The position numbers were made by a program, and so were the translations under genes. Shown here one piece after another: positions 1-46,855 of a DNA stretch of 46,855 bases. The notes below the pieces were generated by a model. It worked only from the letters and a program-made list of their open reading frames with translations. It was not told where the DNA came from and ran no database searches. The stretch is from the NCBI GenBank assembly GCA_000827205.1, contig KN832559.1, positions 1,750,476 to 1,797,330 of the forward strand, in the 5' to 3' direction. Each line of letters opens with the position of its first letter. Position 1 is the first letter of the stretch. The stretch comes from Plicaturopsis crispa FD-325 SS-3. Lineage: Eukaryota; Basidiomycota; Agaricomycetes; Amylocorticiales; Amylocorticiaceae.

Positions 1-87
1 GCGCGCGGTGGTGAGTCGAGTGACTGAGGATAGTCTGTGGTGTACGAGGGTCCCTAAGCGTCCCCGGGGCTCATAACCTGTCAGAAA

Positions 88-271
88 CTATAAGTGCGAA
101 GCGGGTCGCGTCTCAGTCGCACTGTAAGAATAGTGGAATCGACTAAGTATTATGTACCTATAAGTGCGAAGCGGGTCGCGTCTAGTACATGTGTAAGTAT
201 CAAATGAAGGTGCAGTAGGTATAACACAACATACCTCAGTCGCACTGTAAGAATAGTGGAATCGACTGAGG
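88..271 (-). repeat. Dispersed repeat, left copy: duplicated two-part hairpin unit
   Basis: Read on the minus strand, part B (235-265, 31 nt) follows a pyrimidine-rich tract ending in CAG. It is followed by a GT...AG segment (182-234, 53 bp) and then part A (158-181, 24 nt). After a 15-bp spacer (143-157, also GT...AG) the same B (112-142) and A (88-111) recur directly fused. The two B copies are identical, as are the two A copies. B folds into a hairpin with outer arms CTCAGTCG/CGACTGAG and inner arms CACT/AGTG. A diverged copy with the same architecture lies at 44889-45064 in the opposite orientation. This is directly visible in the sequence; the function is unknown. Confidence 0.85.
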
Positions 272-1026
272 AAAAGAAAGGAGAAACAATGTCTGAACGT
301 GTCCATGAAAAAGCGTGGGAATAAAGTCCAAAGCCCCTAACATCCCAGGAATAAGTCGCAGGAATAATGATGTTTGGGGGACCGAGTAGAAAGGCTAGCT
401 CGGTGCCCCAAAGGTCATCGGTCATGTGACATGTGGCTGAAACGTCCGTGGGTTCAATTCCCCCTGCAGGAAAACGTTTTCCCAAGTGGACACCGGATGT
501 GCGCGGGCACTCCTATTCACGTCCAGTTTTGACACGTGGTCTATTGTTTGCGGATAGTGTCTGCAGATCCATCTGTTTGATGTGTGGATACACTGTCAGG
601 TCTGGGAAATTGGCAGTGGCTGAAGCCACTGCCTTGTTGATGGATGTTTCATTGGGCATCTATATAGCCGTTCTCAGGACATTTCCCACGGCATCTTTTA
701 CCTTTATACTTATCACACGACACTTGTACGCTACATTTGACTCCCTATACATTGGGTCCGGTGTATTGCAGGCTCCTCAGATAAGTCGAAGGTATGCAGA
801 TCTTACACTTTTTTACACCTCCATCAAAGTACTAGGGACTACAATGGTAGTACCGAGCACTTCTACTCCCCACTGTCCCACTTAAAAACTGTGCGTCCAT
901 ACCGAGTGCTGTTCCAGATATACATGCCGATTGAAATTGTACATTAAACCATAGGAACATTAAACCATAGGACAAGTACACATAGACGGATACATGCATA
1001 TCATATGTGTCTTTTTTGCTGGTCAA
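272..1026. other. Gene-poor stretch, part of the dispersed element
   Basis: No credible gene is seen. The first part continues the left repeat (weak similarity with the mirror region near 44850, including a shared TTCATGGAC on the element's sense strand). A perfect 10-bp inverted repeat with a 2-nt loop occurs at 612-633 (GGCAGTGGCT/AGCCACTGCC). An open frame at 433-885 resembles no family I know and has no convincing start context. Sequence after 886 is probably 3' flank of the DAHP synthase gene. Confidence 0.5.
374..413. repeat. Imperfect 14-bp inverted repeat (hairpin)
   Basis: Arms 374-387 and 400-413 pair with one mismatch (TTTGGGGGACCGAG against CTCGGTGCCCCAAA), with a 12-nt loop. It lies on the inner side of the left dispersed repeat, followed by a near-palindrome GTCATGTGAC at 423-431. 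The right-hand copy of the repeat has a GC-rich hairpin and a similar near-palindrome in the equivalent place, so both probably belong to the same element. Confidence 0.6.
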
Positions 1027-3019
<1,993 letters not shown>

Positions 3020-3791
3020 TGTTGTGGCAGGAGGAAAGAGAGGATGGGGGATGGACGAGTCAGATCGAGTCCAATACTTATAAATTTACGCGAAGGACTA
3101 CGATCGTGCTCAGCCCACGTGCGTTTGTGCCGCATCGGGCGGAGTCGCCACGCGAGCGTCGGAAATTGGAACGAGATTTCTTTCCCAACACGCTGCTGCT
3201 GTCTCTCTGAACCGCTGTCAACTTGTCTCTGAAACCAAGACTTTTGTCGCTTTCATTTCCGTGTGGTTCACGAGTTTATCGTAGGCAAGACGGTTGGGAT
3301 ATAGCTATTTTACTTCTGTCCTCTCAGTTCAAGCAGGCACCGATCAGACCGATAAGCTTCCGACATGTACGCGCATACTGTCTAGCCAGTGTATAATGTG
3401 GGCTTGTACACTTTCCATCAGTCTCTCAGTCTCGGGATCGCAGTGAAATTGCGACTGTATGACACTAAATGTAAGTAAGCTCGCCCCTCCGTCATGAATG
3501 TCCACATTAACTGTCAATTTTCGCGACATCGACGGACTCAAGTCTTAAATAATAAATATGTTTCCAACCGGCATAGCCGAGGCTCGTTCAGTGTCATGAG
3601 CATTTACAGGCTTTCACCGAGCGTTTACGCTCAGCAGTGTCCATTCACACGTTGCAACGTGCCTCACGGTGAACACGTGCTTCCTCTGCAGCAGTCTGGT
3701 CAGGACAGGACAAGCGCGCGCTAGTGATTGTTTGGAGTTCGTATAGCCAAGCGCGTCTGTGCTCCCGACATCTACGGTCACCCTGTTGCGT
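3020..3791. promoter_or_regulatory. Divergent intergenic region, DAHP synthase / patatin 1
   Basis: A 772-bp space between two divergent start codons. It must hold both promoters, but I see no clear TATA box or other defined element. Short open frames inside it (for example 3344-3541 minus and 3494-3724 plus) look like chance. Confidence 0.5.
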
Positions 3792-5019
3792 ATGCCTGAA
3801 GAACGCGGCCTACGGCTCCTCGCCCTCGGTGTGTACCATCATTATCTACTACCAAAGCCCCGTGGATTGACGTCGATTTGAACAGATGGAGGGGGCATAC
3901 GTGGTTTATCGGAACTATGTATACTTTCCAACATCATGTGGAGAATTAAAACGGAGAGGAAGCTGGAAACAGTGCCCCGCCCCTGCGAATATTTTGACAT
4001 GATTGCCGGAACGAGCACCGGGGGGTATGCGATCGGTCTTACTGTATTGTTCGACGCACAAGCTTATGAGCATATTGTTTTTCCATTAGCCTTATTGCAC
4101 TTATGGTGGGACGGCTACGATTGTCCGTAGACGAAGCTATCGCGCATTACACACCTCTGGCTGAGAACGTGTTTTCCGATATCAAGCCGTTCAGCACCGT
4201 AAGGAACGGCGGCAAGTTCAAGGCAACCAAATTGGAAGAGGCCATCCAGAACATCGTCAAGAAGCACGCGACAGGCGCGAATGCTGGGGAATTGGCGTTA
4301 CTTGATCCTGATCCAGGCTATCCAGAGTGCAAAACGTATGTGCATCCAATAACTGATCGCACCGTAACTACAACGCTTTGATATATGACTATCGGTATAG
4401 TTTTGTCTGCGCGATGCCAGCTGCCAACATGAACGCCAGAAAGGCCGTGCATTTCCGCACATACGCGGTACCGCACGAGGCGCCCTCCACATGCGCCATC
4501 TGGGAGGCAGGGCGCGCCACCTCCGCCGCGCCTACGTTTTTCAAGCCAATCTCTGTAGCGACGCCTACGCTAGAGACCTTCATCGATGGTGGGCTTGGGT
4601 GCAACAACCCCACACAGGAGCTACTCGACGAGGCCAAGCTAGTGTTTCCCGGGCGGCGCATTGCATGCGTCGTGAGTATTGGCACGGGGCATGCGAAGAC
4701 GATCGCGATCCCGCCGCCCGGGCACTTCAGCCTGCAGCAGCTGCTCCCGGCCGACGCCATCAAGGCGATGATCGCCATTGCGACGGACTGCGAGACCGTC
4801 GCTGAAGAAATGGCGAAGCGCTTTGGTGACACGCCGGGGGTGTATTGGCGGTTCAATGTCGAGCAGGGGATGCAGAAAATTACACTGGCGGAGTGGGAGA
4901 AGATGAGCGAGGTCGCGACGCATACGAACCAATACATAAGGACGGAGAAGGTAAGCAGGCAGCTGACCGAGGCAGTACATGCCCTCGTTAATGTGGTAGA
5001 GGAACCTATTTTGCGATAA
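3792..5019 (+). CDS. Patatin-like phospholipase 1
   Basis: Predicted acyl hydrolase acting on phospho- or neutral lipids through a Ser-Asp dyad. Exons 3792-3828, 3886-4024, 4090-4335, 4401-5019 give 346 aa. Motifs: oxyanion loop DGGGIRG (its Asp codon split by intron 1), nucleophile elbow GTSTGG with Ser56, and IDGGLGCNN with Asp203 completing the dyad. The downstream region includes a GRLRLSV block and the ATDCE and VYWRFNVEQG blocks. There is no signal peptide, so it is probably cytosolic. The start was chosen because the short first exon MPEERGLRLLAL runs straight into DGGG, as in the paralogue at 5122-6370. The substrate cannot be predicted. Confidence 0.9.
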
Positions 5020-5121
5020 GCAGGAAAAGATGTACAATTTAATGCGGTCACCGCATCCTGGTGAACCATCTGCACTAGTTCAAGTGTAATATTTTGAACA
5101 ATTATAATTTTTGAGTGACGG

Positions 5122-6370
5122 CTAACGCAAATTTGTCTCCGTAAGCTCCATCCTCTGTGCGTGGGTCTCCGTGCCCTGCTCACCGATAATAACCGCGACA
5201 GCATTCCCCAGCTCCTGCGCCACTTCATACTTCTTCATGTGGGCCGTAGTGTGACTATGCACGTCCGACATCTTGTTGAATTGACCAGCCTTGATATCCT
5301 GCAAGCCTTGCTCGACGTTGAACCGGAAGTACACATTCGGGATGTCGGCGTACTCCTTGGCCATCCTTTCAGCAGTGGCCTCGCAATCGGTGGCAATGTC
5401 GACCATCGCGTTAATAACCCGAGTTGGGACCACAGTTTGGAGGAAAGTAGGCATTGAAATGCTGATCGTGTTGATTTTGCCTGCGCCGATACTGATGATG
5501 CAGGCGTGGCGACGATTAGGGAAGAGATTATGGGCTTCCTCGATGACTTGGGCGGTAGGGTTGTTACGGCCGAGGCCGCCGTCGATGTATGGAACAGGAA
5601 TGGAGGCCCCAATCTTGATGCGCTTGAAAAAGGTTGGCGCGGCGGACGTGGCGCGCGCGGCTTTCCAGATCGGGCAATCAGTATACACCTCCTGGCTGGA
5701 TTCGTACGTGCGGAGGATTGCTGGTATGCTGGCGTTCATGTTCTGTGCACGCATAGCACAGACGAAGCTGCGCGATGGCGGTGGTCAATGCATGCATCGT
5801 TCGATGTATCGCATTGCTCACGTTTTACAGACACGGCCCCCTTCTGCTCCACGGTCCAGCATCGGTGCATTGGCGTCGCCTGTATGCTGTTGTATGACGT
5901 CCTGGAGCGACTTTTCTAGTTTACTCGCTTTGTAGAGACCGTCGCCACCAGGCTTCCAGGTCTTCGCATCGGAAAAGACCTTAGTGGCTAGATTTTCCCA
6001 GAGATCAATAGTATCCTTGATGGACAATCGCAGCCGCCCGAGCATTAAAGCTGTAATTCTTGTGTGAGCGGTCGACGATTTAGTTACGTGGGGACTAAGA
6101 AGTAGCGAAACAGGGACACACCCGCCCGTGCTCGTGCCCCCGATGAGATCGAAATAATCGCAAGGACGCGGGACCTCCGGCAAATCTTCCTCTACCATGA
6201 TTCGATGCATGATGGTCTCGAGTATGTAGAGCTGTGACAGCCCTCTTATTCCGCCACCGTCTATTGTTGCAGCGCACGTCAAAAAGAGTGCGTTAAATGC
6301 AACTGAGGGAGTGACTAGGCCCACCGAGAGACAGTAGCCTTACTCCGTCGTCAGATGACGCTTGAGACAT
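5122..6370 (-). CDS. Patatin-like phospholipase 2 (paralogue, tail to tail)
   Basis: Same family and same structure as the gene at 3792. Exons 6370-6325, 6260-6122, 6058-5822, 5767-5122 give 355 aa. DGGGIRG (Asp split by intron 1), GTSTGG with Ser59 and IDGGLGRNN with Asp203 are all present, so the dyad is intact. All three introns interrupt the same codons as in the neighbour, exon 2 has the same length (139 nt), and the summed length through exon 3 is the same (422 nt). The two genes converge with 102 bp between stop codons. This points to an old inverted duplication. The C-terminus carries a unique tail of roughly ten residues. Confidence 0.9.
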
Positions 6371-7051
6371 GGCGGGGGGTCCCGATTCACTGAGGAAAAA
6401 ACGATATGATAGATGAGGGATGGACGATGTATACAGGACAGCGTGTGGGCGTCATGCTGAAAAGCAGGAGGGAGCGTTTACACCGCACATAGATCTCGTG
6501 CCACATGCGGACGCAAATGCAGGCGTCTAGATACGACACGACACGGCATAGACACGTGCAGATTCTGGTAGCACAGGTTACGCGCCAGCGTTCGAGGTGT
6601 TCCTATATTTCATGCTGAGCAATTAGCAGGATGTTTAGGTACAGTGCAGTAGTGCGCACCCACATGCTTAGAGTGCTCATACAGTGTACACAGTCGACAT
6701 TCTCACTCGTCGCGTATTCGATTTGGGGGTGCGATAACCTGCGGTGTCATGGTAGAGACACCTGTTCTGGCCATTTGACCTTGAAAGGGAACGATCAAGA
6801 GAGGACGCGAGATACGATTTAGCCGTCGACCTGCTGTTGTCGGCGGTCGGCGGTCGACTGTCGGTCGACGTTGAGGAGCTGTCGAGGTCCGAGGAGCAGC
6901 CGCACCGTGATGTTTCTTTCCAAATCGAGACAACCTCCTATCGTCGCTGCTGCGTTTACGAATCGTCGCAGACTTGATCCTTCATGAGGAAAAGCTCTAC
7001 AGCTCGACCGATATTCTATCTGCATCTGAAGCGAGAGGCCTCACCAGTATC
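6371..7051. promoter_or_regulatory. Divergent intergenic region, patatin 2 / PIH1 gene
   Basis: A 681-bp space between divergent starts. It contains a short GC-rich stretch with repeated GTCGGCGGTCGAC-like words (about 6830-6870). No gene or defined promoter element is recognised. An in-frame extension of the PIH1 frame upstream of 7052 begins only at a non-ATG codon. Confidence 0.45.
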
Positions 7052-8388
7052 ATGAGTGCGTCCACGAGTGCTACAACTCGCGTAACGCTCTCCCCCACAC
7101 CCGGGTTTTGTGTGAAATCCACTGCACTAGTGGACTGCATATACAGCGACGCGCCCAATTCCAATCTATCCGCTTCCACATCTGCAAGCGCTCTAGCTGG
7201 TCAGCCAGTACAGACGCGGATACCAAAGGGCTTCAAGGTCTTCGTGAATGTCGCATGGGACAAGAACGTGCCCGCTCCCCCGCAGGTACCCGAAGACGTC
7301 GTTCAGCGTGCGATGCGCGGTGAGGACGTTGAGGAGGACTGGTACGTACCCGTGGTAGTGTCGAAAGGCCGGCAAGATGTCGATCGCGGTGAGCGCCAAC
7401 TTCGTTGCATGCTCTCGGTCATTGGACTGATAATAGGATAGCTGGGAAGCCATCCCTGGTCTTTGACTGTGTTATGAACGCGGGCTTGAAGGCGAGGACG
7501 CTACGCGAACCCGAGTTCAAGGATTATCTCATCGGTGCGTCGCAATCCCTTTTTTCCGTGCTACGCAGTGCTCGATGGACTTCAGTATACTGCGCCGACC
7601 GGTTTCTCGCATCCGTCCCATACTGTGCGCCGCTAATTTGATTCGTTTCATAGACCTTGCCCTCCAGCAAACTTCCGCACGCTCCTCTATCCCCTTGGCC
7701 CGACCATGGTCCACGCCGAATATACGCTCGAAAGGCAAAGTGGAAGGCTGGGTAGTTAGTCTACCCAAGTCGAACCCGAACGCAGCACTTTCCGAAAGGA
7801 AGGGTAAGGGAAAGCCGTTAATCGAGGAGATCAAACCAGGGTCAGAACCGACAACGAAGCCAGTTAAGGGGATCCTCAAGCCGACTGCGTCTCCATTGCC
7901 TACATCAAATGGAAAAGCGACGATAGTCACGGACGATGGTGAACCACTCGTCCCGCGCTGGACTTGGGAACAGACAGGTGAAGCGCTGGTACTCATAATT
8001 GAGGTGCCCGGAATGGTGCGTTCCCTAATTGTCGTCATTGCGTCCACGGTGTTGTCTATCTACATGCTAAGCGACGCGTGTATGACGAAGCCAGCGTTTT
8101 TCGTCACTGTTCCATGTATGCTTACATGTTTTCCCTTCCCAGACGCGTGCCCAAATACCTCAAGCGATTCTAGAGCTCGCACCCCGTCAGATATACCTCG
8201 ACGTGCCCGTTGCGTCCGGAGGCACCGCGTACCATCTCGACTTGGATCTCGATAGGAGTGATGCAGAGCTAGTGGCTTTGGATAAGGGTGATGTGATCGG
8301 CGGAGAGAAGCGGGCAAGGGCGCTTCATGTTGACACTGCACGCGCAGAGTGGAGGGTGGCGGAGGGTGTGGTAGTAGTGTATGCATGA
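7052..8388 (+). CDS. PIH1 domain protein (Nop17/PIH1D1-like, R2TP cofactor)
   Basis: Exons 7052-7388, 7442-7534, 7654-8015, 8143-8388 give 345 aa. The N-terminal half carries the PIH1 signature: LSPTPGFCVK, then KVFVNVAWDKNVP.PP, then AGKPSLVFDCVMN and a YLIDLALQ helix. The C-terminal part (from PRWTWEQTGEALVLIIEVPGM) is a CS-like beta-sandwich ending at the stop. PIH1 proteins act with Tah1 and the Rvb1/2 ATPases in the R2TP chaperone complex that assembles box C/D snoRNPs, RNA polymerase II and PIKK kinases. The start at 7052 is the first ATG in frame before the conserved block. The gene converges on the LIM gene, with 423 bp between stops. Confidence 0.85.
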
Positions 8389-8811
8389 AGATGCATGACC
8401 CCTTCATTTTATGCTCCCGTTCTGTCCACTTGTCGCTATCACTCGTACATACGTTTCAATAATTCATATAAAATGCCCCTTGTACTGAACGTTGAACAGT
8501 CTGAACCTGTACCACATTGTTTGGCATCGACCGACGAACTAAACAACCGCTCATTGCCGATGCAGGTGTCCCTGAACTTCGAGTTTGTGTAGCTCTCGAT
8601 AATGAGGATCATTCATAATCAGAAGGCGCAAGTTAAACGATAAAAGTAACGTAGTAACAGTAATCAGCTATCCAGATACAGCGTACGGATCTCCATCTAA
8701 GGATCGGCACAGGAGCCGCAGGTCCACCTAAGGTGTTTGAAATACAGGTCGTCGGGGTCGTAAATGGTCGTCGAATAATGATACTGATGGGGAACTCCGT
8801 AGGCGCAGGAT
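8389..8811. other. Intergenic 3' flank between convergent genes
   Basis: Holds the 3' ends of the PIH1 and LIM genes. No further gene, repeat or RNA is seen. Confidence 0.5.
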
Positions 8812-10522
8812 TTACCCGCCCGCCTTGCCCAGTAAGGCATAACCACTGCCCTGCGGACCGTGAAGCTAGAAAAATGAAGACCGGGAAAGTTAGCGACATG
8901 CGAAGAAAGAGCGACAGGCTCGCACCTTTCCGTAGCACCGATGACAGAGGGGGTCGCCGTCCTTCTCTGTGAGCCGGTTTGGGGCAAGCGAGCTCCCGCA
9001 CTCGGTGCACCGCAGGCACGACTTGTGCCAAGTCTTTCCTATAGCTTTCACCTATAATATGCAAATCAACTCAGCATTGAACTTTGGACCGCAAGATTGA
9101 GACGAAACCAAGACACAAGGATGCCGTGGGAGATTGCGATGGAAAGACGAACCTGCTCAGCGAAGTAGACGCTCTGCCCACACCTTCCACACTTCGGAAC
9201 GCCGCCGCCCCACACGCGCCCACCCGTCGGATTCGGAACCAAGGGCTTTGTTCCACCGAGCGCTGCACCGTACCGTGTTCCTGTCGCTGTGGGAACAAGC
9301 GGTGACGGTGTTGGGGTCGCGCGCCCGACGGTAGCGGACGCGAACTCCCGGCGCGGCGAGCCATAGTCAATAGGCGTCACCGTGCCCCCGTTCAAGGCGG
9401 ATACATCTTTAGCGGGAGATGATGACGGTGTAGGACGCTCCTTCGACGGACTTAGTGGGACGGTGCGCGGTAGACCGCCTGCGCCGCGACCCACGTGTGT
9501 GGTTGTCCCCTCGTATATAGGCGAGGGGGGAGTTTGCGGGCGTGCAGCAGCAGGCGAGTACCTATCTTCGTCGTACCTCTCCTGTTTTGCTGCACGGTCT
9601 TCGTCTTCCTCGTTCAGCTGCGAGACACCATTCGGGAAGCGCTCAGACGTCGGGCTGAGGGCGCGCGTCGGCCGCAAAATCTGATGTGTCGGTGTGCCCG
9701 TCGAGTGCGAGCGCAGGGCAATCGGAGATGGAGAGGGAAATGTGCGGCCGGAGGCCCCCGTGCCTGTAGTGTGGGCGCGCACCGGAGAGGCTGCACCGTT
9801 GCGAGACGGTGAGATAGCGCCTGTACGGGTGGGAGATATAGCGCGCGTGGGGGAAATGGTTCCGGGGCGAAACGGAGATGTGGCGCCGGAGCGGACACCG
9901 CCTGTGCTTTGCGTGCGCAGAGGCGATGCTGCGGGGAATATATTTGATTTTCCGGGCGACGTGTTTGGTGAGGACGGATTGGAAGAGAATAGATCACCGC
10001 GGTGGGGGAGGTTGGCCTGGCGTAGATCGCGTGTACCGAAGTGCTTGGAATGGCAGGGTTTACTGGATGTATATATTAGCGGCGAATGCATGGCGCGTAA
10101 CGACGGCTCACCAGTATGGCTATAGCGGTGGCAATATTCAGCATGAGATACGTTCACAAGCAGAGGGATACAGCACACCTGCTGGTCATGCTCGAGCAAC
10201 GTAAACGAGTCGAGTCTCTTGTTACAACTCATGCATGCTAAACATGGCTGCACATCTTGATTAGTAACGCACCCGCCTCGCCTTGCAGGACCTCATCGTA
10301 CCTTGTGGTAAAGCTATTCGCGTGCCAGATATTAGGTCAGTCGAGCTCCTATTACCCAGCGAGATCGCGACGCTCACCTTGCGGCCCGGGCCCATCACCT
10401 AGAAGTAAGTACGCGGACTTGTCAGTTCGGGCACGGCGAGAGAGCGGGAAACGGACCTGCTCAGCCGCGTAGACGGCCTTTTCGCAGCGGGGGCATATGG
10501 GGGAACCGCCAAAGGGGTGCAT
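8812..10522 (-). CDS. Two-LIM-domain protein with long Ser/Pro-rich linker; microexons of 8, 12 and 21 nt
   Basis: Exons 10522-10457, 10398-10378 (21 nt), 10313-10302 (12 nt), 10247-10179, 10119-10112 (8 nt), 10062-9153, 9051-8926, 8865-8812 give 421 aa. LIM1 (about residues 10-62) has C10/C13, H32/C35, C38/C41 and C59/C62. The 8-nt exon supplies Pro57, Tyr58 and the first two bases of zinc ligand Cys59. About 300 residues of low-complexity linker follow, with repeated SPTR/SPSR words. LIM2 begins KCGRCGQSVYFAEQ and ends near CHRCYGK. The tail is GPQGSGYALLGKAGG. Both LIM domains carry an intron after AEQ, consistent with domain duplication. LIM domains are protein-protein adaptors, often in actin and cell polarity signalling. 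The exact orthologue is not identified. Confidence 0.88.
10063..10178 (-). other. Intron - 8-nt microexon - intron in LIM1
   Basis: Intron 10178-10120 (59 bp, GTGTGC...CTATAG), exon CCATACTG at 10119-10112, intron 10111-10063 (49 bp, GTGAGC...ATCCAG). Splicing it in gives DQQ-PYC-KPC, which completes the last zinc site of LIM1. Skipping it removes Cys59 and shifts the frame. Confidence 0.82.
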
Positions 10523-10786
10523 TGTACAGCGACAATATAGAATAGTTAGAAACTAAGGACCGTTGGTGAATGGTTACAGACTCGTTTACAGCTGCAGCAC
10601 TGACTCCGACCCAGGCGACGTCAGACGCGGAGATCGAAATCCACGTGAAACAGCCTTAGCGGAGATTCAAAAAGATCAGATCAGATTTTTTCGTGCTGCG
10701 AGGACGTCGTCTGTCTCTTGTACACCGCACTCCTCCCTTTCCGCCCGCAATCCTTTACTAGATCCCCTTACTTTTTCACGCCCATC
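10523..10786. promoter_or_regulatory. Short divergent promoter region, LIM gene / eIF5A
   Basis: Only 264 bp separate the two divergent start codons, so the promoters must overlap or be shared. A pyrimidine-rich run lies just before the eIF5A start, as is common for highly expressed fungal genes. No TATA box is evident. Confidence 0.5.
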
Positions 10787-11611
10787 ATGTCCGACGACGA
10801 GCAGCACAACCAGACCTTCGAGCAGGTGTGTTTCCAGATTCCTTACCTTGCTGGGATGGCAAGACGATCGTTAAATCAGATCGCGTCCCATGTCGATTTT
10901 AAACTGGCCAATGGTCTTTTCTGACGGTTTTTCGTTTTTTCGTAGGCGAGTGCAGGCGCTTCGGCCACATTCCCCATGCAATGCTCGTCCCTCCGCAAAA
11001 ACGGACACGTCGTTATCAAGGGTCAGTTAGACGCAGGCTTTAGATGGTGTCCACGGCTGACGGCCGTATGTCTCTAGGCCGCCCTTGCAAGATTGTTGAC
11101 ATGTCCACCTCCAAGACCGGTAAGCACGGTCACGCCAAAGTGCATCTCGTCGCTATCGACGTGAGTAGTGCCCTTTCTTCCCCCGTGGCTGGTTGGTCTA
11201 ATAGATGTCCACAGATTTTCACTGGCAAAAAATTGGTGAGTTGTGATTGGCCCAGGATTAATCCGCCATCGGGCTGAGCCCACCCTGCGCTTATAGGAAG
11301 ACATCTGTCCGTCCACCCATAACATGGACGTTCCCAACGTTACCCGTAACGAATACCAGCTCGTACGTTCACCGACGACTTTTTGGTCGTTCAATATTGA
11401 TCACGTGGTGCAGGTGAACATCGACGAGGGTTTCCTTAACCTGATGACCCAGGATGGAACCCCCAAGGACGATGTCAAGGTCCCTGAGGGCGAGCTTGGC
11501 AAGCAGATCCAGACCGACTTTGACGATGGCAAGGATCTCCTTGTCACCATCATCTCCGCCATGGGCGAAGAGCTGGCTATGTCGGTCAAGGAAGCGCCTA
11601 AGGGCGCTTGA
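10787..11611 (+). CDS. TIF51A: Translation elongation/initiation factor eIF5A
   Basis: Exons 10787-10825, 10946-11021, 11078-11160, 11215-11235 (21 nt), 11297-11362, 11414-11611 give 160 aa, the normal size. The hypusination loop [12 protein letters not shown] is intact; Lys54 is the residue that deoxyhypusine synthase and hydroxylase would modify. The order is a short acidic N-terminus, the N-terminal SH3-like domain, and a C-terminal OB fold beginning near [10 protein letters not shown]. eIF5A relieves ribosome stalling, notably at polyproline, and aids termination. The 21-nt exon encodes only IFTGKKL. The start is fixed by [13 protein letters not shown], typical of the family. Confidence 0.97.
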
Positions 11612-13336
11612 TCGGTGCGTTGTGCTGTTATACATATACTAAGATCACATATCTGACCATTTTTCGATTAATACAGGCTATTCTGTCGCTTCTCTGGCTC
11701 ACCCTCACATGCACCTGCTCCTCGTCAGTCGCACTCCTTCCCTTCCCTCCATCTCAACCCTGTCGCAACCTCCCACACCCTACATACATACATCTTTTTT
11801 TTGTTTCTCCTGCTGTGCTATTACCGTCTCATCATGTTGTGAAGTTGGGGAAGGGAGGATGAACGGATAGGAAAAGTTGAAAATATTTTTCTTGATCTCG
11901 ATGCTGTCTGCCAGGATAATGTATTGCATGCCGTGCGTTGTTTCGACTGTAGAGTTGACACCAGATATTTCGTGCCCGTATCGTGGGTGCTGTTTCATGC
12001 TATTGTGGAGTGAAGACGTGTCGCGGGGATGCAATGCTCATCTCGATTCTCTCTAAGTACATATCCACTTTTGTCTGCGTGCGCCTCCTGCAATGCTGCA
12101 AGCTAGATTCGTATGAGTGCACAAACCGTTGCAATAAAATGCGGCCCGCTCTCTTGGCTGCTACACGTTTCTTCGTCTTCGACCGACGCCAATTCTCATC
12201 ATACCCATCGAGCTGAACCCTGCTGAACCTTGCTTTCTTGCGTCCCGCAGGTACCGTATGTACTGCATGCCGGTACTTAGTGAACTGCGTACGGTTCCAA
12301 TCACTACATGACAAAGGCAAAAGAGGAAACATATGATGCTATGTCGACTGGGACTTCCAGGCCATTCACGCGTACGCGGCCCGGAGGAAGAGGACCGTCA
12401 ATGTGTCGGAGGAAGGGGGCTGCGCAGTGACTCTTACGTTGAGTCCATAGATACAGACAAGATACAGACGCTCAACCTCGTTCAAACCTTCGAAGGCTCA
12501 TTCCAGCATGTCGACAAACGACAAACATCGGAGCCTTTGCATATCCCCATTTTACCCCACGCCGCCCACCCCCGCACCTGATTCTTTAGCGTGCTCCGTA
12601 ACGTCTGATCCGCTGCCGTTCGCACTCAAGCGCGTTTCTCAAAATTGAAACCTGCTGATCAGGCGCTAGTGACCGTCCCGCGTCCGTCCGTCATCAGACT
12701 GCAAGACGATGGTTATCACAGACACAGTGCATACACGGTATACCATCATCAGGTGCTGCTATGACTTCTAGTTGAACGCTGTCAAGTACTTATACTGGCT
12801 TCGTTTTGTCCTTTCAGAATCTCCGCCTGCCCAAATGATATGGCTCATAGGATTGATAAATCACATCGCTGTTCTCTACTGTGCGTTTATTTATGTGCAT
12901 CGTCTTGAAGAGATTCACAACGTGCACAAGTCAGCCGTGGGATGTTCATGTCTTCTAATCAAGTGTTCACCACTGCGTCTCGCAATCGCACTTGTCATAG
13001 TAAACGGCCCGGGCAGTCCTGGACAGATGCGTATCAAACGCTGTGCAGGCGAATTGATGTCGGTGCATTACCCCGCACCAGCTCTTATAATTACAGGAAC
13101 AAGAAGCTCGACACGGCCGTCACCATATGGTACCACGGCCTGCCGTCGCTCACATCTCCTCTTGTGACCTCGTCTGCAGGTCAGCCGACTCGTTCTCCTC
13201 TGCTCAAGAACAATACTCATTCTCCGCAGTCGGCGACGGCCCAGTATAAGAGCAGGCTGACTAGAACGATGAACAGATAGAGCTCTACCTCCAGAGTACT
13301 CTACGTGTCAAAGCATTGATACGACCGGGATCAACC
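11612..13336. other. Intergenic, no recognisable gene
   Basis: About 1.7 kb between eIF5A and the lipase. The first part is the eIF5A 3' flank. Open frames inside (for example 12772-13167) match nothing I recognise and lack splice-consistent extension. No tRNA, repeat or transposon end is seen. The distal part should hold the lipase promoter. Confidence 0.5.
13245..13250 (+). promoter_or_regulatory. Candidate TATA box of the lipase gene
   Basis: TATAAG followed by AG, 92 bp upstream of the lipase ATG at 13337, in otherwise GC-balanced sequence. The position is plausible for a regulated secreted enzyme gene. No experimental support. Confidence 0.4.
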
Positions 13337-14702
13337 ATGCATTTCTCCGCATTCATTGTCCCCCTCGCCTCTGTTTTGGCCGTAGCCGCCTCTCCGTTGC
13401 ATACACTCGAGAAGCGCAGTATCGACACGGGTTTGTCTTCCATCTCTCTGAAAACAGCAAAGACTGATTTCGTTTGCAGACACGTACAATGACCTCGTGT
13501 ATTACTTCCAGTATGCGGCGTCAGCGTACAGCAGCTCATGTGCGAAGCCCAATGGCAACACCCTAGTGCAGGAGGTCCGTTCATGGATATTTTCCCGTCG
13601 TGCAGTGAACCTGACACGTTGGATCCCGACATAGTTTTCGGATTCTGGTACGGACACGCAAGGGTTTGTGGCTCGCGATGATACCCGAAAAGAGATAGTC
13701 GTGTCCCTACGTGGCAGGTGAGCGCATTCCAGCCCCAATGTATTCAGTGACTCTAAACGCGTACTTCTACTTCAGCTCGTCTGCAGAGGATTTTCTGACG
13801 GACGCTGAGCTACTCTTGAAAGATTTCAGCTCGGCTGGGACATCTCCACCCTGTGAGCTGGAGAAACGCGCTGTACTCGAAAACCGCATTGACTAACCGC
13901 AAATTATTCGTAAGCCGGAACCCAGGTACACACAGGGTTTATTAACGCGTAAGTCGCAAATTCTTGGCTGGAACCATCGGATGGCAAATGCTCATACTGT
14001 TCTGCCCGCAGCTGGAACGCCGTTGCATCCAACGTGACTTCCATAGTTGCCGACCAACTATCGTCCCATTCAGGTTACGCTATCGTCACTACCGGTCATT
14101 CCCTCGGGGGGTCCCTTTCATCGCTGGCAGGAATAACGCTGCAACAAAACAACCCCAATGCGTGAGTCTCCATGCTGTCTTTTAGGTGTCACGCTCGTTT
14201 CTAAGCGTTTATACAGCGACATTCGCATGTACACGTATGGGCAGCCTCGCACAGGCAACCCTACTTACGCAGGGTGGATCGACGACGTGTTCGGGGAAAA
14301 TGCATTCCGCTCTGTCCATACAGACGATGGGTATGTTTCGCAAAAGTCAGCGCCTTTGTCTAACTCATCTTCGTTGCTAGTGTTCCGACGATTATCCCTA
14401 CTTCCCTTGGATACAAGCATCATGGTGTGTCACTCTGGGAAAGGTGGCCGGGGCCTTCGTACTGACGGCATTGACTTAGCGTACGAGTACTGGCAGAACC
14501 CCGACCCTGCTTCAGCAGATACCACCACCAAGTGCGACTCGTCGGGCGAGGATCCTAATTGCTCCGCGTCGATTGCTTCTGGAGGCATAAACCTTGCGCA
14601 CACAACGGTAAGCATTTATTGTTGGCGCTCGTCGTATGCGTAGCACTCATTGTCATGCCATAGTACTTCGGGGTTCTCGCCATTCAGCCATTCTGTTCGT
14701 GA
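13337..14702 (+). CDS. Secreted class 3 (fungal) lipase
   Basis: Triacylglycerol lipase or esterase of the Rhizomucor-type alpha/beta hydrolase family. Ten exons: 13337-13430, 13480-13574, 13635-13717, 13776-13852, 13915-13948, 14012-14161, 14217-14330, 14381-14424, 14480-14607, 14664-14702, giving 285 aa. The N-terminus is a signal peptide (hydrophobic core FIVPLASVLAVAAS), then a Kex2-like EKR site. Family blocks: VVSLRGS, VHTGFINAW, the nucleophile elbow GHSLGG, YTYGQPRTGN, DGVPTIIP (probable acid residue) and LAHTTYFG (probable catalytic His). The triad therefore looks complete. The exon-intron density is extreme, with exons as short as 34 nt. Lipid degradation outside the cell is the likely role. 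Confidence 0.93.
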
Positions 14703-15731
14703 GGTCTGACATATGCGCCTTGGCTTCGGCTCGACGCTTGAAGTCTGATGTCGATTTATCTTCAACGACACCAGCCCCATCTGTATGTATTAGCTATGTA
14801 CCACGAGTGCACGACAATGAGACGGAATTCAACGTTGACGAGCCGAGGGACTAAAACACGCCGACGACTGACTACTGAAGGTATCATTTAATCATGTCGC
14901 AGCTCATGCATGGTTGTGGTGTTGTCAATGCAGTGACTCTGATTGATTACACGAGTGAAAATTCGATGGGTCGAGCAACAGCTTTAAACCGCTGCACTTG
15001 GAGTGCCTTGGATCTAGTCGACACACCGTGGCATCGATGTTGACATGCAGGATAGTGTGAAACATCGAACCTGCGTTGAAAATGTGTGGTTAGCTGCAGG
15101 GAATCAGTACTCAAGTACTCACGCGTCGTGCGAACAAGTGTCTTCGGAAGCACAAGGTCGACGATGACGAACGCAAACCTGATCCAAAATTCCAAGATAA
15201 AATATGCTGCCACACTGGCACATCGACAAGGTCGAGTTATGTACAGCCAATTAAACGTCCTTCCCAAGTCAGAGGCGTACTAGGTAAGTAGCAGCGTAAG
15301 TATAGAGGGCCATTGATGATAAGTAATGCAAAGCAATCGTCCCGCGAAACAAGTAATCGATGAGATGTGCGGCCAAGAAGCCAAGAGAGGTGGCGTGTAC
15401 CGTAGATAAAAGTGAAGCAAGAGTCCCAAGCGAAGTGATACAGTCGATTCATATAATCAGTCAAGTATTCCATGCGAGTCGTGCGTTTTGGGTTTTGTTG
15501 TTGTGGTTGCGTTGCCGCGGTACGTGGTTTTCTACATTGCGTGCGTGCTTTCCTGCCTGTACCATCCGGTCCAATCCGTGAGGTGGGCAAAGACGACGAG
15601 CGGGTGAGTCCATTAGATGCGTGGGGGTGTATCGTAGAGTAGATCCAAAAAAATCTCGAGAATGATCCGAATAACTGTAGGTCATGGACGTGTCAGCTCA
15701 AGTGCAGCGACAGGACGTGGGCGTACGTACA
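14703..15731. other. Intergenic between convergent genes
   Basis: About 1 kb between the lipase stop and the Nrp1-like stop on the other strand. No gene, RNA or transposon terminus is recognised. Scattered short frames on both strands look random. Confidence 0.5.
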
Positions 15732-18700
15732 TTACTGCCTAAGCAACTCGTGGCTGTTCTTGCGGCCACCAAGAACATCCCGATGCACGGGCAGCATCCC
15801 CGTACCCGCGCTGAGCATCTTGGACTCCTCGCCGTCTAGCCTCCAGATATTCCCCAGCGGCAGGTTAACGCTGCTCGACGAGTCACTCCCTGTGTCCTCG
15901 CTCAGCATACGACGTCTCCTGGGCGAGCCCAGAATCCCGCTTCCAACAGGGCTATCATCCTCGAAGGACAAGTCCGCAGACGACGTCGAGGTCGGCGAGA
16001 CCGCGGGCGTCTGCACGATGTCCTGCAAGAACGACGGCAGCAGCGGAGCGCTGGTGTTGCCGGTGTGGTACGGGAGACTTGACAGTGGGAGCGACGACTG
16101 GCGCGGATGGCCTGACGTCTGGTAGATCGGGTGCGCTTCAGCATACTGCGCGCCCAGGTCGAAGTGCGATTGGCTCCGTTGGACATCGCGCGGAGGCGGG
16201 GGAAGGGCCCTGCCGATGACGCGCTGATGCAGCTGAGGCGGCGTCGACGAGTGCGAGCGCTGCTGGTGCGGGTGCTGCTGCTGCTGAGCGCTCGGGTGAG
16301 ACTGCTGCTGCTGCTGTTGGAGAGGATGCGGCTGAGAGTGGGGGAACTGCGGGGGGATAAGGGGCCCGGTAGAGGTGAGGGGAGACTGCGACTGGGCAAG
16401 GACCGACGTCAGGAGTGCGATGCGCTCTGCCTGGACAGCCGCGCTGATTGAGTCGCCGTTACCCTCTGCATAAGGGAAGCAGGTCTGGCACACTTTCCGT
16501 CTCCGCCAATTGAGGTAGTTGCACTTGAGGCAGATCCAGTCGCCCGGTTGGTGCTCGATGGGACCCCTGTTGCCCGTGTTGAGGATGGGCGGCTGCTGGT
16601 AACCAAACGCACAAAGCGCAACCGATGTCAGCATTGTGGACATTGAGAAATTAAATTGGGAGAACGGAAGGCGGGTCCGACGCGGGTAGAATTAAATTCG
16701 GGGCACTTACCGGAACGCCCATCATCCCACTCGGCCTGATCTGTCCCTGCTCTGGGAACGCCTCGTTCTCCGGCCAATACATCACACAGGGCGCAAGCGG
16801 GTCGCTCGATACGTTTTGCACCTTTCCGCCGGCGGAGAAAGCGCGTCCGGACGGCGTGAGGAGGGGGTGAGTGCCACCCGACTGTTGCATCGGGTGTGAA
16901 CCGTTGGACAAAGGCCGCGGGCCACCCATAGCTGCGCTCTGTCGAGGCCCAACAGGAGACTCCTTCATCGGCGACTGAGCGTGCACGGGCGACGCAAGGT
17001 GAGGCTGGGACGTATGCAAGGGGATTGACAGATACGACGGGGAGGGAACGGCCGCGGACGCGAACTGCTGTTGCGTCTGCTGACCCTGCTGCTGCGGAGG
17101 GTAGCCGCCACCCATCCCCATCCCCATCCCGAGGCCGGCGAAACGCGGCGACGGCATGCGCTGCTGGGTAGAGTACAAGGGCGCCGACGCGTTCGCGGAA
17201 AAGTTACCGTTAGTGTTGTAGGAATTCGAGCTTCCGTTCGCGTTGGAAGTCGGAGACATTGAAGCGGGAGGACGAGGGCAGCCACAGCCTATGCACGAGA
17301 GGTTGCGCCTGTGAAGAATCATGCAAGGAAAGCCATCCGTCAGTGGCATGCTCTACAGGGTCGAAGATATAGGCAATGGTGGTGGAAGACAAGGAGACGA
17401 CGCTCGACGTGGACGAATGAATGAAAAAAAAAGCCAAGGAAGAATGAATCATCGGCGACGACATTCCTCGCGTCGAGCCACTCGACTGGAACTGAATCAA
17501 CTCAAACAGGGGTCGTGTTAAACCCCACCGCCGCCGCGCGAGCGTGAGCGGTTCCGGCAAAATACACACGGTTAGAAAGAGGGTGCTGGGCGGAAGCATC
17601 ATTCGCGCCCAGGTCCAAACGACAGTGCATGACGCTGCACAGGCTGCAATGAATCGATGTTCTGGAAACAAGACTCACCCGAAGTTGTGCGCCGCGCAGT
17701 TTGGCGAACCACATCTATTAAATGGAGGTGTCGTCAGCGATGAGATGCGGAGATGGAGACAGAAATGGCAACAAAAAAGGAGTTCGTCGGTGACTCGTCC
17801 CGGAGCGCAAGTGCAGCATCGATCTACAATTGCCGAACCCGAGATCGCGTACGCGAGATGAAAATGATTATAAAAATAGGAGTTTTTTGCGGTCGATCGC
17901 AACTGATCGCGCGCACGCGGTCACTGGACATGCCGGCGGCGGGCGCGACATAAGCCAGGCACGCTCGCGCGTGCCACTGACCATTGAGAATGCAACGCGA
18001 CAGGCACGAAACACAGCAAGACACAAGAGCGGTGGGACTCACATCCAATCCCCGAGACGAAAGGAGGTACGCGGGTTGGGCGGGTTGCTGGAAATTGTAT
18101 AGTCGTTTCTGAAGAGGCTTAGCGCGGCAGCTGTCGAGGGCAGGTCCAAGCCATGTTGAGAATGGGCGGGCGTGGAAAATCGGTGCAAGTCGGAGACGGA
18201 AGAGGACATGCGAAGTCCGTGGGTGGCGCGAAGGGTGCTGGCAACAGATGACGCGGGCGGGAGAGAGAAAGCAGGCGAGACGGGTGGCTGTTTAAAGGTG
18301 TTCCGTCAGACGGCATCCCTGAACAAAGGAGCAGGGTTGAACTCTTGGCTGAACTTACGAGCTGATCCGTAAGGTCTACGCGCCGAAGTTTGTGGAATGG
18401 CTCGAGGTCACCTTCAATTGCTGGGTGGATGTGGAGGTGGGAAGAGGAATAAAAATCGAGAGCCGCCGCCGCCTAAAAAACAAAAAGCCAAGGGGGTAAG
18501 CATGGTGTCGATATCAAGATATTTGACTACCACAAGAGGTATATGCAACACTTGTAAAAAAACATCAATGGCAATAGCGCAGGGTCGCCACAGGCCCGGC
18601 TATCACACACTAACGGCGCGCGAGCCCCTGACTTGCCCTTTATCGTAGCGTGGGAATATCGAGTCGATAGATAATCTCGATCCGACGCTCACCTCGGTGT

Positions 18701-19253
18701 GCGTTTTGAACACGCCAAAAATCGTGTCTTCGCCGCCGACGCGGTCGCTGCGCAGAGCCCACATCGTCGTTGGCATCGGCAGCGCGGTATGCTGGAGCAA
18801 ATACAAAGAGGCTCAGTTTCAACGCGTCGACTGCACGCAGACATGCTTACGTTCAGGCCCGGTGGTCTGAATATGGCCGACAACAGCGACGAGGGTGCGT
18901 GTGGCAGATTTGAGAACTATTAAGTGGGCGAGGCGTGAGCAAGCACCCGCATCACGATGATGATGGACGTGACGTACGCGAACGACCCGGGAACGAGTAG
19001 CAACAAACGCGCGGTACGAGGTCTCGGCTGGAGCAATGTCGCTGCTGCCGGTCCCGGCAGATGAAGGCGGTGACCAGTCGTACGAGTATCTACGCGGGGA
19101 AAACGCGAAAGCGTCGAGTTGCGAGGCGTCTTGGCTGCATGTGCTCGGGTGGAATGAAAACGAGAATGGCTGTTCGTCTCCAGGGATGGACAGTTTCTGG
19201 AGGCGGTGGACGGCGTCGTCGAGAGGGGAAGGCGTTGCAGTGGAGATGGCCAT
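15732..19253 (-). CDS. NRP1: Nrp1-like RNA-binding protein: RRM-like domain plus two RanBP2-type zinc fingers
   Basis: Exons 19253-18978, 18916-18851, 18791-18693, 18472-18359, 18287-18043, 17714-17679, 17308-16711, 16595-15732 give 765 aa; the yeast protein is around 720 aa with the same domain order. An RRM-like domain starts near residue 86 (RVVRFSNLP) and includes DTIFGVFKTHTEA. ZnF1 is GDWICGSPNC...NLSCIGC with Cys268/273/284/287, assembled from three exons. ZnF2 is GDWICLKC...RKVCQTC with Cys500/503/514/517. The rest is Ser/Pro/Gln-rich, with poly-Gln and His/Gln runs, typical of stress-granule proteins. RanBP2 fingers of this type bind single-stranded RNA. The intron between exons 6 and 7 (370 bp) is long for this locus and could hide an extra exon. 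Confidence 0.85.
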
Positions 19254-21273
19254 TGTGGAGCGTCGAATGAGGTAGGGTCAGAGAGACCAGCTGATATTTG
19301 ACCAAGGCAAAATAAGAAGCAAAGCGCGTCGACGTTCTACTTATTAGTGAATAGAGTGCGCGAGCGCCCAAGTGATGCGAGATCGTCGACGAAGGGAGAA
19401 GGGAAGACAAGGTATAGATCCTCGTGTATTGCTGTTGACGAGTGCTTCGGCCGAGCTACTTTACTATCTGGAGGCTAAACAGCGCGAACGAAGGCTGGAG
19501 AGGCGGCGAGCGCACGGTATATATGCACGGATGGGGCGCGATTGTGGCGGGAAATAGGATGCGCAGGATAGACAAGAACGCAGCCAAATGTGTCAGAGAG
19601 TAGACGCCCGCCGAGACAGTATGGAAGGTGCCCGAGTCGGAGTAGGCGGCATGTACGCCAAAAAATATTGAGTGGGGCGGGGCAGGGCGACGGAGACGGG
19701 GTATGTGCCTGCCACGACGAGCATGTCGCCGTGTGCTTGCCGTCTCATTTCGCTGCTGGCGATTGGCGACCGGTGAAATGTGTGAAACGGTAGAGCCGCT
19801 GCACAGTTTCCTTTCCAACAAACCGCGATGCAGAAATTGACAGAAGCAGCCTTTATTTTAGCCTTTACACCGCGTATGGAAACGAAGCTGCCCGGTACTT
19901 CTTCGCAAGATCCAGTTGCGCTGGCAGATCTCTCGTCGTCGTCCAAAGCTAACGACAATGCAAGTGTGGTCCACAATCCTATTTTTCATCTGGCCAACAT
20001 TGCGTTTATCCTTGCGCGCATGACTCTAAGAGCAATTTTCGCAGACCAGCGTCCTAAATTTCCTTTGCACGCCGTACTTGGCACCGGGACTGCCAGCAAA
20101 AAACGCGTGGGATATGGGCATGGTTACGGGGATACGGGGTGGTCTGGATATGTTTCGTATGTTCCTTGTAACGGAGTGTTCGCGCAGCACGAAAGCCGCT
20201 GGCCACTCACAAGCCGCCTGCAATTTCAAACCACTCGATCCTCGGCGCCTCGACCGCCTGCGGTTCCCCTGCTCCACTACGCCTAGGCAACATACATGTG
20301 TGATTCACCCCCCCAATTCGCGCCTTGAGGCCTGTGCAAGGACACCCCTGTTGACAGCTGCACGGTGCTATCGGATATGACGGAGCAGTCTGTACGCGAG
20401 ATATATTTGAGCATACACGGGTGGGATCGCGTTGGATGCCATTCGAAGTCATGTCGGGATTTTCTGGTTGACCGACCGCAGCTCCGACCGTAGTGATTTT
20501 CCGCTCTGCCCGCGAAACATAGGTTGCCCCACCGCCGCTCGTGTTGCGCGGCACTCGTCAAGTCCTCAGGCCCGTGCTCCGCATCGATATCTACCGTCAA
20601 CGAGCGTATCACTTCTCCAATATTGCGATGATTGCACTAGTGCAAATGAAATTAGGACCCCTTAGGGCTAGCGCGTACATGGTCTCAGGTAAGTATCAAC
20701 CTGTATCAACGTATTCATGACGAGCTCATGGGTACGCGAATATGGCCCGGAGGTGCGGACATGAAGGAACAACAGCGAGCGAAAGGAGTTGAGATGCGAG
20801 CGCGACGCCCGCCACGTGTCCGAGGGCGCGGTGTGTTTGAAGACCGGCTGCCGAAGGAATTCGCGAAGGGCATGCATGTCACTCGCAGGAACATGTCGCA
20901 GAGCCTGGACGACGCGAATTTCAATTTCAGGAACGTACATATTGCAGGGCGAGTCAGTTGTGTGGAAAGGCAGGCCGGTGCATTTACTGCCGCATGTATA
21001 CCTGAATATCGCTACCACCAAGCGGTAATATTTAGACGTGAAGGATTTATGCGAGTAGCCAGTAAAGACTGTAGCCACACATCGGAGGCTAGTATAGGTC
21101 AACGGTAGGGTATTTAAGGTATCAACACTATTATTGAAGGTCATCCTACGAAGGTATGTAGCGAGTAGTATTACATATGTATGTTAGCGTTGAGAGCGCA
21201 TGAGGGGAGGTAAGAACGAATAACGATATCAGCAACTGCGCCCACTTAAAAAACCCCAAACCCGACGACCAGA
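19254..21273. other. Intergenic, no recognisable gene (2 kb)
   Basis: Lies between the Nrp1-like start and the helicase stop. Several frames exceed 100 codons (for example 19593-19976 minus and 19828-20286 plus), but none shows family motifs, and both strands are equally open. The part next to 19254 should contain the Nrp1 promoter. I cannot exclude a lineage-specific gene. Confidence 0.4.
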
Positions 21274-24073
21274 CTACAAGTCCAGCATCCGCGTGGAAAG
21301 CGGCGCCAAACCCCGCCCCCGTGTCCGCGTCGCCGTAGACGCGCCGAGGAACGCCTGCACATCCGCGACGCCCTCCAAATTCCCGTACAGCGTCTGCTGC
21401 AGCGCCGCCCCGCTCAGCTGCACCACCAGCCCGTGTTTGGTCAAGAACTCCGCATACCGCCTCCACGCGTGCGCGCCCTTGCCCACGCGCGCCTTCTCAC
21501 CCGCGCCGCTCACGACACCGTGCCGCAGCGTGCTGAGGCTCCCGACGACGAACAGTCCGCGCCGCGCGCGCGTGAGCCCGACGTTCAGCCGCCGCCGATC
21601 CGCGAGGAACCCGATGTGCCCGCCCGCGTTGTTGCGCACCGTCGAGAAGATGATCACCTCCTTCTCGCGCCCCTCGAACCCGTCGACGGTCTTCACCTCG
21701 ACCGCGCCCAGCTGCATTGCGCGGTGCTCGCCGAGTACGGCCTTGGCGCGTGCACGCTGTCGCGCGTCGGTGTTGAGCAGCCGCATGAGGAGGGAGACTT
21801 GCGCGACGTAGGGCGCGATGATGCCGATGTCGGAGCCACGGAGGTCCTGGGAGTGAGAGTTAGTGGGTCTGTAGGCTGAACAGGGATAAGGAGACGTACG
21901 GGATTGTTCAGCAGCAGGTCCTCGACGACGCTGCAGACGATGCTGGCCTCGTTCCAGTTCACGCGACTGCGGTCCTTCATGCTCTCGGAGCCCGCGTGGT
22001 CCAAAAAGACTACGCTCGGCCGATCGCCCTCCGTGTTAATTTCCAAATGTCGCGACTGCGGCGGATGCAGCACGGCGGGCACGTTCCCCGCCCCGTCCAC
22101 CGTGCCGTCGATCAGCATGTAGTTGTAGAACTCGGACCGGGGGAAGCTTGAGATGTTCGGGTGCATGCGGTACTGGATGTCCAGCATGATTGAGGGGACA
22201 TGGCCCTCCTCGGTGAGCCGCTCGAAGAGCGATATCCCCAGCCCCTGCGCCTGCGCTTCGCGCGACGTGATCACTGGCGGGAGTTGCTTGTGGTCGCCGA
22301 TCAGTGCGATGTGCCGTGACTAGAATGGCGATTAGTAATGGTCGGGTGAAAAATTATGAGAACGTACGCCTTTCATGATCGGAACGAGGGAGGCAGGCTC
22401 CGTGGACATACTTGCCTCGTCCAGAAAGACGACGGGGAAATCCACGACATTCAAGGCCGCACATGCGGCTGTAATGCATGTCGTGCATATCTAGGAGTCT
22501 GGATTAGTCCGGCACGCGCAGAACAGAGCGGTTACGCACAACGTCCGCGCTGGCGACGACATCCCGCAGCATCTGCTGCCGCATCGCGTACATCTTCGAC
22601 CGTACTTTCTGCACCTGCCGTTCCAGGCCCGTATGCGCGCCCTGCATCCGCTCCAGCCGTGCCCCAAGCCCCGGCTTCCCAGCCGCGGCACTCATGCGAG
22701 CCGCGAGATCCTCGAGCTTCTTCCCCAATTTTTCCTCCTCGGCGGCGAGCTTCTCGACCTCCGGCGCAAGCGCGTGTGCCTCCAGCTTTGCGTCGAGCGT
22801 GTGTGGAAAGAGTGACGGCTTCACCTTACCGCCAAAGCCGACGCGTAGAGGGGAGAGGCCCGCACTGGCGAGGCCCTCAACGAGGTTGTCTACCGCGACG
22901 TTCGTGTATGTGCACACCAGCAACGGGTGCGGCACCTCGAAGTGTACCTTGAGCAGCTTGACCGCCTCGATAATCGTCTTCGTCTTGCCGGTTCCAGGCG
23001 GCTGTGAGTATCCGATCAGCAACATAAGAGGCAGAAATGCGGAGTTATACGAACGCCCTGTACGAGGCTGACGGGCTCTGCCAGCATCATTGCGATGGCC
23101 CGTGTCTGTGTTGAATTCAAGCCCGTGAGCTCCGGGTCGCCCTCGACTCTCACGGGCACGAGCTCCCGGTACCTACGTGCCCAGCTATGCACGCGCATAT
23201 CCTCTGCAAACGCCCCGCCCTGCGAGCCCCCCGCGTCGCCCGCATGGTCGAGCGCGTCATGCTCCGGATAACGCACGTCGTCCGCCTCCTGCAGCGCGCG
23301 GTGCGTCGGCTGCGCAAAGCTCCGCAGCAGCACGTCGCGCAAGTGCGTGCCCTGGAGGATCACCTCGCGGTCCGCGGCGGCGGCGGGCGCGGACTCGAGC
23401 AGCGCGGGCGCGTGGTTCATGTGCGCGATCGCCGTGCGCATGCGGTCGTAGATGAAGTTCGAGCGGCCCACGTCGAGCCGCCAGGTCCCGTCGTCGAGCT
23501 CGAAGCGCTCGGCGAAGGACACGCGTAGCTGCGTCGCCGTGCGCCCGAGGACAGACCCGGAGAGCGGCGGCTCGCGCAGCGGGTCAAGGCGCGAGATGAG
23601 CACTTGGCGTCCGTTTCTGGGGAGGGTGAGAGGAGGGAAGGGGATGAATAGGAAGTAGCACGTACTCGAAGCGGTGGTCTGGGAGGGAGATGCCGGGTCC
23701 GAGGAGGAAGCTGGCGACGGGGCGGCCGAACTGGGTCGCGTCCATCCAGAAGGCCGACAGACCAGTCAGTGCATATCCCTCTGCACGCAAACGGTCGATG
23801 GACCAAGATGAGAGCCGTTCCTTCAACACGGCCTCGTCCTCAGCCTGCTCCGCGTCCAATAAAGACATGAATCTACACTTGTCAATCGATATGAAGACGT
23901 GAGAGATACGTCGGCACACACCTTTTTTGATACGCCTGTATCTCCTCGTAAAACGGCTCTCCCATCTGCACGTCGACCTGGGGTGGGGGCACGCGCTTCA
24001 TGAGTACTGGTTTGCGCGACGTCGCCTCCCCAGCAAGCGTCGTCTGTTTGCGCGCACGCGACTGCGCGCGCAT
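21274..24073 (-). CDS. UPF1-like superfamily 1 helicase (Hcs1/IGHMBP2 type)
   Basis: ATP-dependent nucleic acid helicase. Exons 24073-23922, 23872-23666, 23616-23055, 23001-22540, 22490-22368, 22319-21900, 21846-21274 give 832 aa. Motifs: PPGTGKT (Walker A, about residue 308), the DNA/RNA contact TYTNVAVDNL, FLDEAS (Walker B, about 483), GDHKQLPP (III), QYRMHP (IV), TVDGFEGREKE (V) and GLTRARRG (VI); all are intact. The N-terminal region with WRLDVGRSNFIYDRM resembles Hcs1 and IGHMBP2 more than UPF1, and there is no CH-rich zinc domain. The start is unsure: the frame stays open upstream to 24202 without an ATG, so a further 5' exon may exist. A MITE sits about 340 bp upstream of the chosen ATG. 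Confidence 0.85.
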
Positions 24074-24407
24074 GCGCCAGTCTACACGCGGTGCAGACGA
24101 TGAGGCATCCGGATCTTGGTAGGGCGTCGTCGTTGTCTCTTCAGCTTGAAGCCATTCGCGTTCTGCGGCAGTCAAGACAGATACGGCGCGGCTGGGAATC
24201 AAAACATGAGACTTGGGCGAGAAGGAGCGGACGAGAGCGGAGAGGGATGCTCTGCAGCGGAGAGCCAGCGTGGATAGTTTGCTTGAGCTGGGCGTTCAGC
24301 CGTAGTCGCCGTGTGTAAAGTCCGAATAATTCAATAAAGTCTTTGAATGAAAATATCGAGGAGCGTTTGTTTGGTTTGCGTGGCTGATGCCAAACAACGC
24401 GTGGCGC

Positions 24408-24415
24408 ACTGCCGC
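24408..24415. repeat. MITE target-site duplication, left copy
   Basis: ACTGCCGC, repeated exactly at 24900-24907 on the other side of the element. Confidence 0.8.
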
Positions 24416-24899
24416 AGGACCCCGGCTTATCCTAGGTGACGTTGTATCCTAATGCGGACGGATTTGGCCCCAAAAAACCGCGTACGTTCGATCCCAGTGC
24501 GGACGGAAAGGCCAAAATTTCGGAAAATGTACGATCTTTCCGCCTTACGGATGAGGACCGTCGGTAGCGACCTTCGATCCCCGTGCGGACGGAACTGGCG
24601 AGCGAGACATGCTGCCACCGGCCTCCGTACTTGACGATGGCGCGGGGGTCACGTCGGCCCGGCGTCGGACCCCTCGGCGAGGCGGATGTGCGTCGGTTTT
24701 GATGTTGTATCCATAATTTGGCGGGGGTGCGGACGGATGGGCGTTTTCGACAGCATATATCGCGAATGCGGACAATTTTCGCAAAAAAATGGTAGTCCGA
24801 TCCTAATGCGGACGCAAACGGGCCGAAAATCGTGCGGACGGAAAGGGTCAAAAATGCCGATTTTAGGATACAACCTCTATCAGCATAAGCCGGGGTCCT
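24416..24899. mobile_element. 484-bp MITE with 37-bp terminal inverted repeats and 8-bp TSD (hAT-like)
   Basis: Both ends read AGGACCCCGGCTTAT inward, then after an equal 10-nt spacing GTTGTATCCTAA, so the TIR is about 37 bp with two perfect blocks (15 and 12 bp). The 8-bp duplication ACTGCCGC flanks it exactly. An 8-bp TSD is typical of hAT elements, although P-type elements share it. Inside are at least seven direct copies of TGCGGAC (near 24453, 24498, 24583, 24729, 24763, 24807, 24833), in the manner of subterminal transposase-binding repeats. No transposase is encoded, so it would need a helper in trans. Confidence 0.85.
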
Positions 24900-24907
24900 A
24901 CTGCCGC
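24900..24907. repeat. MITE target-site duplication, right copy
   Basis: ACTGCCGC, identical to 24408-24415. Its last three bases overlap the proposed left target duplication of the LINE (24905-24911). Confidence 0.8.
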
Positions 24908-24911
24908 TCGC
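24905..24911. repeat. Proposed LINE target-site duplication, left copy
   Basis: CGCTCGC recurs at 34002-34008 directly after the tail of the LINE. A 7-bp match is short, so this is a proposal based on position. Confidence 0.5.
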
Positions 24912-24993
24912 TAAAATGCGATAATTTCCGATCTCCAAGTGGCGCCTCTATTTTGCTCTCTGTGCACAACTGTAAGTGCCCAACTTAAAAAAA

Positions 24994-25026
24994 CAACAAC
25001 AACAACAACAACAACAACCACCACCA
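24994..25026 (+). repeat. (CAA)n/(CCA)n microsatellite in the LINE leader
   Basis: About eight CAA units followed by three CCA units, after a short A run. Such CAA-rich, unstructured leaders favour translation initiation; here it precedes the LINE start codon by about 150 nt. Confidence 0.8.
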
Positions 25027-28000
25027 CGGATCGCACCCCACCAGTCTATATCCTCTATATCTCAATTATTCTCAACTCAACTCCCCATTTTAACTGCATA
25101 TATCAATTCTACATACTCAAAAACATAACTACGTGATATTGTCCGGCTACATTCGCACCAAAAACCACTGAAAACGGATGTCAGTTGCGTTTCCCGTTAC
25201 CCCAAGCAAACCGCGCCCGTATCAACCACGCTCTACACCTACTCGTAAATCATCCCCGCCGCCGGCACACGTATTCTCGAAAGCACCATCGGGTCCCATC
25301 TTACCAGCCGGAAACGCCATCCTCGTCAGAAACGTCTTCGAGAATGACGGGTCAATCGGATTTCCGGTCGCAATCGTCGAGCGCGCAATAAAGTCGATTA
25401 TAAACATGTCGGACCATAACGATCTGGCGGAGATTCCGGTGACGGCAGTGGATACGACAGGGACACACCCGGGGCAGGGTTCTACCTCGTGTGTCGTTCA
25501 GTTGTCGAATGCGTTAACAAGTCTGGAGGAAATAGGATCGGAGCCGCGCATAGACCTTACGGCCCAGTGGATTAAAGCGCTTCGGGAGTTCAACAAGGAA
25601 TGGGAGGTCGTATGGATACCGCAAAAGGTCGGGAAAGACAAACGGATGTGGGTACGGTTCCCGTTTGGGTCGCCGTTGGTAGAGCCGACGAGGGAAGAGG
25701 TGGACAAGGTCACGGAGTGGTGCAAGCGACAGCCAGGATGCCGAGGGGTATGCGGACAATTCCCCACCAAAGGAGCAGCCGTCGTGGTCTTCGCCTCTAC
25801 GGCAGACGTCGACGCCGTTCTCGCTACTCGCAGAATCACCAACACCCCCTTCTCGCCCACCCCGGTATATGTCTCCGGCTTCCGTCAACTTGAAATTCAC
25901 AACGCATTCGAGCTCGTCGTGACGGGAATCGCCGAACATCCAGAGGGACTCCCCGATACACTCACGGAGTACTTCTACACGACGTACAAAGACGAGGAGG
26001 GTAACACAACCTTCGGCGACTATCGACTACCTCAGGAGGAGCGGGATGCGTACGTCTTCTGGATGAAGGACTGGAAGTCGACGAAGAGGGTCATCGGGGA
26101 TTTCAAACAGTTCTACGAGACGTTCGCGGGCACTAGAGGCATCAATCGCCCTAGATTGGTGTGGGAGGTCAACAGCGGCGCTGCATGGAGGGAAAAGACA
26201 ATGGAGGCAGTGGAACGCGGGGCAAACGCAGTCGTCGATACGGTCAACCAGCTCAGTCGGCGAATGGAGGCGTTGGAGCGAACGACGAGGGAGCATCATG
26301 AAGCGACTCACCACCGTCTGGAACAGTTTGGCCAGAGCATGGACGTGCTGACCAACAACGTCTACTTCCTCGGCGCGCAGGTCCAGAATCAGGGCCTTGC
26401 GCTCATGGCCTCGCGCGACGAGAAAGCTATCACCGACCAACTCCACCAGCTTCAGAGCCTTCGCATCACGGAGAGGCACAACTACAGCATGGCGACGGAT
26501 GAGGAGGAGAGGCAGGAGATAAAGAAGCGCATGCGGGACATAGATGACGAGATGAAGGCACTGCAGGCTCAGGCGCGAGAGGCAGGTCAAAAGGTACTGT
26601 CCCTTGTAGCACCGGCCGCAGGATCAATCGCTCCGCCATCTACGCCCGAAGGTCTACCTCCTCCCGGACTACCGGCACCGTCAAGACGGAGAGACCGCTC
26701 CCCTCCGTCGACAAACACAGAGCCGGATCACTCCACTGCGACCAGAGACCCCCCGCCACACCTCCAACAGTCCCCGGCCAAGCGTGTCCGCAGGGAAGTG
26801 ACAGCGGAGAGCTCGGTTAATGAGGTGGAAAAGGTGCTCGGTCGGCAAAAGCAGTCGCAGGTTGAGGCGACGACACAGGAACCAATGGTGCTCGATGACG
26901 ATGCCTCGGGCACGGCGGCCTCAACACGCGCACCGACACCGGCGGCCTCACGCGGCACCTTATCAGGGACTGCTCGTCCCCGAAGGGAGAGCCAGCGAGC
27001 AAAGACTGCGCCCTCAAATGACCAGGTGAGCATCGTGTATACAGAATCAGCATTATCCCCCCCGGCGGCTCATGCCCGCGCCCTAGCCTCGAGGAAGCCA
27101 GAGTCGTGCTTAGGACAAGACACTTGTAGTCGACGGCTATGGAGGGTGAAAGACGGGCGGAGAGGCACGGGGTACGGACTGAGCTGTCGGGGAGTATTTC
27201 ACTTTTCTTCCTTCCCCGCGTTTAGATATTTTACGGACCCGCCGAGACTACGACGTCACCGACCACCACGTACACTGAATACATCGTCTTTCTTGATACT
27301 ACGGCTGGTACTACTCAGCGTCCTAGTCCTCTCCTTTGCATCGTCGGCAGCGGCAGCTCCATCGCGCTCGTCGCAATTGTCAATCTATGCGCTCAACGCA
27401 AACGGCCTAGTCAACCCGGGAAAAATTGCTCATGTTACCAGAGCTATCACAACACGCAGGCCACATGCGTTCGTCATCTCGGAAACAAAAACCTCGTCGA
27501 GGGTAGCGCCGAAGCTGCAGCTAGACAACGAATACAACCTTTTCGAAGAGCAAGGACAGAAGACTGGCGCGTCGGGCCCGGACAAATGGGGTGTTATCGT
27601 AGGAATCCGACGTGATATTCAGGTCTCCCAACGGCTTACAGTAACGGATGGCGATCTTCGGGGCCGAATGGTTGCTGTCGACATGATTCTCCCCACGTCA
27701 AATGGCACAGGCTTCCAACATCGGTTTTTCGGCCTCTACGCCCCGTGGAATCCTGGTGGCGATGGCGCAAACGGCAGGTTCTGGGCTAAAGTGACGGACA
27801 TGTGCAAAGGCTCCCCACACGCATGGACACTGGCTGGTGACCTCAATGCAACAGTATCGGCGCTCGAGCGCAATAGCGGCGGCCAGGATGCACAACGACA
27901 ATTTGTCGATTTTCTGCGCAACACGGACGGGCGTGACTTGTGGTCGGATAACATTGACCGCTCCCGAAACTACGACTGGACGTCAAGAGAACGTGGATCT

Positions 28001-30153
28001 GGCACTGGAGGAAATATTATAGACCGCGTTGTTACCTCTCGTACTCAATGCGTCGACAGCGAGATAGGCGCAGCCGACCGGAGCACAGACTATGTGCCGA
28101 TGACGGACCACCGGGCAGTGGTCGCACGCATACACCTTGCCCCACCCGCGAGAATGCGAATACGAGACGCGCGGGTACGCTTTAGCGAGACGAAGACATG
28201 GCAGCCTCAACCGCGAGTCAAATACCCCGCAAAATCCGAAAGACACAAATTTCAGACGTTCCGAGACGCGGTGGACAAGCGGATAGAGGCAGAACACATT
28301 CGTGATGTGCCTGTCATTGACGATGAGTCCTTCACTGCTCGCTATCGCGCGCTGACCGCTATCCTTTGCGAATCCGCAGAGTCAATCTTTGGACGAGCAC
28401 GGCGTAGACTGTCCGCTCCAGGCTTTGTCACGTCTCCCAGAATTCAGCGACTACAAGCGGAGATTAAGCACCTCGGAGGTGCGCTTCGACTGTGTGCTGA
28501 TTCTGGGACAGCATACGTGTCGTACGGCTCCCGGGAGGCATTTCATAGGTTCACGGCCAAGTTCCTTCGAGAGAACCATGAAGGTACCACTTTCCGCGAG
28601 TTCCTACTCATGGAACGTCGGAAGCTGTACAAGGAACTGTACGACGAACGAATGGCTACCGAATATGCAAAGGCAAAAGATAGAGACAGTCGTCAGATAT
28701 CCGCAGCCCTGCTAGGAGGTTCCACGCGTCGTCTCATGTCGTCTGCAGAGTACGTGGCCATGCCTACGGCGCTCAACTGCCTGGACGACGAGGACGAACT
28801 AGTCACGGACCCTGAAGGGGTAAAAGAGACTACTCGTCAATATTTCTCGTCACTGTACCGACGAAAGCCACCGCCAACTGTGCCTAAACCATGGCTAACC
28901 ACCCCATCCATCTTAGCCGTGCGGGACCGGATTCGAGCAGACCCTTTTACGTGGCCACGGCCTACCTCAATCGGGGATTACCGTGCAATGCTGCGAAAGG
29001 GGAATGCGCGCCCTTCCCCGGGCCCAGATGGATGGGAGAAATGGTGCGTCAAATCACTATCCGATGAGGCCTTGGCCTTAGTGCTCGATTTGCACAACTA
29101 CGAGGTCATGAATGCGACATTCCCTGCCGATATTAAGGACACATGGCTGTTTGCATTTCACAAACGAGGAATCCGCACAGACCTGCGTAACTGGCGTGGA
29201 TGTATGATCTCGAATTTCCTTGCGAACTCCCCCCTAACGTGGTTGAACTACCTCATTACCCCATATACGGCCCGTCTAGGAATCATCCCGGAAACCCAAG
29301 TAGCGACCCAACAGGGTGTCCAGACTCGAGACCTCAATAGCTTCCTCGCTGGGGTTAAATGCTGGGCTAAGCGCAATCACCAGACCGTGTACGCTCTGAA
29401 GCGCGACCAAATGAAGGGATTCGACTATCTTGAGCCGGAGGGTTTCTACGACGCGGTGCGAGCATATGGCCTCCCATCATCCATCATTGACCTTGATCGC
29501 GCAGCACAGTCAGACGTCTCGTGCTATATACGCACAGCCTTCGGGCTCACCGAGCGTATTGTGATTAATGGAGTCACAAAGCAGGGTGCACCGGGATCCC
29601 CGTACAAATGCGCTCTCACGACAAGCATGGGCCACCGCTATCTAAATGACTTGGCGGCACAAGAGGCGGGTTCGCTCGTTATCGCCTCAACGTCTCATCT
29701 AAAAGGAGATCCGCACCTGCCCGATGACCAGCTAACGCTACGCGTAACAATGACAGAGGCAACAGATGACTCTTATCTGTTTGCAAGAACACTATCCACT
29801 TTACAGCGGTTCTGTCTCGAGATGGAACGGTTCCAATACGCATACGGATGGCTGACTCAATGGCTCAAAACAAATGCATATGTTTTGAATGCACCAGCGG
29901 GTTCCCCGGAAAAGGTGTCTATGCCATCTATCACGCTCGAGGACGGAGTTCACCCGTGGACTGTAACAGACCACGAAGTTCCCCTTATAGCGGAGGAACT
30001 CGAATTCTTGAGGGCGAAGGTCGATGACCCGGACGCCAGATTCCAGGAGATCCGGGACTATATTGACTCATTCACGTTTCCCAAATTCACCATCCGTTCT
30101 CCGCTTACCTTGATTCGGAAGATCATAGCGCAATCGATGATACCCCGCTGCAG

Positions 30154-30158
30154 GGCGC
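30154..30158. repeat. LTR element target-site duplication, left copy
   Basis: GGCGC immediately before the TG of the left LTR, repeated at 31858-31862 after the CA of the right LTR. Confidence 0.85.
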
Positions 30159-30356
30159 TGTTGGAATATGCGGCGGTATTGGGTATGAGACTCGCCACCG
30201 TTGCCACTTGATCCTAACACATACAAACAATGTCCGTAGAGTTGCGTTCGTCTTTGTACTTACATCCTCTATCCTCTACTATGATGTTCACTCGTTCTCT
30301 GTGATATCTGGGTCCTCAGGCTTTCCGTGCATCAGTGTCTCTGGGTTAATCCTACA
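30159..30356 (+). repeat. Left LTR (198 bp)
   Basis: TG...CA ends; it differs from the right LTR by one base that I can see (T in place of C in the motif ACAA[T/C]GTCCG). Near-identity indicates a recent insertion. Confidence 0.9.
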
Positions 30357-30404
30357 GGTTATTGAGCCCCGCTGCTTCTGCTTGCTGTCTGTGTCATTCT
30401 CTGG

Positions 30405-30510
30405 GTCTTATCTGCCACATCAGTGCCCATCTACGCCCATCTGTCGCCCATCAGTGTCCATCTGAGCTGATCAGACGCCCTTATCTGCGTCCTATCAGTG
30501 TCGGTGTGAG
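30405..30510. repeat. Short degenerate repeats running into the gap
   Basis: Repeated words such as ATCAGTG and CCCATCTG occur several times before the N run. Tandem sequence of this kind probably explains the assembly break. Confidence 0.55.
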
Positions 30511-31351
30511 NNNNNNNNNNNNNNNNNNNNNNNNNNNNNNNNNNNNNNNNNNNNNNNNNNNNNNNNNNNNNNNNNNNNNNNNNNNNNNNNNNNNNNNNNN
30601 NNNNNNNNNNNNNNNNNNNNNNNNNNNNNNNNNNNNNNNNNNNNNNNNNNNNNNNNNNNNNNNNNNNNNNNNNNNNNNNNNNNNNNNNNNNNNNNNNNNN
30701 NNNNNNNNNNNNNNNNNNNNNNNNNNNNNNNNNNNNNNNNNNNNNNNNNNNNNNNNNNNNNNNNNNNNNNNNNNNNNNNNNNNNNNNNNNNNNNNNNNNN
30801 NNNNNNNNNNNNNNNNNNNNNNNNNNNNNNNNNNNNNNNNNNNNNNNNNNNNNNNNNNNNNNNNNNNNNNNNNNNNNNNNNNNNNNNNNNNNNNNNNNNN
30901 NNNNNNNNNNNNNNNNNNNNNNNNNNNNNNNNNNNNNNNNNNNNNNNNNNNNNNNNNNNNNNNNNNNNNNNNNNNNNNNNNNNNNNNNNNNNNNNNNNNN
31001 NNNNNNNNNNNNNNNNNNNNNNNNNNNNNNNNNNNNNNNNNNNNNNNNNNNNNNNNNNNNNNNNNNNNNNNNNNNNNNNNNNNNNNNNNNNNNNNNNNNN
31101 NNNNNNNNNNNNNNNNNNNNNNNNNNNNNNNNNNNNNNNNNNNNNNNNNNNNNNNNNNNNNNNNNNNNNNNNNNNNNNNNNNNNNNNNNNNNNNNNNNNN
31201 NNNNNNNNNNNNNNNNNNNNNNNNNNNNNNNNNNNNNNNNNNNNNNNNNNNNNNNNNNNNNNNNNNNNNNNNNNNNNNNNNNNNNNNNNNNNNNNNNNNN
31301 NNNNNNNNNNNNNNNNNNNNNNNNNNNNNNNNNNNNNNNNNNNNNNNNNNN
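30511..31351. other. Assembly gap (841 N)
   Basis: A run of N inside the LTR element. Open frames that appear to cross it are artefacts. Confidence 1.
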
Positions 31352-31659
31352 CAAGTGTACGCCCGTTGCCGCTTTGCTTTGCATCGCCCGCCCATGGCCA
31401 CTTTGCTTCGCTCTTCGTAAGCCGTTGTCAAGTCAGCGCATTCTTTTCGATTCGCACTGTGGAATCGTCGTTTCCGGAGTCGCAGGAGTTTTGTCTTTTG
31501 ATCTTTCCGTCAGGGGAGTGATTCATTTTTGTTGTTTTATTTGTGGACGAAGCATTCTTTTTCTCAGTTTATCTTTCTGCTTCTCCACATTACCGTTCTT
31601 TGTTTCTGGGGGTGTCTTATTCTGGGGGTGCTTCAGAGGGTGTCGAGCCTCAGGGGGTG

Positions 31660-31857
31660 TGTTGGAATATGCGGCGGTATTGGGTATGAGACTCGCCACC
31701 GTTGCCACTTGATCCTAACACATACAAACAACGTCCGTAGAGTTGCGTTCGTCTTTGTACTTACATCCTCTATCCTCTACTATGATGTTCACTCGTTCTC
31801 TGTGATATCTGGGTCCTCAGGCTTTCCGTGCATCAGTGTCTCTGGGTTAATCCTACA
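31660..31857 (+). repeat. Right LTR (198 bp)
   Basis: Second copy of the LTR, ending ...CTACA, followed by the duplicated GGCGC and then the resumed LINE coding frame. Confidence 0.9.
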
Positions 31858-34001
31858 GGCGCTGTTGTCGATACAACCCATAAAGCAGGCTGACGCAGCG
31901 GCGCTCGACAGAAAGATAGCATCGAAAGTGCATGAGCTGACCGGATTTCCGTTCTCTCCGAACTCAGATGTGATGTGCTTACCGCTTGCAGCTCACGGAC
32001 TGGGCTTCCCCTCGATCTCAAGGATCAATAATGGCATCGTTATTGAGGGTCTTTGGAGAGACCTTAACCACCACATCCCTGCTTACCGAACAATGGCGAG
32101 GATATCTCTCGCAGACTGGACATGCGCGATCAACGGGTGTATACACCCACTAGATGGCCCCGGCTTGAGCGCTAATTTCTCGCGCTATTATCGCAAAATC
32201 CCTGCGACCTGGATTATAGCACAATCCGCCATGTCGTCTGCATTGCCACGCCTTGCACTGCGTCTGACGGACAACAGTCATGTGCTGAGCGGGAACATGG
32301 CATTATCGCACACACTGAATGTGGCCGCAAAACATGGCGTACCGATTCCAAATGGCAACGCGCTGCGGTCTCTGCGCGCCAAAGGGGTCCAAAGTCTAAA
32401 GGACATGGGAAACTGGACACTGCATCGAGGCGCAGCATGCGAAGCGATGTTTATAACTGACGATACCAAGTTCCAGACACAAAGCCCCACGGCAGCAGCC
32501 AGGTCTGCATGGACAAGCACGTCGAACACCCTTAAACGGGTTTCACTGCAATGGCTAAATTACGGGCCACCTGACCTGCTCTTAACACGACAGGATAGGA
32601 TGGAGAAGGCGGAAACATACATTAAATCGCTCGAAGCAACACTGAAGCTAAGGCCATCAACATTGGTTCCCGATGGAGGAAGGATATGGGCGTCGGATGG
32701 GTCAATGGTACCAGCGACAGCGAGCGCAGATGAGGAGAAGTCGGTCGTAGCGGCGACGACGGGCCCCAAAACGCTGGTGACCAAGATCGCAGGCCGCAGC
32801 GCGTCGATCCTGCAGGGCGAACTGATGGGGCAGATCATGACGTTAGCCCTCATCGATTCCACGACTCACCAAAACCCCATCCCTGAACTCTTCACCGATC
32901 ACCTCAACTCGGTCCGCCTCCTTCAAGACAGTCAGTCGAACGTTGGCCTGCAAGACTTCAAAATGCGGCATATGAACGGTCGGTCATATTACCGATGGAT
33001 CATGGACCTGGCCAGGAGAAAACGGGTCAATATTCAGTACACGCCCGGGCACTCGAATGAGATCTCGTTGCCCGCGCGACTCAACGGCGAGGCAGACCAC
33101 TACGCATCATCATCCCAAAAGCACGTCACCAAAATACCAGTCGCGCCCGTCCCGAGCTTCTTCATGGACGATTACACATTCTACCGTGAGGGCTACGGAT
33201 GGATAGAGTCTAACATCCGAACTCACATGGAGCGAGCACATGAGAAGTCTACCGCGAGGAAGCTCGCGATCGGCCACAGACTACGGATGGCATCGTGGCT
33301 ATACGAGCCGAGGCCACCTCCATCTTTCCCTTACACGCGAGCGGCGTCGGCGTACACGAGCGTCGTTCAACTATACGCAAGGTCGGGGCAGCTACCGTTA
33401 GCAGGAGGGTTGCGGGAAAAAGGGAAGATCACGGACGAGCAATGTAGGCTGGGTTGCGAGGCGGTGGAGGATCCGCATCACATCTTTGTCGATTGCCCAC
33501 GGTACGAGAATTGGAGGGTAGAGGCGAAGGAAGCACTGTGTCGCTGGACGGAGGAGGCAACCACTGAAGCGGGCGTGGAGGAGGCCGCCCGAAAAGGCCT
33601 CCTCACAGCAGCTAAGTACATGTTCTCAGATTCGAGTGAAATATGGCCGCTACAGAATTCGGTGTATTACCTAGGTCATCTCCCAAAACTCGAACGGTAC
33701 ATGCCGGTAACCGAGAACTTAGGGAAAATGGCCAGAGAACGACTACTACATAAGATCGCAGCCTACTGGCACCTCACCGCTGTCAGACTCGCGGCGCGTA
33801 TATACGGCGATTTTGCGAAGGAAATGGCGAGAAGATATGCGACGGGGGGAAGGAAAATGGGAAAGGGGAATAACAGGAGGAGATAATGGGATTGAACGGG
33901 AGGAGAGGATAAAGCACGTTAATCTGGGTCCGTCGAGGCGAATAGTCCTGAGTCTTGTAGGACAAAGGCGGATATCAAATTGTAAACATTGTAAACAAAG
34001 G

Positions 34002-34008
34002 CGCTCGC
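34002..34008. repeat. Proposed LINE target-site duplication, right copy
   Basis: CGCTCGC after the LINE tail, matching 24905-24911. Confidence 0.5.
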
Positions 34009-34247
34009 CGGAGAGCTCGGGATGGCAAACTGTGTCAAAATTATCGGCGAATTGTGAGAGCAGCGCCACCGGGATGGGATCCGCATCGGTTGCCACCGTC
34101 CAGCGCTATGGGTCCATCACAACAGAACAAAACACAGGCGGTAAGTATAGACTCACTCTAGATCGCCTTTCTCCTCGCTGTGCTCTCATCCTCGTCGTCT
34201 GTATTCTCGTTCATCTCACCTCTGGAAGGCCCTTTATTGCTATCAAT

Positions 34248-34933
34248 ATGCTCTTCTTTGCTGTCCTCGCTCCCGTTCTCGCGCTTGCTGGTCAAGGTAC
34301 GCACAAAGATTTGCACAACAGCAAGATCATACACTAACAAGGAAACGCTGTACAAAGTCGCGGCTCTCAACATCGTCTTGGGCCCGCCCATGGGGAACAT
34401 CACCGCCAGCCAGATGCTCAACCTCCCCAATGACCAGATCCTCTCAGACGTGCGTTCCAGAGCCATTCTATATGTGTACCCGACTTACCCGGCTTGCATA
34501 CGCAGTGTTCCTCCACATGCAGCCCTGCGACGTCCGCGATCCAGGCGTGCAGCGACTCCAACGACGCCTGCCTCTGCGCGAACGAGACTGTCAACGCACT
34601 CCTTGCATGCGAGCAGTGCATGTTCGCACGTACAATCGAGCTCAACGTGCCCATGTCCAACATGCTGGCGGGTTCGCAGCCGGCGCTGACGGGTGAGTGC
34701 TGGTGCTGTGTTGTCTCCGCGCACGCTTATGTTGGCCATCAATATATATAGCCTATGCTACCGCGTGCGGCGCCTCGAATATCACGGTCCCACCTACCCA
34801 GGTCGCGCTGACCCTCCCGGCGACCTGGGCCGGCCCGCACGACGTGATACTCAGCCTCCCGCTCACGGTCATCGTCGTCATTCTGGGCGGGGTCTTGGGT
34901 ACGGGCAGCTTGTATATGCTGAGCTCGCTGTGA
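34248..34933 (+). CDS. Small cysteine-rich secreted or membrane-anchored protein
   Basis: Exons 34248-34296, 34358-34449, 34506-34692, 34752-34933 give 169 aa. Residues 1-16 (MLFFAVLAPVLALAGQ) form a signal peptide. The middle has a cysteine cluster of the form C-x3-C-x9-C-x6-C-x-C-x10-C-x2-C, with an NIT and an NET sequon. The C-terminus ends in a hydrophobic segment (VILSLPLTVIVVILGGVLG) followed by a very short tail, so it is a type I membrane protein or a GPI-anchor candidate. The pattern faintly recalls CFEM-type domains but the spacing does not clearly fit, so I assign no function. The LINE ends about 240 bp upstream, which may have replaced its promoter. Confidence 0.75.
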
Positions 34934-35220
34934 GGTGTTCGTTGGGGCAATCAGTTGTGTACCGGAAATCATAGACTGGTTACGAGGGCGTCTCGGGTTG
35001 TAACAGTACTTTGCAATGGAGAATTTGCCGTAGCATTTGAGGAACTGCAAAACTTGAAAGCGCGTTTGTGGCGTTTGTGACCGTGGGAAATTGTCTTTCG
35101 TAGCGTGACCCACGCGCGTTTCGTTCGTTTACTGAACTTTGACCACAACGACCACCTTCGCGTCCCTACCCCGCTTCGCGTCCAACTTTTGCAAACGACA
35201 TCTACTACACACGAATCGCG

Positions 35221-36457
35221 ATGCCACCTATCTATTCAGGCTCTCTCGGGGCCAAGAAGAAGGCTGAGCTCCAGCAAATAGCTAGTGCTCTCGGGGTCAA
35301 CGACACTGGTACAAGAGACGATCTCTTCAACAAAATCAGAACACACCTAGACAACAACCAGGCCGAGCTCGAGGACAAGCCCGCGTTCTCGGGTCTCTTC
35401 GGCCGCAAAAAGAGGGCGGTCAGCGGAGTGCCGCCGCACGCCAACAGCCATGGGTGCGTCCTCCTACTCTAGTGTTTGCCAAAGCGCGCAACACTGATAT
35501 GACGCGCGCCGCAGCCGGAACGCGCATGATTCTCCGGAAAGCGAGAGCAGCCCGGAACGGCGCCCTGCGCGCCGCGTGAAGGCGCTCGATCCCGTGCACG
35601 AGTCCTCGCCCGTTGCGGACGCGCACGCCGTGTCCGGCCTACTGCGCAACACTTTCGGCACGCCCAGTAGCCTGCCACCCCTCCCCGACTCCCCGGACGC
35701 GACGAGCCTTGTCGTGCGCCGTCCCAATGTTGGCGCGATGGTGCATCATGTGAAGAAGCGCGAGGAGACGGCAGCGAAAGCTGTAACAGATAGTTTGGTC
35801 AACCTACGCGGGGTAAGCGTTCTTTTCGTGATTTACTTATGGTTTGATGATTGACGCGGTTTACAGTTCCTGTCGAACTCGCGTAATATATGGTCACTTA
35901 CTGCCGTGCTGGAGCTGGTGTACATCCTCGCAGTCATCATCCCCGTGCAACGCTCCTCGTTATCCATCCCGTTATCCGCAGCCGACCACAAAACACTCCC
36001 CCTCGTACACCCGACGTGGAGCGTGTTCTCCACGCCCGCGTTCTGGCTTGTGCTCATGCACTGGGCATTGCCGACTCTTCTCATCCCTGCGTTGTTCGGG
36101 AAGCTCATCTCTTTCGATCCGACGCCCCCGCCGCAACCGAGCCTAGCATCCTCTACTGCTCTGTCTCTTTCAAGGGCGCCGCCTCCTAGCGAAACTCCGA
36201 ACGAAACGCGGCTCCCCTTCGACCCCCTGACGGCGAGTATCATCCGCCTCGCCGCGCAGATTGCGTACCCGTTCCCGCAATTGGGGGCGGGCGTCGACGT
36301 ACTCGGCCCAAGATGGCGCGTGCTATCAGCGAGCTTGGGCGTAGCGTTCGCGTTTGCCGAGGTCGTCAAGGGCGCGGCTATTGCGCGGCAGCACGCGGGG
36401 GACAGCAGGGAGGTGCGGAGGTTGACGGGGGATGAGACCGTCGTCGAGGTCGACTGA
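35221..36457 (+). CDS. SAP-domain protein with C-terminal membrane segments
   Basis: Exons 35221-35453, 35515-35812, 35867-36457 give 373 aa. Residues about 8-42 form a SAP/HeH-like helix-extension-helix (KKKAELQQIASALGV...TRDDLFNKI), normally a DNA-binding module. A basic, Ser-rich stretch follows (GRKKRA, PERRPARRVK; possible nuclear localisation). The second half has two clear transmembrane helices, around AVLELVYILAVIIPV and WLVLMHWALPTLLIPALF, and a weaker one near the C-terminus. SAP/HeH plus membrane helices suggests an inner nuclear membrane protein tethering chromatin (compare Heh1/Heh2 and Lem2), but no MAN1-type domain is seen. The function is inferred only. Confidence 0.78.
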
Positions 36458-36788
36458 GCGTGGCCGGGCGGTGCTTATCTTTATTCTTTTTAGGCCTGAA
36501 ATTTCTATTCCGTTCCGTTCTTGGTTTGTGTCTCGCTGCTCTCGATATGCTTTCTATCTCGTTTCAAGTTTCCTCCCCGTCTTGTTTTGTCACGACCCCT
36601 TCACGTCCGCACGCATCGAAAGTTCGACGGCTTGGTATCCTTCTTGTTGATGCGCCTATAACATATGTTGTACAGTACTATAGTCTCGAGATACGTAGTG
36701 CACGCCCGGATATGTTATTTTTTATATCTACTCTCCAGTGACGACTTTGATTTGAACGTTTGAACGCGTGAAGCCGGGCAGGTGGAAA

Positions 36789-36849
36789 ATGCCGCGCCAC
36801 TGCCGCGACTGCCGCGCATTACCGCGCTGGTCGACTGACTGCCGCGCAT
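36789..36849 (+). repeat. TGCCGCG-rich repeat cluster
   Basis: Several TGCCGCG words at roughly 10-bp spacing, with an ATTACCGCGC variant. Confidence 0.6.
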
Positions 36850-38359
36850 CTTGTCTGCATCCATCCTCCATGCCACCCCAACCTCTCCCAGCTCCTGCAG
36901 CATCCTCTCCTGCGTTTGCTACGGCACCGAGTCCGTAAGGACATCCTCCGCCGTACATAACATTGACAAAGGCTGAATCTTGGACCCCCGTTGGATAGTG
37001 TCGCTTGACTGGCGGCACCTCTTTCATTCCCATATATTCTCGCTGCAGAGACCTTGCTCTCCTCATTACCATCTACACATGCAATGCCTCATGTGATCTC
37101 GGATTTGATTTATATGCTGCTATCAACCTCCGCGATTCAACGTCAACTGGAGTCCGGCAACGCCGTGCTCGAATATGCAGGCCTCGATCTCACATTTACC
37201 AGGGAGCGGGGTGTCGTGCGGCGCACGTATCTCGTGATGTGCTCCCAGAGTAGGGTGCGCGATGCGGGATAGGCGGACCAGGGACGACTGTACGGAATGA
37301 ATAGACGGTGAGCTTCAGACTGTTTCCACTTCACCTAAACTTCCAATGTTTCGTCGCTTGCAGACTATGGTATATATATGTACATCAATACCACTTTGTT
37401 TGCCCCCGTACCCCCATGTCCTCCAAGATACGTGAGGAAGCGCTCAGTGATGACTACTGTCTGCGCGCTGTGTTCTTGGAATCAGGGTCACACGCCCACA
37501 ACCTCCTGCAGGATAGACTCGATGCCACATTTGTGCACCGAGTTGTCGCAGTCCCGCAGATAGTCAGGCCCACGGCGCTGCAGCCTACTGAATGTGTGTA
37601 CTCATATCATATTGTGTTTGTGTACCTCTGAACAAAATCGCACATTACCGGACATTATCGAACTGGGCAAGTACACCTCCGTACCAACAGAGCACATAGC
37701 ACCTATTGCGCCATGTTTTCTGGCCTAGTGGTAGGTAGGCAGTTGGCCAACTTTCAGGGAGGCAAGCATGTGCTGTCAGGACCTCAAAAAGCATGCATTC
37801 AATACAGAGTATAGTACAACGGACGCAGGAAGTTATACTATAAGTTATAGTATGTATCATATTTGAGAGTTTACGCGTTTATGCACGGCACATGGTCAGA
37901 AAAATCGTGAACCAGAGAGGACCTACAATCAAGTGCTTCTTCCACCGAGAACTCTTGACGATGAAGGTTCTTCGCGTGTTGAGGTTAGTGGGTAGGGTCC
38001 ATGGTGGTGTTGCTCTGTTGCAGTGTCACGAGAGTATGCTAATTAAGCATGAGCATATAAGTAAGTGACACATTTGGTATGGCAAATGCACTCACACATG
38101 ACAGTCCCTGATGGTGCCCTGCATCATGAATGCGAGGGTGTCCTGAGTGCCCGTGATGCCACCTCCGAGTACACAGCTCACAGCGGGTCCTCACAAGATA
38201 GGTCGACGCCGTAGTATAATGTCGCGGCGCCGCGGCGGAGCATAGACGACACTCGTAGCTCGGGTGCAAGACGAATTTGTGTGGGCCAATGAACGCATGG
38301 ACGAGCGCGTCGATGGTCTACGCAGTGTTGGGAAAGCGCCGCGCAGGTCTCCACCACTG

Positions 38360-38472
38360 ACGCGCAGTGCCGCGCCATTACCGCGCCATTACCGCGCAGT
38401 GCCGCGTCATTACCGCGCAGTGCCGCGCAAGTGCCGCGCAGTGCCGCGCCAGTGACGAGCAAGTGCCGCGCA
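38360..38472 (+). repeat. Tandem decanucleotide-like array (AGTGCCGCGC / ATTACCGCGC)
   Basis: About ten imperfect units of 10 bp alternate between AGTGCCGCGC and ATTACCGCGC. An inverted cluster of the same words lies at 38719-38747, so the 390 bp between them may be one inverted-repeat element. Confidence 0.7.
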
Positions 38473-38718
38473 CAACCATTTCGTGGGGCGAGGTACAACA
38501 TCTTGAAAGAGACCAGATGAAGAAGGTTATGTCCGGGCCAGGCTCAAGGTAGGTCAAAGGTAGGCGGTGGAGGCACAGGAGGATACAGACAGCGAGGAAT
38601 CGACGGCGTCGAGCGCGTTTCGGGCAAAATACAACGCAAATCTGAAAGGTTTGTATGATAAAGTACAAGCATCTGGTAAAATGTTCTTAGATTAGTGCCA
38701 AAATGCATTTTGGTCCGG

Positions 38719-38747
38719 TGCGCGGCACTGCGCGGCAGTCCCGCGGT
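38719..38747 (-). repeat. Inverted TGCCGCGC cluster
   Basis: On the minus strand this reads ACCGCGGGACTGCCGCGC-like words matching the array at 38360-38472. It is 54 bp from the RFT1 start, so it lies in that promoter or leader. Confidence 0.6.
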
Positions 38748-38800
38748 AAAATCTCTCTGCCCCGTGAAGCCACGTTTGACGCGACATAGATTTCGCCATC

Positions 38801-40794
38801 ATGTCGGACGAGGACGTGAAGCCGTCGGACATTCCACTGCCCCCCATATCTGGGCTGCTATCCTCTGCCAGTGCGCTCATTGGCCTGCAGGTCCTCAGCC
38901 GGGCTGTGACCTTCATTCTCAACCAGTTTCTTCTCCGCCTCGCAGACCCGCGCGCGTTTGGGACCGCTGCGATCCAGTTCGAGCTCCTCTTGGGCACCAT
39001 CTTGTTTCTTGCGCGCGAGGGCGTGCGCGGCGCCCTGATCAGAGGATGGCCGAACAAGGGGCACGACGGGGACGACAGCGTTGAGCAGCGCGCAAAGCAC
39101 ATCATCGAAGGACAGCCGGAACCGACGAATGCGGGACACGTTCAGCAGACGGTGAAGAACGTCGCGTACGTGCCCCTCATGCTCGGCGTGCCCCTCGCGC
39201 TGGGCACGTCGCTGCTGTACGCTCGCATGGCAGCGGTGGAGACGAATGCGCAGCCGGGGTTCAGGCTGGCCATTGCGCTCTATGCAGTCGCAGCCGTCTT
39301 TGAGCTCATGTCGGAGCCCATGCATATCAGGTGCGTTCCCTGCGGCACACTCATGTTGCTCCTGTATTGATATGCATACACAGGGCTATGGGGGAGCTCC
39401 GCACCGAGGTGCGCGTGCGCGCGGAGGGCTGGGGTGTCGTGGTCAAAACACTGACTACGTTCGCCGTAATGTTCTACGACGCGAAAGAGCTCGCACTCGT
39501 GGCGTTTGCGCTCGGACAGCTTGCGTATGCGGTCACTGTGCTCGCTATTTACGGGCGGGCGTTCGGTGGCGTCCGAGTGTGGCCGATCCGTGTCGCGAGT
39601 AGGGCTCGTGGACAGGGCAATACCAAGTGTGTGTGGTGCGCTTTCCGTCGTATCGCGGTACGTGTGTACTGATGGTATATTCTAGGCTTTTGCATACCTT
39701 TTTTGATAAGGGCACGGTGGAGCTCAGCGCTACGATGACAGCTCAATCGCTTGTTAAGCATTTCCTGACTGAGGGCGACAAAGTGATACTATCATCTCTC
39801 AGTCCTTTGGAGGACCAGGGCGGTTACGCGATTGCCGTGAACTATGGTAAAGCATAATAAGCATATGTCGGAGACGCTATCTCCGTGGCTAACTGAGGTT
39901 TTGACAGGATCACTTGTAGCGCGAATTGTGCTCCAGCCTCTCGAAGAGATGGCTCGCATATACTTTTCGAATCTGCTGCCGGAGCTTAAGGAGGCCGATG
40001 CAGCTATGCAGAGAAAAGAAGATCTATCCGAGGAGAACAAATCAAATCTACGCTTCGGCGTCATGCAAGCCTCTACAACGCTGATTGTCTTTCTATCCCT
40101 CCAAGCCGTGTTTTCCATCCTGCTTCTGACATTCGGTACTGTGTACCTGCCATTCGCACTGCGCCTCCTCCTTCCACCCCGGTACCTTGATACTAGTGCC
40201 CCTCGCGTGCTGGCAGCGTGGATCTGGTATATCCCCGTTTTGGCTGCCAACGGTACACTGGAGGCTTTTCTCGCTAGTGTTGCATCCCCCGCTGATCTGA
40301 ATAGGCAGAGTCGGTGCGTTCTTCACCTCCCCATATGATTGCCCTGCCGATCGGACCTAAAATAATCTAGGTGGATGATTGCATTCTCAGCCATATACAT
40401 TTCCACCGCGCTTGCGCTTTACGCTGCTGGGTTCGGCGACACGTCGCTCGTCTACGCGAACATTGTCAATCTGTCTGCGCGCATCGCATATGCTGCGCAT
40501 TTCACCACCTCGTACTTCCGGGCGCGTGGCGCTCGGAACCTGCTCACTTGGGGCGATGTCATCCCCCAGCGTCCCCTTCTTGCGGCGTGCGCGCTCGCGT
40601 ACGGCATCGCGAAGGCGGCCGATTGGATGCTCGGAGCAAGTACAGCGCTGGAATCAAAAGGACGCGGGGCGTTATTCCAGCGGCCAGTGGTTATGCAGGT
40701 CTCTCTCGGAGCTGCCTTAGGACTGGCCTGTCTTGTTGTATGGTGGAAGACGGCCATTCACGTATGGCTGCCTCGAAGCCGGAAAATTGAGTAA
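38801..40794 (+). CDS. RFT1: RFT1, lipid-linked oligosaccharide (Man5GlcNAc2-PP-dolichol) translocation protein
   Basis: Polytopic ER membrane protein required for N-glycosylation, classically linked to moving Man5GlcNAc2-PP-dolichol across the ER membrane. Exons 38801-39330, 39384-39626, 39686-39846, 39908-40313, 40371-40794 give 587 aa, normal for the family. Family features: an N-terminal LIGLQVLSRAVTFILNQ helix, FLAREGVRGALIRG, HFLTEGDKVILS, the block RIVLQPLEEMARIYFSN, and a series of C-terminal membrane helices. The start at 38801 is the first ATG, with a hydrophilic N-terminus before the first helix. It converges on FIG4 with 51 bp between stop codons. Confidence 0.95.
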
Positions 40795-40845
40795 AGGTGG
40801 TATATGTGTAGGATGGGTATAGTACAATGATTGTGTGTAATAGTT

Positions 40846-43800
40846 CTATCTTGCCACTCCGGACTGTGATAGCCATCGTTCGTAATTGAATGTGACCGTA
40901 TCCTTTCTCGACACCGCATGATACTCAGGTGTTCCACGCTCCACATACGATACAAACAAGGGGTCGGGTGCCTCGTCTTGCCAGTCTGAAAGCTCGCCGG
41001 CTGCGGTGCCTACGGCCGTCTTGTATATGGCAAGATCGCGCTCTTGGATGCGGTCGCGAGAGTCGACAAGGTTTTGGCATTGATCGATGTACCTTTGGAA
41101 CTACATGAGCGGTGGGCAGGACAGGACACAGGAAGGACAAGATTGTACAAACCCTCGATACTCGTTTTCCTCGTGTTCCGGAACCGTCGGGTCCAGCAGT
41201 TTGAGTGCCATATACTGAGTGGAGCGCACATCGAGTTCTGGTTCAGTCGCCGCCTTCTTTGCTTCGCCTTTCGGGACGGCCTTGCCATGCAATTTCGACG
41301 GCGTGGTAGGATGGGACCCTATCCATCGCCTGACACCTTCCATCAACCTGTAGCCAAACAAACATCATCAGGAACGTTCAGATGAAGAGCGTCCTGGAAT
41401 TACTTAGGGTGGTGCACGGAGCGATTGCTATGGGCCAAGAAGGGGCTGTGGTTGATATCCTTTGCGGTTTTCCTATGTTATTGGTGAGCATCAATTAGAG
41501 TGTAGAAAGGAGAGTCGCGCCTACCCCGGAAGCTTCAGGGTACTGTTCATGGAATATGCGAAATGTTGACGGAGTGACGTGAATAGCAGCGGGCGGTAGT
41601 ATTCGATCCAAAAGTCGCCCCGTGTTTGCACGAAGTTGCGCATTCCCCGTTCGCATTCCGTGACGACGTACGCTGGCTCTAGGTTTTCTTTGTTAAACCA
41701 TGCTTGGTACCCGCCACGTCGGGCAGGTTGAGTAATAGTCCGTTCGCCTTGAACGCCTAGGAAAAGGTTGATAGCGGCCTGTTTGTCGGCGTCTGTTGGG
41801 AGAGTTAGCAGGGAAAATTTGCAGTCTCTGAGGAAGACGAACCAAGGAGTGAATTAGTATAGAAACGCCGGATATTCTCGATGATATCGCGAGAATGGCT
41901 ATTCCAGTGAGGCATCCGTCTGTATGTTTCTACACGGTTGACTAGTGCACTTCCAGTATATTGCAAGGCAATAGCTAATTGTCGAATTAACGGCAAAGCG
42001 TGTATAGGCCGGGAAATAGAACGCACTGTCACCGTGGTCATGATACATCTCCGTGAGCATGTTGACTGCATCTGAATCGAAGGCTAAATTTGGGCTCTGC
42101 ACAACCCCAAGTGCATATAATTGGTGTCCCAAAGCGCGCTTGCCAAAGACGAACTGGGCGGCGTTCGTGCGATCGAGACAATCGACACAGTTCGTACGAC
42201 AGATCCCATTTTGAAGCGATATCGTACTGCGCCAAGGCGGTGCCACAGTGTCGCTTCCCATATTCGCAGTGTTAGAAAGTTGACTGGAAAATAAAAGGGC
42301 ACCTCACTCAGTCTCATTCTGTAGGTAATGCGAATATGGCTCTGGTCCCGAGTGGAAAAAGCCGGTCATCTGGATTGATTCTTCGGCAATGTCTTCCAGG
42401 TAGCTTATGACATCTTGTGTTTTCCTGGAGACGCGTAAGTCACATGCAAACGGATGCTCAAGGATCAACCTACTCCTTGTATGCGCGCGACATGTCCCAG
42501 GCTCGGTATACCATCTTCTTATCCTGCGGTAGGAACTGGTTGAGATAACGGACGCACTGCGTATACTCATCCAGGAGCTTGGATTCACGGGGGACAGGCT
42601 CCCGTTTCTTGATGAGGTTTAGGATTGTAATGGGGGCGCCGTAGCGTCTGAAGAGATCGTCGAAATGACGTGAGGCGGCAGTAAAGAACGGATCGACGAC
42701 GTTGACTGAGACACCCTTCAATACCCATGTCAGAGAAGGTGTGGTACGAGAGGGCGCACTTTCAATGGGCGGTTTGGGGCTCATGCTATTCGTTTCCTGA
42801 GTCCAGTATATCGGGATACTTCCACGGTACTTCAAAGGATATTGCGTCAGATGAGCCCCAACGATAAGAGAACAAATTGTACTTGAACATAGCTCGTGTA
42901 GTTCGGACTGGGCCGACGATTCTGCCGTTCGTAGAGCGAATCCCTACGTGCAGGATAGTAGAATGGTGTCGTCAAGGCTTCAGATACGATCTGCTCCGTT
43001 TCTACTTCGTTTGCGACATTGCCCTGAACCTTGTAAATGCATTGTTTAAGCAAAGATGACGGGTGGGCACAACGGACCTCATCATTGACACCTCTTTTAA
43101 GATACCGGGCACCAGCATAGTGCCGGGACCTCCGAGCAATCAAGGTTACAAATATAACTCTGCCAAGGACAGTTAGTTCTTCATATGTACGAATGGTTCA
43201 TTAGTCAAATCTGAGCGTCTACGAGAAAGCGTGCGCTTACTCGCTTGGTCTACGTGGCCATGGACAAGGGGTAAAAGCCAGTGCGCTTTGATTGTCGAAG
43301 CTTCTTGTTCTCCAAATGTCGCGGTCAGCATGTGGAAGTTCCATGCATATCGATCGTTGAATGGCCATTGCCCACGAACTGATCGACTGGTTTCCGTAAG
43401 ATTATGCTGCAGGGTGGACGTCAAGTCGTAGGTATAACTACATCATACAGATTAGAAAGGCTGAGGATATGCGCGACAGGACTCATACCTGAAGTAGAAG
43501 TTCTTTGAGAGGTCGACTTGCTTGAATATGTTTATGAGACGCTGTTCCTCCGCGGGTTTCTCTATTTTGTGTGCCGAGCAGACAGGCACCATCTCTGTGT
43601 TTTCGCAGTGAAAAAGATAGTGCCCGCCGAGAAGGGCGACCACTGTTCGCTTTGAGATGAGAATCATGTACCATCCGGCAGTAAACCGAATGAATCCTAT
43701 GCGCGACAGAAACGCTTTAGCCAAGTCTTCGAAGATAGCTATTCCACCGCGCACCTGCAATCCCAAAGAACACCCTGGCCTTTCCAAGACCCCCCGAGCC

Positions 43801-44187
43801 CTTATTTCCATCATCGAGCATCTTCAGCATGGCGCTCATCTGTTTGCCGCTGTATTCGGCTTCGTCCTCGACAACGAGGAGTTCATCCTGTGAGGTGCGG
43901 TCGACTTTTATGATACGGTGACGCGAGTCGGATGCATTGGATGCTATAATATAGAAACGAAGCTTATTTTCGTACAATATGAACTTGTTGAACGCCGATG
44001 AAGCTTGAGGGGTCGACAATGGTAGCGGGATGTTCAATGAGGCGCTAGAGTGCGGTTTTCGACCTATGGGCGGGGCATTTCCAAGTTCCTTCACCGCTGT
44101 CGATGCCGCTTGTACAGCCGGGCCCGGAGACATGGCTATGAAGGTCATGTTGAGAGTGCCTAGAGGATACAGTAGGATCGAGTTCAT
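40846..44187 (-). CDS. FIG4: FIG4 polyphosphoinositide 5-phosphatase (SAC domain)
   Basis: Partner of Vac14 and Fab1 in the complex that makes and removes PtdIns(3,5)P2 on the vacuole or endolysosome. Exons 44187-43755, 43696-43489, 43437-43241, 43157-43078, 43023-42883, 42829-42474, 42424-42308, 42253-42027, 41974-41843, 41792-41525, 41472-41404, 41347-41149, 41100-40846 give 893 aa (yeast protein 879). Diagnostic blocks are [49 protein letters not shown], the catalytic CVDCLDRT (Cys533, CX5R), [14 protein letters not shown] and AINLFLG. The C-terminal third follows Fig4 rather than Sac1, with no C-terminal membrane anchor. The start is uncertain among ATGs at 44187 and about 44148; about 60 residues precede the conserved region. 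Confidence 0.93.
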
Positions 44188-44697
44188 TCAAAGACGGTTC
44201 TGCCGGTACCAGGCCGTCGGGGCCTGTCGACGTATTCGCCATGCACACGCCCGGAGGCCGCTGTTGAAGGTCACGCCGAATACGATGTTGCTGACGAGGT
44301 GGTGTGCGTTGTGAGCCACAGTGCCGAAAGCAGATTGATATTGCAGTGGGTTGGCGTAGGTTCGGAACAAGCCCCTGCTCCGCGCCGGCGGGCCGGCGAA
44401 CCTAAGATGCTCTGTACGAAGGGGGTTTCTGAGCGCGAACACCTCCACCAAATGAGGTTTGTTTCCTTAGCTTTCTCATTTGAACATGTCCTTAGCATGC
44501 ATATAAAACATGTCAAAGTGTCTGTAATAAGAAATACGAAATTCCCATCTTTCTGCACCAAGTTTTCCAACGGGCTCGTTGCCCTGCTAAACTAACATTG
44601 TGCAACCATCCGTTGACCGTTTTTCTTGATTCTTCGAGCTCTAAGCCTTGAGACTGATGACAGAATATAACGGTGCCCGCTTGCACCCTCTGTCCAA

Positions 44698-44714
44698 CGC
44701 GCCTCGGTGGCGCG
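44698..44714. repeat. GC hairpin, 6-bp arms
   Basis: CGCGCC (44698-44703) and GGCGCG (44709-44714) with a 5-nt loop. Just downstream ATCTGCC/GGCAGAT forms a 7-bp inverted repeat (about 44725-44741), followed by TCATGTGAC. All lie on the inner side of the right dispersed repeat. Confidence 0.55.
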
Positions 44715-44767
44715 CGCAAAGACCATCTGCCATAGGCAGATCATGTGACCAACTTTCTGGTTTGGTT

Positions 44768-44794
44768 TTTGCCGCGCCACAGTGGCGCGGCAAA
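44768..44794. repeat. Perfect 13-bp inverted repeat with 1-nt centre
   Basis: Arms TTTGCCGCGCCAC (44768-44780) and its exact complement (44782-44794). It occupies the same relative place in the right repeat as the hairpin at 374-413 in the left repeat, but with unrelated arm sequence. Confidence 0.8.
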
Positions 44795-44888
44795 TTTGAG
44801 ACCAGAACACACAGGGGCTATTTTCTATACTGGGTTGATTGGTCAGCGTTCATGGACTTGTAATTTGCTGTCTGTTATTTTCCTTTTC

Positions 44889-45064
44889 CTCAGTCGTTCC
44901 ACATCGTACTGTGCGGCTGAGGTATGTTACATTCATTCATACATTACTTTGGCTGTTTACTTATGCTTGTACTAGACGCGACGTACTCGCTTTCATAGGT
45001 ATAATTCACTTAGTCGTTCCACATCGTACTGTGCGGCTGAGACGCGACGTACTCGCTTTCATAG
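44889..45064 (+). repeat. Dispersed repeat, right copy: duplicated two-part hairpin unit
   Basis: Mirror of the left-end repeat. After a pyrimidine tract ending CCTCAG come B' (44894-44921, 28 nt), a GT...AG segment (44922-44975, 54 bp), A' (44976-44998, 23 nt), a 15-bp GT...AG spacer (44999-45013), then B' again (45014-45041) fused directly to A' (45042-45064). Both B' copies and both A' copies are identical to each other. Compared with the left element the units differ at roughly a quarter to a third of positions, yet order, insert size and the 15-bp spacer are kept. Hairpin B' pairs CTCAGTCG with CGGCTGAG and CACA with TGTG. Confidence 0.85.
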
Positions 45065-45440
45065 ATTCTGTCAACTGATTTATTGGATATACTGTATAGA
45101 TTTGACCTCAAGTTCGTCACGTGTCACGCAGGGTCCCAAACTGAACCTATTTCGTGTGACTGTCCCACCAAAACTTGGCCCGCAAACTGGATTTGTGACC
45201 AAATGGCTGGATTCAGACGTGACGCAGGCCCTTTGAATCCGGGGACTCGCGGCGTGAGCAAAGGGCGCAGCAAGATATCAGGAGACGCTGGGCCCCTTGA
45301 ACCTATACCACTACCACCGTACTCGTTCGCTCCGCTACACTGTACCGTAACCCTCGTTTAGTTCCCTTTTCCTCTTCATTCCTCAGCATAGAACATTGCA
45401 TTTCATTCCTTCCTCACTTTCTCCTTTCCCTCTCGTCACC

Positions 45441-46250
45441 ATGCCTAAAACTCATTCAAATAAGCCCCCCAGTTCCAAAATGTTGTCCTTAGCCAATCAG
45501 CGCGCACCCGCCGTTCCCGTTCCCACACCACTTCCTCCCCCAGTTACCAATTCCACAATGTCCTCGCCTGCACCAGCTCCTTCATCTGCATCTTCCGTAA
45601 CTCTTTCGAAAATCTTGGCTCGCACAGCTCCCACTGTCTCTTCAACCACCGCTGCGCAGAACCCCATCACGATTTGCATTCCCGTGCGCATCATGGTGTC
45701 TCCGCCCAGGGCTGGTGCCAGCGGCCTGCAACCCGCCTTGCCTCCTCCCAACCGCGCACCCTTCGAACCAATGCTTGACAACGAGGACGACCTCAGTTGC
45801 GTTGCGGGTCGCTGTCCCCACGCTCCCTCTCCAGCTACCCCCGTCGGTCAGACAAAGGCTGAAGGCAAGCGTAAGCGGCGCGACACGCCCAGCGCCGCTG
45901 GCCATATCTCCGCTGGCCATCCTCCATCTACCCCGCGCCATAGCCGCTCTACTGCTCCCGTGCATGGACGCTTGCCGCACGGATCTCGCACACACTCGCT
46001 CTCTCAAACTCCTCGCCACTCTGAGCCCGCAGCGCGCAAGGACGCGCCCACCCCGCTCTTGCGACAAGGTTCCCACTCTGCTGCGGAGTCGCCGTTCACT
46101 CAGCAGAGCTCCGGTGCATCCGCCAGCTTCGCTGCCCGCCTCGCAGCGCACAGGCGTCCTTGTAGAGGTATTGTAATGTGGCCCTCTGTAGAGCTAGGTC
46201 GCATTACAATGGCAAGCTTTATAGACCCGCCAGCCATTTTCACATTGTAA
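45441..46250 (+). CDS. Pro/Ser/Ala-rich protein of unknown function (possibly disrupted at its 3' end)
   Basis: Open frame of 269 codons beginning at a good context ATG (CACC before MPKTHSNKPP). It is preceded by a CT-rich leader usual for expressed fungal genes. Composition is dominated by Pro, Ser, Ala and Thr, with a basic patch (KAEGKRKRRD) that could be a nuclear localisation signal. No domain is recognised. The last 30 or so codons run into AT-rich sequence with 9-bp inverted repeats (46170-46252). The natural end may instead lie past a donor-like GTATTG at about 46168, or the gene may be truncated there. It could be a real lineage-specific gene or part of a mobile element. Confidence 0.45.
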   Translation: MPKTHSNKPPSSKMLSLANQRAPAVPVPTPLPPPVTNSTMSSPAPAPSSASSVTLSKILARTAPTVSSTTAAQNPITICIPVRIMVSPPRAGASGLQPALPPPNRAPFEPMLDNEDDLSCVAGRCPHAPSPATPVGQTKAEGKRKRRDTPSAAGHISAGHPPSTPRHSRSTAPVHGRLPHGSRTHSLSQTPRHSEPAARKDAPTPLLRQGSHSAAESPFTQQSSGASASFAARLAAHRRPCRGIVMWPSVELGRITMASFIDPPAIFTL

Positions 46251-46252
46251 TG
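46170..46252. repeat. ATTGTAATG inverted/direct repeats
   Basis: ATTGTAATG at 46170-46178, its complement CATTACAAT at 46202-46210, and CATTGTAATG again at 46243-46252. This may be a hairpin or the footprint of a small inserted element at the end of the Pro/Ser-rich frame. Confidence 0.5.
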
Positions 46253-46855
46253 TCTTTCGAAAGATTTTTTCTGTCCGGTCATGTGACTCTCTAGAATTTT
46301 TGGGCAGCTGCGCATGCTAATAATAGCCTACAAGATCGAGCCTCAGATTGTAAATTAGGGCTGGCCCTCATTCGGATGTACTAGGGCCAAAAATAATTTA
46401 TTCTATTTTTACTTTACATTGTACTGTGCTACAAAAAGCACACACGGGATGTGCAGGAGCCATATGCCCGCGGTCGTGATCTCGAAGACTGGGTAGACCC
46501 AGTTGGATCACTGTCGGGGCTATGCATACTACTCTATAGACAAAAAAAAAGTGGGGGTGTGCACCGCGGCCGGTGCGAATTGTGCAGCCAGGCGCTGCAC
46601 AGGCCGTGCAAATACACGCGGCGGGGATGTGCACGTCACAGACGTGGGCTACAGAGCCGCCAACATGCGCGGTCTGCGGCTGTGATGTGGGCTACACAGC
46701 ACATACTGTACAGATGCGTGCGGCACTGCTAATGGGCCCAGCACAGACATGCGCGGTGGGTACGGTGCCAACATGTCCAGCGGGTACGGTGCTGACGCAC
46801 GTGGGGGGTACGTGCTGGCATTTGCGGAGCAGGCGACGGCAACGCGGATGGTGAC
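46253..46855. other. Right edge, no recognisable gene
   Basis: AT-rich sequence, then from about 46550 a GC-rich part with imperfect repeats such as GCGGTGGGTACGGTGCCAACATG / GCGGGTACGGTGCTGAC. An open, Cys-rich frame at 46573-46854 runs off the window and could equally be repeat-derived. CGGTCATGTGAC at 46276-46287 is the same 12-mer as at 420-431 in the left repeat. Confidence 0.4.

Follow-up and report, generated by a model that had tools for sequence, protein, structure and literature searches.

A long terminal repeat (LTR) of a Ty1/copia retrotransposon in the basidiomycete Plicaturopsis crispa FD-325 SS-3 carries the same unit twice, once split by an intron-like insert and once joined without it. 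The duplication is not a chance occurrence, as the same structure recurs in 41 parsed LTRs of the genome. Comparison of the sequences indicates concerted evolution within the LTR, with the copies of the unit repeatedly rewritten from one another. We consider it probable that the unit is a split, duplicated R region, and that a strong-stop cDNA made from the spliced first copy lands on the intronless second copy, an event that would preserve the insert and rewrite the second copy. The analysis started from one stretch of 46,855 nucleotides (contig KN832559.1), here called the window.

A split and a fused unit in a Ty1/copia LTR

Window positions 79–534 are the 5' LTR of a Ty1/copia retrotransposon on the minus strand, as established by the sharp ends, target-site duplications (TSDs), an interior encoding RVT_2, and the adjoining putative primer-binding-site (PBS) sequence (Table 1). 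Alignment of copies places the sharp LTR ends at 79 and 534, and the window LTR pairs with L011, located about 18 kb away, via the duplication CCACG. Other copies extend beyond the position corresponding to 534 into the interior, and the interior next to the 3' LTR of L011 encodes RVT_2 (E = 4.6e-54). TSDs of 5 bp were found in several copies (L012, L014, L034, L036, L037, and the solo LTR at 44658–45073), while not every copy displays one (e.g., L039). The sequence GGTTATGAGCCCC, which we take to be complementary to the anticodon arm of the initiator tRNA, adjoins the LTR in the window and in other copies. A search of the genome with four sequence patterns for the initiator tRNA gene gave no match.

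Read along the minus strand, the LTR has the layout U3-CCTC-B1-[i, 53 bp]-A1-[s, 13 bp]-B2A2-u5-PBS. When the insert i is left out, B1 plus A1 is identical to B2A2 across 57 nt (33 nt of B and 24 nt of A). The initial annotation had described a split unit and a fused unit at 88–265; both repeats are exact at these positions, and its coordinates are correct overall, with the exception that B measures 33 nt and not 31. The shared unit is consequently 57 rather than 55 nt long, and the gap between A1 and B2, given there as 15 bp, is reduced to 13 nt (157–145). A second LTR of the window, a solo copy from a different subfamily, has the same architecture.

Table 1. Features of the two LTRs in the window; parts of each LTR are listed in the order of its own strand
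Feature	Position	Strand	Remarks
5-bp target-site duplication	535..539	.	Minus strand CCACG; matches flank of 3' LTR in L011 (CCACGG)
LTR, 456 bp, 5' LTR of Ty1/copia element	79..534	-	TGTCA...TGACA ends common to other copies; PBS sequence on left (66–78)
U3 end, CCTC	268..271	-	Close of pyrimidine tract before predicted transcription start
B1, putative first exon	235..267	-	First base (267, A) is the predicted transcription start
Insert i, putative spliceosomal-type intron, 53 nt	182..234	-	GTATGT...CTTAC(-16)...TACTAG; host actin introns compared
A1, 24 nt	158..181	-	TAG at end, then GTACA
Spacer s, GTACATAATACTT	145..157	-	Last base (145) is the hypervariable position
B2	112..144	-	Same sequence as B1
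A2	88..111	-	Same as A1, joined directly to B2
u5, 3' end of LTR, TTTCTGACA	79..87	-	
PBS sequence, GGTTATGAGCCCC	66..78	-	28 places in genome
Second LTR, solo	44658..45073	+	Same architecture, different subfamily; TSD ACTGA (44653–44657 / 45074–45078)
B1 of second LTR	44892..44921	+	
Insert i of second LTR, 54 nt	44922..44975	+	GTATGT...CTTAT(-16)...TACTAG
A1 of second LTR	44976..44998	+	
Spacer s of second LTR	44999..45011	+	
B2A2 of second LTR	45012..45064	+	Equals own B1+A1

Global folds of positions 60–300 are mildly more stable than those of shuffled sequences (z = -1.99 for the plus strand and -1.51 for the minus strand). An Rfam scan of the window gave no family reaching its gathering score, and weak matches in 1–1200 to a tmRNA T-arm fragment and a Sulfolobus sRNA were rejected as far under the gathering scores. 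Among other features of the window, exon matches to a DAHP synthase gene (PF00793) occupy 1305–2824 on the minus strand, the nearest about 0.8 kb from the LTR, and a perfect 16-bp tandem duplication, ACATTAAACCATAGGA, is present at 941–972. By eye, two adjacent convergent frames at 4378–5754 have the look of patatin-like phospholipases, and frames at 25178–33886 on the plus strand, interrupted by a masked stretch at 30511–31351, resemble those of a non-LTR retrotransposon, with endonuclease- and reverse transcriptase-like parts.

Recurrence of the structure and similarity of its two copies

The window region 60–300 has at least 40 matches in the 33.2-Mb genome. The initial annotation had asked whether intron-containing and intronless units occur elsewhere and always in the same order; each of the 41 parsed long LTRs has the split unit ahead of the fused one, a count to be read with the fact that the parser sought the second unit downstream of the donor. 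The fetched loci contain 45 donor-type sites (two redundant sets of loci were skipped). Four of these sites did not enter the table of 41 LTRs: L040 and L045 are broken off by N, L054 has a different sequence downstream of i, and L058 lacks s-BA. L018 and L041, whose A2 is cut by N, were excluded from the counts of 39 given below; L026 and L079, also interrupted by N, lack a donor that can be read. Some locus names are duplicates: L009 and L038 are the two window copies, L001–L008 equal later loci, and L069 is part of L036. A site was accepted by the parser only with AG ahead of A1 and at most 6 mismatches in B2. A further rule, CTC ahead of B1, led to no rejections; recounted without it, CCTC precedes B1 in 44 of 45 donor-bearing copies and TCTC in the remaining one. 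Several LTR pairs belong to one element each, so the 39 LTRs represent fewer than 39 insertions, all from one genome in which the interiors are partly masked.

Complete data are available for 39 long LTRs; in 33 of them B1 equals B2 and A1 equals A2, and they do so as 10 different B/A versions. Differences between copies inside the same LTR amount to 10 of 2103 sites in the 39 long LTRs, while the distance between the 10 versions ranges from 0.018 to 0.368 (up to 37%). The copies within an LTR are thus alike though the versions have diverged between subfamilies, which is what argues for repeated rewriting. The subfamily comprising L049–L057 and L081, of which L054 is interrupted inside i, has an A unrelated to that of the other subfamilies, still exactly duplicated after i and joined to B. 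Substitutions that close relatives lack are found in both copies in L053 (in B), L022 (in A), and the pair L021/L023 (first base of B); L014, L017, L024, L025, L044, and L081 have substitutions in a single copy only.

Four of the 36 sites matching a fused-junction pattern (L059–L062) were rejected, as they have a different sequence and lack the architecture. At 16 further PBS places (L063–L078, with L068 largely masked), the 330 bases before the PBS contain no exact direct repeat of at least 14 nt at a spacing of 15–259 nt, except in L075. In this LTR, which lies before the same PBS sequence, a 23-nt repeat recurs 50 nt apart, with a 27-nt spacer that starts with GT after CAG; L074 and L078 resemble L075 and have no such repeat. 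L010 (near 4825) and L015 (near 4893), probably the two LTRs of one element, carry an additional 14-nt copy of the end of A, located between A2 and u5.

The insert as a putative intron and the proposed replication cycle

Insert i is 53–55 nt long in 39 of 39 LTRs, and every one of these inserts has a branch-site motif CTYAY at a distance of exactly 16 nt to the 3' end, including those of the subfamily in which the neighbouring TGTAC motif is shifted. Conservation of i between subfamilies is concentrated at both ends. The constancy of GTAYGTT and of the AG before A1 is not independent evidence, as these were used for finding or parsing the sites, whereas the length and the CTYAY at -16 played no part in that. 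For comparison, three introns of the host actin gene measure 48, 52, and 60 nt and have CTNAY at -15, -16, and -18. The candidates were chosen by a scan demanding CTNAY, and these three were confirmed by the reading frame, which they keep over 316 residues with 94.6% identity and no gaps; an overlapping 61-nt alternative was rejected because it breaks the actin frame. With its GT...AG ends, branch site, and host-like length, i has the properties of a spliceosomal intron, in agreement with the intron-like insert of the initial annotation. The RNA-mediated, "spliced" copy offered there as one option gains support as well. We infer from these sequence features that i is spliced from the 5' leader of the RNA.

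In the cycle that we propose, transcription would start at the first base of B1 (the A following CCTC), the spliceosome would remove i from the capped 5' leader, and minus-strand strong-stop cDNA would be synthesised on the spliced leader. Such a cDNA would find no contiguous pairing with B1-i-A1 of the unspliced 3' LTR and would pair with B2A2 over 57 nt. First-strand transfer would land on B2A2 of the 3' LTR, and the new LTR would retain i while its B2A2 is rewritten from spliced B1+A1. Copying would have to run from B1+A1 to B2A2, because the reverse direction would lose i.

The acceptor may have left a trace in the base before B2. In a count covering 25 LTRs of four subfamilies, with one LTR dropped from each of three pairs, this base shows 5 minimal changes in 4 subfamily cells compared with 17 changes in 692 other cells, and the base before B1 shows 0 changes in 4 subfamily cells. 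The excess has a Poisson P of about 7e-8 before allowing for the choice of the site, which was picked after inspection of the data, and the base is invariant in one of the four subfamilies. Flanking repeats pair the LTRs of one element in window/L011, L020/L025, and L032/L042 (5 bp) and in L021/L023 (4 bp); the two LTRs of each of these pairs agree in the last base of s, as do those of the neighbouring pairs L010/L015 and L050/L051, although L050 and L051 differ elsewhere in s. In other elements, reverse transcriptase adds untemplated bases on reaching the RNA 5' end, and a hypervariable base before B2 is the trace expected where a cDNA ending at the RNA 5' end lands. These data suggest that B2, and not B1, is the acceptor, and that the A of AGTCG is the RNA 5' end.

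In such a cycle the segment s-B2A2 would also have to leave the leader, since splicing of i alone would add a unit per cycle or lose i. Neither loss of the intron only nor an extra s-BA unit is seen among the parsed LTRs, and the genome-wide pattern list, from which the L034 and L049 subfamilies are absent, contains no closely spaced fused junctions. The segment could perhaps be removed as a second intron (TAG/GTACA ... TAG/u5), whose donor would stay base-paired to the end of i as long as i is present; alternatively, reverse transcriptase could jump between the identical units. After the TAG of A, s starts with GTACA in 31, GTATA in 7, and GTACG in 1 of the 39 LTRs. The end of i can pair with this start; the variable pair is A-U, U-A, or C-G, except in two subfamilies, where it is mismatched. 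Removal of i raises the predicted mean unpaired probability of the second donor in 9 of 9 representatives, in comparison with both U3-extended and capped unspliced RNA. With the real i, its accessibility is below the mean for mononucleotide-shuffled i in all nine, but no more than 1 of 40 shuffles was as low in only three of them; among the others, L027 had 16/40, L016 had 8/40, and L017 had 6/40 shuffles as low. The signals of this candidate intron are poor: the donor is weak (GTACA or GTATA), the only branch-like motif is CTGAG at -24 to -29, and CTNAY is absent at a host-like distance.

As for the first donor, CCTC at the end of U3 in the 3' LTR could pair with GAGG at the first splice site and might keep the 3' copy unspliced; the pairing would be missing in RNA starting at A. 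It is possible in 11 of 11 representatives (with TCTC in L017), in one of them with a G-U pair. In predicted folds of short nascent RNA, the presence of U3 closes donor positions -3 to +1 in 9 of 9 representatives and its absence leaves them partly open, while over positions -3 to +6 the capped RNA is more open in only 6 of 9. In whole-leader folds the first donor is less open in capped than in U3-extended RNA in 7 of 9. The modelling is therefore divided, with no support for masking by CCTC in whole-leader folds and partial support in short nascent RNA. On balance we lean slightly towards the broader proposition that the element evades intron loss by combining a leader intron with a stored intronless landing copy, which would be rewritten in each cycle, both donors being masked by RNA pairing in the 3' copy.

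Alternative explanations and relation to known systems

An unlikely alternative, although the one that fares best, invokes two transcription starts. RNA starting at B2 would be reverse transcribed unspliced, RNA starting at B1 would be spliced and serve mainly as mRNA, and occasional copying of the latter would homogenise the units. This scenario accounts for the hypervariable base before B2 and for an unspliced 3' copy without masking, and the BARE element is described as having two promoters with distinct RNA pools, one of them partly spliced (PMC3735527). However, the pyrimidine-rich tract precedes B1 and not B2, and spliced B1-A1 joined to u5 would still be required for homogenisation.

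Appreciably less plausible is that gene conversion or unequal exchange at the DNA level keeps the repeats alike and that i is a spacer with intron-like ends. Five LTRs (L031, L033, L046, L047, and L048) have only the fused unit (U3-BA-u5), and one decayed LTR, L058, has only the split unit, with U3-B-i-A followed directly by decayed u5 and PBS; both forms could have arisen by exchange between the repeats. In the aligned parts, the U3 of each of the five short LTRs shares 97–100% identity with that of the best-matching long LTRs in the respective subfamily, which points to repeated losses. TSDs flank L031 and L046, L047 adjoins the interior, and L048 adjoins the PBS (the start of L033 was not located). 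L033 combines U3 and B/A of the L021–L024 subfamily with u5 of the window's subfamily and looks recombinant. None of the five has a changed base at the junction of U3 and B, hence there is no sign in them of cDNA landing on B1, a point that counts against the cycle proposed above. As a general explanation, exchange would demand separate, repeated conversion of tracts of 30–33 and 19–24 bp without moving i, and it leaves unexplained both the intron signals at fixed spacing and the absence of multi-unit arrays among the 41 parsed LTRs.

There is very little to recommend the idea that no copying takes place and that the likeness of B1 to B2 and of A1 to A2 is maintained by selection for the same RNA structures or protein-binding sites. 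B can form a hairpin, whose coding-strand changes between subfamilies run from UA to UG and from AU to GU, but the hairpin loops match between B1 and B2 as fully as the stems. Moreover, the L022 change present in both copies of A weakens, by eye, a possible A hairpin, and the unrelated A of one subfamily is nevertheless duplicated exactly. A single tandem duplication and a subsequent precise loss or gain of the intron, as first suggested for this locus, is just as hard to sustain as the sole explanation. The order and exactness of the repeats at 88–267 agree with that suggestion, whereas its one-off character is not supported, as copying recurs across subfamilies: there are 10 B/A versions, each doubled in its own LTRs, and the copies from an old lone event would have drifted apart. 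Finally, the split direct repeats of tyrosine-recombinase retroelements (DIRS/Ngaro) were another option of the initial annotation. Split and fused repeats come in a superficially similar order there, but they stand at the ends of elements that lack LTRs and TSDs. This option can be dismissed with near certainty, as the whole structure lies inside a single copia-element LTR with TG..CA ends, 5-bp TSDs, and an adjacent PBS sequence, and a related copy borders a copia-type reverse transcriptase.

The element shares its LTR ends, TSD, position of the PBS sequence, and RVT_2 with ordinary Ty1/copia elements. In those elements R is normally contiguous and single, whereas here it is present once split by the putative intron and once joined. 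In foamy viruses the genomic RNA remains unspliced, and the splice acceptors are not located within the LTR. The foamy virus donor is located near the RNA start inside the LTR, and bases -13 to -1, found only in the 3' LTR RNA, alter the fold around it (PMC3694450). This provides a precedent for a 5'/3' difference at an LTR splice donor, while the passages of PMC3694450 on which this comparison draws do not mention any copy of the RNA 5' end stored in pre-spliced form. BARE, a Ty1/copia element of barley, is likewise copia-type with spliced and packaged RNA classes, but its intron, situated towards the end of gag, is not part of the LTR, and only unspliced RNA is argued to be replicated (PMC3735527). 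Penelope-like elements can also retain introns through retrotransposition; they differ in having a GIY-YIG endonuclease and pseudo-LTRs, and the retention is discussed, in the portions of PMC3846280 drawn on here, via antisense or unspliced templates and not via a stored spliced copy.

No prior report of an LTR-borne intron with a spliced twin was recognised in the open-licence literature searched. In textbooks, introns are lost when spliced RNA is reverse transcribed. If the proposed cycle of splicing and landing on the stored copy is true, an element that replicates via spliced RNA and still retains its intron would be a natural exception, and one whose mechanism is readable. If B2A2 is rewritten only upon splicing and reverse transcription, it would locate both the start of transcription and the site of strand transfer to single-base precision, and would also constitute a genomic record of splicing that can be read without RNA data.
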